A stretch of DNA of 64,000 bases from Methylococcus sp. (lineage in GTDB: Bacteria; Pseudomonadota; Gammaproteobacteria; Methylococcales; Methylococcaceae): assembly GCA_028688525.1 (NCBI GenBank), contig JAQTYA010000004.1, forward strand, positions 1 through 64,000, read 5' to 3'. Each line of letters begins with the position of its first letter. The stretch's first letter is position 1. Shown piece by piece: positions 1 through 64,000 of the stretch. The notes below the pieces were generated by a model. That model searched no databases and was not told the DNA's origin. It was given only the letters and a program-made list of their open reading frames with translations. Both the position numbers and the translations under genes were made by a program.

Positions 1-2691
1 GCCGTGACCGAATGGTATGAGAACCGGCCGGAAGGCTTGGAGCAAGGCTTTACCCTTGCCCGTCCGCCGGTGGCCGGTGCCGCCTCGATCGAGCTGCGCC
101 TGAGTGCGAGCGGCGATCTCAAGGCCGGAATCGAAAAAGACGGCCACGGGGCAAAGCTCCGCGACAAGCAGGGTCAAGCCGTATTGGCCTACCGCGATCT
201 CAGCGTGGCCGATGCGAAGGGCAAACCGCTCCCGGCCCACCTCACGCTGGCGAGCGGTCAGCTGTCCATAGCCGTGGATACCCGCGGCGCGGCCTGGCCC
301 ATCGTGGTCGATCCGTTGATCGTCAATATCCAGCAGAAACTGACGGCGGAGAACACCGATGGCAGCGACGATGAGGTGGCTGGCGCCTACTACGGCACCT
401 CGGTCGCGCTGAGCGGCGACACCGCCCTGGTCGGGGCTTTCAGGCGATCCTGCGCGGCGGGGATTGAATGCGGCGCGGCTTATGTCTACACCCGCAGCGG
501 AACCGCCTGGGCCATCCAGCAGAAAATCATGGCTCAGAACAGCAACGGCAGCGACGATACGCAGGCGGGCGCTCAGTTTGGCGGCTCGGTTGCGCTGAAT
601 GGCGACACCGCCGTGGTAGGGGCTTCCGGGCAAGACTGCACAGCGGGGCTTAAGTGCGGCGCGGCTTACGTCTATACCCGCAGCGGCACCGCTTGGGCCA
701 TCCAGCAGAAGCTCCTGGCCCAGAACACCGGCGGTAGCGACGACACAAGGGTGTACGCTTATTTGGGCGTCTCGGTTGCGCTGAACGGCGACACCGTTGC
801 GATAGGGGCTTACGGTCGAGACTGCGCGGCGGGGATTAGCTGCGGCGCGGTCTACGTCTATACGCGCAGCGGAACCGCCTGGGCTATCCAGCAGAAGCTC
901 TTAGCCCAGAACACCGATGGCAGCGACGACACGCAGGGCAACGCTACTTTTGGCATCTCGGTCGCCCTGAGCGGCGACACCGCTTTGGTGGGGGCCGATT
1001 CCCGATCCTGCACAGCGGGAGCCAACTGCGGCGCGGCTTACGTCTATACCCGCAGCGGAGCCGCTTGGGCCATCCAGCAGAAGCTCCTGGCCCAGAACAC
1101 CGACGGCAGCGACGACACCCAGGACAGCGCCTATTTTGGCACCTCGGTCGCGCTGAGCGGCGACACCGGACTGGTGGGAGCACCCCAGCAACCTTGTTCC
1201 GCAGGGACCAGCTGCGGCGCGGCTTACATCTACACCCGCAGCGGAACCGCTTGGACCATCCAGCTGAAGCTCCTGGCCCGGAACACCGACGGCAGCGACG
1301 ATGCGGTGGCTGACGCCGCGTTCGGCAACTCGGTGGCACTGAACGGCGGCACCGCCTTGGTGGGGGCTAACTGGCGATCTTGCAGCGCGGGGGGATACTG
1401 CGGAGCGGCTTACCTCTATACCCGCAGCGGCGCCGCTTGGGCCATCCAGCAGAAGCTCCTGGCGCAGAACACCGACGGCAGCGACGACACGGAAGCCGGT
1501 GCCGGATTTGGCGGCTCGGTCGCGCTGGGCGGCAGCACGTCCCTGGCCGGAAGTAGCGGGCGGTCTTGCACGGCGGGCTTTAATTGCGGTGCTGCCTATG
1601 TCTACACGCAGCAATATGTGCTGACGGTCACGGTATCTGCCGGCGGCACGGCGACGAGCAATCCGTCGGGTATCGATTGCGGCGCGACCTGTAGCGCCAA
1701 CTTTGCAGTGGACAGCAGCGTGACACTGACGGCGGCGCCGGCGGCGGGTTACACATTCACCGGCTGGGGCGGGTCCTGCAGCGGCAGCGCGCCGATTTGT
1801 ACCGCGGTGATGAGCGCAGACCAGACGGTGAGTGCGACCTTTGCCGTTGCGCCGACGCTGACGCCGAGCCCCACGGCCACGCCGAGTCCCACGGCCACGC
1901 CGAGTCCCACGGCCACGCCGAGTCCCACGGCTACGCCGAGTCCCACGGCTACGCCGAGTCCCACGGCTATGCCGAGTCCCACGGCTATGCCGAGTCCCAC
2001 TGCAGAGCCGTTCCCCATCGCCACGCCCACTGCCAATTACGCGCTGCAAGTCGAAGTGGTGGGGGCTGCGGGTATGGTAACCAGCTTGCCCGTGGGCATC
2101 GACTGCGGTACCGTCTGCAGTCAGACCTTCCCGGCGGGCAGTGCGGTCTACCTCACGGCGGTGCCGAAACCCGGCTACGAGTTTGCCGGCTGGCTGGACT
2201 GCGACGCCATCCAGAAAGACCTGGTGTGCAGGATGACTCTGACCGGCCCCAAGCCGAGAGTCGTCGCCAGCTTCCGGCCGGATTCCGGGGCCACGCCGTC
2301 GCCTGCCCCGGGCGTTACTCCCGCGCCGACGCCGGTGCCGACCACAACACCGGCGCCGAGCGCAAGTCCTGCTCCGACCGCGGCACCCACGCCGGTACCG
2401 ACCACGGCCCCTAACCCCACACCGACCCCGGCGCCTGCGGCTAACCAGGCGGCCTTGAATGTGGTGACGGTGGGTGCAGGTGTCGTGAACAGCTCGGAGG
2501 AGGGGATCGACTGCGGTCCGGTGTGCAGTGCCAGCTACGACTTGGGCAGCGTGGTCACGCTGACGGCGGTTCCGGCGGAAGGCTACAAGTTCAAGCGCTG
2601 GATCGGCGCCGGCTGCACCGGTCGGAAGCCTTGCACGCTTATTTTGAACAAGGGTAAGACCGTCAAGGCCAGGTTCGTGAAGAGGAGGTAG
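1..2691 (+). CDS. Secreted/surface FG-GAP-like repeat protein with C-terminal InlB-B-type repeats and Pro/Thr-rich linkers (5' partial, runs off window)
   Basis: Open frame from window edge; seven ~62-aa repeats (KLLAQNTDGSDD...FGxSVALSGDTALVGA...CGAAYVYTRSGTAWAIQQ); three GIDCGxxCS...VTLTAxPxxGYxFxxW modules separated by TPSPTA/PTPAP linkers. Confidence 0.75.
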   Translation, partial: AVTEWYENRPEGLEQGFTLARPPVAGAASIELRLSASGDLKAGIEKDGHGAKLRDKQGQAVLAYRDLSVADAKGKPLPAHLTLASGQLSIAVDTRGAAWPIVVDPLIVNIQQKLTAENTDGSDDEVAGAYYGTSVALSGDTALVGAFRRSCAAGIECGAAYVYTRSGTAWAIQQKIMAQNSNGSDDTQAGAQFGGSVALNGDTAVVGASGQDCTAGLKCGAAYVYTRSGTAWAIQQKLLAQNTGGSDDTRVYAYLGVSVALNGDTVAIGAYGRDCAAGISCGAVYVYTRSGTAWAIQQKLLAQNTDGSDDTQGNATFGISVALSGDTALVGADSRSCTAGANCGAAYVYTRSGAAWAIQQKLLAQNTDGSDDTQDSAYFGTSVALSGDTGLVGAPQQPCSAGTSCGAAYIYTRSGTAWTIQLKLLARNTDGSDDAVADAAFGNSVALNGGTALVGANWRSCSAGGYCGAAYLYTRSGAAWAIQQKLLAQNTDGSDDTEAGAGFGGSVALGGSTSLAGSSGRSCTAGFNCGAAYVYTQQYVLTVTVSAGGTATSNPSGIDCGATCSANFAVDSSVTLTAAPAAGYTFTGWGGSCSGSAPICTAVMSADQTVSATFAVAPTLTPSPTATPSPTATPSPTATPSPTATPSPTATPSPTAMPSPTAMPSPTAEPFPIATPTANYALQVEVVGAAGMVTSLPVGIDCGTVCSQTFPAGSAVYLTAVPKPGYEFAGWLDCDAIQKDLVCRMTLTGPKPRVVASFRPDSGATPSPAPGVTPAPTPVPTTTPAPSASPAPTAAPTPVPTTAPNPTPTPAPAANQAALNVVTVGAGVVNSSEEGIDCGPVCSASYDLGSVVTLTAVPAEGYKFKRWIGAGCTGRKPCTLILNKGKTVKARFVKRR
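337..1617 (+). repeat. Seven tandem ~186-bp (62-aa) coding repeats
   Basis: Direct reading of the translated ORF; each unit carries a C-X5-C pair (CxAGxxCGA). Confidence 0.85.
1861..2004 (+). repeat. 18-bp minisatellite (acgccgagtcccacggcc) x8 encoding TPSPTA/MPSPTA
   Basis: Eight consecutive 18-bp units with few substitutions. Confidence 0.9.
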
Positions 2692-2784
2692 CGGTTCCGT
2701 CGGCCCGTCACGGGCGTTCCCATCCCCCGAATCGGGCGCTGAGAGGGATTAAGGGCAGCGTCTTTTGGCGGGTCGGATGCTTGT

Positions 2785-2834
2785 ATCCAGGGTCTCCATC
2801 TTTGGAGCCTGGATGCCGGAGTCCGATCCGGCAT
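2785..2834. repeat. Two adjacent hairpins, possible dispersed repeat/terminator
   Basis: ATCCAGG-gt-CTCCA-tctt-TGGAG-CCTGGAT (2785-2814) and ATGCCGGA-gtccga-TCCGGCAT (2813-2834). Confidence 0.55.
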
Positions 2835-2992
2835 GACGGTTGTCGTTCCGGCCACGAACCCGGAACCCAGGGCCATCGAGGGCAAGCTCGACACTAGCGC
2901 TGAGTTGGATTCAGAGTGGCGTCTTGTTGCTGGGTGCCTGCGCCCGATCTGGTATGACAGCCTTTCGAACTCAGCAGGATTCGATTACAGCA

Positions 2993-5491
2993 TTACGCAT
3001 CCGGCGTGAACGGCTGCAGTTTCCAGATATTTTCCGCATATTCGCGAATGGCCCGGTCCGACGAGAACTTGCCCATGCGGGCGACGTTAAGGATGGACAT
3101 GCGGGTCCAGTGCTGGGTGTCGCGGTAGGCATGGTCCACTTCTTGCTGGCAATTGACGTAAGGCCGGTAATCCGCCATCAGCAAATAGTCGTCATGATGC
3201 AACAGATGCTCGGTGAGAGGGCGAAACAGTTCGGTATCGCCGTGCGAGAACATTCCGCTGTCGATCAGCGCTATGACGCCGCTCAATTCGGGATCTCCGT
3301 GGCAGTAGTCGCCGGGGTTGTAGCCGTTGGACTTGAGCTTGTCGACCTGCGCGCAGGTCAGGCCGAACAGGAAGAAATTTTCAGCCCCTACTTCCTCTCT
3401 GATCTCCACGTTGGCGCCGTCCAGCGTGCCGATGGTCAGCGCACCGTTCAGCGAGAGTTTCATGTTGCCGGTGCCCGAGGCTTCCTTGCCCGCGGTCGAG
3501 ATCTGCTCGGACAGGTCGGCAGCCGGATAGATGTTTTGAGCGTGCTTGACGTTGTAGTCCGGCAGGAATACCACCTTGATGAGGTCGCGTACCGCCGGGT
3601 CTTGGTTCACTGTCTCGCCGACGGAGTTGATCAGCTTGATGATCAGCTTAGCCATGAAATAGCCGGGCGCGGCCTTGCCGCCGAACAAAAAGGTGCGCGG
3701 CGTGATCTGGAGCTTAGGATCGTGCTTGAGACGCTGGTATAGCGTGATGATGTGCAGCACATTCAAATGCTGGCGCTTGTATTCGTGAATGCGTTTGACC
3801 TGAACGTCGAACAGCGAGTTCGGATCGACGACGACGCCGGTGCGTTCGCGGATGATCTTCGCTAGCCGCACCTTGTTTTCCAGTTTGACCCGTGCCCAGT
3901 CCTGTTGGAAGCCGGCATCGCCTGCGAACTGTTCCAGCGCCTTGAGCTGGTCCAGATTCGATAGCCAACCGTCGCCGATACGGGCGTCGATCAATCGCGT
4001 CAGTCCTGGATTGCTCAGCCCCAGGAAGCGCCGGGGTGTGATGCCATTGGTGACGTTCTGGAAGCGCTTGGGATCTAAGTCGTGGAAGTCGGGGAAGAGC
4101 TGGGTTTTCACCAGTTCCGAATGCAGCTCTGCAACGCCGTTGACGGTGTGGCTGCCGACCATCGCCAAATTGGCCATGCGCACATATTTCTCGCCGCTCT
4201 CGTCGATGATCGACATTCGGGCGATTTTGCCTTCGTCGCCCGGAAAACGTGTACGGACCTCGTCGAGGAAGCGACGGTTGATCTCGTGGATGATCTCCAG
4301 ATGCCGAGGAAGGACTGCGCCGAACAGCGGCAGGGGCCATTTCTCCAGCGCTTCCGGCAGCAGGGTGTGGTTGGTGTAGGAAAATGTCTTGCGGGTGATG
4401 TCCCAGGCCAGCTCCCAGGGCTGGGTGTATTTGTCCACCAGTTGCCGCATCAACTCCGCCACGGCGATGGCGGGATGGGTATCGTTCAACTGGATGCAGA
4501 ACATGCGGTGGAAGCGTTCCAGCGTCGAGCCGCGGCGCAGGCAGAGCCGGATCATGTCCTTGATCGAGCAGGCGACGAAGAAGTATTGCTGCTCCAGCCG
4601 CAGCCGCTTACCTTCGAGCTGTTCGTCGTTGGGGTACAGAACCTTGGAGAGGTTCTCCGAAAAGACTTTCTCCTCCACCGCGCCGTAGTAATCGCCCCGG
4701 TTGAAGTCGGAGAAGTCGAAAGATTGCGCGGCCTCGCTGCTCCATAGCCGCAGCAGCACGCAAGTGTCGGAGCGGTAGCCGATGATCGGCGTGTCGTAGG
4801 GAATGCCGACGACGACGCGGTCCGGCATCCAGCGCACCCGGAAGTTGCCGTGCTCATCGTTATAAGTCTCGGTATGGCCGCCGAGCTTGACGATCTGGGC
4901 GAAATTCGGCCGCTTGATCTCCCAAATGTTGCCGTGCAGCAGCCATTTGTCGGTAACTTCTGTCTGCCAGCCGTTTTTGATGATCTGGTCGAAGATGCCG
5001 AATTCGTAGCGGATGCCGTAGCCGGTCGCCGGATACCTAAGGGTTGCCAAGGAGTCGAGGTAACAGGCGGCTAGCCGGCCCAGCCCACCGTTGCCCAGGC
5101 CGGGTTCTTCCTCCAGGCCGATGATTTTGTCGAAATCCAGTTCCGGCAGCGCTTCGCGGGCATTGTCGGCGGCGCCGAGATTGAGCAGGCTGTTGCCCAG
5201 ATGCGGACCGGGAAGGAACTCTGCAGACAAGTAGGAGACTTGCCGCGCATCCGGGGCGTTCCTCTTTTCGTATTTCCGGACCCAGCGCAGCATCAATCGG
5301 TCGCGTACCGACGCGGCGACAGCTTCGTACCAATCTTCCGGCGTGGCCGTTTCCCAGGGTCGCCCCACCGCATAGTTGAGATTGTCGACGATAGCGGCCC
5401 TGAGAATCGCAGGAGTCAATCCGACCCGTATGTGTCCCGGTCCGCTAGTTTCTTGAACGGTTTTTTTCAGATCCGGCTTTTCGCTTGCCAT
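2993..5491 (-). CDS. glgP: Glycogen/starch phosphorylase
   Basis: 832 aa; EEEPGLGNGGLGRLAACYLDSLATL, FQNVTNGITPRRFL, EASGTGNMKLSLNGALTIGTLDGANVEI motifs. Confidence 0.95.
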   Translation of the reverse strand: MASEKPDLKKTVQETSGPGHIRVGLTPAILRAAIVDNLNYAVGRPWETATPEDWYEAVAASVRDRLMLRWVRKYEKRNAPDARQVSYLSAEFLPGPHLGNSLLNLGAADNAREALPELDFDKIIGLEEEPGLGNGGLGRLAACYLDSLATLRYPATGYGIRYEFGIFDQIIKNGWQTEVTDKWLLHGNIWEIKRPNFAQIVKLGGHTETYNDEHGNFRVRWMPDRVVVGIPYDTPIIGYRSDTCVLLRLWSSEAAQSFDFSDFNRGDYYGAVEEKVFSENLSKVLYPNDEQLEGKRLRLEQQYFFVACSIKDMIRLCLRRGSTLERFHRMFCIQLNDTHPAIAVAELMRQLVDKYTQPWELAWDITRKTFSYTNHTLLPEALEKWPLPLFGAVLPRHLEIIHEINRRFLDEVRTRFPGDEGKIARMSIIDESGEKYVRMANLAMVGSHTVNGVAELHSELVKTQLFPDFHDLDPKRFQNVTNGITPRRFLGLSNPGLTRLIDARIGDGWLSNLDQLKALEQFAGDAGFQQDWARVKLENKVRLAKIIRERTGVVVDPNSLFDVQVKRIHEYKRQHLNVLHIITLYQRLKHDPKLQITPRTFLFGGKAAPGYFMAKLIIKLINSVGETVNQDPAVRDLIKVVFLPDYNVKHAQNIYPAADLSEQISTAGKEASGTGNMKLSLNGALTIGTLDGANVEIREEVGAENFFLFGLTCAQVDKLKSNGYNPGDYCHGDPELSGVIALIDSGMFSHGDTELFRPLTEHLLHHDDYLLMADYRPYVNCQQEVDHAYRDTQHWTRMSILNVARMGKFSSDRAIREYAENIWKLQPFTPDA

Positions 5492-5546
5492 GGGGAAGTT
5501 CTCCGAGTCGAGTACAAGTTGGCGCGCTAGCCGGCATGATACCGCG

Positions 5547-7691
5547 CTAAAACTCTCCGCGTCTGGCCGCCTCCATCAGCAGGGCCTGCGCGCCGCGTTC
5601 CGCCGCGGCATCGACCGGATGCCGCTGCAGATAGCGCCCGTCCGCTTGCAGATCCCAGGCCTGGCGGTTGTCGCCCAGCATGAGCTCGAGCACCGTCTTG
5701 AGATGGGACATGGCTGTGGGATCCTCCACCGGGGTGACCGCTTCGACGCGCTGGTCTAGATTTCGCGTCATCCAATCGGCGCTGCCGATGTAGATTTCCT
5801 CGGCTCCGCCATTGTGGAAATGGAAAATCCGCGAGTGTTCGAGGTAACGGCCGATGATGCTGACGACGCGGATATTGTCGCTGAGGCCTGGGACGCCGGG
5901 GCGCAGGCAGCAGATGCCGCGGACGATCAAGTCGATCCGCACTCCGGCCTGGGAGGCCTCGTAAATATGCCGGATCATTTCGGGGTCGACCAAGGCATTC
6001 ATCTTAGCGGCGATGTAACCCCCGGTGCCGCTGCGGGCGTGCTCCATCTCCCGCGTAATCAGTTCACACACACGCTTACGCAGAGTTAGCGGTGCAACCA
6101 GCAGCTTGCGGTAGGCGTCCTGCTTGGAATAGCCGGTGAGGAAGTTGAACAGGTCGCCGACGTCTGCGCACAGGTCTTCCCGGCAGCTTAGGAGGCCGAG
6201 GTCAGTATACAAGGTGGCGGTCTTCGGGTTGTAGTTGCCGGTGCCGATGTGGACGTAGCGGCGCAGGCTTTCGCCTTCCTTGCGCACCACCAGGGCGACC
6301 TTGGTGTGGGTCTTCAGACCGACGACCCCATAGACCACATGGGCTCCCGCGTCCTCCAGTTTCTTGGCCCAGGCGATGTTGTTCTCTTCGTCGAAACGCG
6401 CCTTTAGTTCGACTAGCGCGGCGACCTGCTTGCGAGCCTCGGCGGCGGCGATCAAGGCATGGACGATCGGCGAATCGCCCGAAGTACGGTAAAGCGTCAG
6501 TTTGATCGCGAGCACTTGAGGGTCGCGCGCGGCTTCGGTCAGGAATTCCTGCACCGAGGCAGCGAACGAATGGTAGGGATGGTGGACGAGGATGTCCCCC
6601 TTCTTGATCTCGTCGAAAATCGTGGCCGGCGGATCGAGACTTTCTAGGTCTGCCGCCGCGGGGCGCTGAAACCGTACCGGTACCATGGGTGTCCAGGGCC
6701 GATCCTTAAGTTCAGGCAAGGGCAAGGACGCGAAGTAGAACAGGTCCTTGAGATGCAGCAATCCGTCGATTTCGTAGACTTCGCGCTCGGAGACTTCCAG
6801 TTCGTCCATCAGCGCAAGGCGCAGCTCGGCAGGCATGGAGCGCTCAATTTCCAAGCGGCAGACGAAGCCGTCCAGTCGGCGCTTGTTGACCTCTTCCTCG
6901 ATAGCAAACAGCAGGTCTTCGGCTTCGTCTTCCTTCACGGTGAAATCGGCATCCCGCGTGATGCGGAACATATGCTGGCCGCGGATGGTCATGCCGGGGA
7001 ACAGTCGGTGCAGGTTGCCGGCGATGAGCTGTTCCAGCGGAATACCGCTCCACACGGAGTCCTCGGCTTGCCCTTTCGGCAGGGCGACGAAGCGGGGCAG
7101 GCTGTCCGGCACTTTGATCCGAGCGAACTTCGTTACACCGGTGCCAGGGTCCTCGACGGTCACGGCCAGGTTCAAGCTGAGGTTCGACATCTGCGGGAAC
7201 GGGTGGCCGGCGTCTACGCTCAAAGGCGTGAGCACCGGGAACACCTGGTCGGAGAAATGGGCATCGACGCTCAGCCTCTGGTCCTCGCCCAGATCGGCAT
7301 AATCGAGCAGGCGAATCTCTTGCTGTGCCATGAGCACACGAAGTTCCTCTTCAAACAGCCGGTGCTGCAGGCTGACCTTTTCGGCCAGATGTTCCCGAAC
7401 CGCAGCCAGTTCCTGAGTCGGGGACAGCCCGTCCGGGGCAGACGAGGCGACGCCGGCCTGCTCCCGCTCCAGTATGCCGGACAGCCGGACCATGAAAAAT
7501 TCGTCCAGGTTGGCACTGAAGATGGCAGCGAATTTGAGGCGTTCGAGCAGGGGCGTGCGCTCGTCGATGGCTTCCTGCAGTACCCGGTCGTTGAAATCGA
7601 GCCAGCTCAGCTCGCGGTTGAAGAATAAGTCGGTCTCTGCGCATGTGACCGGGTTCGAAGGTGCAACGCTCATGGCCTGCTCTGGTGTCAT
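5547..7691 (-). CDS. ppk1: Polyphosphate kinase 1
   Basis: FFNRELSWLDFNDRVLQEA, SANLDEFFMVRLSG, HHPYHSFAASVQEF, KTHTKVALVVR, YVHIGTGNYNPKTA; start chosen at internal ATG (ORF track start is 7793). Confidence 0.95.
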   Translation of the reverse strand: MTPEQAMSVAPSNPVTCAETDLFFNRELSWLDFNDRVLQEAIDERTPLLERLKFAAIFSANLDEFFMVRLSGILEREQAGVASSAPDGLSPTQELAAVREHLAEKVSLQHRLFEEELRVLMAQQEIRLLDYADLGEDQRLSVDAHFSDQVFPVLTPLSVDAGHPFPQMSNLSLNLAVTVEDPGTGVTKFARIKVPDSLPRFVALPKGQAEDSVWSGIPLEQLIAGNLHRLFPGMTIRGQHMFRITRDADFTVKEDEAEDLLFAIEEEVNKRRLDGFVCRLEIERSMPAELRLALMDELEVSEREVYEIDGLLHLKDLFYFASLPLPELKDRPWTPMVPVRFQRPAAADLESLDPPATIFDEIKKGDILVHHPYHSFAASVQEFLTEAARDPQVLAIKLTLYRTSGDSPIVHALIAAAEARKQVAALVELKARFDEENNIAWAKKLEDAGAHVVYGVVGLKTHTKVALVVRKEGESLRRYVHIGTGNYNPKTATLYTDLGLLSCREDLCADVGDLFNFLTGYSKQDAYRKLLVAPLTLRKRVCELITREMEHARSGTGGYIAAKMNALVDPEMIRHIYEASQAGVRIDLIVRGICCLRPGVPGLSDNIRVVSIIGRYLEHSRIFHFHNGGAEEIYIGSADWMTRNLDQRVEAVTPVEDPTAMSHLKTVLELMLGDNRQAWDLQADGRYLQRHPVDAAAERGAQALLMEAARRGEF

Positions 7692-8088
7692 AGGGTACGG
7701 ACGGTGGTGGGCGATAAAGACGAAGTGCAGAAGACGGTACTGGACGATTGTTAAAACTGCGGGAAAGGCGGGCTGCCGGGGGATTCTTAACATCCCGACG
7801 CTAAGCTCAGGAATCGTTTTTTTGTGTTTGCAACGTTCGGCTTGGACCTATCAGCGCCGCGAATTCGTGCATCGCGACGAATTGCGCCAGGGGCAGATTG
7901 GTGCCGGCGAGTATGAGGATGAAAAGCGGAGGCGTCCTGCTGATGCGGATTTGGGTTCCGTTGCGGGTGGAGGGAAATGGGATCGGATAGGGCCTATTGC
8001 GTACCGCAGCCACTCGCGGTTCGCCATGCGAGTATGCTATAGAGCCTCCCGATGCAGGGCAAAACAGGATTGCGCAAGGACTCGTCTG

Positions 8089-9714
8089 ATGGATTCTCTA
8101 GATAGCCTCGTTCTCGGGCTCGGCCTATTCTTCTTGGGGCTGCGACTGGTGGGCCAGAATCTCCGCGAATTGAGCGGCGCCGGCTTCCGCAACGTCGTTA
8201 AGTCCGCGACCCATACGCCGCTGCTGGCGGCGGCTTTGGGCGTGATGAGCGGCATGGCGACACAGAGCGCTACGGCCGTGACCTTCATCCTGGTCAGCAT
8301 GCTGGGGGGCGGGTTGATCAAGCCGCCTTCCGCCCGCCTCATCGTGGTCTGGTCCAATGTTGGCCTCACTGCCCTAGCCTTTCTCGCTACCGTCGACATC
8401 CATCCGCTGGTCGCCTATTTCGTGGGCGGTTGCGGTATCGCGCTCGGTGCTATCCGCGCCAAGCCCTGGAGCACGGTCGCCGGCGCCTTGCTCGGCATCG
8501 GCCTGCTGCTGTTCGCGCTCGAAAACATGGGTGCCGGAGCGGCACCGCTCAAAGATACGCCTTGGTTCCGCCAGGGGCTGGAGGTCGCCCAGGCATCGCC
8601 TTGGCTCGCTTTCGCCTTCGGTATCGGTGCGGCGGTCCTGCTGCAGTCGAATTCCGGAGCGGCCATGCTGGTGATTACCCTGAGCGTCGCCGGCGCCATC
8701 CCGGCGAACGACGCCCTGCCGATGATTTACGGCACCAATATGGGGGCGATCGTGCTACGTGGCTTCCTGGCGATGGGCTTGAAAGGCGATGCCGTCCGGC
8801 TGGTGCGGACCGAGGATCTTTTTTGCCTGGTCAGCGGTGCTTTGATGATGGCGCTGTTCGTCGCCGAAGGCTTCGGCGTGCCGCTGGTCAATGCTCTGTG
8901 CGCCTATGTCACTCCCGCGTTGTCCGGGCAACTGGCCTTTGCATTCCTGCTGTCGAACCTGTTGCCCGCGTTGTTGCTGTCACCGCTGTTGCCCTTATGC
9001 GCCCGCGGACTCGACCGGTTCTGGCGGCCAGGGCCGGTACCCCCGAGCGGGGAGCCGGCTTTTCTATCCGGCCATGCGCTGGAGGATGCGCCGACTGCCC
9101 TCGATCTCCTGGACAAGGAAATGGGCCGGCTGCTCGGATTGCTGCACGTGAGTTCCGGCCGGACCGGCGACCGGGACGTGCCTGCAGATGCGGACATCGA
9201 GGCCTTGCTGGCGCCGGAATTCGTTCAGCTCGCATCCGCTATCGAAAGCTTCTGCGTGAAGCTCGCCTTGCGCGACGGTTTGGGGCCGGAGGAAACCTCG
9301 CGGCTTCAGCTACTGCGCGCCGCCTTGAGTATCGTGCGGCACATCGCCGAGGCTACGGGCGAGTTTGCCTTGCATGCCAGGGTTTTACCCGCAGCGAACG
9401 CGGCTTTGGTCGAGCCGTTACAGGTGCGGCTGGAGGCATTGCTAGCGGATGCAGCGGTAGTGACGGCTTCGCTCGACGCTTCGGGGATCGGCGATTTTTA
9501 CGCACAAAGCCGGCGCCATGGCCAGCCGATAATTGCGTTAAGGCAGGCTTTTGCGGAAGGCGCCGCCGCCGCGCCGGTGGAGCAGCGTTTAGCGCTTGGG
9601 GCCTTGGATAGCGAGTTCGAGATTTGCGTGTGGCTGTTGCACCGCCTCGCCAAACTATTGACCCGCCTTAATCCGGCTAAGAGCGGTGGGGACGCTGGGG
9701 CGGCCCCCTCATGA
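8089..9714 (+). CDS. Na/Pi-cotransporter family protein (PhoU-like C-terminal region)
   Basis: MDSLDSLVLGLGLFFLGLRLVGQNL..., duplicated TQSATA / LLQSNSGAAMLV Na/Pi motifs; helical C-terminus. Confidence 0.85.
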   Translation: MDSLDSLVLGLGLFFLGLRLVGQNLRELSGAGFRNVVKSATHTPLLAAALGVMSGMATQSATAVTFILVSMLGGGLIKPPSARLIVVWSNVGLTALAFLATVDIHPLVAYFVGGCGIALGAIRAKPWSTVAGALLGIGLLLFALENMGAGAAPLKDTPWFRQGLEVAQASPWLAFAFGIGAAVLLQSNSGAAMLVITLSVAGAIPANDALPMIYGTNMGAIVLRGFLAMGLKGDAVRLVRTEDLFCLVSGALMMALFVAEGFGVPLVNALCAYVTPALSGQLAFAFLLSNLLPALLLSPLLPLCARGLDRFWRPGPVPPSGEPAFLSGHALEDAPTALDLLDKEMGRLLGLLHVSSGRTGDRDVPADADIEALLAPEFVQLASAIESFCVKLALRDGLGPEETSRLQLLRAALSIVRHIAEATGEFALHARVLPAANAALVEPLQVRLEALLADAAVVTASLDASGIGDFYAQSRRHGQPIIALRQAFAEGAAAAPVEQRLALGALDSEFEICVWLLHRLAKLLTRLNPAKSGGDAGAAPS

Positions 9715-10725
9715 GCCTTGGGGGGACGAGGGTTTCTGCGTTTTGATGCGGATCGAACGCTTGCGTTTGGTCCCGCCGGGTTTTGTCGGCTCGCCGTCGG
9801 TTTCCGGCGGCTTAAAGGACCAGTCTACCCTCGCGGCAGCGATGACGCCCATTCGCCGGCCGACCTGCACTCCGGGGGGGCCGGCGACCGCGCCGCCGAC
9901 CGCGCCGAGCACGGCAGTCGTCACGGCTTCGCCGGTATAGCTGCGGGTGACGTCTTCCAGCCATTCGCCCACGCCCGGCTTGGCGGGCACCTTCTTCTGC
10001 GCGGCGGTTGGAGCTTCGGAGTTTTCCCCCTGCACTTGTTCGCAAACCTCCGCTGCGGCTTTTTCGCCGGCCGCGCTGGCCACGGCTTCGCCGATCACGG
10101 AGCCCACCAATCCTCCCACGGGTCCGGCGACTACCACGCCGACGGCCGTGCCCGCGGCGATGCCTGCCGCTTCACCGGCCTTTTCCCCGGCCTTACGGGC
10201 GACGGCTTTGGTCACGTTGCCTAGGTGCTTCGCTGGACTCGCTTTGGGGTCGGCATCTTGCGGATGCAAGGCCACGTGGGTCAGATCGTAGCCCATCTTG
10301 GCGCCGACTGTCTGACCCGCGAAGGCGCCGATCTGGGCGCCCACTAGGGTCCCGCCGGGGCCGGCTACCGAGCCCAGGACCCCGCCGATCACGCCGCCAA
10401 TCGCTTCTCCAGCCGCCAGCCCGGCGACGGCTCCGCCGACAGCGGTCGGATCGACTTTTTCGCTTACGCTCTGGGCGGCTTGCTGAGTGGCCGTGACGGC
10501 GGGATGCAAAGCCGCAGCGGCTTTGTCGGCAGCCGACTGGGCGGCGCCGTGCACGGCTCTAGCGGCCTTTCCGCCGAGAGACGCGGCCTGGTCTGCCCAC
10601 TCGCTCAGGTTGGCGCCACTACGCCTGAGCCGTTTCCAAAATCCGCGTGGTTCGGAGTTGGGGGTGTCCGCGCCGCTTGTTTCTTCCGCACCATTCGTAA
10701 GGTTTGCAGCATCCTCGTTTTTCAC
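9709..10725 (-). CDS. Hypothetical protein rich in glycine-zipper (GxxxG) segments
   Basis: 338-aa ORF with repeated AGLAAGEAIGGVIGGVLGSVAGPGG-type stretches; stop codon abuts that of the convergent Na/Pi gene. Confidence 0.6.
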   Translation of the reverse strand: MKNEDAANLTNGAEETSGADTPNSEPRGFWKRLRRSGANLSEWADQAASLGGKAARAVHGAAQSAADKAAAALHPAVTATQQAAQSVSEKVDPTAVGGAVAGLAAGEAIGGVIGGVLGSVAGPGGTLVGAQIGAFAGQTVGAKMGYDLTHVALHPQDADPKASPAKHLGNVTKAVARKAGEKAGEAAGIAAGTAVGVVVAGPVGGLVGSVIGEAVASAAGEKAAAEVCEQVQGENSEAPTAAQKKVPAKPGVGEWLEDVTRSYTGEAVTTAVLGAVGGAVAGPPGVQVGRRMGVIAAARVDWSFKPPETDGEPTKPGGTKRKRSIRIKTQKPSSPQGS

Positions 10726-10812
10726 GACCGCGTCTCCGGATGTTGGGCATTGGGGCGTCGTTCAAGATAACGCAGCGACGATGACGGTTGTGAGGGCAAT
10801 GTTGGCGGCGCC

Positions 10813-11991
10813 TCAGCTTTCCCTGCTCGGCGGACGCGACCGCAAGGCCATGGCGATGAGAGGAAAAATTAGCACTGAGAGAATTCCGGCGCCGACCAAT
10901 GCCGTGGCGTTTTCGGGCAGCATCCGGCCGGTCGCTTTCCCGATCTCGGTGATGACGACGATCAGCGGCAGCGCAGTGGCTGAGTAAAACGCCAGCGCAT
11001 ACCGTTCTTTGGCGGGCAGTACCCGCCGATACAGCCATACGGGGATCCCCCGGACGACCAGCAGGAGCAGAAGGAATAATGGCACGCGGACCATTGCGCT
11101 GGCATTGGCAAACAAGCCTGCGACATCCATCTGGGCGCCGCTGGTGACGAAGAAAATGGGAATCAGAAAGCCGAATCCCAGAGCGTCAAGCTTATGGCGG
11201 AAAGATTCGGCCTCCGGCCCGCGGGCGACCAGGCCTACGAGGCTTCCGGCGGCGAAAGCTCCCAGCAGCAGGTCGAGGCCGAAGTTGTCGGCCAGCACGA
11301 CCGACCCTCCCAGCAGGAACATCGAGAATCTCACCGGCAGTTGGCTGCTGCTGTGCAAGCCGTGCGAGAGCGCCTCGATGATTTTGGGCGGACGCAGCCG
11401 CAGAGCCAATGCGGAACAGGCGACGGCAATCAGCACGAACGTCGCCAGCATCCCGGAGCGCAGCATGACGCTTTGGTCCCCGGTTAGAATCAAGGAAAAC
11501 AATATGATGGGACCAAATTCCCCGATAGCGCCGGCGCCGAGGAGAAAGCGTCCGAATTCGGAATTGAGTTCTCCGGCGTCCCTCAGAATGGGCAACAAAG
11601 TGCCGATGGCTGTCGTGCTGAGCGCTACGGCAACCAGCAACGGATCGGAAACGATGCCAGCCGCTTGGAAAGCATAAGCCAGCGACAATGCCACGGCGAT
11701 GGAAATCAGCCATCCTGCCGCGCCCAAATTGAGCGAAGGGCCGCGGAGCGAAGCAAAATCGAGTTCCATTCCCGCAAGAAAGAACAGGAACGACATGCCC
11801 AGCGCGGAAAGCGTCCGGATGCTGCCTTCGACGGCGATCAGGTCTAAGACCTGGGGCCCGACAACAACGCCGAGCAGGATCTCCAGCACCACCAGGGGCA
11901 GGCGCAGCTTGATCGGCAGTTCGTTGAACAGCGGTGCAATGGCTGCAACGAACAGGATCACCAGGAGGGCATGAGGATGGGTAATCTGCAT
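10813..11991 (-). CDS. Cation:proton antiporter (Kef/CPA2 type)
   Basis: 392 aa, multi-TM; LRLPLVVLEILLGVVVGPQVL, FLFFLAGMELDF, TTAIGTLLPILRDAGEL. Confidence 0.85.
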   Translation of the reverse strand: MQITHPHALLVILFVAAIAPLFNELPIKLRLPLVVLEILLGVVVGPQVLDLIAVEGSIRTLSALGMSFLFFLAGMELDFASLRGPSLNLGAAGWLISIAVALSLAYAFQAAGIVSDPLLVAVALSTTAIGTLLPILRDAGELNSEFGRFLLGAGAIGEFGPIILFSLILTGDQSVMLRSGMLATFVLIAVACSALALRLRPPKIIEALSHGLHSSSQLPVRFSMFLLGGSVVLADNFGLDLLLGAFAAGSLVGLVARGPEAESFRHKLDALGFGFLIPIFFVTSGAQMDVAGLFANASAMVRVPLFLLLLLVVRGIPVWLYRRVLPAKERYALAFYSATALPLIVVITEIGKATGRMLPENATALVGAGILSVLIFPLIAMALRSRPPSRES

Positions 11992-12038
11992 CTTGGCGAT
12001 TTTTCAATTTTGTCTGGATCGAAGCCGACAACGATGGT

Positions 12039-12617
12039 TCAGAACGGATTAAACATCTTTGGAATCTCGCGCTGGGTATTCGACGGTTTGGCTCCGGCGT
12101 CCTCCGGTACCGCGGGCAACGGCGATGGATATGCCGAGGGGGACGCTGTCGGTTCGGGTGTCGGTTGAGCGGGTGGTGCCGTCTTCTCGGCTTGGGGCGA
12201 ATCAGCCCGGGGGGCTGGCGTCCCCGGCGGTGTACCCGGCTCGGAATCGGCGTGCTGCGGAGGGAGCCGCCAGATCAGTTTGGCGTTGTCGACCCATCCC
12301 TCAAGTTTGCTTTGGGGCGCACTGACGTAAGCGTATCCGTGTTCAATTCGCGTGCGGGATACTTTTTCGTGTAGCGCCAGTCGGCCAAGGATGGCCGAGT
12401 TACCGGAAGAGTCGGAATGAACTGCAAGGTTTTGGACGGCCGAATAGTAGACCTGGCTGGACTCGGAAATGCTTGATTGCGCAGAGCCCTCGAACCAATC
12501 GTTCAGTCCCTGACGGGTGCCCGTACATCCGCCTAGCGGCACGGTGAGAGTAGTAGAGAGGACCATGCGAAAAATCGTCACGCGCTTCATTGCTTGGAGG
12601 ACAAATTTCAAATTCAT
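12039..12617 (-). CDS. SH3-domain-like lipoprotein with Pro-rich C-terminus
   Basis: Lipobox-like LGGC after hydrophobic segment; SH3-like LAVHSDSSGNSAILGRLALHEKVSRTRIEHGYAYVS...GWVDNAKL; start could also be 12590. Confidence 0.6.
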   Translation of the reverse strand: MNLKFVLQAMKRVTIFRMVLSTTLTVPLGGCTGTRQGLNDWFEGSAQSSISESSQVYYSAVQNLAVHSDSSGNSAILGRLALHEKVSRTRIEHGYAYVSAPQSKLEGWVDNAKLIWRLPPQHADSEPGTPPGTPAPRADSPQAEKTAPPAQPTPEPTASPSAYPSPLPAVPEDAGAKPSNTQREIPKMFNPF

Positions 12618-12799
12618 AAGGGTTTGCGAACAAAATCGGCCAGGAGCGTGCCTCTGCGATGCGGTATTGTCAACCGTCGAGAATGCCTGCAAGCGGACAT
12701 GCCAGGGGTGACTCGTTCGGCGCATTCTGCTTCGCTGCTTTCTCTGGGCATGTCATGGACTGCGCATATTTTGAGACATTTCCAACTTGCCAACGTGGG

Positions 12800-13490
12800 C
12801 TATTGCACCACCTGATTGAATATCGCGCTAACACTACCCTGATTTTTCTTATTGCCGTTGTAAGTGGCGGTCATAGGGTGGGTGCCGACCTGCAGTTTTG
12901 ACGTGGTGAAGCGGGCACGGTGGTGGGCATTCAGGCTGATGATCGCGCGTACCTGGGTACCGTCTCTAAATGTCACGGTTCCCTTCGGTTTGTTGCCGGT
13001 GACGGTCGCTGTGAAGGTGACCGATTGGCCCTGGGAAGAAGGGTTACGGCTTGATATCAGGCTTGTAGACGTCGGCGTTTCGGCGAGCGTGATCCGGAAA
13101 ATCGTGCCCTGACCTAATGGGCCTTCTTTGAGGGTCGTGCCGTACAGTTGACCGTCGTAGCCTTGAATCAGTCCGCTATAGGGTTGCGTGCCGTTGACCG
13201 TTTCGAAATGATGTAGAACGGTGTAGCGCCTACCGTCCGGGGTCGACGCGAACGCCGTGCCGGATTCGTGTTTACCGCCCCCGGATGTGGTGCCGTACAG
13301 GCGGCCATCGGTGCCCCGGATCAGTGGACTGGCGGAATACTGGGCGCCCAGGGCTTGTATTACCTCAAAGCTGGATGCCGCCTGATTCGCGTAACTCCGC
13401 AGCGGTTGTCAGCAAGCCGAGCAGTACGATGCTGCTCAGCAGGAGCATCCAACGGCCCTGCGAGCCGTATGAGAAAAATGAGCGGTCCAT
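12800..13490 (-). pseudogene. Frameshifted remnant of a GloVer-type tandem-repeat protein with one Ig-like repeat domain
   Basis: Manual translation: signal-like MDRSFFSYGSQGRWMLLLSSIVLLGLLTTAAEL in one frame; body SSFEVIQALGAQYSASPLIRGTDGRLYGTTSGGGKHESGTAF...GLIQGYDGQLYGTTLKEGPLGQGTIFRI...TSLISSRNPSSQGQSVTFTATVTG...GTHPMTATYNGNKKNQGSVSAIFNQVVQ* in the +1 frame; absent from the ORF track. Confidence 0.7.
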
Positions 13491-13711
13491 GGCAGTTATC
13501 CGGGCACAGAAAAAATTACAGTTCTAAGAGACCGCTCTGGCGGCCACGGAGGAAATATCTAGAATCAGGCAGCGACAAGCTTGGCGCATAAGGTCAGCCC
13601 CGAAATAGCATTCTAGCCGCGGCAGGGTATTGCCGGCTTCCAGAACCGCTGGAGGTCGGGTTAAGACGTGCGCGGAGTATAACTTGCTCTGGGAATGACG
13701 ATAAGGCGTTC

Positions 13712-14131
13712 CTAGCGGTTCCAGCAGTCCGCTACCGAACCCGTGCCGGATTTACCTTTTACCCCCAGAGCATTAAGGGTCAGATTCCCACAGACCGCAT
13801 CGGTATGCGGACTCTGAGGTGCGGCTTGCAGCGTGAAGGTGGTGGTGTCGGCGGTAGTGACGGAGATCGCGTAATGGCCTTCGTCCGATTTACCGCCCGA
13901 GGCAAATCCCAGTTTGGTTACATCGCTAGTGTAAGTCTTGTTATCCGAGAAGTACTGTTCCTCCCGCGCCGCAGCCCGTAGCAGGGCGGCTTTGCCGTCG
14001 GCGCGGCGGGTTCGGATGATGTATTCCTTGTAAGACGGATAGGCAATGGCGGCGAGAATGCCGATGATGGCTACCGTGATCATCAGCTCGATCAGGGTAA
14101 ATCCTTTCCTGTTCCGTGGTATTCCTGCCAT
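13712..14131 (-). CDS. pilE: Type IV pilin, PilE-like minor pilin
   Basis: [29 protein letters not shown] prepilin N-terminus; C-terminal Cys pair. Confidence 0.9.
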
Positions 14132-14137
14132 CGCCGC

Positions 14138-17100
14138 TTACTCCTTTTCGTACCAGTAGAGCCGGCTGACGCCGGATTTGCCGACGGGTTTGGACAGCTC
14201 GGTGTTCGGCGGCAAGTTGCCGGCGGTGATGTAGATATGGCCATCGACCGCGACCGTGACCGGGTCGCTGGGCAGGCCCTTGCCGGTGACCACAGAGCGT
14301 TCCGCCGCGTCGGTCGTGGTGTTGAAGTTGAAGATGCCGGAAGCATCCTTGAGGCTGATCACATAAGTCAGCGATTCGCCTTCCTGCGGGCCGCACTGTC
14401 CGGAAACCGTGCCGCCTTGCGGCGAGTAAGTGCTGAAATAGATGGAACCGTTGTAGGTCAGCGGACTGGAGAGCACTTTTTCGCCGCTGGCCGAGCTGCC
14501 GATGTTGATGTACCAGCCGGACTTGTCGGCGGTTACGCTGGTCGAACTGGTTAGGTTGTCGAGGTCGGTCACGGTCTTGGCCGAGCCGGTGGGAGGCGAT
14601 CCGGTGGCGGTATACGTGTCCTTGAACAGGTAGAACTGGTTCTGGACGTTGGTATCGAGCGGATGCTCGCGGTCGCCGGAGCCGATCACCACCGCATCGA
14701 AGCGGATACCGCCCTGGCTGGCGGGAACGAAGTCGGGGCGGTGGAAGAAACGCCGGTCGGCTTGACCGGCATGGCGGCCCACCGAGAGCACGGGGGTGAG
14801 GCTCCAATGCGCCGGATCGTTATAGACAGCGGTTCCGCTCTCGTTGACATAACCGAGGTCTGCGCGCCAGAGCACGCCTCCGGTATCGCCGACATATAGC
14901 CGGTCGACCGAGCCGTTGTCGTCGGTATCGATAGCGGCGACCTTGGAAGGAATGCTGTCGAGCAGCCCGGAATGCTGATAAACCGTCCCCGAGCCGCCGG
15001 CACCGCCGCTCTGCACCGCCTTCCAGACCAGAGCGCCGGTTTTGGCGTCCACGATATATATGGCGTTGCCTTGGGTGTCGTCGGTTCCGGTGGCTCCGTT
15101 CTTCGCGTTATCCGTGCTGGAGGCGTCCTTGTTGGTGCTGTAGCCGCCGCCGAAAATGAGCACGGGTTTGCGGCCTCCGCCCCAGTCCAGCTTGGCAATC
15201 GTGGGATCGGAAAAGCTGTAGCCGAGTTCGGTGAAATTGCCGCTGGCATCGTTTTTTTCGATGGTCCAGAGCATTTTGGGCGAGTCTGGATTGGTAATGT
15301 CCAGCGCGTAATAACCTTTGCCGCCCCTGCGCATTCCGATGTAGGCGATGACCTGGTCGGTGTTGTTCACGGTACCGTCGCCGTTGGCGTCGTTGACGTA
15401 GACCGCCGCGGTGCCGTCGAGTCCGTAAACGTGCGGAGTCGCCGCGCCGTTGTCGGATAGCGGTTTAAGGTTGCCGAGCAGTTTGCGCGGCATGAAAGCC
15501 CAGTCTTCCGCGCCGCTGGGCGATTCGGTGGTAGTGCTGCCGGAAGCGGAATTACGGAACATGTGCAGGTAGCCGTCGTTGCCGGAAACCAGGATTCTGA
15601 CGTCCTGTACGCCCGTCGAATAGCCGGTTCGAGCGCCGTAGTTGACCGGTACGGCGGCGGAATGCAAGGGATCGCCCATCAGCCATTTGCGCTTGGCCTG
15701 ATTGGCCGGCGATGCCCAGGGATGAACCTCGGTGTAGTCGCCGTCGCCGTCTTCGTCGTTAGCATCCTGGCCTCGAGCGAACTTGAGCAGCTTCACGGCT
15801 GCGGTTTGGTCGTCGCTGTTCGCCGTGCTGTACGATTCCGCGCTGGTCCAGGTGTCCGTTCCGGTGGCGCCGTTCAACTTCAGCGTGTTCCAGACCGAGG
15901 TGGCGGTCGAGCTATCGGCATTCAAATCCCTCAATGTCGCGGCGGTCCCATTGCTGAGGCTGTCCGGCTCGGTGTAGAGCTGACGGGCTCCGGTAGTAGT
16001 GTTGCTGTCGCCGGGCAAGCCGCTGAGAAAGCCCGGAGTTTTCTGGCCGCCGCCGCCGCGTCCGACGCTGCGTCCGTCTTTTCCAACGATCTCGCCGATG
16101 CTGGTATTGGCGTAGGTCTGCACGTCGAAGCCGGAGGACCGGGTCCAGAAGGTGAGCGCTCCGTGTTTGATTCGGCCGTCGGTGCTGGAAATGGCCTCGA
16201 TCGCCGGACTCGACGCGTCCATGACTTGTAGACGGTAGGTGGTGGCGTCGGTCGCCAGCTTGAGCCGTTTCAGGTTGCCGTTCCAGCGCGGCGCCTGCTC
16301 GGGCTGGAAAATCGAGAAGAAGGCATGGTGCAGCGACTCGGTGCGGTTGAACACGTTGACCGGCGATGCCGCCGAGACGAAGGTGGTGCTGACGCTGAGC
16401 ACATCTTTGAAAATCCGTTTGAGCGAGGCGATCAGCAAGCTTGGATCGGAACTCAGTTCCAAGGCGGCATTGGTGCCCCCGGCGGTAGCATAACCGTTGG
16501 TCGTCGTGTTGATGTGCGAAGAGTCGACGAAGAAGTAGGACGTGACGTTTTGCACGTCCTCCAGATTGCCGGCGCTGCCGTAGGTGCCGTCGGCGAGGTC
16601 GGCATCCCGCATCCAGCGGATGACGTTGGCGAAGGCGCTGTTGCTGGTGCCGGGCCTCAGGCCGTTCATGCCTCCTGAGGCCTTGGAGTCGTCGATCCAA
16701 TTGTCGGAGTTGTTATCCCTATTGGAGACCTGGAACATGAAGTTGACCATGAACACCTTGGAGCAGTTGTCTACCAAGGGGCTGACATAGTTGCCGCCGT
16801 TCTCGATCGTTCCGTCCCACTGGAGCTGCGTGTCGTCGAATGGGGTGCCCGGATTGTCTACGTTCAGGTTGTCGTTGCTGTTGCCGTCTCCGTAGTCTTG
16901 CCAGCCCTTGTGGCCGTTGAATATGCCCTGTCCGGTCAGGTAGCGGAACAGCTCGAAGTACAGCTCCTTGCCCTGGAAATCATGCGCGGTGTTGCCTTGA
17001 GGTACGGGAATATGGGAAAGCGCGTTGTGGAAGCGCGCTTTGTCGGTGCTGAATCCGGACAGTACGTAGGCACCGTTGCTGCATTGGCCACTGGGGCCGG

Positions 17101-17566
17101 CACCGCACTGACCGCCGGTGGTGTCGCTATGGTTGATCATCAAGCCCACCTTCACGTCGGCGAGTTCTGTGCCGAGATCGTCCATGGTCTTGCGCAGGGC
17201 GGCGCGGATGAGGTCGAAAAAGGTGACAGTGCCGCTGCCGGGGAGGTAGGTCGTTCCCGAACTGGGCGAAACGGTCGTTCTCAAGGAGCTGCAATCGTTG
17301 CCGGGCTCATGGTCGTCGTCGCCTTCACCCTCGTGGTCGTCATCGCCGCTCAGAGGGAGGAGGCTGTCGTCATGGTACTCGTCGTCGTCCTCGCTGCCCT
17401 GGCATACGGTAGCGCCGAGGTTGCTGCGGTAGTCCAGACTGAACATCACCAGCGGTTTTCCGCCCAGCGAGCCGCCACCGGCGAAATAGATGTCGGTGTC
17501 GTCCGCCCGGCTCGCGCAGAAGGGGACGGCGATCGACAGTGCTGCGATTACGGGTTTTAGTTTCAT
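14138..17566 (-). CDS. pilY1: Type IV pilus assembly/adhesin protein PilY1
   Basis: 1142 aa; signal peptide, PilY1 beta-propeller (GNDGYLHMFRNSASG, YIGMRRGGKGYYALDITNP, WRADLG), Ca-binding-like DTDDNGSVDRLYVGD; located among minor pilins. Confidence 0.92.
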   Translation of the reverse strand: MKLKPVIAALSIAVPFCASRADDTDIYFAGGGSLGGKPLVMFSLDYRSNLGATVCQGSEDDDEYHDDSLLPLSGDDDHEGEGDDDHEPGNDCSSLRTTVSPSSGTTYLPGSGTVTFFDLIRAALRKTMDDLGTELADVKVGLMINHSDTTGGQCGAGPSGQCSNGAYVLSGFSTDKARFHNALSHIPVPQGNTAHDFQGKELYFELFRYLTGQGIFNGHKGWQDYGDGNSNDNLNVDNPGTPFDDTQLQWDGTIENGGNYVSPLVDNCSKVFMVNFMFQVSNRDNNSDNWIDDSKASGGMNGLRPGTSNSAFANVIRWMRDADLADGTYGSAGNLEDVQNVTSYFFVDSSHINTTTNGYATAGGTNAALELSSDPSLLIASLKRIFKDVLSVSTTFVSAASPVNVFNRTESLHHAFFSIFQPEQAPRWNGNLKRLKLATDATTYRLQVMDASSPAIEAISSTDGRIKHGALTFWTRSSGFDVQTYANTSIGEIVGKDGRSVGRGGGGQKTPGFLSGLPGDSNTTTGARQLYTEPDSLSNGTAATLRDLNADSSTATSVWNTLKLNGATGTDTWTSAESYSTANSDDQTAAVKLLKFARGQDANDEDGDGDYTEVHPWASPANQAKRKWLMGDPLHSAAVPVNYGARTGYSTGVQDVRILVSGNDGYLHMFRNSASGSTTTESPSGAEDWAFMPRKLLGNLKPLSDNGAATPHVYGLDGTAAVYVNDANGDGTVNNTDQVIAYIGMRRGGKGYYALDITNPDSPKMLWTIEKNDASGNFTELGYSFSDPTIAKLDWGGGRKPVLIFGGGYSTNKDASSTDNAKNGATGTDDTQGNAIYIVDAKTGALVWKAVQSGGAGGSGTVYQHSGLLDSIPSKVAAIDTDDNGSVDRLYVGDTGGVLWRADLGYVNESGTAVYNDPAHWSLTPVLSVGRHAGQADRRFFHRPDFVPASQGGIRFDAVVIGSGDREHPLDTNVQNQFYLFKDTYTATGSPPTGSAKTVTDLDNLTSSTSVTADKSGWYINIGSSASGEKVLSSPLTYNGSIYFSTYSPQGGTVSGQCGPQEGESLTYVISLKDASGIFNFNTTTDAAERSVVTGKGLPSDPVTVAVDGHIYITAGNLPPNTELSKPVGKSGVSRLYWYEKE

Positions 17567-17677
17567 CGTGATTCTCCAGATTGAATGTCTGGCCTTATTC
17601 AGCCCGTCCGGCGCATGCGCCGGGCGGAAGTCTTCTGATTTGGTGACCTAGCCGTCGCGATCGAAGTGGGGCGGCCT

Positions 17678-18370
17678 TCATGCGTCGCTGCCGTCCTCGC
17701 CCTCCTGCCCGTCGTCATACTCCCCTTCATGTTCGCCTTCATGCTCCCCGTCGTGCCCATCGTCGTACTCGCCTTCATGTTCGCCATCGTGCCCATCGTC
17801 GCCAGAGGGCGTTGCGGTCGGCGCGGGGCTCGGGGTCGGTTCGGCTACATCCCTCTCGTAGTGCACCGTGCCGGTAGACACGATGGTGCCGCGAACCGCC
17901 GAAATCACGCCGACATGGGTGGCATCTGATGCGGTGCTGGATGTCGTGCCGTCGTAATCGCTTTCGATGACGCGCTCGAAGACCTTGTTGCTCTCCGAGC
18001 CCATCGAGGAGCCGAACGCGACGGCGGTACGAACGCGGATGTGGACGGGCGGAGTAAGCAGGGGCGAGGGCAGGCTGGGCAGAGCCTGGCTGCCGCAGGA
18101 TTTGTTGTATTTGCTGGGGTAGCTCGCGGTACAGCGTGCGCTGCTGCCCATGTCGTCCAGATTGAGATTCAGCGCTTCCGCCGCCACATAGTCGGATGCA
18201 GCCTGGGCTTGCTGAAAGCCGTTGATGCGGGCTTCGGCATTGCGCGCCATACGGATGCCGGTACTGCTCGATTGGATGGCGGCGACGCCCAGCACCGTAA
18301 GCACGATAGTGAACAGCATGCCGATGACTAAAGCTGCACCCCTTTGCGATCCCAGCTTTGCCAGAGACAT
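17678..18370 (-). CDS. pilX: Type IV pilus assembly protein PilX with acidic/His-rich C-terminal tail
   Basis: QRGAALVIGMLFTIVLTVLGVAAIQSSSTGIRMARNAEAR; C-terminal GHDGEHEGEYDDGHDGEHEGEHEGEYDDG. Confidence 0.88.
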   Translation of the reverse strand: MSLAKLGSQRGAALVIGMLFTIVLTVLGVAAIQSSSTGIRMARNAEARINGFQQAQAASDYVAAEALNLNLDDMGSSARCTASYPSKYNKSCGSQALPSLPSPLLTPPVHIRVRTAVAFGSSMGSESNKVFERVIESDYDGTTSSTASDATHVGVISAVRGTIVSTGTVHYERDVAEPTPSPAPTATPSGDDGHDGEHEGEYDDGHDGEHEGEHEGEYDDGQEGEDGSDA

Positions 18371-18394
18371 TGCCGCCCCTCCTTACAAATCCGG

Positions 18395-19504
18395 TCAGTG
18401 ATATTGCTGGTTGCGCAATTGCACCGTGGTTGTGAACACCTTGCGCCTGAAATGGTCGTTGTATGCACGGGTCACTGCAGCGTCGCCCGTGCCGAACGTA
18501 TAGGTCTTGTTGTCAGTGTAGCTCGAATCGGCTTCCGCGCTACGGACCAGGACATGAATGCGGGCGCTGATGGCGCAGTCGAGCTCGTTGGGGTTGGCGG
18601 CAAGGATGTCGGAGAGCTCTGAAGGTGACGGGTAGATGTCCGGAACACCGTCTATTTCGCTTAGTCCGCAAGTAAGGTTAGACCTATCGTTGTCGTCGAT
18701 GCCGAATTCGATATGGAAGTATTCGATGCCTTCTGCCAGATCGCCAGACTCGTCTTCGATTTTCGGTACCTTCTCTCCATCGCTAGTCTGTCTCGTCAGT
18801 GTTTTCCGCGTGAGGCGGGGGATGCAGCGTCCCTCGTTCGGTTTGGCCGCGCAGCTTGTAGCGCTGAGTTCGGTATGGACGTAATAGATATGCACCAAAT
18901 ATCTCCAGTAGGGTGCAGCGGTAGCGGACACGGGACAGTCCGGTAGGTCGGCCCCTTTAACGAGCTTGCCGGTGGCGCCGGTAGTCTGAAGATAGACAAG
19001 ACCGGTGAGGTCGTCGCCCGCGGCGCGACAATAGAGTGGATTGCCTTCGACATGCTGAAGCGATAGTACGTGGGTGCCTGCCTTGACGTAGTCGGCCGCT
19101 ACGAAACAGTTCAAGTCCGAGAGCCCCGCGGGTGCTTCGCTGGCCGATGGCGCAACTAGATACTGGAGCGTGGGATGCGATGTGGTTTGCGTCGTCGATG
19201 GCACCGCCCAATTGGTTCCGCAATCGCTCTGGACAGAAATCGTGGCTGAGGGACGGCAGTTGGCCAGATTGCTGCAATCGGCTGAGCCCCAGAATCCGGC
19301 TGCCGCCACGTCGCTGGCCAGAAGATTGAGTGCATAGCGCCCGTTTTCCTGCATCTGGGCATACTGTTCGTTTTGCCGGTAATTGGTTTTGTGCTGCACG
19401 AATAGTGAGCCGATGGCGCCGACTACCATCAGTCCCAAGACCATGGCGATCATGAGTTCGATCGCGGAAAACCCGTTCTGGCGGCTTGCTTCGTTTGCGT
19501 TCAT
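18395..19504 (-). CDS. pilW: Type IV pilus assembly protein PilW
   Basis: QNGFSAIELMIAMVLGLMVVGAIGSLFVQHKTNYRQNEQYAQMQENGRYALNLLASDVAAAGFWG; start at internal ATG (track start 19717). Confidence 0.9.
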   Translation of the reverse strand: MNANEASRQNGFSAIELMIAMVLGLMVVGAIGSLFVQHKTNYRQNEQYAQMQENGRYALNLLASDVAAAGFWGSADCSNLANCRPSATISVQSDCGTNWAVPSTTQTTSHPTLQYLVAPSASEAPAGLSDLNCFVAADYVKAGTHVLSLQHVEGNPLYCRAAGDDLTGLVYLQTTGATGKLVKGADLPDCPVSATAAPYWRYLVHIYYVHTELSATSCAAKPNEGRCIPRLTRKTLTRQTSDGEKVPKIEDESGDLAEGIEYFHIEFGIDDNDRSNLTCGLSEIDGVPDIYPSPSELSDILAANPNELDCAISARIHVLVRSAEADSSYTDNKTYTFGTGDAAVTRAYNDHFRRKVFTTTVQLRNQQYH

Positions 19505-19505
19505 G

Positions 19506-20126
19506 TCAGACGCAGCCCCCCGCCGTGGTGCTTTCCTTGCAAATGTAGGTGCTAAGGCGAAATATCCGCCGGTATTCGTTGCCTTCGCCGTAATTGCCTT
19601 CGCCGCAAGTGTCGGTCGCGTTGTCGGAGCCTTCTTCGGGCAGCGAGGGGTCGCGGCCGCGCCAGACGATGGTGACGGTGTACTGTCCGGAGCCGCCGGC
19701 ATTGCTGCTGGTGACACAAAGGGTCGGGTTTGCCAATCCGCCCACCTGGGTTTGGTTTTCCCCCGAGCCGGTGGTTTCGGCCGCGCCGGACAGGGTCAGC
19801 CAGGCGTCCCGGCGGTCGCAGCTTGCGCGGTTGGCCGAAGCCGAGCAATCGAGCGTCGTGCTGAATGTGCTGCTGCTGTCGATATCGGCGACATAACTGC
19901 CCAGGGCATTGGTGTTCAAGCGCATCCGTTCCAATAGGTCTTGCGCGGCGGCGGAGGCCAGGCTGCGCTGGGCGGATTCGAACGAGGCCTTGCGCGCGGT
20001 GATCTGCAACGCTGCAAGCCCGAGTAAGGCTACAGCGAAGACGAAAACGCTGATGAGGACTTCGATCAGGGTGAATCCGCCATGGCGTCGCCGAATCTGA
20101 CGTCGGATCATGTCAGCGGCAGTCAT
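19506..20126 (-). CDS. pilV: Type IV pilus modification protein PilV
   Basis: GGFTLIEVLISVFVFAVALLGLAALQ; start at 20126 or 20111. Confidence 0.9.
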   Translation of the reverse strand: MTAADMIRRQIRRRHGGFTLIEVLISVFVFAVALLGLAALQITARKASFESAQRSLASAAAQDLLERMRLNTNALGSYVADIDSSSTFSTTLDCSASANRASCDRRDAWLTLSGAAETTGSGENQTQVGGLANPTLCVTSSNAGGSGQYTVTIVWRGRDPSLPEEGSDNATDTCGEGNYGEGNEYRRIFRLSTYICKESTTAGGCV

Positions 20127-20661
20127 CGTCGGAAAGATTGGTGCGCTCACTACCCTTCTCCTGGATTTTGTCGCCATCGTCGTCGCGGGTGGTCCGTAGG
20201 CGCCCGGTCATGGCAAGCACCAAGCCCCGCGCTTTGGTGTAGCCGCGGCTGTCGCAGAAGATGAACGTGCCGTTGTTCACCCCGTTCAGGAATCCTTTGC
20301 CGTCGTATGACACTCGGTCGCTGCCCGTGTACTTGAGGTTCATAGCCATAGGAGACGATACCGACTCGTGCACCCTTAACACTGTCGCTCCGGCCAGGAC
20401 GAGCCAGCCCTCCGTCCAGGTCTTGGCATCGTCGCAGCCGGTATCGCCGGTGTTGCGTTTGCAAACAGTAACGATGTCATTGCGCTTCACCGCTTCGCTG
20501 CGGGCATAGCTCAAATCGGCGACCAGCGCATTGATCTGGGCGGACATCCGGTTGTCCAGGATCAGGTCGCGGAAACCCGGGATGCCCACCGTGATCAGGA
20601 TGGCGGCGATGGCGATCCCGATCATGAGTTCGATCAGCGTGAAGCCTGCGGTGTTGCGCAT
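20113..20661 (-). CDS. fimT: GspH/FimT-type pseudopilin
   Basis: [57 protein letters not shown]. Confidence 0.88.
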   Translation of the reverse strand: MRNTAGFTLIELMIGIAIAAILITVGIPGFRDLILDNRMSAQINALVADLSYARSEAVKRNDIVTVCKRNTGDTGCDDAKTWTEGWLVLAGATVLRVHESVSSPMAMNLKYTGSDRVSYDGKGFLNGVNNGTFIFCDSRGYTKARGLVLAMTGRLRTTRDDDGDKIQEKGSERTNLSDDDCR

Positions 20662-20729
20662 AGGGCGATCCTCGGTGCCATGACCGTAAACGTTCGCTAT
20701 CGAAATCCTCATCTCCCCGGCCGAGGGCG

Positions 20730-21794
20730 CTAGGCAACCAGGTCGAGAAATCCGGTGACTTCTTCGCGGTCGTGGTAGAGCTGGCGGAACCTCAGGCGAT
20801 GGGGTATCCCTTCCTGAAACAGCCGTTCCTCGATGAGGTTCCGGCAGCGCTTGACTTCCTCGTAGCGCTTGTTCATCGGTAATTTTAGATTGAATACAGC
20901 ATAACGGAAGGCACCGTCAGCGGCCCAATCGGCGACCAGCCGGGCGATGCGCGAGGGTTGTTCCACCATGTCGCAGACCAGCCAGTCGACCCGCTTAGGC
21001 GGGCGGTAGCGGAAGCCGTCGGCGCGCTGGTGGGTGACCAAGCCGGATTCCATGAGGGCGGCGTCTATGTTGCCATTATCGACGGCGGTGGTGCGGATGT
21101 GGCGCCGCACCAACTGCCAGGTCCAGCCGCCGGGGGCAGCGCCCAGGTCGACCGCGGTCATGCCGGGTTGGGGCGTGATTTCGGGATGGTCTACGAATAC
21201 CAGGAAGGCTTCCTCCAGCTTGAGAGTGGAGCGGCTGGGCGCTGACCGCGGGAATTTGAGGCGGGGGATACCGCAGGGCCAGGGCGCCGAGTCGTTCGGC
21301 AGGGTGTAGCCGACGTAAGCGGCGGCGGAGCTCAGAAAAAAGACATGGAGGCGTGGGGCCGAAACTCCGCCGCCGAGCAGTCCCGCTTTGGTCGCGGCGG
21401 CGGTGAAGGGCGGTTCGAACTTGCGGGTGAATTGCGCGAGCTCCTTGGCCTCGTTGGTGTCCGCCGTTTCCAGCCACAGCGCCGAATAGCGTCGCTGCAG
21501 ACCGGCTGCCGCGGTGAGGAGCGGTTCGATGCGATCAGCGACCGGGAGCTCGGACAAGGGGCCGAGGGCGAAGATCCGCTGGCGGGCGAAGATCAGTTCG
21601 TCGAAACGCAGTTCGGGGGCGTGCGCGTCGAGAACGTCCGGCTCATGCGCGACGAAGACTACGTAGGCCGAGTTTTCCTTCGCTTTGATGTAGCCGGATA
21701 TTCCCGCAATGCTGGTCTGCTCCTGGATTTCGGCGGCACATTCCTTTTCGAAGCCGCGGCGGCAGTAAAGGAGGATCGAGGTGGGTGATGTCAA
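20730..21794 (-). CDS. rlmM: 23S rRNA (cytidine-2'-O)-methyltransferase RlmM
   Basis: ILLYCRRGFEKECAAEIQ..., MTAVDLGAAPGGWTWQLVRR, DWLVCDMVEQPSRIA, FNLKLPMNKRYEEV; TTG start proposed at 21794. Confidence 0.88.
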   Translation of the reverse strand: MTSPTSILLYCRRGFEKECAAEIQEQTSIAGISGYIKAKENSAYVVFVAHEPDVLDAHAPELRFDELIFARQRIFALGPLSELPVADRIEPLLTAAAGLQRRYSALWLETADTNEAKELAQFTRKFEPPFTAAATKAGLLGGGVSAPRLHVFFLSSAAAYVGYTLPNDSAPWPCGIPRLKFPRSAPSRSTLKLEEAFLVFVDHPEITPQPGMTAVDLGAAPGGWTWQLVRRHIRTTAVDNGNIDAALMESGLVTHQRADGFRYRPPKRVDWLVCDMVEQPSRIARLVADWAADGAFRYAVFNLKLPMNKRYEEVKRCRNLIEERLFQEGIPHRLRFRQLYHDREEVTGFLDLVA

Positions 21795-21869
21795 GGCTTT
21801 ACCTGCAGCCGGGGCTGGTTTAAGTTGAGGCGCGACCTCGCATTCTAACCGACATCCGCAGTTCCGACC

Positions 21870-23084
21870 GTGAGCTCCCCTCGTATTCTGGCCGACCGGG
21901 TCAGCAAGAAATTCTGTCGCTCCCTGAGCCATTCCTTGTGGTATTCGATGCGGGACGCGGGGCGCCGTGTCATCGGGCGCCGCCCGGCGGCAGATTTGCG
22001 CAGCGGCGAGTTCTGGGCGGTGCGGGACGTGTCTTTCGAAGTTGCGCCGGGCGAGTGTCTGGCTCTGATCGGCCCGAACGGCGCCGGCAAGAGCACGCTG
22101 CTGCGGATGCTCAACCGCGAGTACTGCCCGGATGCCGGAAGGATCGCCATGAGCGGCGCGGTGAAGCCGCTGATCCGTTTGGGCAGCGGTTTGCAGCCGA
22201 TGTACACGGGGCGGGAAAACATCTATTTGAAATGCGCGGAACTGGGGTTGTCCAAGCGCGACACCGACGCCAAGCTGGATGAGATCGTCGCCTTCGCCGA
22301 ACTGGAAGCGGCGCTGGAGCGGCCGGTCAAGCAATATTCCGATGGCATGTACGCCAGGCTAGAGTTCGCCGTCGCCACCTGCATGCCGGTAGATGTCCTG
22401 CTCATCGACGAGGTGCTGGCAGTGGGCGACGTTTCGTTCCAGCTGCGCTGTCTGGATCGGCTCAATGCGCTGAAGCGCGGCGGCAGTGCGCTGGTATTCG
22501 TTTCGCATTCGGAAATGAATGTGCTTCAGGTGGCCGACCGCTGCCTGTTGCTGTTCGATGGTCGGACCTTGGCCCAAGGTAAGCCGGAGGCGGTGTTCGG
22601 CAAGTATTACGCGGCGGTGGGCTACTTCAATCGGAATTTGAAGGCGTTGGGCGCGTTGCCGGTCCAGCCCGAAAACTGTTCGGCCGGGCTGGATTTCGCG
22701 GTTCGGCGGGCCGAGCCCCGCAAGGCCGTGCCGGGCCAGCCGCTTGCGCTAGCGCTGGAATACCGCGCCGAGCGGGATTTCGGCGCCGCCGAACTGCAAC
22801 TGGAATTTTGGAATACGGCAGGCTTGTTGACCGCGACGAGCCAGACGGGGCAGCTACGCCTTACCTGTGGTCAGGGCTGCATCGCCGTGGATCTGCCGTT
22901 TCTGGGGCTGGAGGCCGGTATCTATAGCATTGCCGTATCCGCCACGGAGGGCGGCCGCCTTCTAGCTTACCGGGGCGAGGCGGAGCGACTCCTGGTCGAG
23001 CAGCTGGCTTGCGGGCGCGCCGGCGGCTTCGGCATTCTGGAAGCGCGATTTCGCCCCCCAACGATTTCTAGCGGAGACCATTGA
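21870..23084 (+). CDS. Polysaccharide-export ABC transporter ATPase (Wzt/TagH-like) with C-terminal carbohydrate-binding-like domain
   Basis: [19 protein letters not shown] (Walker A), VKQYSDGMYARLEFAVA (signature), VLLIDEVLAVGD (Walker B), Wzt-type C-terminal domain. Confidence 0.85.
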   Translation: MSSPRILADRVSKKFCRSLSHSLWYSMRDAGRRVIGRRPAADLRSGEFWAVRDVSFEVAPGECLALIGPNGAGKSTLLRMLNREYCPDAGRIAMSGAVKPLIRLGSGLQPMYTGRENIYLKCAELGLSKRDTDAKLDEIVAFAELEAALERPVKQYSDGMYARLEFAVATCMPVDVLLIDEVLAVGDVSFQLRCLDRLNALKRGGSALVFVSHSEMNVLQVADRCLLLFDGRTLAQGKPEAVFGKYYAAVGYFNRNLKALGALPVQPENCSAGLDFAVRRAEPRKAVPGQPLALALEYRAERDFGAAELQLEFWNTAGLLTATSQTGQLRLTCGQGCIAVDLPFLGLEAGIYSIAVSATEGGRLLAYRGEAERLLVEQLACGRAGGFGILEARFRPPTISSGDH

Positions 23085-23085
23085 A

Positions 23086-23508
23086 ATGACGCAGGAGCAT
23101 TGCGAAATTCCCCGGCATCTCGTGAACCAGATACTGCATCTAGCACAGACGGCGCCTGGCGCCGAGGTCTGCGGTCTGATCGGTGCCGTAAGCGGGCAGC
23201 CGCTGCGGTGTTACCCGGTGCGCAACGCGGCAGACCGGCCGGAATGCCGCTTTCTCCTCGACCCCAAAGAACAGATCGATGCCATGAGAGCGATGCGGGA
23301 ACGCGGCGAGGAGCTGTTCGCGATCTTCCATTCTCATCCCACGGCTGCGGCGATACCCTCCCCGGTCGATCTCGAGTTCGCCGCCTATCCCGAGGCTTTA
23401 CATCTGATCGTTTCGCTGAATACCAAGGGCGTGCTGGAAATGCGCGGCTTTCGCATCGGTGCGGAGCGGGCGGTCGCCGAGGTCCAGTTGCTGCTGGCGT
23501 CGGAATGA
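23086..23508 (+). CDS. M67-family metallopeptidase (JAMM/MPN+)
   Basis: EVCGLIG...FHSHPTAAAIPSPVDLEFA matches the JAMM HxHPx(n)SxxD pattern. Confidence 0.88.
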   Translation: MTQEHCEIPRHLVNQILHLAQTAPGAEVCGLIGAVSGQPLRCYPVRNAADRPECRFLLDPKEQIDAMRAMRERGEELFAIFHSHPTAAAIPSPVDLEFAAYPEALHLIVSLNTKGVLEMRGFRIGAERAVAEVQLLLASE

Positions 23509-23512
23509 TCCG

Positions 23513-26179
23513 TTAACCGGCTGTTTCGTGGTTTTCCCGGTAGATCCAGCCGCGCCGCCGCATCCATTTCTCCAGTTCCACCGCCCAGAACACTATGCTG
23601 GAGAGTCCCAAGCAGACGCCCAGTTCCCCGGCGCTCAGCGCTTCCGTCTTGAATATCGGCTGCAGGACCGGCACATACAGCACCGCCATCTGTAGGGCGA
23701 TCGTGAGCAGCACCGCTGCGAATAGCGGCTTGTTCGAGAACAGGCCCTGGCGGAACAGCGATTCCTGCTCCGAACGCACGGCCAGCACATTGCTCATCTG
23801 CGACAGCGTGAGCACGGTGAATACCACGCTTTGCCAGTGTGCCGAACCGGAATGGTAGGCCCAAGCCTGGGACAGCAGGGTGATGCCGCCCATAAGCAGG
23901 CCGATCCACAGGATGTGCTGCCACATGCCGTGGGCGAATAGGCTTTCCCGCGGCGGGCGGGGCGGCCGCTGCATGAGGCCTTTTTCCTCCGGCTCCAGCG
24001 CGAGCGCCAGGCCAGGCAAGCCATCCGTAACCAGATTGATCCACAAAATATGGATCGGCAGCAGCGGCGTGGGCAGCATCAGGAACGGTGCCAGGAACAG
24101 CGTCCAGACCTCCGCCGAGTTGCTGGTCATGGCGTATTTCACGAACTTGCGGATGTTGTCGAAGATGTGCCGGCCTTCCCGCACCGCGCCGACGATGGAG
24201 GCGAAGTTGTCGTCCAGTAGTACCATATGGGAGGCTTCGCGGGCCACGTCGGTGCCGATCTTGCCCATGGCCACGCCGATGTTGGCGCATTTAAGCGCGG
24301 GGGCGTCGTTGACACCGTCGCCGGTCATCGCGACGAATTCGCCCTTATCTTGTAGCGCCCGAACGATCTTGATCTTCTGCTCCGGGGCGACGCGGGCGTA
24401 GACTCTGATGTCCTCCACACGTCGCTCGAACTCCTCCAGGCTCATCCTCGCCAGCTCCTCGCCGGTCAGCACCTCGTCGCCGTCTTCGGCAATGCCGAGG
24501 CGGCGGGCGATAGTCCGTGCGGTGGCGGGATGGTCGCCGGTAATCATCACCGGCTTGATGCCGGCGGTTTTGCACAGCGCCACTGCTTCCGCTGCCTCCG
24601 GCCGAGACGGGTCCATGAGCCCGACTAAACCGAGGAAGCACAATCCGGTTTCGACGGCATCGGAGCAATGGACATCGGCTGGTGCTTCCGGCCATTCCCG
24701 ATAAGCCAAGGCCAGGACGCGCAGGCCGTCGGCTGCCATCCGCTCGGCGATGTCGTGCAGGACTTTCGGCTGGATCGGACGGGAACCTTCGACGGTCCAT
24801 TGGTCGGTGCAGCGGGGCAGCAGTTTTTCCGGAGCGCCCTTGGTATAGGAGATCAAGGCATCGTTTTCGCGGTGCAGCGTGGTCATCAGCTTGCGCTCGG
24901 AATCGAACGGAATTTCCGCGGCCCGGGGATGCGTGATGGCGAGATGGATGCCTTGATAGCCGGCCGCGGCGGCGGCTTCGTACAGGGCGGTTTCGGTCGG
25001 GTCGCCGAGCAGGCGTCCGTCCTTGTCGATCCGGACGTCGTTGTTCAAAGCCATCGCGCGCAGCAGGATCGGCGGCAATTCACCGTCCGTATGCCCATCC
25101 ACATGGAATGCTTCGGCCTGCATCCGGTTTTGGGTGAGGGTGCCGGTCTTGTCGGAGCAGATATAGGTCACTGAGCCGAGGGTTTCGACCGCGGGCAGAC
25201 GGCGGATCAGCACATGCTGCCGGATCATCTTGCGCGCGCCCAGCGCTAGGGAGACCGTTGCGACCGCCGGCAGGGCTTCCGGAATGGCGGCAACCGCCAG
25301 GCTGACTGCGGTCAGGAACATCAGCAGCGGCTGCTCGCCGCGCAGCAGACCGACTACGAAGATGATGGCGCAGATCGCCAGCACCAGCAGCGCCAGCCGC
25401 TTGCCGAGCTGAGCCAGGCGGTTCTGCAGCGGGGTGCGGCTTTCCTTCTCGTCGCGCAAGAGTTGAGCGATCTTGCCGAGTTCGGTTTCCATACCGGTGG
25501 CGATCACACCGCCCAGGCCCCGGCCGTAGGTAACGATCGTGCCCTTGTAGGCCATGTTGCGGCGGTCTCCGAGCGCGGCGTCCGGGTCCCGTATCGCTTC
25601 GACGGATTTGCCTACCGGCTGGGACTCGCCGGTCAGCGCAGCCTCTTCCACCCGGAGCTGCGCAGTGTCCAGCAGACGGATGTCGGCGGGCACGATGTTG
25701 CCGGCCTCCATCAGCACCAAGTCGCCGGGAACCAGTTCGTGGGCCGGCAGCTCGTGGTGCTGTCCGTCCCGGAGGACTCGTGCGGTGGGAGCTGCCATGC
25801 TCTTCAGCGCGGCGATGGCGCGTTCGGCCCGGTATTCTTGGACGAAGCCGATGACCGCGTTCAGGACGACGATCACCACGATGGTCAAGGTATCGGCCAG
25901 CTCGCCGACCAGGCCCGAGACGATGCCGGCCAGGATGAGCACCACGATCATGAAGTCGGCGAACTGTCCCAGGAGCATGGACAGCGGGCCACGCGGACGC
26001 TGTTCGGCGATGAGGTTCGGACCCTGCTCGGCGAGGCGCTGTTCGGCTTCCTGCTGCGACAGCCCTGCTTGCGGATCGACCTTGAGCCAGGCGGCGGTCT
26101 GCCACGGTTCCAGCAAATGCCAGTGGGTCGGCGGAGTAGCCTTCCGATTCGCGGGCGCTTTGCGTTTCATGGTGAACAT
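23513..26179 (-). CDS. P-type cation-transporting ATPase (PMR1/Ca2+ type)
   Basis: 888 aa; TGESQPVGK, AAIPEALPAVATVSLALGARKM, CSDKTGTLTQN, MTGDGVNDAPALK. Confidence 0.9.
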   Translation of the reverse strand: MFTMKRKAPANRKATPPTHWHLLEPWQTAAWLKVDPQAGLSQQEAEQRLAEQGPNLIAEQRPRGPLSMLLGQFADFMIVVLILAGIVSGLVGELADTLTIVVIVVLNAVIGFVQEYRAERAIAALKSMAAPTARVLRDGQHHELPAHELVPGDLVLMEAGNIVPADIRLLDTAQLRVEEAALTGESQPVGKSVEAIRDPDAALGDRRNMAYKGTIVTYGRGLGGVIATGMETELGKIAQLLRDEKESRTPLQNRLAQLGKRLALLVLAICAIIFVVGLLRGEQPLLMFLTAVSLAVAAIPEALPAVATVSLALGARKMIRQHVLIRRLPAVETLGSVTYICSDKTGTLTQNRMQAEAFHVDGHTDGELPPILLRAMALNNDVRIDKDGRLLGDPTETALYEAAAAAGYQGIHLAITHPRAAEIPFDSERKLMTTLHRENDALISYTKGAPEKLLPRCTDQWTVEGSRPIQPKVLHDIAERMAADGLRVLALAYREWPEAPADVHCSDAVETGLCFLGLVGLMDPSRPEAAEAVALCKTAGIKPVMITGDHPATARTIARRLGIAEDGDEVLTGEELARMSLEEFERRVEDIRVYARVAPEQKIKIVRALQDKGEFVAMTGDGVNDAPALKCANIGVAMGKIGTDVAREASHMVLLDDNFASIVGAVREGRHIFDNIRKFVKYAMTSNSAEVWTLFLAPFLMLPTPLLPIHILWINLVTDGLPGLALALEPEEKGLMQRPPRPPRESLFAHGMWQHILWIGLLMGGITLLSQAWAYHSGSAHWQSVVFTVLTLSQMSNVLAVRSEQESLFRQGLFSNKPLFAAVLLTIALQMAVLYVPVLQPIFKTEALSAGELGVCLGLSSIVFWAVELEKWMRRRGWIYRENHETAG

Positions 26180-26315
26180 CCTTGGCGGTTCACCCCCGGA
26201 TATTGGGGCGGTATCCGCCTAGGGTAGCCGGCTTGGCGTTTTGGCGAAAGCCGGCAGGGGGAGGCAGCAGGTGGATGGGCCTCGATCTTTGGCCCACCCA
26301 CTTGGGCTCAAAAGC

Positions 26316-27746
26316 TTATTGCAGCTTCTGCTTGAGCAACTCGTTGAGCTGGGCCGGGTTGGCCTTGCCCTGGGTCGCTTTCATGGCCTGGCCGACGAAG
26401 AAGCCGAACAGCTTGTCCTTGCCGGAACGGTACTGGGCGAGCTGCTCGGGGTTGGCGGCGATGATCTCGTCGATGATCGCTTCGATCGCGCCGGTGTCGG
26501 TGATCTGCTTGAGATCCTGTTTCTCGATGATGGTATCGGCATCATCGTTGGATTCCCACATACTCGCAAAAACTGGCTTCGCAGTATTTCCCGATATGGT
26601 TTTGTCCGAAATGCGCAGGATCAGACCTGCTAGTCGGTCGGGTTTGACCGGGCTTTGCTCGATTTCCAGGCCAGCTTTATTCAGCGCAGCGGCTAATTCA
26701 CCCATCACCCAATTTGCGCAGAGTTTGGGGTCACATCCGGAGTCTTTCACAACGCTCTCGAAATAGTCAGCTACTTCGCGGGTCGCGGTCAACACCTCGG
26801 CATCGTAATCGCTCAGGCCGTACTGGTCCTTGAAGCGGTCGCGCTTGGCGTCCGGCAGCTCCGGCAGCGTGGCTTTGACCTCCTCGATGAAGCCGTTGCT
26901 GATTTCCAGCGGCAGCAGGTCCGGATCGGGGAAGTAGCGGTAGTCGTTAGCCTCTTCCTTGCTGCGCATGGAGCGGGTCTCGTCCTTGACCGAGTCGTAC
27001 AGGCGGGTTTCCTGGATCACCTGGCCGCCGCTCTCCAGAATTTCGATCTGGCGCTCGATTTCGTAGTTGATCGCCTTTTCCACGAAACGGAAGGAGTTGA
27101 GATTCTTGATCTCGGCGCGGGTGCCGAATTTCTCCTGGCCCTTGGGCCGGATCGAGACGTTGGCGTCGCAGCGGAACGAGCCTTCCTGCATGTTGCCGTC
27201 GCAGATCTCGAGATAGCGCACCAGGGCGTGCAGCTTCTTCATGTAGGCCACGGCTTCCTTGGCCGAGCGCAGGTCCGGCTCGGACACGATCTCCAATAGC
27301 GGGGTGCCGGCCCGGTTCAGGTCGATGCCGCTGTAGCCGTGGAAGTCCTCGTGCAGCGACTTGCCGGCGTCTTCCTCCAGATGGGCGCGGGTGACGCCGA
27401 TGGTCAGCTCTTTCCCGTCGACATTGATGCCGAGCTGGCCGCGCGCGACCACGGGCAGATCATACTGGCTGATCTGGTAGCCCTTGGGCAGGTCGGGGTA
27501 GAAATAGTTCTTGCGGGCGAACACCGAGACCGGCGAGATTTCGGCGCCGATGGCCAGGCCGAACTTGACTGCCATGCGCACGGCTTCGCGGTTGAGCACC
27601 GGCAGCACGCCTGGCAGGCCGAGATCGACGGCGCAGGCCTGGGTGTTGGGTTCGGCACCGTAGGCGGTGGGGGCGCCGGAGAATATCTTTGATCGGGTAG
27701 CGAGCTGGGCGTGAATTTCCAGCCCGATGACGGTTTCCCATTCCAT
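26316..27746 (-). CDS. gatB: Asp-tRNA(Asn)/Glu-tRNA(Gln) amidotransferase subunit B
   Basis: [51 protein letters not shown]. Confidence 0.97.
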
Positions 27747-27771
27747 GTTCGGTTACACCTGAGCTTTTGGG

Positions 27772-29229
27772 TTAATCGGCGATGCCGGCCGGGGCGCGGG
27801 TATGCCAGTCGGTGGCCTGCTGATAGCGGTGGGCGACGTTCAGCAGTCGATCCTCGCTGAAATAGCTGCCGATGATCTGCATGCCGACGGGCAGGCCGTT
27901 GGAGAAGCCCACCGGGACCGACATGCCGGGCAGGCCGGCCAGGTTCACGGCGATGGTATAGATGTCCGACAAATACATAGCGATCGGGTCCGCGCTTTTG
28001 GCGCCGAACTCGAAGGCGACCGAAGGCGCGGTCGGGCCCATGATGACGTCTACCTCCTCGAAGGCGCGGCGGAAGTCCTCGCTGATGAGACGGCGGATTT
28101 TCTGCGCCTTGAGGTAATAGGCGTCGTAATAGCCGGCCGACAGCGCGTAAGTGCCGATCAGGATGCGGCGCTTGACCTCGGCGCCGAAACCTTCGCCCCG
28201 CGAGCGGGTGTAGAGATCGGCTAAGTCTGCGGGGTTCTCGCAGCGGTGGCCGAAGCGGACGCCGTCGAAGCGGGCTAGGTTGGACGAGCATTCTGCCGGG
28301 GCGACCACGTAATAAGCCGGGGCCGACAGATGCATGTTCGGCAGGGAGATTTCCTTGACGGTGGCGCCCAGCCTCTTGTACTCGTCCACGGCATCCTGGA
28401 TCAGGCTAGCGATGGCAGGATCGAGGCCTTCGCCGAAAAATTCCGTGGGCAGGCCGATGCGCAAGCCTTCTAGGCTGTTGCCCAAGGCGGCGCGATAGTC
28501 CGGTACCGGACGGTCGACACAGGTCGAATCGCGCTCGTCGAAGCCGGCCATGGCCTGCAGCATGATGGCGCAGTCCTCGGCGGTGCGGGCCATTGGGCCG
28601 GCCTGGTCCAGGCTGGAAGCGAAGGCGATCATACCCCAGCGCGACACCCGGCCGTAGGTCGGCTTGATGCCGGTGATGCCGCAGAAAGCCGCCGGCTGAC
28701 GGATCGAGCCGCCGGTATCGGTACCGGTTGCGCCCGGGGTCAGCCGAGCGGCGATGGAGGCAGCCGAACCGCCGGAAGAGCCGCCGGGGACGGTGGACGT
28801 GTTCCAGGGATTCTTCACTGGGCCATAGAAGCTGGTCTCGTTGGACGAACCCATGGCGAATTCGTCCATGTTCAGCTTGCCCAGCATGACCGCACCGGCG
28901 GCGTTGAAGCGCTCGACTACGCTGGCGTCATAGGGCGAGATGAAGTTGTCCAGCATCCGGGAGCCGCAACTGGTGCGTACGCCTTTCGTGCAGAAGATGT
29001 CTTTTTGCGCGATCGGGACGCCTGTCAATGCACTGGCCGCGCCACGGGCGATGCGCTCGTCCGCGGCTTGCGCCTGGGCGAGGGCGGTTTCTTCGGTGAC
29101 CGTGACGAAGCAGTTGAGGCGGGTATCGAGACGCGTGATGCGCTCCAGGCAGGCTCGCGTCAGTTCGAGGCTGCTGAATTCTTTCCGTTCGAGACCTGTG
29201 GCCAATTCGGCGATGGTCTTGTGGTGCAT
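27772..29229 (-). CDS. gatA: Asp-tRNA(Asn)/Glu-tRNA(Gln) amidotransferase subunit A
   Basis: Amidase signature [36 protein letters not shown]. Confidence 0.97.
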
Positions 29230-29288
29230 GCGGTAGGGCTCCGGAGTGTGCGGGTCGTGAATCGGATGGAACGAGCCGGGCAGCCGGC

Positions 29289-30734
<1,446 letters not shown>

Positions 30735-30752
30735 GTTCGTTCCCCATCAGCG

Positions 30753-31667
30753 TTGTACCGGGAGGGGTGCGCCATCAAACTCGCTTTCACCAAAAAGCCG
30801 GCCCAGAACTTCCGCTTGCTGGTTTTTGCCATCGTTTCCTTGGCGCTGCTGGCTGCAGAGCGCCGCGGCGCGGTCAGCTCGCTCCACAGCAGCCTGGACG
30901 CCGCCGTTTATCCCTTGCAGCAGCTCGTCAGCGCGCCTGTGCGCTTGGCTGAGTGGCTGCAGGAGAACGTGTCCGGATATAGCCGCATTCTGGAGGAAAA
31001 TCGGCGTCTCAAGGATGAGCACGCGCGCCTGGAGGCTCAGTTGCTGAAGTTTACGGCGCTGGAGCAGGAAAACATCCGGTTGCGGGCGTTGCTGGGCGCG
31101 TCGACCAAGATCGGCGAGCACTTTCTCATTGCCGAGCTGTTGTCGGTCAACCTGGTGCCCTATGAACATCTGGTGCTAGCCAATAAGGGTTCCAATATCG
31201 GCGTGCACGTCGGACAACCGGTATTCGATTCCCGCGGCGTGGTTGGACAGGTGCTGCGCGTTTCGCCTTTCAGCGCCGAAGTGATGCTGATCACCGATCC
31301 TAACCATGCGATCCCGGTCCAGGTCGAGCGCAACGGATTGCGAACGATCGCCGTCGGTTCCGGCCAAGCCGACCGGCTGATCCTGCCTTATCTGAGCGCC
31401 AGCGCAGATATCAAGGAGGGCGACCGGCTGCTCACTTCCGGGATGGGCGGCGTGTTTCCGGCCGGTTATCCGGTGGCGACGGTAGTGGATATTTCCAGCG
31501 CCGGTAGTTCGCTGGCCAAGGTATCCGCCGCTCCGATTGCTCCGCTGGAACGGATTCACGAGGTACTGCTGGTGTGGACCCATGCCGACACCCAGGCGGC
31601 GTCGGAGAGCCGGGAGCCGGCGGCGAAAGGCGCAGAAACGACGCCCCATCAACATGCGGTCCACTAA
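30753..31667 (+). CDS. mreC: Rod shape-determining protein MreC
   Basis: Single N-terminal TM plus MreC core (LVLANKGSNIGVHVGQPVFDSRGVVGQVLRVSPFSAEVMLITDPNHAIPVQ); between mreB and mreD; start uncertain (TTG at 30753). Confidence 0.93.
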   Translation: MYREGCAIKLAFTKKPAQNFRLLVFAIVSLALLAAERRGAVSSLHSSLDAAVYPLQQLVSAPVRLAEWLQENVSGYSRILEENRRLKDEHARLEAQLLKFTALEQENIRLRALLGASTKIGEHFLIAELLSVNLVPYEHLVLANKGSNIGVHVGQPVFDSRGVVGQVLRVSPFSAEVMLITDPNHAIPVQVERNGLRTIAVGSGQADRLILPYLSASADIKEGDRLLTSGMGGVFPAGYPVATVVDISSAGSSLAKVSAAPIAPLERIHEVLLVWTHADTQAASESREPAAKGAETTPHQHAVH

Positions 31668-32145
31668 CAGGTCCTCGCCTCGCATCCTGATTTTCGCGAG
31701 TTTGGCCGCCGCGATGGGGATGAGGGTGCTGCCGCTGCCTGGCGAGTGGGCGCCGTGGAATCCGGACTGGATCCTGCTGGTGCTGGTCTATTGGGCGGCC
31801 ACGGCGCCCGACCGGGTGGGGGTGGGCACGGCCTGGTTCAGCGGTCTCCTGGCGGATGCTTTGACTGGTCGCCTGCTCGGCCAGCAAGCCTTGGCTTACA
31901 GCGTGGTCGTCTATGTCGACTTGCGGTTGCGGCGGCGCTTTCAGCACTATTCGGTGTTCCAGCAGGCGCTCATCGTTACCTTGCTGCTCTGCATGGGGCT
32001 GTTGCTCACTCTGTGGACCCGGCACATCCGCGGCGCTGGCAGCGGCATGGAAGGATACTGGTTCGCTGCGCTCTCCGGTGGTCTGGTTTGGCCTCTCGCT
32101 TGCGTGGCGTTGGATGAACTACGGCGCCGTTTCGGCGCGCTATAG
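31654..32145 (+). CDS. mreD: Rod shape-determining protein MreD
   Basis: Small multi-TM protein (VLPLPGEWAPWNPDWILLVLVYWA), position after mreC. Confidence 0.9.
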   Translation: MRSTNRSSPRILIFASLAAAMGMRVLPLPGEWAPWNPDWILLVLVYWAATAPDRVGVGTAWFSGLLADALTGRLLGQQALAYSVVVYVDLRLRRRFQHYSVFQQALIVTLLLCMGLLLTLWTRHIRGAGSGMEGYWFAALSGGLVWPLACVALDELRRRFGAL

Positions 32146-32175
32146 CCGGTCACTGCCTGCGGTCGACCCAATCCG

Positions 32176-34020
32176 ATGAGCGTCCGCGCAATTCGAAAAC
32201 TCCAGGGCGACAACCGGGTGTTCCGGGCCAGGATCGCCTTCAGTGCGGCACTGATGCTAATGGCGGCGGGCGGGCTGGTAGTGCGTCTGGTTTATCTGCA
32301 GATCGTCGGCCACGAGCATTATGCGACGCTGTCGCAGGACAACCGCGTCAAGATTTCTCCGCTGCCGCCTACCCGCGGCATCGTCTACGACCGGAACGGC
32401 GAAGTGCTGGCGGATAATCTGCCTTCCTACAGCCTGGAGCTAGTACCGGAACGTATAGAAAACCTGGATGGCACCCTCGCCGAACTCCAAGAGTTGCTGG
32501 GGTTGAGCGACGAGGACATCCGGAGGTTCCGCAAGCTCAAGGCCCAGCACAAAACATTCGAAAGCATCCCGCTCAAGATGCGGCTGGACGAAGAGCAGAT
32601 CGCGCGTTTTGCGGTCAAGCAGCCGTTTTTTCCGGGCGTGCAGATCAACGTGCGGATGATCCGGACTTACCCGTATGGCGAGTTGACGGCGCATGCTGTA
32701 GGTTATGTCAGCCGTATCAGCGAAACCGATCTCAAGACGCTCGATCCCGCCGTTTACAGCGGCACCTATCACGTCGGAAAGAGTGGGATCGAAAAGACCT
32801 ATGAGAACCTGCTGCACGGTAAGACCGGCCACCAGGAGCTGGAGACCAACGTGCAGGGGCGTTCGATCGGCGTTCTGAACACCGTGCCGCCGGTAGCTGG
32901 TGCGGACTTGCGTCTGTCTTTGGATATTGCTCTGCAGCGTGCGGCCAACGATGCGCTCGGTGAGTATAACGGCGCTGTGGTAGCGATTGAGCCGGCGACT
33001 GGCCGGGTGCTGGCCTTCGTCAGTAAGCCCAGCTTCGATCCCAATCCCTTCGTCTATGGCATTCCCAAACAGGATTATGACCGTTTGCAGGGAGCTTCCG
33101 ACCGTCCGCTCTATAATCGCGCCCTGCGCGGGGTGTATCCGCCGGGTTCGACGGTGAAGCCGTTCGAGGGGCTGGCGGGGCTCGAGGTCGGGGATCTGAC
33201 CGCCGACCGTAGGGTCTCCTGCCCCGGCTATTTCCAATTGCCCAATTCGTCCCACCAATACCGCGACTGGCGCAAGGGCGGCCACGGTGCGGTCGATCTG
33301 AAGTCGGCGATCACGCAATCCTGCGATGTGTATTTCTACAAGTTGGCACTGAGCTTGGGGATCGACAAGCTGAGCGAATTTATGGGGCGGTTCGGTTTCG
33401 GCAAGCGTACCGGCATCGATATTCCGGGCGAGCTGCCGGGGGTTTACCCTTCCAAGGAGTGGAAGAAGAAGCGCAGCAAACATCCCTGGTTTCAGGGCGA
33501 AACTGTCATCACGGGTATCGGCCAGGGCTATGTAGGTACGACACCGGTGCAATTGGCGCGGGCAACCGCCATCTTGGCCAACCGGGGGCGCATGGTAACG
33601 CCGCGTTTGCTGGATGCCACCCAGGGTGGAACCGACGCGGCGGAGAGCGAAAGCCGACAGCCCGCCGGCGAGAGTCTAGCAATCTCGCAGGAGCACTGGG
33701 ATACGGTGATCGAGGCGATGGTCGATGTCGTACACAGCGCCCGAGGTACGGCTAAGGGCATCGCTCCCGGTCTGGATTACCACGTCGCTGGCAAGACCGG
33801 AACGGCCCAGGTCTTCACGGTGGCCCAGGGGCAGAAATACCGGGAGTCCGAAGTAAGCAAGGAGATGCGCGACCATGCGCTGTTCATTGCCTTCGCACCA
33901 GCAGAACAGCCGCGCATTGCGGTCGCGGTTATAGCCGAGCACGGCGGACACGGCGGATCGGTTGCGGCTCCGGTGGCCCGTGCGGTCATGGAGCGCTATC
34001 TGAGCGGGGGTACGCCGTGA
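32176..34020 (+). CDS. mrdA: Penicillin-binding protein 2
   Basis: 614 aa; PPGSTVKPFEGLAGLE (SxxK), SCD, KTGTAQ motifs. Confidence 0.95.
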   Translation: MSVRAIRKLQGDNRVFRARIAFSAALMLMAAGGLVVRLVYLQIVGHEHYATLSQDNRVKISPLPPTRGIVYDRNGEVLADNLPSYSLELVPERIENLDGTLAELQELLGLSDEDIRRFRKLKAQHKTFESIPLKMRLDEEQIARFAVKQPFFPGVQINVRMIRTYPYGELTAHAVGYVSRISETDLKTLDPAVYSGTYHVGKSGIEKTYENLLHGKTGHQELETNVQGRSIGVLNTVPPVAGADLRLSLDIALQRAANDALGEYNGAVVAIEPATGRVLAFVSKPSFDPNPFVYGIPKQDYDRLQGASDRPLYNRALRGVYPPGSTVKPFEGLAGLEVGDLTADRRVSCPGYFQLPNSSHQYRDWRKGGHGAVDLKSAITQSCDVYFYKLALSLGIDKLSEFMGRFGFGKRTGIDIPGELPGVYPSKEWKKKRSKHPWFQGETVITGIGQGYVGTTPVQLARATAILANRGRMVTPRLLDATQGGTDAAESESRQPAGESLAISQEHWDTVIEAMVDVVHSARGTAKGIAPGLDYHVAGKTGTAQVFTVAQGQKYRESEVSKEMRDHALFIAFAPAEQPRIAVAVIAEHGGHGGSVAAPVARAVMERYLSGGTP

Positions 34021-35150
34021 GATTCGACTCCAGGCTGGCCGGGTTCAATGCCGAGCAAACCCGCTTCGACCGTATCATGAGGCGGATCCATGTCGATATC
34101 CCGCTGTTCGCCGGACTCATGACTCTGTCCGGAGTGGCCATGGTGGTCCTGTATTCCGCCTCCGGCCAGAGCTTCGACGTGCTGCTGCGCCAGGGAGTCC
34201 GTCTGCTGCTGGCGATGTCGGTTATGCTTGGAATCGCCCAGATCCATCCCCGCCATTTCCGGTTCTACAGTCCGCTGCTTTACGGTGCCGGCGTGCTGCT
34301 GCTCGCCGCCGTGCTGGTTATGGGCGAGATCGGCAAGGGTGCGCAGCGCTGGCTGGATCTTGGCGTGTTGCGATTCCAGCCGTCGGAAATCCTCAAGCTG
34401 GCGGTGCCGATGACGGTAGCTTGGTTCTTGGCCGAGTGCCCCGTGCCTCCGGCGTTCCGGCACATTGCCGTCGCCGGCGCCGTCATCGCGGTGCCGGCGG
34501 GGTTAATCGCTAAGCAGCCGGATCTAGGGACCGCTATCCTGGTCGGCGCGGCGGGGGCGATCGTGGTATTCCTGGCGGGAATTCGCTGGCTCTATCTCGC
34601 GGTAGTGGCGGGAGTCGGAGCGGCGTTGCTGCCGGTGGTCTGGCATTTCTTGCATGGTTACCAGCGCGACCGCGTACTGATGTTCTTGAACCCCGAGGCG
34701 GATGCCCTGGGGCGCGGATATCACATCATTCAGTCCAAGATCGCCATCGGCTCCGGCGGGTTCTATGGCAAGGGCTGGCTGCAGGGCTCGCAGGTACAAC
34801 TGGAGTTCCTGCCCGAGAAGTCGACCGATTTCATCTTCGCGGTAGTGGCCGAGGAGTTCGGATTGATCGGCTGCCTAGGACTCTTGGGGATTTACCTCTT
34901 CATCATCAGCCGTTGCGTCTACATCTCGCTCCAGGCGCAGGACACCTATACGCGTCTGCTGAGCGGTGCGCTGACTCTTACGTTCTTCGTCTACGTGTTC
35001 GTCAATACCGGCATGGTGATCGGTATTCTGCCGGTGGTAGGCGTGCCCTTGCCGCTGGTGAGCTACGGCGGCACCTCGATGGTGACGCTGCTCGCGGGCT
35101 TCGGCATCCTCATGTCCATACAGACCCATCGCAAATTGGTTCCGGGTTGA
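34017..35150 (+). CDS. rodA: Peptidoglycan polymerase RodA
   Basis: SEDS family; GKGWLQGSQVQLEFLPEKSTDFIFAVVAEEFG; GTG start overlapping mrdA stop. Confidence 0.95.
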   Translation: MRFDSRLAGFNAEQTRFDRIMRRIHVDIPLFAGLMTLSGVAMVVLYSASGQSFDVLLRQGVRLLLAMSVMLGIAQIHPRHFRFYSPLLYGAGVLLLAAVLVMGEIGKGAQRWLDLGVLRFQPSEILKLAVPMTVAWFLAECPVPPAFRHIAVAGAVIAVPAGLIAKQPDLGTAILVGAAGAIVVFLAGIRWLYLAVVAGVGAALLPVVWHFLHGYQRDRVLMFLNPEADALGRGYHIIQSKIAIGSGGFYGKGWLQGSQVQLEFLPEKSTDFIFAVVAEEFGLIGCLGLLGIYLFIISRCVYISLQAQDTYTRLLSGALTLTFFVYVFVNTGMVIGILPVVGVPLPLVSYGGTSMVTLLAGFGILMSIQTHRKLVPG

Positions 35151-35154
35151 TCGC

Positions 35155-36129
35155 ATGAAACGTTGGCTGGCCTTTTTCCTGTTGTCCGCCATGGCTGCCG
35201 AAGCTGCGGCTCCGGGTATCGCTCAGCGCCCAGAAGTGGCTGTCTTTATTGGCGATATGAGCATCCGGCATCGCTTCGACGCGGCCGCGCTGGAACAGCT
35301 GTTCGGTGGAGTGGAAATCCAGGACGGCATACTGGCCGCGATGTCGCGTCCGACCGAGGCCAAGCCCTGGTACGAATACCGCAAGCTGTTTGTAACCGAA
35401 GCTCGAATCCTGGGAGGCGTCGATTTCTGGCGCAAGAACGCCGGCGCCCTTAGCAAGGCGCAGCAGCGTTACGGCGTGCCAGCCGAAATGATCGTGGCGA
35501 TTCTCGGGGTGGAGACCCAGTACGGCCGCAATACCGGCGGTTTCCGCGTGATCGACGCGCTGTCCACGCTGGCCTTCGCCTATCCTCGGCGGGCGGATTT
35601 TTTCCGCGCCGAACTGGAGCAGTACCTACTCCTATGCCGGGAGGAGGGTTTCGACGCGGCCGCGCTCAAGGGCTCATATGCCGGAGCGATGGGTTGGCCG
35701 CAGTTTATGCCCAGCAGCTTCCGCAGCTATGCCGCCGATCTGGACGGCGACGGCAGACGCGACATCTGGTCGAACCCGGCCGATGCCATCGCCAGCATAG
35801 GCAACTACTTCGCACGATTCGGCTGGCGTGCCGGCGAAGAAACCGTGCTCCGGGCCAGCGCGCGCGAAGGGGATTACAGCGCTTATCTCGGCAAGGACAT
35901 CAAGCCCCGGCATGCATTCAGTGAACTGCGCCGCGCCGGGATCGAGCCCGAGCACCCCTTGCCGGATGCCACGCAGGTCAAGCTGTTGCGGTTCGATCTA
36001 GAGGGCGGCCCTGAGTACTGGCTGGGGCTGGAGAATTTTTTCGTCATTTCTCGTTACAACCACAGTCCTCTCTACTCAATGGCCGTGTACCAGCTGAGCC
36101 GCGCCATCGCCGCTCGCAAAGGCGGGTAA
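35155..36129 (+). CDS. mltB: Lytic murein transglycosylase B
   Basis: AILGVETQYGRNTGGFRVIDALSTLAFAYPRRADFF; SYAGAMGWPQFMPSSFRSYAADLDGDG. Confidence 0.93.
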   Translation: MKRWLAFFLLSAMAAEAAAPGIAQRPEVAVFIGDMSIRHRFDAAALEQLFGGVEIQDGILAAMSRPTEAKPWYEYRKLFVTEARILGGVDFWRKNAGALSKAQQRYGVPAEMIVAILGVETQYGRNTGGFRVIDALSTLAFAYPRRADFFRAELEQYLLLCREEGFDAAALKGSYAGAMGWPQFMPSSFRSYAADLDGDGRRDIWSNPADAIASIGNYFARFGWRAGEETVLRASAREGDYSAYLGKDIKPRHAFSELRRAGIEPEHPLPDATQVKLLRFDLEGGPEYWLGLENFFVISRYNHSPLYSMAVYQLSRAIAARKGG

Positions 36130-36193
36130 GCGCAGGTCGCCATAGGCCGGCTGCATGTTAAACTACTGAGCCTGCAGACCAACCCTACGGCGG

Positions 36194-37369
36194 ATGAACG
36201 TGAAAGCCCCCCTGATTCACGCCCGAGTACACTTCCTACTTTCATTCCTGTTGCTGGCAAGCTGGTGCCTGCCGCTCCGCGCGGAGCCGCCGCTGATCCC
36301 CGCGCCGCCCGATTTGTCGGCCAAGGCGTATCTACTGCAGGATTTCTACAGCGGCCGCGTCTTGGCGGAGCGCAACGCCGATGAGCGCCTGGAGCCCGCC
36401 AGCCTGACTAAGGTCATGACGGCCTATATCGTATTCCGCGAATTGGCCAAGGGGCATGTGAAGCTGGAAGACATGGTGACCGTCAGCGAAAAAGCCTGGC
36501 GCACGGAAGGGTCGCGCATGTTCGCCCAGGTCGGCGCGCAGATTTCGGTGGAGAATTTGCTCAAGGGCATGATCGTCCAGTCCGGCAATGACGCTAGCGT
36601 TGCCCTGGCCGAGCATGTCGCCGGGGACGAGTCGGTGTTCGCCCAGATGATGAATCAGAATGCCGAACGCCTGGGGATGACCAACACCCATTTCAAGAAC
36701 AGCATGGGCTTGCCGGATCCGGACCATTACGCTACCGCCCGAGATCTGGCGACACTGACTCGGACGATGATCCAGGAATTCCCGGAGTACTATAAGTGGC
36801 ACTCCATCAAGGAGTTCGTGTTCAACGACATCAAGCAAGTTAACCGCAACCGGCTACTGTGGCGCGATTCCACGGTCGACGGTGTCAAGACCGGCCATAC
36901 CGACGGCGCCGGCTATTGCCTGATTACCTCGGCTTTGCGCGACGGCGACCGTTTGATCTCGGTGGTACTGGGCACCAAGAGCGACACCGAGCGTGCCAAT
37001 GCCAATCAGGCCCTGCTCAACTACGGCTTCCGCTTCTTCGAAACCAAGCCGCTTCACAAAGCCGGCGAAGAATTGGCCAAGGCCAGAGTCTGGAAGGGCG
37101 AGCACACCGAGGTTCCCGTCGGCGTCAGCGAGGATTTTTATGCCAGCTTCCCGCGTGGGCAATTCCAGAATCTGAAGATGGTCACGGATATCAACAATAC
37201 TGCCGAGGCGCCAATCAAGAAGGGCGATAAACTGGGCAGCCTCCAGGTGACGTTCAACAATGAAACCGTCGCCCAGCACGATCTGGTGGCCTTGCAGGAT
37301 GACGCTGAAGGCGGCATTTTTCGACGGGCGCTGGACTACGTTCTGCTGCGGCTGAAGCAGCGGCAGTAA
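36194..37369 (+). CDS. dacA: D-alanyl-D-alanine carboxypeptidase (PBP5/6 family)
   Basis: EPASLTKVMTAYIVF (SxxK), SGNDASVALAEH (SxN), VDGVKTGHTDGAGYC (KTG). Confidence 0.95.
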   Translation: MNVKAPLIHARVHFLLSFLLLASWCLPLRAEPPLIPAPPDLSAKAYLLQDFYSGRVLAERNADERLEPASLTKVMTAYIVFRELAKGHVKLEDMVTVSEKAWRTEGSRMFAQVGAQISVENLLKGMIVQSGNDASVALAEHVAGDESVFAQMMNQNAERLGMTNTHFKNSMGLPDPDHYATARDLATLTRTMIQEFPEYYKWHSIKEFVFNDIKQVNRNRLLWRDSTVDGVKTGHTDGAGYCLITSALRDGDRLISVVLGTKSDTERANANQALLNYGFRFFETKPLHKAGEELAKARVWKGEHTEVPVGVSEDFYASFPRGQFQNLKMVTDINNTAEAPIKKGDKLGSLQVTFNNETVAQHDLVALQDDAEGGIFRRALDYVLLRLKQRQ

Positions 37370-37398
37370 AGCCGGCCCACAGCGCGCGCACGGCTTCC

Positions 37399-38250
37399 AT
37401 GGACGATCCGGTGGTTTATCTCAACGGCGAGTTTCTGCCGCTGAACCAAGCTCGCGTGTCCGTACTCGACCGGGGCTTCCTGTTTGGCGACGGCGTCTAC
37501 GAGGTGATTCCCATCTATGGTGGCCGACCGCTGCGGCTGGACGAGCATCTGCGGCGATTGGAGGACAGCCTGCGCAGCATCCGCATGGACTCGCCCCTGA
37601 GCCGCGCCGAATGGGCGGCGCTCATCGGGCGGCTGATCGAGGGGCCAGGCGATCAATCGGTGTATCTGCAGGTGACGCGGGGTGCCGGTCCGAAGCGTGA
37701 CCACGCGATCCCTAAGGAGACGAAACCCACGGTTTTCGCGATGTGTTCGCCAATACTGCCGGTTCCGGTGGTCGGCGTCAGCGCCATCACACTGGATGAT
37801 ATCCGCTGGCGCTGGTGCAACATCAAGGCCATCACCTTGCTGCCGAACGTGCTGTTGCGCCAGGAAGCGGTCGACCGAGGTTGCGCCGAGGCGATCCTGG
37901 TGCGTGAGGGTTACGTCACAGAGGGAACGGCGAGCAACGTGTTTGCCGTGATTGACGGCGTGATCGTGACGCCGCCCAAAGGCGGCGAGCTGTTGCCCGG
38001 CATTACTCGCGACCTTGTGCTGGAACTGGCCTGCGCCGCCGGCCTGCCGGCACAGGAGCGGAGGATTGCGCTGGAGCAATTTGCCAACGCGGAGGAAATC
38101 TGGATCACGAGTTCGACTCGGGAGGTGTTGCCGGTCGTGGAGCTGGACGGCCGTCCAGTCGGTCTCGGGGTGCCGGGGCGCGTCTGGGAGCGAGTCGCCG
38201 CGCTGTATCAGGATTTCAAACAACGGCTGCGGACGGAAGCTGCGGTATGA
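37399..38250 (+). CDS. D-amino acid aminotransferase / branched-chain-like PLP fold IV aminotransferase
   Basis: VYLNGEFLPLNQARVSVLDRGFLFGDGVYEVIPIYGGRPLRLDEHLRRLEDSL; EGTASNVFAV. Confidence 0.9.
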   Translation: MDDPVVYLNGEFLPLNQARVSVLDRGFLFGDGVYEVIPIYGGRPLRLDEHLRRLEDSLRSIRMDSPLSRAEWAALIGRLIEGPGDQSVYLQVTRGAGPKRDHAIPKETKPTVFAMCSPILPVPVVGVSAITLDDIRWRWCNIKAITLLPNVLLRQEAVDRGCAEAILVREGYVTEGTASNVFAVIDGVIVTPPKGGELLPGITRDLVLELACAAGLPAQERRIALEQFANAEEIWITSSTREVLPVVELDGRPVGLGVPGRVWERVAALYQDFKQRLRTEAAV

Positions 38251-38510
38251 GTCTGGATGCGTTGCTGGAATTCCCGTGCGAGTTTCCGATCAAGGTTTTC
38301 GGGGCGGTGGAGGGCGATTTCGCCGCGGCGGTGGAGGCTGCAGTGCGCCAAGCGGCGCCCGAGTTGGAAAGCGTCAGTGTTGCCGTTCGCCCTAGTTCGG
38401 GCGGCAAATTTCTGGCGGTCACGGTGACGGTGCTGGCGGTCAGCCAGATCCAAATCGAAACGATCTACCGGCGCATCGGCACGCTGCCCGGCGTATTGAT
38501 GGTTCTTTAA
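38247..38510 (+). CDS. ybeD: DUF493/YbeD family protein
   Basis: LLEFPCEFPIKVFG...ETIYRRIGTLPGVLMVL; in lipB vicinity. Confidence 0.85.
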   Translation: MSLDALLEFPCEFPIKVFGAVEGDFAAAVEAAVRQAAPELESVSVAVRPSSGGKFLAVTVTVLAVSQIQIETIYRRIGTLPGVLMVL

Positions 38511-38608
38511 CGGTACATCCGTCCGGCTGTGGTATAAGCCCCGGACGCTCCCCACACCTGCCGGCGCTCCCGCCGGCTCCATGATCACTGACGTACCCGT
38601 GTCCGGCC

Positions 38609-40054
38609 ATGCCTGATTCCACCATCGAAACCAGTGACGAACGCCTGCGCCGGCTGGTGCGCGAGGTGCTGGACCTGCTGGAGAAGCAGAAACTGGAGGA
38701 AACCATACTTCAGCACCAGCCGATGACCAGGCACGAGCTCATCGAGAATCTGATGCACAAGCAGCATCAGGTCGCGCTCAAGCAGAAGCTGGATTCGCTG
38801 CATACCGCCGACGTCGCTTTCGTCCTGGAATCGTTGCCGCAGGCCGAGCGCCTGGCGATCTGGAGTCTGGTCGACCCTGAGCTGGATGGCGAGATTTTGC
38901 TCCATGTGTCGGACGCGGTGCGCGAATCGCTGATCTCCGACATGGACCGCGACGAGTTGCTGCACGCCACCGAGCAGCTCGATACCGACGAGATTGCAGA
39001 TTTGGCCCCCGACCTCCCCGAGGAGGTCATGCAGGAGCTGCTGAATTCGCTGAACGATCAGACGCGCGCCCAGCTCGAATCGGTGCTGTCCTACGAAGAG
39101 GACACCGTCGCCGCCCTCATGGATTTCGGTATGGTGGCCATCCGCGAAGACATCACTCTAGGCGTCGTGCTGCGCTATCTGCGCCAGCGCGGCGATCTGC
39201 CCGAAAACACCGATAAGCTGTTCGTCGTCGACAAGCAGGGCGTGCTGCGGGGCGTGTTGTCGCTCAAGCGCCTTTTGCTGCGGAGTCCTGATGCTCGGGT
39301 CGCGGACGTCATGTCCAGGGAGGTCGTGATGTTCCATCTGGACGACGATGCTTCCGTAGCCGCGCGCGCCTTCGAGCGCTATGGCCTGCTTTCGGTGCCG
39401 GTGGTCGACGACCAGCAGCGCTTGCAGGGCCGAGTCAGCATCGATGCCATCGTCGACCATATTCGCCAGGAATCCAGCGAAGAGGCTTTGGCGCAGGCCG
39501 GTCTGATGCAGGAGGAGGACCTGTTCGCCGGTATTTGGAAGAGTATCCAGAACCGCTGGGTCTGGTTGGGCATCAACTTGCTGACCGCGTTCGCCAGTAC
39601 CCGGGTGATTAGCCTGTTCGACGACACCATCGGCCGAGTGGTGGCGTTGGCCTCGCTCATGCCCATCGTCGCCGGCATCGGCGGCAATACCGGCACCCAG
39701 ACCAGTACCCTGATCGTCCGCTCACTCGCTCTGGGCTTGGTCGATGCGACCAACGTGCGCCGCTTGGTGCTGAAGGAAATCGCCATCGGCTTGATCAACG
39801 GGGTGGTCTGGGGCAGCGTCATCGGGCTGCTGACCTATGCGTTGTATCGCGATCTTGCGCTGGCTTACGTGATGGCGGCAGCGATGACCTTGAATCTGCT
39901 GGTGGCTGCCGTGACCGGTCTGTTCATCCCGTTGATTCGCGCCAGGCTGGATTTGGATCCTGCGATCGGTACCAGCGTGCTGCTTACGGCTATCACCGAT
40001 GGCATGGGTTTTCTTATCTTCCTCGGGCTGGCTACCCTGTTCCTGCTGCACTGA
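38609..40054 (+). CDS. mgtE: Magnesium transporter MgtE
   Basis: MgtE N domain, CBS pair, TM domain PIVAGIGGNTGTQTSTLIVRSLALG. Confidence 0.95.
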   Translation: MPDSTIETSDERLRRLVREVLDLLEKQKLEETILQHQPMTRHELIENLMHKQHQVALKQKLDSLHTADVAFVLESLPQAERLAIWSLVDPELDGEILLHVSDAVRESLISDMDRDELLHATEQLDTDEIADLAPDLPEEVMQELLNSLNDQTRAQLESVLSYEEDTVAALMDFGMVAIREDITLGVVLRYLRQRGDLPENTDKLFVVDKQGVLRGVLSLKRLLLRSPDARVADVMSREVVMFHLDDDASVAARAFERYGLLSVPVVDDQQRLQGRVSIDAIVDHIRQESSEEALAQAGLMQEEDLFAGIWKSIQNRWVWLGINLLTAFASTRVISLFDDTIGRVVALASLMPIVAGIGGNTGTQTSTLIVRSLALGLVDATNVRRLVLKEIAIGLINGVVWGSVIGLLTYALYRDLALAYVMAAAMTLNLLVAAVTGLFIPLIRARLDLDPAIGTSVLLTAITDGMGFLIFLGLATLFLLH

Positions 40055-40058
40055 CCGT

Positions 40059-40682
40059 ATGAGTTTTCGCATCCGTAGGCTGGGGAGGTCCGAATACGAG
40101 CCGGTCTGGCGCGCCATGCAAGATTTTACCGCCGGGCGCGCGGAGGATACGCCCGACGAACTATGGCTGGTCGAACATGCGCCGGTCTACACGCTGGGCA
40201 TGAATGGAGACCCTTCCCACATACTCGATGCCGGGGACGTGCCGGTGGTCCGGACGGACCGCGGCGGCCAGGTGACCTATCACGGCCCCGGCCAGCTCGT
40301 GCTGTATGTACTGGTAGATTTGCAGCGGCGCAAGCTCGGCGTGCGCCGCATGGTCAGTGCCCTGGAGCTTGCAGCCATTGAATTGTTGCGCCAGTACGGC
40401 CTGAAAGCGCATGCGCGCGCCGACGCGCCAGGGGTCTACGTGGACGGCGCCAAGATCGCCTCGCTAGGCTTGCGGGTGAGGCGCGGCTGCTGCTATCACG
40501 GTATCGCGCTGAACGTCCGCCCCGACCTGGGTGCTTTCGGCAGGATCAATCCCTGCGGTCATGCGGGCATGCCGGTGACGCGGCTGATCGATCTGGGAGT
40601 GGACGCTCAGGTGTTCGAACCGGCGGCGGCATTGCTGCGCGAATTGATGCTTCAGCTCGGCGACGAGGAGCTTATAGCTTGA
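40059..40682 (+). CDS. lipB: Lipoyl(octanoyl) transferase LipB
   Basis: [54 protein letters not shown]; start at internal ATG. Confidence 0.96.
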
Positions 40683-41659
40683 AAACCTTCGACGACGATC
40701 AAGCGCCCTCGCGGCGGACCCCGGACTCCCACCAGCGCGGTGCGGAAAAACTCTCGCGCATTCCCGTCAAGGTCGAACCCGCCGCGGCGCTTTTGCGCAA
40801 ACCCGACTGGATCAGGATCCGCGTCGGCACTGGCGAGGAGGTCCAGCGCGTGAAGCGGCTGCTGCGAGAGCGCGGGCTGCATAGCGTTTGCGAAGAGGCG
40901 GCCTGCCCCAATCTGGCGGAATGTTTCGGCCATGGCACCGCTACCTTTATGATCCTCGGCGATATCTGTACCCGCCGCTGCCCTTTCTGCGACGTGGCCC
41001 ACGGCCGTCCGGCGCCGCCCGACCCGGCCGAACCGGAACACCTAGCGGAAACCATCGCCCTGCTGGGCTTGCGCTACGTGGTCATCACCTCGGTCGATCG
41101 GGACGATTTGCGCGACGGCGGCGCCGGCCATTTCGCCGCCTGCATTCAGGCTTTGCGCCTCCGCTGTCCTGCACTCTCCATCGAGATTCTGACCCCCGAC
41201 TTCCGCGGCAGAATGGATATTGCCCTCGACCGGCTGGCTGCCGAGCCGCCCGATGTATTCAATCACAACATCGAAACCGTACCCCGCCTATATCGGCAGG
41301 CGCGGCCCGGCGCCGATTATGTCCAATCGCTGGAGCTCCTGGCGCGGTTCCGCGAGCGGGTGCCTGGGGTGCCGACCAAGTCAGGTCTGATGCTCGGTTT
41401 GGGCGAAACTCTGGACGAAGTCCGGGCGGTGCTGGTCGAGCTTCGCGGCCACGGCTGCGAGATGCTTACTCTGGGGCAATATCTGCAGCCCAGCCGGGAT
41501 CACCTGCCCGTGATGCGCTACGTCCCGCCTGCCGAATTCGACGAACTCGCCGATTACGCGCGGGAGCTGGGCTTCGCCAGCGTCGCCAGCTCGCCTTTGG
41601 TGCGATCTTCTTATCACGCGGATCAGCAGGCGGCGGATGCCGCTGGGCGTTTAGGCTAG
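40679..41659 (+). CDS. lipA: Lipoyl synthase LipA
   Basis: [13 protein letters not shown]; radical [16 protein letters not shown] start. Confidence 0.96.
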
Positions 41660-41777
41660 AGCTGAGCGATGTCGTGCTTCGCAGCCGAGCCGTGCCGAAC
41701 CGCGTAAACTAGGGCTTCACGCGAAGAGGCTGGCTCTTCGATAACGATGACGCAGAATAACGAATAAGGAGAGACTG

Positions 41778-42380
41778 ATGCCTGCTTATCCCCGAGCGGA
41801 ACTGGAAGAAATGGTGGCGCGCTGGCTGGCCGCCAATCGCGATGCGGAACGGGCCGGCGACTGGATCCAGACGCTCGGCGCGATGTATACGGAGGATGCC
41901 GAATACGGCTGGAACATGGGGCCCGACCAGGAGTTTCTGGCTCGCGGACGGCGGCAGATCACGGACTGGGCTCTGGGGTTCCACATGGAGGGTTTCGAGC
42001 AATGGAGTTACCCCTACGAGCATGTCCTGATCGACGAGAAACAGGGCGAGGTGATCGGCTTCTGGCGCCAGGTGTCGCCTGCGACAAGGCCGGACGGCAG
42101 CCACTATGAGGTCGCCGGGATCGGCGGCTCTTGGTTCCTCTACGGCGGCAACTACCAATGGAGCTGGCAGCGCGATTTCTTCGACCTTGGCAACGTCAAG
42201 GCGCTGTTCATGGAATTGGCGGCCAACGGTCAGCTCGATGCGCCGGTGAAGCGCAAGATAGCCAAGCTGGCCAAAGGCCAGGCGATGCCCGGCGTGTATC
42301 CGCTGCACCCCGCGCCAGGCCTGGGCGGCAAGCTCAAAGGGCTTTACACCATGGCCCGCATCGCCATGTTCGGCGGCTAG
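41778..42380 (+). CDS. NTF2/SnoaL-like fold protein, function unknown
   Basis: MVARWLAANRDAERAGDWIQTLGAMYTEDAEYGWNMGP...; NTF2-like pattern. Confidence 0.6.
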   Translation: MPAYPRAELEEMVARWLAANRDAERAGDWIQTLGAMYTEDAEYGWNMGPDQEFLARGRRQITDWALGFHMEGFEQWSYPYEHVLIDEKQGEVIGFWRQVSPATRPDGSHYEVAGIGGSWFLYGGNYQWSWQRDFFDLGNVKALFMELAANGQLDAPVKRKIAKLAKGQAMPGVYPLHPAPGLGGKLKGLYTMARIAMFGG

Positions 42381-42612
42381 CGTTCCTTAAGAAGCGCCGG
42401 AGCGCTACTGAGCAGGGTACCTTCCGGGCGGGCAGCTTTGTCACCAATCCGCCCGGAACCAGCCATTCTCCGGGGTGCCAAGAAGGTTGCGTGGCGCTGC
42501 TCGTCTACGAAAAGTCTGTTCGCTTCCCGCCGCCTGCCTAGGGCAAGATGCCGCACGGGGCGGGTTCGCCGCAAATCTTCCATTTGCTGCCATCATGGCT
42601 TATCCCGACTGT

Positions 42613-42618
42613 TATAAT
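42613..42618 (+). promoter_or_regulatory. Possible -10 hexamer (TATAAT) upstream of ppa
   Basis: Exact TATAAT about 30 bp upstream of the ppa ATG; no well-spaced -35 seen. Confidence 0.4.
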
Positions 42619-42648
42619 GGGATATTTGCTCATATTTGGAGAAAAGTC

Positions 42649-43197
42649 ATGGCCTTGATGAAAGTCAGTTCCGGCAGGCAGGCGCCGGATGACATCCATG
42701 TGATCATCGAGATTCCGGCGTTCAGCGATCCGGTTAAATACGAGGTCGACAAGGACACCGGTGCATTGTTTGTCGACCGTTTCATGGGGACGGCGATGCA
42801 ATATCCCTGCAACTATGGCTACGTACCGCATTCCTTGTCGGAAGACGGCGATCCGGTCGACGTGCTGGTGATTGCGCCCTGCCGCTTGCTGAGCGGCTCG
42901 GTAGTCCGTTGCCGGCCGATAGGCGTGCTCAAGATGGAAGACGAGGCGGGTGGCGATGCCAAGGTGCTGGCCGTGCCGGTCGACAAGCTTTCGTCCCTGT
43001 ACTCCAAGGTCAAATCCTATCGCGACATTCCGGAGCCGCAGCTGGCCCAGATCGCCCATTTTTTCCAGCATTACAAGGATCTGGAGCAGGGCAAGTGGGT
43101 GAAGATCGATGGCTGGGGCGACATCGACGATGCGCGGCAGGAAATTTCCAGCAGCATCGAACGCTACAACCAGGCCAAGGACAAGCCGAATTTCTGA
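42649..43197 (+). CDS. ppa: Inorganic pyrophosphatase (family I)
   Basis: [51 protein letters not shown]. Confidence 0.96.
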
Positions 43198-43203
43198 TTC
43201 GGC

Positions 43204-43686
43204 TCACTGGGGAAGGAAATTCCAGTCCGTGCTTTGCGTTTCGCCGATCAGCGTTTCGGCGAAACGCAAAGCGCACTGCAGATTCGATTCGGCCGCCCGG
43301 CTCAAAGCCTCTCCCAGGCCGAACCGTTCGCCGCGAATGCTCAGCAAATAGCAGGGCGGCGGATCGCTGCGGTTGAGGCGCTGGTAGACTTCGAGCAAGG
43401 CTTGAGGGCTCATGGCATGGGTGGTGTAACTCTCGTCGCGATGGGGCGTCAGCCGCTCGAAGCAGTATGGCGGCGGGCAGCCGGCATGGGCATCCACGAA
43501 CAGCACCCGGTCTCGCCCGTCGAGGTCGAGCGCGTGCTCGATCTGGAGCTGGAAATCCTGTAGGAATTCGATGTTCCCCATCTGCGAACTTGCCAGGCGT
43601 TCTTGCAGCGCGTCGAGGAACAGCGGCCCGAGCGCATCGTCACCTCGGCTCGGGTTGCCGTAGCCGAAAACCAGTAGTCCCGCCAC
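43204..43686 (-). CDS. Hydrogenase maturation protease
   Basis: LLVFGYGNPSRGDDALGPLFLDAL, FVDAHAG; directly downstream of hoxH. Confidence 0.85.
   Translation of the reverse strand: MAGLLVFGYGNPSRGDDALGPLFLDALQERLASSQMGNIEFLQDFQLQIEHALDLDGRDRVLFVDAHAGCPPPYCFERLTPHRDESYTTHAMSPQALLEVYQRLNRSDPPPCYLLSIRGERFGLGEALSRAAESNLQCALRFAETLIGETQSTDWNFLPQ
43231..43272. terminator. Strong hairpin inside 3' end of hydrogenase protease gene, downstream of ppa
   Basis: 17-bp perfect inverted repeat GCTTTGCGTTTCGCCGA-tcagcgtt-TCGGCGAAACGCAAAGC. Confidence 0.6.
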
Positions 43687-43687
43687 G

Positions 43688-45181
43688 TCAGCGCGAGACC
43701 GTGCCGTCCGCTCGTTTTTGCAGGCGATCCAACAGCGCGCCGTCGGCGTCCATCAGCTCGATCGCCAAAGGCATCTTGCCCAGCGCGTGTGTGGCGCAGG
43801 ATAGGCAGGGGTCGTAGGCGCGGATTGCAACCTCGATGTGGTTCAGCAGCCCTTCCGTGATCGTCTGGCCATCGAGGTATTCCGTGGCAACCTGGCGGAT
43901 CGACTCGTTCATCGCCTGGTTGTTGTGGGTAGTGGACACGATCAGGTTGGCGCGGGTCACCAGATCGTTTTCATCGACCTGATAATGGTGGAACAGGGTG
44001 CCGCGCGGGGCTTCGATCACGCCGACGCCTTCTGGTCGGCGCTGGCCTCGGACGATGAGGTCGGTATCCAACAGTTCCGGGTCGTGCAGCAGTTCGCGGA
44101 TGCTCTCGGCGCAGTGCAGGGTCTCGATCATCCGTGCCCAGTGGTAAGCCAGCGAACCGTGTACCGGTTCGCCCGCCCCGTGGGCCGTGAAATCCTGCCG
44201 GGCTTCCTCAGCCAGGGGCGTCGGGACGAAGTCGCAATTGTTGATGCGTGCCAGCGGCCCCACCCGGTACCAGCCGTTGTCCTTGCCCAGCGCCTCGATA
44301 TACGGGAATTTCATGTAGGACCAGGAGCGTACCTCTTCGCGCAGGATGCCGGTGTAGCCCCGGTAATCGAGCTTGTCGAAGATCGTCTTCCCTAAGGCAT
44401 CTTTGGCCCGCAGACCGCCGTGGTAGATTTCGAAAGCGCCGTCGTCGCGGATCATCCCCATGAAATTGGAGCGGATCAGGCCGAAGCTCTCGTGATGCTC
44501 GCGGTTGGCGAGGTAGACCTTGCGGATCAGGGCGAGTGCGTTGCGGCACCAGCCGAGGACAGCCTCGATGTCCTGGAGCAGAAAATCGCGCTCTGAAGCC
44601 GTCATGGCTTTGTTCATCCCGCCGGGAATGGCGGCGCTGCCATGGATGCGCTTACCGGAGATGACCCGGATCACTTCCTGGCCGTATTTGCGCATTCGGA
44701 CGCCTTCCAGTCCCACCTCCGGGTAATCCTTTAGCACTTCGAAGATGTTGCGGCGGCCGGCGGGGCTGTCGAAGCCGAACAGGAGGTCGGGGGTGGCTAG
44801 ATGGAAGAAATGCAGGGCGTGCGATTGGAGGAATTGGCCGAAATGCATTAGCCGCCGCAGTTTTTCGGCGGCCGGCGTCAGCCGGTCTACGCCGACGACC
44901 TGATCGATGGCCTTGGCGGCGGCCAGGTGATGGCTCACGGGGCAGATGCCGCACAGCCGTTGGACCAGGACCGGCAGCTCCCAGTAGGGGCGGCCTTGGA
45001 TGAAGCGCTCGAAACCGCGGAATTCGACGATGTGGAGCCGGGCTTGGCGGATGTGGTTGTCCTCGTCCAGCAGCAGGGTCACCTTCCCATGTCCTTCGAC
45101 GCGGGTCACCGGGTCGATGACGACGCGTTTCAGGTTCTCTGGATTTTCTGCGGTTTCAAGGCGTTCGTACATCGTTCGCAC
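43688..45181 (-). CDS. hoxH: [NiFe] hydrogenase large subunit, NAD-reducing (HoxH, group 3d-like)
   Basis: L1 RLCGICPVSHHLAAAKA; L2 DPCLSCATHALGKMPL plus C-terminal extension. Confidence 0.92.
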   Translation of the reverse strand: MRTMYERLETAENPENLKRVVIDPVTRVEGHGKVTLLLDEDNHIRQARLHIVEFRGFERFIQGRPYWELPVLVQRLCGICPVSHHLAAAKAIDQVVGVDRLTPAAEKLRRLMHFGQFLQSHALHFFHLATPDLLFGFDSPAGRRNIFEVLKDYPEVGLEGVRMRKYGQEVIRVISGKRIHGSAAIPGGMNKAMTASERDFLLQDIEAVLGWCRNALALIRKVYLANREHHESFGLIRSNFMGMIRDDGAFEIYHGGLRAKDALGKTIFDKLDYRGYTGILREEVRSWSYMKFPYIEALGKDNGWYRVGPLARINNCDFVPTPLAEEARQDFTAHGAGEPVHGSLAYHWARMIETLHCAESIRELLHDPELLDTDLIVRGQRRPEGVGVIEAPRGTLFHHYQVDENDLVTRANLIVSTTHNNQAMNESIRQVATEYLDGQTITEGLLNHIEVAIRAYDPCLSCATHALGKMPLAIELMDADGALLDRLQKRADGTVSR

Positions 45182-45242
45182 CCTCGCGCTTCAGGACAGT
45201 CGAGCCCGATGATACCACCGGCAAGCGTGAAGCAATCGAGGC

Positions 45243-46640
45243 TCAAATGACCTTGGAATAGGCCCGGCGCTCTTGATCCTGGCGCAGGTAGCGGTCGAAC
45301 GCCATGGCGATGTTGCGGATCAGCAGGCGTCCTTTGGGAGTGACTGTGAGCCTGTCCTGCCCCAGCTCCAGCAGTTCGTCCGCCGCCATGGGCTCCAGAT
45401 CGCCGAGTTCGCCGGCGAAGTAGCGGGCGAAATCTATGCCGTGTTGCTGCCCGAGCCGGGCGAAGTCCAGTTCGAATTGGCACATCAGGGCCTGGATGAC
45501 GGCGCGGCGGAGCAGGTCGTCCGCGTCGCATTCCAGCCCGCGCATGATGGGCAGCACGCCCTGGTCGAGCCGGGCGTAGTACTCCTCGAGAGTACGGAAA
45601 TTCTGGCTGTAGGTCGGCCCGACTTTGCCGATGGCGGTGACGCCCATGGCGACCATGTCGCAATCGGCATGGGTCGAGTAGCCCTGGAAATTGCGCTGCA
45701 GACGGCCTTCGCGCTGGGCCAGGTTGAGCTCGTTGTCCGCCTTGGCGAAATGATCCATGCCGATGTAGACGTAGCCGGCACCGGTCAGGTGGGCGATCGC
45801 ATTTTGCAGGATTTCCAGCTTGGTGTCGGCGCTGGGCAAGTCTTCGTCGCGGATCTGGCGCTGCGGTTTGAACAGATGCGGCAAGTGGGCGTAGTTGTAG
45901 AGCGAAATCCGGTCCGGATCGGCGGCCAGGATGCGGTCCAGGGTGTGTCGGAAGCCGCTCACCGACTGCTTGGGCAGGCCGTAGATCAGGTCGATGCTGA
46001 CCGAGCAGAAGCCTTCGGCGCGGGCGGCGTTGAGGACGCGCAGTGTTTCCTCTTCGCTTTGGATGCGGTTGACCGCCTTTTGCACCTCGGGGTCGAAGTC
46101 CTGTACCCCTAGGCTCATGCGGTTGAAGCCGATTTCTCGCAGCAGGGCGATGGTGGCCTCGTCCACCTTGCGCGGGTCGATCTCGATCGAGTATTCGCCC
46201 TCGGCCAGCTGGAAATGCTCTCGGGTAGCCTGCATCAGCCGGCGCATCTGTTTGTGGTTCAGAAAGGTCGGCGTGCCTCCGCCCCAGTGCAACTGGCGTA
46301 CTTCCAAATGCGGCGCTAGATGCCGGCTCTGCAGTTCGATCTCCTTTTCCAGGTAGTCGATGTACTTGCCGGCGTGCTCGCGGTTGGCGGTCACGATCTT
46401 GTTGCAGGCGCAGTAGAAGCAGACGGTCTGGCAGAAGGGAATGTGGAAATACAGCGAAAGCGGCGAAGGGGTGGCCTCGCGCGCGCGCCGGCGCAGCCAC
46501 TCCTCGTAGCGGGCGGCGTTGAATTCCGGGACGAAGCGGTCCGCGGTCGGATAGGAGGTGTAGCGTGGGCCGCTGCGGTCGTATTTGCGGATCAGCGCGG
46601 GATCCCATTCCACGCGCAGGCCGGTGTTCTGGTCGCTCAT
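45243..46640 (-). CDS. hemN: Oxygen-independent coproporphyrinogen III oxidase
   Basis: RSGPRYTSYPTADRF; radical SAM FCQTVCFYCACNKI; WGGGTPTFL; start 46640 or 46655. Confidence 0.96.
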   Translation of the reverse strand: MSDQNTGLRVEWDPALIRKYDRSGPRYTSYPTADRFVPEFNAARYEEWLRRRAREATPSPLSLYFHIPFCQTVCFYCACNKIVTANREHAGKYIDYLEKEIELQSRHLAPHLEVRQLHWGGGTPTFLNHKQMRRLMQATREHFQLAEGEYSIEIDPRKVDEATIALLREIGFNRMSLGVQDFDPEVQKAVNRIQSEEETLRVLNAARAEGFCSVSIDLIYGLPKQSVSGFRHTLDRILAADPDRISLYNYAHLPHLFKPQRQIRDEDLPSADTKLEILQNAIAHLTGAGYVYIGMDHFAKADNELNLAQREGRLQRNFQGYSTHADCDMVAMGVTAIGKVGPTYSQNFRTLEEYYARLDQGVLPIMRGLECDADDLLRRAVIQALMCQFELDFARLGQQHGIDFARYFAGELGDLEPMAADELLELGQDRLTVTPKGRLLIRNIAMAFDRYLRQDQERRAYSKVI

Positions 46641-46787
46641 CGGGGGTAGAATCATCGAAAACTCAGGTGGCCGGGAACGATGCGCTTGAGCTCAAGCCTT
46701 GTCAAGCCGCCGCAGCCGCTTGCTCAGGGGATAACGCTTTCCGTACAACCCGTGGTTGATGCGGGCTGCCGCAACGAGGCCGTACCG

Positions 46788-47231
46788 ATGATACTCACCG
46801 AAAAAACCGTCCAAGACAGCATGGCTTTCGCCAAGGCGAGATCCAGAGCCAACGAATACGCCAGTGATCCTGGCAAACTATCCGCTTTGCTGGATAAGGC
46901 CTCCAAGAAAGCCGAGACGAAGAAGGGGCCGCTGAGCGAAGTGCGGGAATCGCTCATGGCCTGTTTGCGACTGCTGAGGGCGTGTGCGCAGAGGCAGTAC
47001 ACGCTGCCCTGGCAGAGTCTCAGCCTGATCGTCGCCGCCATCCTCTATTTCGTCATGCCGGTCGATCTGATTCCGGATTTCATCCTCAGCCTAGGTTTCG
47101 CCGACGATGCCGCTCTGCTGGCCTGGACCTTCAGACAGGTGAGGTCGGACCTCGACGAATTCCGCCAGTGGGAAGCCGGACAGGAAGGGGGCGATGCGCC
47201 GGCAGTGAGCGATGTGGCGGAGGCCTCATGA
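46788..47231 (+). CDS. YkvA/DUF1232 family membrane protein
   Basis: ILYFVMPVDLIPDFILSLGFADDAALLAW. Confidence 0.85.
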   Translation: MILTEKTVQDSMAFAKARSRANEYASDPGKLSALLDKASKKAETKKGPLSEVRESLMACLRLLRACAQRQYTLPWQSLSLIVAAILYFVMPVDLIPDFILSLGFADDAALLAWTFRQVRSDLDEFRQWEAGQEGGDAPAVSDVAEAS

Positions 47232-47713
47232 CACAGGGGTTGCACGGCGTCCGCGTCGTCGCCGCAATGGAGGCCGCTAAAGGCATTATTGTGCTCCTGG
47301 CCGGCTTCGGGGTGATCGAGCTGTTGCATTACGGATTAGAACCCGTCGCCGACGAGCTGGTGCGGCATACCCACCTGAATCTGGCCAGCCGCTATCCCCG
47401 GATTTTCCGCGATCTGCTTGAGAATTTGTCCGACCAGCGGCTGTGGGGACTGGCTGCGCTGGCGTTCGGCTACGCCTCGGTGCGTTTCATCGAGGCTTAC
47501 GGCTTGTGGCGGGAACGGCGCTGGGCCGAGTGGTTCGCCGTGGCCAGCGGCGGTATCTACATTCCGTTCGAGCTTTACGAACTGGCCGAAGGCGTTTCCT
47601 GGCTCAAGGCGGCGACTTTAGGCATCAACCTCGCCGTCGTCGGCTATATGAGCTACGCGTTGTGGCTGACGGCCCGCCCACCTCCTCAAGCGGACTCTTC
47701 GCTGCTGCGGTAG
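47228..47713 (+). CDS. DUF2127-type membrane protein
   Basis: VVAAMEAAKGIIVLLAGFGVIELL...RFIEAYGLWRERRWAEWFAVASGGIYIPFELYEL; ATGA overlap with previous gene. Confidence 0.8.
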   Translation: MTQGLHGVRVVAAMEAAKGIIVLLAGFGVIELLHYGLEPVADELVRHTHLNLASRYPRIFRDLLENLSDQRLWGLAALAFGYASVRFIEAYGLWRERRWAEWFAVASGGIYIPFELYELAEGVSWLKAATLGINLAVVGYMSYALWLTARPPPQADSSLLR

Positions 47714-48873
47714 ACCCTTCCTTTCCAGCGGCTGCGCTCGCCGCGCCAGTAGCGCAAGGCCGAACTCCAGGTCATGGCGAGATAGAGCCCGGCGATGACC
47801 GGCATTAAAAGGCTCCAGCCTATGCACCTGCCGTAGAAGCGCAGGCTAGGCGCATAAGTCCACGCTATCAGCAGCGCCCCCCAGGCTGCCGCGAGCCTGA
47901 TTCCGGCATCCGGCGCGAACAGGCCCGCCAGCGGCAGCCAGAACAGCATCAACATCAACAGAGTGCAGGCCGCCAGCAGCCAGACCGAGTAGCGCAGCTG
48001 AGTGAATGCGGTGCGGGCGATCATCTCCCACACGTCGGCCAGCGTATCGTAGGGCCGCAGGCTCACCACCTCGCGCGACAGTCCGATCCAAGTCCGTGCG
48101 CCCGCGGCTTTCACTGTTTTCGCCAGGGTGCAGTCGTCGATGAGCGCGCCGTGAATCGACGCGAACCCTCCGATCTGCCCGAGCAGCCGGGTCTCTAGCA
48201 TGATGCAGCCGCCCGCCGCAGCGGCGAAGCGCCGATCCGGCGAATTGGCAAGTGCGAAGGGATACAGCATTTTGAAGAAATAGACGAACGCCGGCATCAG
48301 CAGTTTTTCCCAGGCGTTCGTCATCCGGAGGGATGCCATCACGGAGGCGAAATGGATGTTTTCGCCGTGCATCTTGTTGCGCAACGCGCCCAAGACACCC
48401 GGCAGCAAGACGATGTCCGCGTCCAGCAGCACGGTGTATTCGGTGCCGACACGGGCGGCGCCCTGCTCTAGCGCCCATAGCTTGCCACTCCAGCCCGCTG
48501 GCAGGGTTTCGTTCCGCAGAACCGCCAGATCGAGGCCTTCGACGCGGAGCGCCGCGTCCGCCGTGCCGTCGGCCGAGCCATCGTCTACCAGCACCACGCG
48601 CAGCCCCGTGCCCTGGTCCTTCAGCGCGGCGAGGGTTTGTCCAATCACCGCCGCCTCGTCCCTAGCCGGGATCACTACCGTTACATCGTTTAGCTCGGCG
48701 TCCCGTCCGCAGCGCTCGGCGTGCAGAACTTCACGGTTGAGCCAGGGGCGCCAGGGCAGGATCAGAATCACGCTCCAGATTCCCGCGGCAACGAAAACGA
48801 GCCATCCAAAAACAGAATATAACGCGTCCATGTCTACCCAATCGTTCATATCGGGTGGGGAGTTTCCATACAT
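47686..48873 (-). CDS. hpnB: Family 2 glycosyltransferase, hopanoid-associated HpnB-like
   Basis: VTVVIPARDEAAVIGQTLAAL, LVDDGSADGTA, LPAGWSGKLWALEQG; C-terminal TM segments. Confidence 0.8.
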   Translation of the reverse strand: MYGNSPPDMNDWVDMDALYSVFGWLVFVAAGIWSVILILPWRPWLNREVLHAERCGRDAELNDVTVVIPARDEAAVIGQTLAALKDQGTGLRVVLVDDGSADGTADAALRVEGLDLAVLRNETLPAGWSGKLWALEQGAARVGTEYTVLLDADIVLLPGVLGALRNKMHGENIHFASVMASLRMTNAWEKLLMPAFVYFFKMLYPFALANSPDRRFAAAAGGCIMLETRLLGQIGGFASIHGALIDDCTLAKTVKAAGARTWIGLSREVVSLRPYDTLADVWEMIARTAFTQLRYSVWLLAACTLLMLMLFWLPLAGLFAPDAGIRLAAAWGALLIAWTYAPSLRFYGRCIGWSLLMPVIAGLYLAMTWSSALRYWRGERSRWKGRVYRSSEESA

Positions 48874-48902
48874 GCCGGCGGAAACGCAACCGATGCTGGC
48901 TT

Positions 48903-49361
48903 TTAGTCCCGCTCGCGCAGCATCTTTCTCAAGCCCACCAGTGCCGTCCGCTGCCAGCCCAGCCGGTCGTAAAAGGCCAGCGCCGGTTCGTTGGCACAGT
49001 CCGCCAGCAGCTGCAGGCGGGTAAGGCCGGTTCCGGCGGCCCAGCCCTCGATCTCGTCCAGCAGCTTCCTTCCAATGCCCAGGCCCTGGCAGTCCGCTGC
49101 AACCACCATGTCTTCGACTAAGCCCACCCGGCCGCCCTCAGCCGTGGAAATCAGCGTCTGCACCGAACACATACCGACCACCCGCCCCTCGAGTTCTGCA
49201 ACTACCAGGCGATCCGCCGAACTTTCGATCAGCAGCGTCAGGCCGGAGCGCTGCCGGTGCGGATCGAAAGTGAAATCCGCTTCGATGGCAAACAGGCTAT
49301 GGAGGAGGCCGACCAGTGCCTCGATATCTGGCGGCTCTGCTGTCCTAATCGTAATGTCCAT
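48903..49361 (-). CDS. GNAT family N-acetyltransferase
   Basis: MDITIRTAEPPDIEALVGLL...LVEDMVVAADCQGLGIGRKLLDEIEGWA. Confidence 0.88.
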   Translation of the reverse strand: MDITIRTAEPPDIEALVGLLHSLFAIEADFTFDPHRQRSGLTLLIESSADRLVVAELEGRVVGMCSVQTLISTAEGGRVGLVEDMVVAADCQGLGIGRKLLDEIEGWAAGTGLTRLQLLADCANEPALAFYDRLGWQRTALVGLRKMLRERD

Positions 49362-49409
49362 GGTTTTGTTCCGAGGGTAGGGTAGGTAGCTATGAATTTT
49401 TGCGGTCGG

Positions 49410-50750
49410 CTAAAATGAATACTGAATCATCACCCGATTATAGTAAAACTGGGTGTAAGCAGGGTTTCCGGTCAGCAGTCCGAAGCGATCCCTAATCGTC
49501 AGCCCGGTCAGCGGGTGGCTATTGGGGAAGCTATAGGTCATGTCGAGATTGAATTCGGTCTGGTTGTGCGCGTAAGGCTCGGTATAATACGCAGCAAAGC
49601 TGCCCAGGGCTTTAATCTGCTTCTCCATCGCAAACCAAGTGGCAGTCACTTTGAAAGCATCGCCCGGCGCCTGTTTTTCGACCATTCCCCCAATCATTGA
49701 CGTAGTATAAAGAGGGTCGGTGGCATAACCTGTCGAATAAGGCGATAGAATATCGCCATTGGCGAAGGCGCCTTTTTGCGCTGTGATTTTGTTATAGGCT
49801 ACCGTAAGCCGCCCCGAGGGCAAGTCCACGCCCGTGATCACGCCGAACAATGCCGTGTTTCCCGCTCGCCCTTTTCGGCCATATTTCTCCAGATAATTTG
49901 CCCCGTCGCCGGACTGGCTTCCGAACTGAATGCCGATCAGCGGATCGATGCCGTGGCGGGTTTTGTGCAAATATTGGGCGTCCAGCCACCAGAGATTAGA
50001 AAAATCGAAAAACTGATTCCACCAGAGCTGGGCTTTGAGCGGCGACTCAACCGAATCTAAAGCATACTGTAATGAAAGCGCCTGTGCGCCCGAAGTGTTA
50101 TGCCCATGCAGGCCGTCGACCGGAGAACCTCCGGCATGATTGGGATAATACAAATTGGTGCGCACGAAACTGCCTTCGTCGCGGCCTTTGAAATCGGTGA
50201 GTCTGATCCCGACGATCGAAATGTCCTTGAACGGCGTAACCGATCCGTAAAACCCGCGAAAGGTCGATTGCAGCATGCGTCCGTCAGCCGGGCCGATCCA
50301 GGGAGTATCGATCACTTGATCCGGGCCGCGCAGCATCAAATAATTATCCTTGTATTGCAAGAATTTTTCTCCCAGTACGTAAAGGGTATTGCCGGGGAGG
50401 GTGGTGTCGATTTGGTCCGGATTTTTGGGGTTTAGGCCTAGGCTGTTGGCGGCGTAGAGTGTGGCGCCGATCCGGAGGTTGTAGACCTGCGGCGTGATCA
50501 GGCCGATATAGCCGCCTAGCGAAAAAGCCTGCTGGTCGATTTGATACGGTTGGGGATTGACGTAATTCCGCGTGAAAAAATAGCTGCGCAGATGTCCGTT
50601 GACGACCGTTTCGTCGATGAAGTCCTGGATATTCTCGACCGGGTGGCTGGCCGGACTGGCAATCAGGCCGACGAACATGGCTACGGCGGGTAGAATCGCG
50701 GCACTGTCTGTGCCGCGCCGGTGCGGTGTTTCCCGGGCGAAGGGCTTCAC
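49410..50750 (-). CDS. Outer-membrane porin, OprD-like
   Basis: GHLRSYFFTRNYVNPQPYQIDQQAFSLGGYIGL...GFYGSVTPFKDISIVGIRLTDFKGRDEGSFV; ends in QYSF aromatic C-terminus. Confidence 0.75.
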   Translation of the reverse strand: MKPFARETPHRRGTDSAAILPAVAMFVGLIASPASHPVENIQDFIDETVVNGHLRSYFFTRNYVNPQPYQIDQQAFSLGGYIGLITPQVYNLRIGATLYAANSLGLNPKNPDQIDTTLPGNTLYVLGEKFLQYKDNYLMLRGPDQVIDTPWIGPADGRMLQSTFRGFYGSVTPFKDISIVGIRLTDFKGRDEGSFVRTNLYYPNHAGGSPVDGLHGHNTSGAQALSLQYALDSVESPLKAQLWWNQFFDFSNLWWLDAQYLHKTRHGIDPLIGIQFGSQSGDGANYLEKYGRKGRAGNTALFGVITGVDLPSGRLTVAYNKITAQKGAFANGDILSPYSTGYATDPLYTTSMIGGMVEKQAPGDAFKVTATWFAMEKQIKALGSFAAYYTEPYAHNQTEFNLDMTYSFPNSHPLTGLTIRDRFGLLTGNPAYTQFYYNRVMIQYSF

Positions 50751-51501
50751 GATGTCCTATCCGGTGCGGGCGGCAGCGTTATTTCCGGGTGCCGAGGCGA
50801 GGCCTGGTTGAATACCCATACATCTTCCAGCCCCTGTCCACGCGCCGATCCCCCGCAGTTGGAGCGGCGATTGCCGTGCCGTCCACTTCAGCCCCGGATC
50901 ATCGGTTCTGCTTGCCAAGTGTAGAGCGGCAAGCGGCAGGTACTTTGTACCGCAACACAAGTATAGGGAACCGAGTGGCAGGCGCTGTGTCCATATCCTG
51001 AAATTGAGATAACCCAATGAAAAATCGCCTTGGAGCACGGTTACGCTGGAGGATGGTGGGTAGACGAATTTCGCAAGCCGCTCGGCTATGATGCCGGCTT
51101 CGGTGCGTTCCGGCCACTTATCGACGATGGGGAGGGCGGCCGTTCTCCCGCCGGGTCTACCCGTTAGGCTCTAGCTGCTGGGAGGCAGCGGCCCTCCAGG
51201 GCATTTCCCCGCGTGCCTTCTATTCCCTGTAAAATCGGCTGGAAATCTCAGGATTTGTGGTCGAACAACGCAACGAGAGGCGCTGCAGTGAATGCAAAAG
51301 GCGGTAACGGCAAAGGGCTGGGTGAATGAAGCCCGGTCCAGCGTCTTGAAAAAACATTGATCCACCTCGAAGTCTTGTTTTAGGTTTTCACGTCAGGCAG
51401 CCGACAAATCGAGGGCTGCCGCATCGTTTCGATGGGCGCCGACTGAAGTCTTCGCCGGCCGGAGCTGATCTTTCACTACCCCCACCCTTCTGGTAATAAT
51501 T

Positions 51502-53094
51502 TTGATCTCTACAGCCAATGTCACCATGCAGTTCGGCGTCAAGCCGCTGTTCGAAAACGTCTCCGTCAAGTTCGGCGAGGGCAACCGCTACGGCCTGATC
51601 GGGGCCAACGGTTGCGGCAAATCGACCTTCATGAAAATCCTCGGCGGCGATCTGGAGCCGACCGGCGGCAATGTTTCGCTCGACCTCAACGAGCGTCTGG
51701 GCAAGCTGCGCCAGGACCAGTTCGCCTTCGAGGACCAGCGGGTGCTGGACGTGGTGATGATGGGGCACACCGAGATGTGGGCGGCGATGTCCGAGCGCGA
51801 CGCCATTTACGCCAATCCGGAGGCGACCGAGGACGACTATATGCGGGCGGCGGAGCTGGAAGCCACGTTCGCCGAGTACGACGGCTATACCGCTGAGTCG
51901 CGCGCCGGCGAGCTATTGCTGGGGGTGGGCATTCCGGTGGAGCAGCACAACGGTCCGATGAGCGCGGTGGCGCCGGGCTGGAAGCTGCGCGTGCTGCTGG
52001 CCCAGGCGCTGTTTTCCAATCCGGACATCCTGCTGCTGGACGAGCCCACCAACAACCTGGACATCAACACCATCCGCTGGCTGGAAAACGTGCTGAACGA
52101 ACGCAACAGCACCATGATCATCATTTCGCATGATCGCCATTTCCTGAATAGCGTCTGCACCCACGTGGCGGACATGGACTACGGCGAGCTGCGCGTCTAC
52201 CCCGGCAATTACGACGATTACATGATCGCCTCCACCCAGGTGCGCGAACGCCTGCTGGCCGACAACGCCAAGAAGAAGGCCCAGATCGCCGAGCTGCAAA
52301 CCTTCGTCAGCCGTTTCTCGGCCAACGCCTCCAAGGCCAAACAGGCCACTTCGCGCGCCAAGCAGATCGAGAAGATCAAGCTGGAAGACGTCAAACCCTC
52401 GAGCCGGGTCAATCCTTTCATCCGCTTCAACCAGGACAAGAAGCTGTACCGGCTGGCGCTGGAGGTGAAAGAACTGAGCCAGGGCTACGGCGGCGATCCG
52501 CTGTTCGGTGGGCTCGGCATGATGGTCGAGGTCGGCGAGCGGGTGGCGGTGATCGGCCCCAACGGCATCGGCAAGAGCACCCTGCTGCGCACCCTGGTGG
52601 GCGAACTGGCGCCGATGAAGGGGGCGGTCAAATGGTCGGAGAACGTCAACCTCGGTTATTTCGCCCAGGACCATGCCGCCGATTTCGCCGAAGACATGAA
52701 TCTGTTCGACTGGATGTCGCAGTGGAAACGCGAAGGCGACGACGAGCAGACGGTGCGCGGCACCCTCGGGCGGCTGCTGTTCTCCCACGACGAGATCAAG
52801 AAATCGGTCAAGGTGCTGTCGGGCGGCGAGCAGGGCCGCATGCTGTTCGGCAAGCTGATACTGCAGCAGGCCAACGTCATGGTGCTGGATGAACCCACCA
52901 ACCATCTGGACATGGAGTCCATTGAGTCGCTCAACACCGCGCTGGAAAACTATCCCGGCACCCTGATCTTCGTCAGCCACGACCGCGAGTTCGTGTCCTC
53001 CCTGGCGACCCGCATCATCGAGCTGACGCCGCAGGGCGTGGTCAACTACAGCGGCACTTACGAGGAATACCTGCAGTCGCAGGGCGTGGAATAG
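51502..53094 (+). CDS. ybiT: ABC-F family ATPase (YbiT-like)
   Basis: Two ABC domains: [66 protein letters not shown]. Confidence 0.93.
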
Positions 53095-53108
53095 GCGGAC
53101 AGGGTGCG

Positions 53109-53528
53109 GTGGAACGGCTGAAAGTCAACGCCCAGGTTTCGATTCCGCTGGAGGAGATCGAAATCAGCTTCGTCCGTTCCCAAGGGGCCGGCGGGCAGAA
53201 CGTCAACAAGCTGGCCACCGCGGCGCATCTGCGCTTCGACATCGCCGCATCGTCCCTGCCGGAAACCTATAAGTCACGGCTGCAGGCGTTCCGCGATCAG
53301 AGGATTTCCTCCGAAGGGGTCATTGTCATCAAGGCCCAGCGATTCCGCACCCAGGAAAAGAATCGCGAAGACGCACTCGCCCGGCTGCGCGAGCTGGTTC
53401 TTACGGCGACGGCGCAGAGCAAACCCCGCAAGGCGACCCGGCCGACTTTGGGTTCGCAGAAAAAGCGCCTGGAAAACAAATCCAAGCATGGGCAGCTTAA
53501 GAAGCTGCGGGGCGGAATCGGCGATTAG
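53109..53528 (+). CDS. arfB: Alternative ribosome-rescue factor ArfB/YaeJ
   Basis: SFVRSQGAGGQNVNKLATAAHLRF (GGQ); basic C-terminal tail. Confidence 0.94.
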   Translation: MERLKVNAQVSIPLEEIEISFVRSQGAGGQNVNKLATAAHLRFDIAASSLPETYKSRLQAFRDQRISSEGVIVIKAQRFRTQEKNREDALARLRELVLTATAQSKPRKATRPTLGSQKKRLENKSKHGQLKKLRGGIGD

Positions 53529-54601
53529 CGCCGCGGGTTCGGCTCAATGCGGTTCGATTGAGCCGGGGGGATCGTAGGCATGGGCATTTCCGCGCCGAAT
53601 GCTGGAGTGAAGCGTTCCTTCAGCTCGCCGTTTTCCCCATAGATCAGAAGCGCTTTGAGCCCTTCCTGCTCGGCGACGGCGTAGCCCTTTTGCTCGCCCA
53701 GGCACAGGAGTGCTGTGGACCAGGCATCGGCCCAAGTGGGGTTGGGATGCAGGATCGTGGTCGAGAGCAAATGATGGTCAACCGGGCGCCCGGTTTTAGG
53801 GTCGATGATGTGCGAGTACGTCTTACCCTGGTCTTCGAAGAAATTGCGGTAGGTGCCCGAGGTCATTATGGCGGTACCGTCAGTCTGTTGGACATCCAGT
53901 ATCCGTTCGACTTCGCGCGTGTAGGGCTGTGGTTTTTCTACGGCGACGCGCCAGGGCGCTCCGTTGGCCTTGCGACCCTTGATCTGCATTTCGCCGCCGA
54001 CTTCGACCAGATAGTTTTGAACCCCTTTCGCCTCCAGCAGACCGGCGACGCGGCCGACGGTGTAGCCTTGAGCGATGGAGGATAGGTCGATGCGTAATGC
54101 CGGATCCTTTTTGCGAAGGCGGTGCTCAGGGACGTCGACTTCGAGCTTGTCCATGCCGATATGCGGCAGCACGGCGGCGATTTCGGCGTCGGTGGGCACC
54201 CGGTTCTGGTGGCGGGAGAAACCCCAAAGGTCGAACAAAGGCTTGACGGTCAGGTCGTAGCAGCCTTCGGTCTTGTCGTGAACTTGGCGGGCGATATCGA
54301 CCAGTTCGGCGATTTCGGGTGATACGTTCAGCCAGTCGGTGCCAGTTTCGCGGTTGATCCGGGAGATCTCGGAGTCTTCCCGGTAGTTTGAAAGCTTGAG
54401 GTCGATGTCGTTGTAGACGGCATCCACTGCTTGTTTCAATTCGGCTTGATCCACTTGCAGGCCGTCGAGCACCATCTTGATATGGTAAGTCGTGCCCTGA
54501 ACGTCGCCGGACAGCAGGGTTTCGCTGTCGCCGGACTGGCAGCCGGCGAGCGCGGCGCCGAGCAGGAGTCCGCCAAATCGGCGCAGAGTCGGAAGCATCA
54601 T
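53525..54601 (-). CDS. apbE: FAD:protein FMN transferase
   Basis: Lipoprotein signal; IDLSSIAQGYTVGRVAGLLEAKGVQNYLVEVGGEMQIKG; TYSHIIDPKTGRPVDHHLLSTTI. Confidence 0.94.
   Translation of the reverse strand: MMLPTLRRFGGLLLGAALAGCQSGDSETLLSGDVQGTTYHIKMVLDGLQVDQAELKQAVDAVYNDIDLKLSNYREDSEISRINRETGTDWLNVSPEIAELVDIARQVHDKTEGCYDLTVKPLFDLWGFSRHQNRVPTDAEIAAVLPHIGMDKLEVDVPEHRLRKKDPALRIDLSSIAQGYTVGRVAGLLEAKGVQNYLVEVGGEMQIKGRKANGAPWRVAVEKPQPYTREVERILDVQQTDGTAIMTSGTYRNFFEDQGKTYSHIIDPKTGRPVDHHLLSTTILHPNPTWADAWSTALLCLGEQKGYAVAEQEGLKALLIYGENGELKERFTPAFGAEMPMPTIPPAQSNRIEPNPRR
53541..53564. terminator. Hairpin in 3' end of apbE just past arfB stop
   Basis: GGCTCAAT-gcggttcg-ATTGAGCC perfect 8-bp stem. Confidence 0.5.
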
Positions 54602-54702
54602 GTCAGTCTCTTGGGGCGGTGCGGAAGTCGAGCCGGGCCCTTGCGTGGGAAAAGGGCGCGCTAGCGGGTATCATATGCCGCCTTTGGCACACATGTGCCG
54701 GC

Positions 54703-54960
54703 TTAGCGCCGATCGGGCGGGGTGGTTTGAGCCGGGGCGCTGGGGGCATCCGGCCGCAGTCCGTGCGGACGCAGGAAGCCGAGCGCGTAGCCCAGCAAGA
54801 GCGCCAGGAACAATGCGATAGACAGCCCGATGCGCAGCGTCAGGGCGCGCACGGTGCGGGGCGAGCGGCGGTCGCCGTCTTTGACCAGATAGAACAAGGC
54901 GGAACCCAGGCTGGCAACGATCACGACCAGCACCAGCACGATGAGAATTTTTGGCAGCAT
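54703..54960 (-). CDS. Twin-transmembrane protein (DUF2909-like)
   Basis: MLPKILIVLVLVVIVASLGSALFYLVKD...RTVRALTLRIGLSIALFLALLLGYALGFL; divergent to SURF1. Confidence 0.8.
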   Translation of the reverse strand: MLPKILIVLVLVVIVASLGSALFYLVKDGDRRSPRTVRALTLRIGLSIALFLALLLGYALGFLRPHGLRPDAPSAPAQTTPPDRR

Positions 54961-55013
54961 GTTCGGAATCCTGGGTGGCGAATGCGGCACGTGCCGGCCG
55001 AATGTTAAGAATG

Positions 55014-55742
55014 ATGCATTATAGCTTCAAACCCTCCGCGGTTGCGGTCATTGGTATCGCGCTCGCGCTCCCCTTGTTTTGTGCGCTCGGGGTCTGGCAG
55101 TTGAACCGGGCCGCCGAGAAGCGATGGTTGCAAGCGCAGTTGGCCAGCCAGTCGGCGGAGCCGGCATTGCGGCTGGAAGCGCCAACGGCGGAAGCCGAGC
55201 CGCCGCGCTATCGGCGAGTGACGGCGAAGGGCAGGTATGATGCGGATCACCAGTTCCTGCTGGACAACCAGATTCACGGCGGGCAGGCCGGTTACCACGT
55301 GCTCACCCCCCTCCGGCTCGATGGTTCTGATCTGGCGGTGCTGGTTAACCGCGGCTGGATTCCTGCCGGTCAAGACCGGCAGAGGTTGCCCGAATTGCCG
55401 GTACATACGCCCGCTGCCGAGCTGAGCGGGATGGTGGAGCGCTTCCCCTCGGTGGGCCTGAAGCTGAAAGGCGCGGAAATACCCGCGCCCGGCTGGCCGG
55501 CGACGGTGCAGGTGCTGGAGCGGGAGCCGCTGGAACAGCGCCTGGGCTACCGTCTGCTGCCTTATCAGGTGCTATTGGACGGGGGCGAGGGCGAGGGTTT
55601 TCTGCGCGAGTGGAAACCCGCCAACGTCGATCCGGACAAGAGCACTGGCTACGCCATCCAGTGGTTTTCCTTCGCCGCGCTCGCGCTCGCGCTGTTTCTT
55701 CGGCACGGCTTCAAGGCCGCCGCAGCCCGATCGCTTCCTTGA
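55014..55742 (+). CDS. SURF1 family cytochrome oxidase assembly protein
   Basis: LFCALGVWQLNRAAEKRWL; VLVNRGWIPAGQDRQRLPEL; C-terminal TM NVDPDKSTGYAIQWFSFAALALALFL; start could also be 55011. Confidence 0.92.
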   Translation: MHYSFKPSAVAVIGIALALPLFCALGVWQLNRAAEKRWLQAQLASQSAEPALRLEAPTAEAEPPRYRRVTAKGRYDADHQFLLDNQIHGGQAGYHVLTPLRLDGSDLAVLVNRGWIPAGQDRQRLPELPVHTPAAELSGMVERFPSVGLKLKGAEIPAPGWPATVQVLEREPLEQRLGYRLLPYQVLLDGGEGEGFLREWKPANVDPDKSTGYAIQWFSFAALALALFLRHGFKAAAARSLP

Positions 55743-55776
55743 CTCTATTTCCATGACCTCCCGAAAAGGCAAATCC

Positions 55777-56379
55777 ATGGACTTGACCCCGATTCAGCGG
55801 CGCAACCAGCGCACCATCGTCATCATCGCGCTGATCTGCATCGTTCCCTTCGGCGCGGCCTGGTATTTCGCCCGCCATCCGCAACTGGTGATGGGCGATC
55901 TGGGTAATGTCGGCCATTTGATCAGCCCTGCCGTGCCGCTGGGATTCGGCGAATTGGTCGAGACGCCGGTGACCTCCCCCGAGTCGATGGAGCAGCTCAA
56001 AGGCCGCTGGATCGTTTTGAGCGCCGCGACCGGCGCTTGTGAAGATGCCTGCCGCCAGAATTTGTTCAAGACGCGGCAAATGAGGCTGATGCTGAACAAG
56101 GAGATTCCACGGGTGCGGCGTTTGTTACTGCTGGCCGATCCGAACGCCGCGGGGCCGTTGGCGGATTGGCTGAAGCAAGATGAGTTCTTGGCCGTGGCCG
56201 GGCTGTCGCCGGCGCTGCTCCAGAAGCTCGAAAAGGCCGTCGGCGCCCCGTTGCAGCCGGGCCAGATTCTGCTGCTCGACCCGCTCGGCAATCTGATGAT
56301 GTACTACGATGCCGATTTCGATCCCTACGGCGTGCTCAAGGACCTCAAGCATTTGCTCCGTGCTTCCCAGATCGGCTGA
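55777..56379 (+). CDS. Single-TM protein of cytochrome-oxidase assembly loci (SCO-like fold suspected)
   Basis: Located between SURF1 and ctaA; N-terminal TM; ...WIVLSAATGACEDACRQNLFKTRQMRLMLNKE. Confidence 0.75.
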   Translation: MDLTPIQRRNQRTIVIIALICIVPFGAAWYFARHPQLVMGDLGNVGHLISPAVPLGFGELVETPVTSPESMEQLKGRWIVLSAATGACEDACRQNLFKTRQMRLMLNKEIPRVRRLLLLADPNAAGPLADWLKQDEFLAVAGLSPALLQKLEKAVGAPLQPGQILLLDPLGNLMMYYDADFDPYGVLKDLKHLLRASQIG

Positions 56380-56412
56380 GTCCGAACGGCCCATAACGAA
56401 GAACAACACGCC

Positions 56413-58401
56413 ATGTTCAGAAAACTCACTTTTCTCAGTCTGATCCTTTTATTTGGCGCGCTGGTGATCGGTGCCTTCATCCGCATTTCCGGCGCCGGCC
56501 TCGGCTGCCCCGCCTGGCCCGGCTGCTACGGCGCGCCTCTAGTCGACGAACAATCTGCGGCGATGATGGCAGCCGTCGGCGGCAAGGGGCTGAAGTGGCT
56601 GTGGCTGGATTGGGGGCACCGCTATCTCGGCGCCGCCGTCGGCGTACTAGTGTTGGCGCTCGCCATTATGGTCTGGTGGCTGCCGAGCCGCCGCGGCCGT
56701 GCGGCCGCGCTGGCGGCGGCGCTTCTGCTGCTGGTGGGGGTGCAGGCGGGGCTGGGATTGTGGGGGCATTACGCCACACCGATGCCGCTAGTTTCGGCTG
56801 CGCATCTGTTGACCGGCTTCCTGATGTTGGGCTGCGCTTACTGGCTTTATCTCGGCGTCAAGCCCAGCGTTGAGGCGGCGGCGGTCCGTGGAGCGTTGGG
56901 GCTGCGAGTCCTGGCCCGCTTCGGTCTGTTGCTGCTGCTGGCCGAGATCGCCCTGGGCGGCTGGACCGACGCCCAGCATGCGGGCCTCGCCTGCCCGGAT
57001 TTTCCGACGTGCTTGGGCCTCCCCTGGCCGGATGTGGATTGGGAGCGCGGCTTCACGCTCTGGCCCAACATCGCGGCGGATTACGCCGGTGGCGTGTTGC
57101 CGGTCGAGGCGCGGGCAGCCATCCATTTCGCGCACCGGCTCGGCGCGGTGGCGGCGTTTCTGGTGCTGAGCCTGTTGGCCATGGGGGCCAGTTCCAACCG
57201 CAATGCGGCCCCGATCAGCAAGCCGGCGGTGCTGCTGAGCTTCCTGCTGCTGCTCCAAGTCGGGCTCGGCATCCTGAGCGTCCTGCTGCGGCTGCCGGTG
57301 GCTGTCGCCGTCGCGCACCAGGCGGTGGCGGCGCTGCTGCTGCTCAACGTGGTGCATATCAACGTCTACCTGCGCCGGAGTCTGCCGGAAGCCGCCGCCG
57401 TTCCCGAAGCGGTGCCGGCGCGCCCGCCGGTCGAGGCGGCACCTCCGCCCCCCGCGCCGGAAACCCTGTTCGAGCGTCTGCGCGGCCAGCTCGGCAAGAC
57501 CCGCAGCGGCCTGACGGGGCTCCTATCCGTCCTGGGCCGCGGCCGCATCGACCGCGAGTTGCTGGATGAGCTCGAAGAGCAATTGCTGATGTCCGATGTC
57601 GGCGTCAACGTGACCCGGAACATCGTCGCCGATCTGGGTAACGGACTGGATAAGCAGGAGCTGGCCGATGGCGAGAGTCTGCGCAACCGGGTGCGCGGAC
57701 GCCTGCTCGACATCGTCCGTCCCAGCAGCGTGCCGCTGGTCATCCCGCCGGAAGTGCGGCCTTTCGTCATCCTGGTGGTCGGGGTCAACGGCGTGGGCAA
57801 GACCACGACCATCGGCAAGCTTGCCAAGCGTTTGCAGAACGAGGGCCACAGCGTCATGCTGGCGGCGGGGGACACTTTCCGAGCCGCCGCCGTCGAGCAG
57901 CTCCAGACCTGGGGCGAGCGCAACAAAATCGCGGTGATCGCTCAGCACAGCGGGGCCGATTCGGCCTCGGTGATCTACGACGCTGTGGAAGCCGCCAAGG
58001 CGCGCGGGGTCGACGTGCTGATCGCCGACACAGCGGGCCGTCTGCATACCAAGTCGAACCTGATGGAAGAGCTGAGCAAGATCAAGCGCATCATCGGCCG
58101 CCTCGACGAGACCGCGCCGCACGAGGTGCTGCTGGTGCTGGACGCCGGTACGGGCCAGAACGCCATGTCCCAGGCCAAGTTGTTTAACGAAGCGGTCGGC
58201 CTCACCGGCCTGGCGGTGACCAAGTTGGACGGTACGGCTAAGGGCGGAGTGATTTTCGCGCTGGCGCAGCAGTTCGGGATCCCGATACGCTACATCGGCA
58301 TCGGGGAGGGCATCGACGATCTGCGCGATTTTGACGCCACTCAGTTCATCGACGCCCTGTTCGCCGAAGAAGGGACGAGCGGAGCCGCCCGCTTGCATTA
58401 A
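56413..58401 (+). CDS. Predicted fusion: heme A synthase (CtaA/COX15) - Pro/Ala linker - SRP receptor GTPase FtsY
   Basis: Single 662-codon ORF with no in-frame stop. Codons ~1-322: CtaA with His-bearing WGHRYLGA, SAAHLLTGF, IHFAHRLGAV, VAVAHQAVAALLLL. Codons ~352-662: FtsY NG domain with GVNGVGKTTTIGKLA, DTFRAAA, DTAGRLH, TKLDGTAKGG, GIGEGIDDL. Confidence 0.85.
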   Translation: MFRKLTFLSLILLFGALVIGAFIRISGAGLGCPAWPGCYGAPLVDEQSAAMMAAVGGKGLKWLWLDWGHRYLGAAVGVLVLALAIMVWWLPSRRGRAAALAAALLLLVGVQAGLGLWGHYATPMPLVSAAHLLTGFLMLGCAYWLYLGVKPSVEAAAVRGALGLRVLARFGLLLLLAEIALGGWTDAQHAGLACPDFPTCLGLPWPDVDWERGFTLWPNIAADYAGGVLPVEARAAIHFAHRLGAVAAFLVLSLLAMGASSNRNAAPISKPAVLLSFLLLLQVGLGILSVLLRLPVAVAVAHQAVAALLLLNVVHINVYLRRSLPEAAAVPEAVPARPPVEAAPPPPAPETLFERLRGQLGKTRSGLTGLLSVLGRGRIDRELLDELEEQLLMSDVGVNVTRNIVADLGNGLDKQELADGESLRNRVRGRLLDIVRPSSVPLVIPPEVRPFVILVVGVNGVGKTTTIGKLAKRLQNEGHSVMLAAGDTFRAAAVEQLQTWGERNKIAVIAQHSGADSASVIYDAVEAAKARGVDVLIADTAGRLHTKSNLMEELSKIKRIIGRLDETAPHEVLLVLDAGTGQNAMSQAKLFNEAVGLTGLAVTKLDGTAKGGVIFALAQQFGIPIRYIGIGEGIDDLRDFDATQFIDALFAEEGTSGAARLH

Positions 58402-58405
58402 GCCC

Positions 58406-59068
58406 GTGCTGGAATTCAAAGAGGTCTACAAGCGCTATCCCGAGTTCGGCGAAGCCCTGCACGACGTTAGCTTCCACATCGGGCGCGGCGAGCGGGTCTT
58501 CCTGACCGGGCATTCCGGCGCCGGAAAGAGCACCCTGCTCAAGCTGGTTGCCGTGATCGAACGGGCCACGCGGGGCCAGATCGTGCTAGACGGCCAGAAC
58601 ATCACCCGCGCCTCCAACCGGGAGATTCCTTACATCCGGCGCAAGCTCGGTCTGATCTTCCAGGATTACAAGCTGCTTTATGACCGCCCGGTGTTCGAGA
58701 ACGTCGCGCTGCCCCTGGTCATCGCCGGATTCAATCCGAGCGAGGTCAGCCGGCGGGTGCGCGCGGCGCTGGGAAAAGTGGGCTTGTTGTCCAAGGAGAA
58801 GCGGTTGCCGCAAACCCTGTCGGGGGGCGAGCAGCAGCGCGTCGGCATCGCCCGGGCGATCGTCCACAAGCCGGATTTCATCCTTGCCGACGAGCCCACC
58901 GGCAACCTCGATTCTGAGGCCGCGCAGGAGGTCATGGACATCTTTCGCGATTTCAACGAAATCGGCGTGACCCTGCTCATCGCCAGCCATGATGAGGCGC
59001 TGATTTCCCGTGTCGGCGGGCGCGTCCTGCGCCTTCAACACGGTAGCCTAGCGGAGGCGCAGGCATGA
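58406..59068 (+). CDS. ftsE: Cell division ATP-binding protein FtsE
   Basis: [52 protein letters not shown] start proposed. Confidence 0.95.
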
Positions 59069-60063
59069 AGCGGCAGCGCCGCCGCGCTTTGCGGCAGCCC
59101 GCTCCGCCCTCGCGCAGGCGGCGCGGCGGGCCCAGCCTGGGCGACCGGCTGCAGAGCTATCTGGTCTTGCATGTGCAGACGGCGAAAGCGGCACTGCGGC
59201 GGATGCGGGGAGCCCCATTCGCCATGGCGCTGACTCTCCTGGTCATCGCCGTGACTTTGGCCTTGCCCACCAGTTTTCACCTGCTGGTGAAAAACCTCCG
59301 GATGGTCGGAGGTGACCTGGAAGCAACCAACGAGATTTCCCTTTACCTCAAGCCGGAACTATCCAACGATGCGGGGCGTAAGTTGGCTGAGCGCTTGCAA
59401 AGCCACGCGCAGATTGCTGAGGCGCGGTTGATCACCAAGGAGGCGGGGATCGAGCAGTTGAAGGCCTATAGCGGTTTCGGCGAAGCCTTGGCTATGCTGA
59501 ATTTCAACCCGCTACCGGTAGTGATCGGCATCCGCCCCAAGGATTCGCTGGCTCAGCCCGAGCAGGTGGAGCGCCTGGTGGCCGAATTGAAGACTCTGCC
59601 CGAAGCCGATCTGGTGCAGAGCGACATTCAGTGGATGCACAGGCTCCACGCTATGCTCCAGGTCGCCGAACGCAGTTTTGGCGTCCTGGGCGTGCTGCTG
59701 GGGGCGGCGGTCGTATTCATCATCGGCAACACCATCCGCCTGGAGCTGTATGGCCGCCGCGAGGAGATCATCGTGCAGAAGCTGCTGGGGGCGACCGACC
59801 GCTTCATCCGGCGGCCTTTCCTGTACACCGGCTTCTGGTTCGGATTTCTCGGCAGCGTCGGCGCTTGGATCGTCGTCGGCGTCATGCTGCTGGTCGTGCG
59901 GGCGCCGATCCAGCAGCTCAATACGCTCTACGGCAGCGATTTTTCGCTGGCCTTTCTCGGCTTCAGAGAGTCGATTTTGCTCATCGGTGGCGCCTGTTTC
60001 CTGGGTATAGCGGGTGCCTACACCGTGCTCGTCTACCACCTCAGAGACGTTCGGCCCGAGTAG
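59065..60063 (+). CDS. ftsX: Cell division protein FtsX
   Basis: Four-TM FtsX topology, overlaps ftsE; DLVQSDIQWMHRLHAMLQVAERSFGVLGVLL...GRREEIIVQKLLGATDRFIRRPFLYTG. Confidence 0.94.
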   Translation: MKRQRRRALRQPAPPSRRRRGGPSLGDRLQSYLVLHVQTAKAALRRMRGAPFAMALTLLVIAVTLALPTSFHLLVKNLRMVGGDLEATNEISLYLKPELSNDAGRKLAERLQSHAQIAEARLITKEAGIEQLKAYSGFGEALAMLNFNPLPVVIGIRPKDSLAQPEQVERLVAELKTLPEADLVQSDIQWMHRLHAMLQVAERSFGVLGVLLGAAVVFIIGNTIRLELYGRREEIIVQKLLGATDRFIRRPFLYTGFWFGFLGSVGAWIVVGVMLLVVRAPIQQLNTLYGSDFSLAFLGFRESILLIGGACFLGIAGAYTVLVYHLRDVRPE

Positions 60064-60081
60064 CTTCTTACGCCCGTACAC

Positions 60082-60110
60082 TTGTCGAGCGCGGGAACTT
60101 ACGCTAGGGT
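60082..60110 (+). promoter_or_regulatory. Possible sigma70-type promoter for rpoH (TTGTCG-17-TAGGGT)
   Basis: Hexamers with 17-bp spacing, -10 adjoining the CIRCE-like operator. Confidence 0.35.
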
Positions 60111-60136
60111 TGGCACTCAAACCAGTCGAGTGCTAA
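60110..60136. promoter_or_regulatory. CIRCE-like HrcA operator upstream of rpoH
   Basis: TTGGCACTC-aaaccagtc-GAGTGCTAA; consensus TTAGCACTC-N9-GAGTGCTAA, one mismatch in 18 conserved positions, exact 9-nt spacer. Confidence 0.85.
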
Positions 60137-60153
60137 GAAACTGGTGCAGCATT

Positions 60154-61032
60154 ATGACAATAGGGCATCCCATGACTTATGAATTGACTCTCCCGACCCA
60201 GTTGCCGCTAGGCTCCATCGACGATTACTTCGCCGCGGTGAACCGCCTGCCCCGCTTGGAAGCGGACGAGGAGCGGGAGCTGGCAATCCGCTTCCGCGAC
60301 GAGCAGGATCTGGAAGCCGCCCGGCGTCTGGTACTTTCCAATCTGCGCTTCGTGGCTTACATCGCCCGCGGCTACCTCGGTTACGGCTTGCCGCTGGCGG
60401 ACCTGATCCAGGAGGGCAACATAGGCTTGATGAAGGCGGTGAAACGCTACGATCCGGACGTGGGCGTGCGGCTGGTGTCGTTCGCAGTGCACTGGATCCG
60501 CGCCGAGATCCACGAATTCATCATCCAGAACTGGCGCATCGTTAAGATCGCGACCACCAAGGCCCAGCGCAAGCTGTTCTTCAACTTGCGCAAGATGAAG
60601 AACCGGCTGGGCTGGCTCAGCCCCGAAGAAGCCGCAGCGGTGGCCGAGGAGCTGGGTGTGGACATCGAAGACGTCTACAAGATGGAAAACCGGCTGAACA
60701 ATCCGGATATGGCGCTCGAGGCGCACGGCGACGAGGACGGCGAGGACCGCGAAGGCCATGCGCCCATCCATTACCTTCAGCAGGAGGGGGCGGATCCGGC
60801 CTTGCTGGTCGAGCACAGCGAATGGGAAAACCGCCAACAGGAGAAGCTGCACAAAGCCATAGGCCAACTAGATGACCGCAGCCGGGACATCGTGGCCAGC
60901 CGCTGGCTCAGCGAGGAAAAGCTGACGCTGCACGATCTGGCGGCGCGCTACAACGTCTCTGCCGAGCGCATTCGCCAGCTTGAGAACAGCGCCATGAAAA
61001 AGCTGCGTAACGCTCTAGCGGACGCGGCCTAA
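60154..61032 (+). CDS. rpoH: RNA polymerase sigma-32 factor
   Basis: LRFVAYIARGYLGYGLPLADLIQEGNIGLMKAVKRYDPDVGVRLVSFAVHWIRAEIHEFIIQNWRIVKIATTKAQRKLFFNLRK (RpoH box). Confidence 0.97.
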   Translation: MTIGHPMTYELTLPTQLPLGSIDDYFAAVNRLPRLEADEERELAIRFRDEQDLEAARRLVLSNLRFVAYIARGYLGYGLPLADLIQEGNIGLMKAVKRYDPDVGVRLVSFAVHWIRAEIHEFIIQNWRIVKIATTKAQRKLFFNLRKMKNRLGWLSPEEAAAVAEELGVDIEDVYKMENRLNNPDMALEAHGDEDGEDREGHAPIHYLQQEGADPALLVEHSEWENRQQEKLHKAIGQLDDRSRDIVASRWLSEEKLTLHDLAARYNVSAERIRQLENSAMKKLRNALADAA

Positions 61033-61038
61033 TCTCAA

Positions 61039-61066
61039 GGCGAATACGGCGAGAGCCGTATTCGCC
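61039..61066. terminator. Bidirectional terminator-like hairpin between rpoH and metF
   Basis: GGCGAATACGGC-gaga-GCCGTATTCGCC, 12-bp perfect stem. Confidence 0.75.
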
Positions 61067-61074
61067 GCTCCTCC

Positions 61075-61932
61075 TCAGTCCGAGGCGAGCCCCAGCGTTT
61101 TCCAGACTTCTAGGCTGGCGTCGGCTCGGTTCAGCGTGTAGAAATGTAAGCCCGGCGCCCCTTGCTCTAACAGCCGCCGGCATAGTTCTGTCACTACTTC
61201 CATGCCGAAAGAGCGGATCGACTCACGGTCGTCGCCAAAGGCTTCCAGACGTTTGCGGATCCAGCGCGGAATGTCTGCGCCGCACATGTCGGAAAATCTC
61301 GCCAACTGCGAATAATTGGTTATCGGCATGATGCCCGGCACGATGGGAATGTCGATGCCTAGCCGTTCGCAATCGTCCACGAAACGGAAATACGCTTCCG
61401 GGTTGTAGAAATACTGCGTGATCGCGCTGTCGGCGCCGGCATCCACCTTGCGCTTGAAATTCTTGAGATCGCTCGCAGCGCTTGCCGCCTGCGGGTGTAC
61501 TTCAGGATAACAGGCTACTTCGATGTGGAAGTGGCTGCCGGTCTCCGCGCGGATAAATTCCACGAGTTCGTTGGCATAGCGGAACTCCCCTGCCGAAAGC
61601 ATGCCCGAGGGCATATCCCCGCGCAGCGCCACGACGTGGTGGATGCCGTGCGAACGGTAGGCCTCGAGGATCTCGCGGATGCTCTGGCGGGTGGACGCGA
61701 TGCAAGACAGGTGCGGAGCGCACTCGATGCCTGCGCTGCGCTGGATGTCGAGCGCCGTTTCGAAAGTCTTCTCGCGTGTCGAGCCGCCGGCACCGAAGGT
61801 GACCGAGCAAAAGCGCGGCTTGAGCGGCGCAAGTTTGCCTAGGGTTCGGCGCAGGTTTGCCGCCGCTTCCTCGGTTTTCGGAGGAAAGAATTCGAAACTG
61901 AAGATCCGGGGCTTGTTCTCTTGCGTCTTCAT
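61075..61932 (-). CDS. metF: 5,10-methylenetetrahydrofolate reductase
   Basis: FSFEFFPPKTEEAAANLRRTL; FCSVTFGAGGSTREKT; VPGIMPITNYSQLARFSDMCGADIP. Confidence 0.96.
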   Translation of the reverse strand: MKTQENKPRIFSFEFFPPKTEEAAANLRRTLGKLAPLKPRFCSVTFGAGGSTREKTFETALDIQRSAGIECAPHLSCIASTRQSIREILEAYRSHGIHHVVALRGDMPSGMLSAGEFRYANELVEFIRAETGSHFHIEVACYPEVHPQAASAASDLKNFKRKVDAGADSAITQYFYNPEAYFRFVDDCERLGIDIPIVPGIMPITNYSQLARFSDMCGADIPRWIRKRLEAFGDDRESIRSFGMEVVTELCRRLLEQGAPGLHFYTLNRADASLEVWKTLGLASD

Positions 61933-61951
61933 AGCATCCCCTTAAGGAACG

Positions 61952-61978
61952 CGAAATCCTGCACGAGGCAGGATTTCG
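61952..61978. repeat. Hairpin in ahcY-metF intergenic region (1)
   Basis: CGAAATCCTGC-acgag-GCAGGATTTCG, 11-bp stem. Confidence 0.7.
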
Positions 61979-61999
61979 GGGTTAGGTGTTCTGGCCCTC

Positions 62000-62029
62000 C
62001 GCCGAAACCCGAATTTCCAGGTTTCGGCG
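62000..62029. repeat. Hairpin in ahcY-metF intergenic region (2)
   Basis: CGCCGAAACC-N10-GGTTTCGGCG, 10-bp stem. Confidence 0.7.
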
Positions 62030-62052
62030 CGGATAAGCTCAGCCGTTACCCA

Positions 62053-63468
62053 TCAATAGCGGTAATGTCCGGGCTTGTAAGGGCCGTCCACCGCTACGCC
62101 GATATACGCAGCCTGCTCAGGGCTCAGGACGGTCAAGGCCGCACCGATTTTCTTGAGGTGCAGCCGCGCGACTTTTTCGTCGAGATGCTTAGGTAAGACA
62201 TAGACCTCATTCTGATAGCTCTCGCCGTGGCAGAACAGCTCGATCTGGGCCAGGGTCTGGTTGGTGAACGAGTTGGACATCACGAAGGACGGGTGGCCGG
62301 TGGCGCAGCCCAGGTTCACCAAACGGCCTTCCGCAAGCAGGATGATGCGGTGTCCGTTGGGGAGGAGGATGTGATCCACCTGCGGCTTGATGTTTTCCCA
62401 GGTATACCGCTTCATGGCGGCAACCTCGATCTCCGAGTCGAAATGGCCTATGTTGCAGACGATGGCCTGGTCCTTCATCTTCACCATGTGGTCATGGGTG
62501 ATGACGCCGAGGTTGCCGGTAGCGGTGACGAAGATATCCGCCTTGTTGCAGGCTTCCTCCATGGTGACCACGCGGTAGCCTTCCATCGCTGCTTGCAGGG
62601 CGCAGATCGGGTCGATCTCCGTCACCCACACGGTGGCGCCGAGGCCGCGCAGGGACTGGGCGCAGCCCTTGCCCACGTCGCCGTAGCCCAGCACCACAGC
62701 AATCTTGCCGGCGATCATCACATCGGTGGCGCGCTTGATGCCGTCGACCAGAGATTCGCGGCAGCCGTACAGGTTGTCGAACTTGGACTTGGTGACCGAG
62801 TCGTTGACGTTGATCGCCGGGAACGGCAACCGCCCTTCGGCCTGCATCTGATACAAGCGATGCACGCCGGTGGTGGTTTCCTCGGTCACGCCCTGGATGC
62901 CCGTCTGAAGCTTGGAGTACCAGCCCGGCTTGGCCGCCAGCGTCTTTTTGATCGCGGCGAACAGGACTTCTTCCTCTTCGCAGGTGGGGTTGGCGATGAG
63001 GGAAGCGTCCTTTTCGGCGCGGGCGCCCAGAGTCACCAGCAGGGTGCAGTCGCCGCCATCGTCCAGGATCATGTTGGGGCCGGCATCGCCCGGCCATTCC
63101 AGGATGCGGTGGGTGTAATCCCAGTATTCTTCCAGGCTCTCGCCCTTGTAGGCGAACACCGGGATGCCCTCGGCGGCGATGGCCGCGGCAGCGTGGTCCT
63201 GGGTGGAGAAGATGTTGCAGGAGGCCCAGCGGACTTCGGCGCCCAGAGCGACCAGGGTCTCGATCAGCACTGCAGTCTGGATGGTCATGTGCAGGCTGCC
63301 GGTGATGCGGGCGCCCTTGAGCGGTTGGGCAGCCCGGTATTCCTCGCGGGTTGCCATCAGGCCGGGCATTTCGGTTTCGGCGATGGCGATTTCCTTGCGT
63401 CCCCAGTTGGCCAGGGAAAGATCGGCGACCTTGTAGTCGTCGAATGCGGCGTTTGCTACAGCGTTCAT
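62053..63468 (-). CDS. ahcY: Adenosylhomocysteinase
   Basis: [72 protein letters not shown] end. Confidence 0.98.
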
Positions 63469-63546
63469 AAATACCTCTTCGTCAGTTCTCCACCGGAGCT
63501 AAGGCTCTGATTACCCATCGGCAGCCGCAGCCGGTGAAGATAAACA

Positions 63547-63628
63547 GAGCGCAGTTGGAAAACCGGTTGTCCCCGCCGAGCCTGGCGGCCCGTCAATGCG
63601 GGCCGTCGCAGCGCCCCTCGGCGCGGAC
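63547..63628 (-). ncRNA. SAH riboswitch upstream of ahcY
   Basis: Minus strand: GUCCGCGCCGAGGGGCGCUGCGACGGCCCGcauugaCGGGCCGCCAGGCUCGGCGGGGAC...CUGCGCUC; matches remembered CCGAGGRGCGCUGCRRC...GCCAGGCUCGG core. Confidence 0.85.
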
Positions 63629-63632
63629 AACG

Positions 63633-63650
63633 CCGCCGGAACCCCGGCGG
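63633..63650. terminator. Hairpin after metK, before SAH riboswitch
   Basis: CCGCCGG-aacc-CCGGCGG, 7-bp perfect stem. Confidence 0.5.
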
Positions 63651-63671
63651 TTGAAAAGTTGTTTGCCTGAA

Positions 63672-64000
63672 TCAGGCGGCCGGTAAGCCTGCCGCTTCGC
63701 GCAGCAGTTCGGCCTTGTCCGTCCGTTCCCAGGTGAAAGTGCCTTCGGTGCGTCCGAAGTGCCCGTAGGCAGCGGTCGGGCGATAGATCGGCCGCAACAA
63801 GTCCAGCATGGTGATCAGCCCCTTCGGACGCAGGTCGAAGTGCTCGCGCACCAGCTTGATCAGCGTCTCCTCCGGAATCTTGCCGGTGCCGAAGGTCTCG
63901 ATGCTGATCGAGGTCGGCTCGGCCACGCCAATGGCATAGGACACCTGGATTTCGCAGCGGTCGGCCAGGCCTGCGGCTACGATGTTCTTGGCGACGTAGC
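63672..64000 (-). CDS. metK: S-adenosylmethionine synthetase, C-terminal part (runs off window)
   Basis: [26 protein letters not shown]...[22 protein letters not shown]. Confidence 0.95.

Follow-up and report, generated by a model that had tools for sequence, protein, structure and literature searches.

HrcA, acting at the CIRCE operator, usually represses groESL or dnaK operons, and in the model enterics rpoH, the gene for sigma-32, is under the control of mRNA thermosensing and proteolysis. The textbook account of sigma-32 control derives from E. coli, an organism without hrcA. Among the closest described systems is the control of groESL and hrcA-grpE-dnaK by HrcA/CIRCE in B. subtilis and many bacteria; the locus described here, which lies in a stretch of 64,000 nucleotides of Methylococcus sp. 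DNA (the window), has the same operator sequence and spacing in a genome that carries hrcA, and groESL and hrcA of the same genus carry CIRCE as well. Two points set it apart from this classical regulon: the gene behind the operator encodes a sigma factor, and the operator overlaps the -10 element of a predicted sigma-E promoter, whereas CIRCE at groESL of the genus closely follows a sigma-70 promoter, TTGACA-N17-TATCAT. For Geobacter sulfurreducens, a CIRCE site before rpoH had already been predicted, as one listed case in a study that names groESL as the only constant HrcA target (PMC545781). That case shares both operator and gene with our locus, and differs in that the accessible text of the study describes no sigma-E element (PMC545781); a Geobacteraceae genome (L349) also carries CIRCE before rpoH and, unlike the window, has no sigma-E element at the -16 register. 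The RpoE-dependent promoter P3 of E. coli rpoH (PMC8103513) agrees with a TGAACTT-N16-TCTGA element that we find 121 nt upstream of rpoH and downstream of ftsX; both genomes have sigma-E elements before rpoH, the window with GGAACTT-N16-TCAAA in the equivalent place, the difference being that E. coli has no CIRCE there. In our search of the literature on HrcA control of rpoH or on sigma-E/CIRCE overlap, the Geobacter prediction was the only one found, and no description of the overlap or of how widely CIRCE precedes rpoH in the class came up; Permina and Gelfand 2003 and Ueki and Lovley 2007 lie outside the coverage of that search, and we do not claim priority.

An original prediction, made from the letters of the window, had placed a CIRCE operator in front of rpoH. 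Its sequence, coordinates, score of 17/18 and exact spacing were all reproduced on recheck (Table 1): the operator reads TTGGCACTC-AAACCAGTC-GAGTGCTAA, which deviates by one mismatch from the CIRCE pattern TTAGCACTC-N9-GAGTGCTAA, with the spacing of 9 retained. It is the only CIRCE match in the window at ≤3 mismatches, where a mean of 0.02 such sites per window is expected by chance and 2 of 100 shuffles of the window contain one, and a reversed-pattern control gave no match in the same genome. What had been proposed at the outset did not include the sigma-E promoter that overlaps the operator, the wide distribution of the arrangement or the prior Geobacter prediction.

Table 1. Features of the rpoH promoter region, numbered from the first nucleotide of the window.
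Feature	Position	Strand	Basis or remark
CIRCE operator, predicted HrcA binding site	60110..60136	none	left arm 60110-60118, right arm 60128-60136
sigma-E -35 element GGAACTT	60094..60100	+	exact consensus; kept class-wide at offset -16 from CIRCE
sigma-E -10 element TCAAA	60117..60121	+	overlaps end of left CIRCE arm; spacer of 16 to -35
Predicted transcription start region	60126..60129	+	inferred from -10 position
rpoH (sigma-32)	60172..61032	+	TIGR02392; probable start by genus comparison; alternative in-frame ATG 60154
AGGG, likely ribosome-binding site of rpoH	60162..60165	+	sequence; kept with ATG 60172 in genus
ftsX, upstream gene	59065..60063	+	TIGR00439, 338.9 bits; E. coli has the same neighbour

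The downstream open reading frame is a true rpoH, as had been called, with a full-length match to TIGR02392 (411.4 bits against a cut-off of 323.1). The predicted distance of 17 bp to the start codon applies to ATG 60154, but the start is more likely ATG 60172, 35 nt from the end of CIRCE, because this ATG and its AGGG are conserved in the genus; a first-ATG annotation of rpoH would thus be 6 codons too long. Further upstream on the forward strand (56413-58401), a single 662-aa frame contains a heme A synthase (COX15-CtaA, PF02628, residues 4-313) followed in frame by FtsY (SRP54_N and SRP54 GTPase, residues 366-650), either as a real fusion or through an assembly error.

The genome of the window (214 contigs, 87% complete) encodes one hrcA by profile search, with the DNA-binding and C-terminal domains both present (PF01628, 213 bits; PF03444, 34 bits; both above cut-off, the few N-terminal residues of the query being arbitrary), followed by a frame reading as grpE and then dnaK, the latter two named from sequence. 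Genome-wide, CIRCE occurs at ≤3 mismatches at two sites only, one upstream of rpoH and one upstream of hrcA. Each of the five other genomes of the genus has a third site, before groESL; in our genome the groES that matches the CIRCE-bearing copy is so close to the end of contig C174 that the sequence breaks off short of the expected site, and the missing groESL operator is thus probably an assembly gap. A rewiring of the regulon, considered on the basis of the missing site, was rejected given this position of the matching groES. A second, diverged groES (L066, G000:C178) is preceded at the usual distance, at about 29833-29859, by CIRCE in a broken form, with the right arm GAGTGCTAA intact and the left arm disrupted.

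The "plausible -10" noted next to the operator in the original prediction is weak (TAAGAA), and the convincing promoter is of the sigma-E type. Positions 60094-60121 read GGAACTT-N16-TCAAA, an exact match to the sigma-E consensus of a GGAACTT -35 and a TCAAA -10 with a spacer of about 16 (PMC4890791, PMC12153292), and the consensus is kept in the genus. When 86 sequences from the class were anchored on CIRCE, GGAACTT was conserved outside the operator, at -16 to -10 relative to the first CIRCE base, and positions 7-11 of CIRCE read TCTAA, TCTCA or TCAAA. At offset -16, 34/86 sequences match the -35 at ≥6/7 bases, compared with a mean of 0.2 and a maximum of 2 sequences at the same score over control offsets -70 to -21. 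The fifth base of the -10 is A in 55 of 59 sequences with a -35 (≥5/7) versus 11 of 27 without (Fisher 3e-7, ignoring relatedness). In addition, the element is found without CIRCE: of 29 named loci, selected mainly because CIRCE is missing there, the top score is reached by 11, with zero expected by shuffling; the top scorers include Dickeya, Kluyvera and Lelliottia, and TGAACTT occurs in Serratia and others. Thus, the element is not just a component of the HrcA operator.

A -35 below 5/7 is seen in 27 of the 86 CIRCE-bearing sequences, among them Methylocaldum and several Burkholderiales, and it is these families, which retain CIRCE without a sigma-E -35, that speak for a different arrangement, namely that HrcA controls rpoH at a housekeeping sigma-70 promoter whose elements come from the operator itself (TTGGCA from the left arm and an extended -10, TGCTAAnnT, from the right arm and three more bases), with the sigma-E elements secondary or silent in the window. 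Such a promoter also fits the T found at alignment position 29 in 77/86 sequences of the class, which then read TGCTAAAAT or similar. In the window, however, the final T of this -10 is missing, and the sigma-E consensus is exact; no sigma-70 promoter-like site was found upstream of rpoH in the window, and we consider this arrangement unlikely. A sigma-E promoter overlapped by CIRCE is the reading that we prefer for this locus. A sigma-54 site was rejected on inspection of the sequence, as TGGCAC is present but TTGC does not occur at the right spacing, and Rfam gave no match at the site and two elsewhere in the window, far below their gathering scores.

Conservation upstream of rpoH extends well beyond the window. 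CIRCE precedes rpoH in 6/6 genomes of the genus and, at ≤3 mismatches, in 52 of the 58 genomes of the order for which the sequence upstream of rpoH was read; four of the six exceptions, 99-100% complete, are also without hrcA. Across the class Gammaproteobacteria, sampled mostly as one genome per family with assemblies ≥90% complete, the site lies within about 600 bp upstream of rpoH (with the distance taken to the first residue matched rather than to a mapped start) in 82 of 90 genomes with hrcA versus 4 of 30 genomes without, absence of hrcA here meaning one profile search; the Fisher value for this contrast (2e-15), like that for the -10 base, is too small because the counts come from related genomes that are not independent. 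Eight genomes with hrcA thus have no site at the rpoH read, one of them (G090) having it before its other rpoH copy, and four without hrcA retain it. Since hrcA is present in the genome of the window, and since the repeat is conserved in relatives and mostly missing where hrcA is missing, the original prediction is supported, two of the grounds it had named for its own refutation, no hrcA and no conservation, being contradicted.

Both CIRCE arms are near-perfectly conserved across about 80 families, and the named carriers include Methylocaldum, Nitrosomonas, Pseudoalteromonas, Dyella, Halothiobacillus, Trinickia, Pandoraea, Polynucleobacter and Herbaspirillum; the sampled Vibrio, Shewanella, Aeromonas, Haemophilus and enteric genomes have no CIRCE before rpoH. 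Among the matches listed, 74 of 75 CIRCE sites in 31 genomes, a set that was not chosen by us, lie at groES (31), rpoH (29) or hrcA (14), the remaining one being unassigned, and by this tally rpoH is almost as regular a target of CIRCE as groES is. A chance origin of the inverted repeat, for which nothing but its short length can be said, has next to no probability given the low expectation per window, the empty reversed-pattern control and the retention of its position across the class, which already contradicts chance; 600 shuffled upstream regions contained no CIRCE at ≤3 mismatches. Outside the class, CIRCE stands before rpoH in three genomes of family f150 (G284, G244 and G197), for which an older origin, transfer and parallel gain are alternatives. 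That family aside, 0/36 genomes have CIRCE before their best rpoH copy although 25 of them carry it elsewhere, so that the link to rpoH is not general to the phylum.

Taken at a probability of roughly 0.7, our main reading of these sequences is that rpoH is transcribed from a sigma-E promoter whose -10 lies under CIRCE, and that HrcA, tuned by GroE, would block this transcription. It builds on the operator, on hrcA, on their co-distribution and co-loss and on the sigma-E consensus in its fixed register, all of which are directly seen in the genomes. Weighing against it are the CIRCE-bearing families without a sigma-E -35, the eight hrcA-bearing genomes with no site at the rpoH read and the four that keep the site without hrcA. 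The original prediction had already proposed that HrcA gates sigma-32 synthesis, and the presence and co-conservation of hrcA are supportive of that proposal. An alternative that grants the binding is that HrcA has little effect on rpoH output and that mRNA structure and proteolysis set sigma-32, in keeping with E. coli, where sigma-32 is controlled mainly after transcription; against it, the near-perfect arms and their loss alongside hrcA point to a selected function of the operator, and we regard it as improbable, somewhat more so than the sigma-70 arrangement.

In the sigma-E/HrcA reading, for which we infer binding by both proteins, repression and feedback through GroE, HrcA in unstressed cells would be active through free GroE chaperonin and occupy the operator over the -10 and the start site, covering about -18 to +9, such that RNA polymerase would be excluded and rpoH silent. 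Dependence of HrcA activity on GroE is established in other systems (PMC6032397). Once unfolded protein fills GroE, HrcA activity would be lost and the rpoH promoter would open, most strongly when envelope stress sets sigma-E free as well. In turn, sigma-32 would direct the chaperone genes, and the extra GroE would re-arm HrcA. The gate would thus combine activation by sigma-E with a veto by HrcA that holds until GroE is saturated, and elsewhere in the class HrcA would occlude sigma-70-driven transcription of rpoH too.

The fate of the site after loss of hrcA can be followed within one genus, g20, where two genomes with hrcA read GGAACTT..TTAGCACTCTTATAGGGTGACTGCTAA (G041) and TGAACTT..TTAGCAGTCTTATGTTGCGAGTGCTAC (G055), and two without it read TTAGCGGTC..GAGCGTTAA (G058) and TTGCTGGTC..GAGTGTTAA (G052). 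CIRCE has decayed in both of the latter, with the -10 TCTTA kept and a -35 of TGAACTT in G058 and TGAACCT in G052; in G047, also without hrcA, more of both operator and promoter is gone. This decay represents one event or few and is no statistical sample. The E. coli control genome gave no match to the HrcA model, and its rpoH P3 looks like the same promoter minus CIRCE. Here we speculate, at even odds, that the ancestral gammaproteobacterial rpoH promoter was a fusion of a sigma-E promoter with an HrcA operator, integrating envelope stress with cytoplasmic GroE status, that rpoH and groESL are the core HrcA targets of the class, and that P3 is a remnant of this fusion that shed its operator after the loss of hrcA, gating there having been replaced by mRNA thermosensing and sigma-32 proteolysis.

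If rpoH is among the core targets of HrcA in most Gammaproteobacteria with hrcA (the beta group included), the two classical heat-shock systems would form a cascade rather than alternatives in most of the class. A single promoter would sense both envelope stress and chaperonin load, E. coli P3 would have an evolutionary source, and the lineages in which this control of rpoH has been lost would become predictable.

Variants of the operator were also encountered. A co-varied palindrome, TTAGCAGTC-N9-GACTGCTAA, stands at the same place before rpoH at L328, L347 and L284 and in G070 and G278, that is, in Lysobacteraceae-type genomes and family f18, and is more diverged in Xanthomonas pisi; this suggests that HrcA specificity may have changed in Lysobacteraceae and family f18. 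In addition, G249, G265, G269, G281, G289 and G293 carry CIRCE-like sites in which one arm has become TTGGTGCTAA or AGGTGCTAA, a recurrent asymmetric variant in genera of another class.
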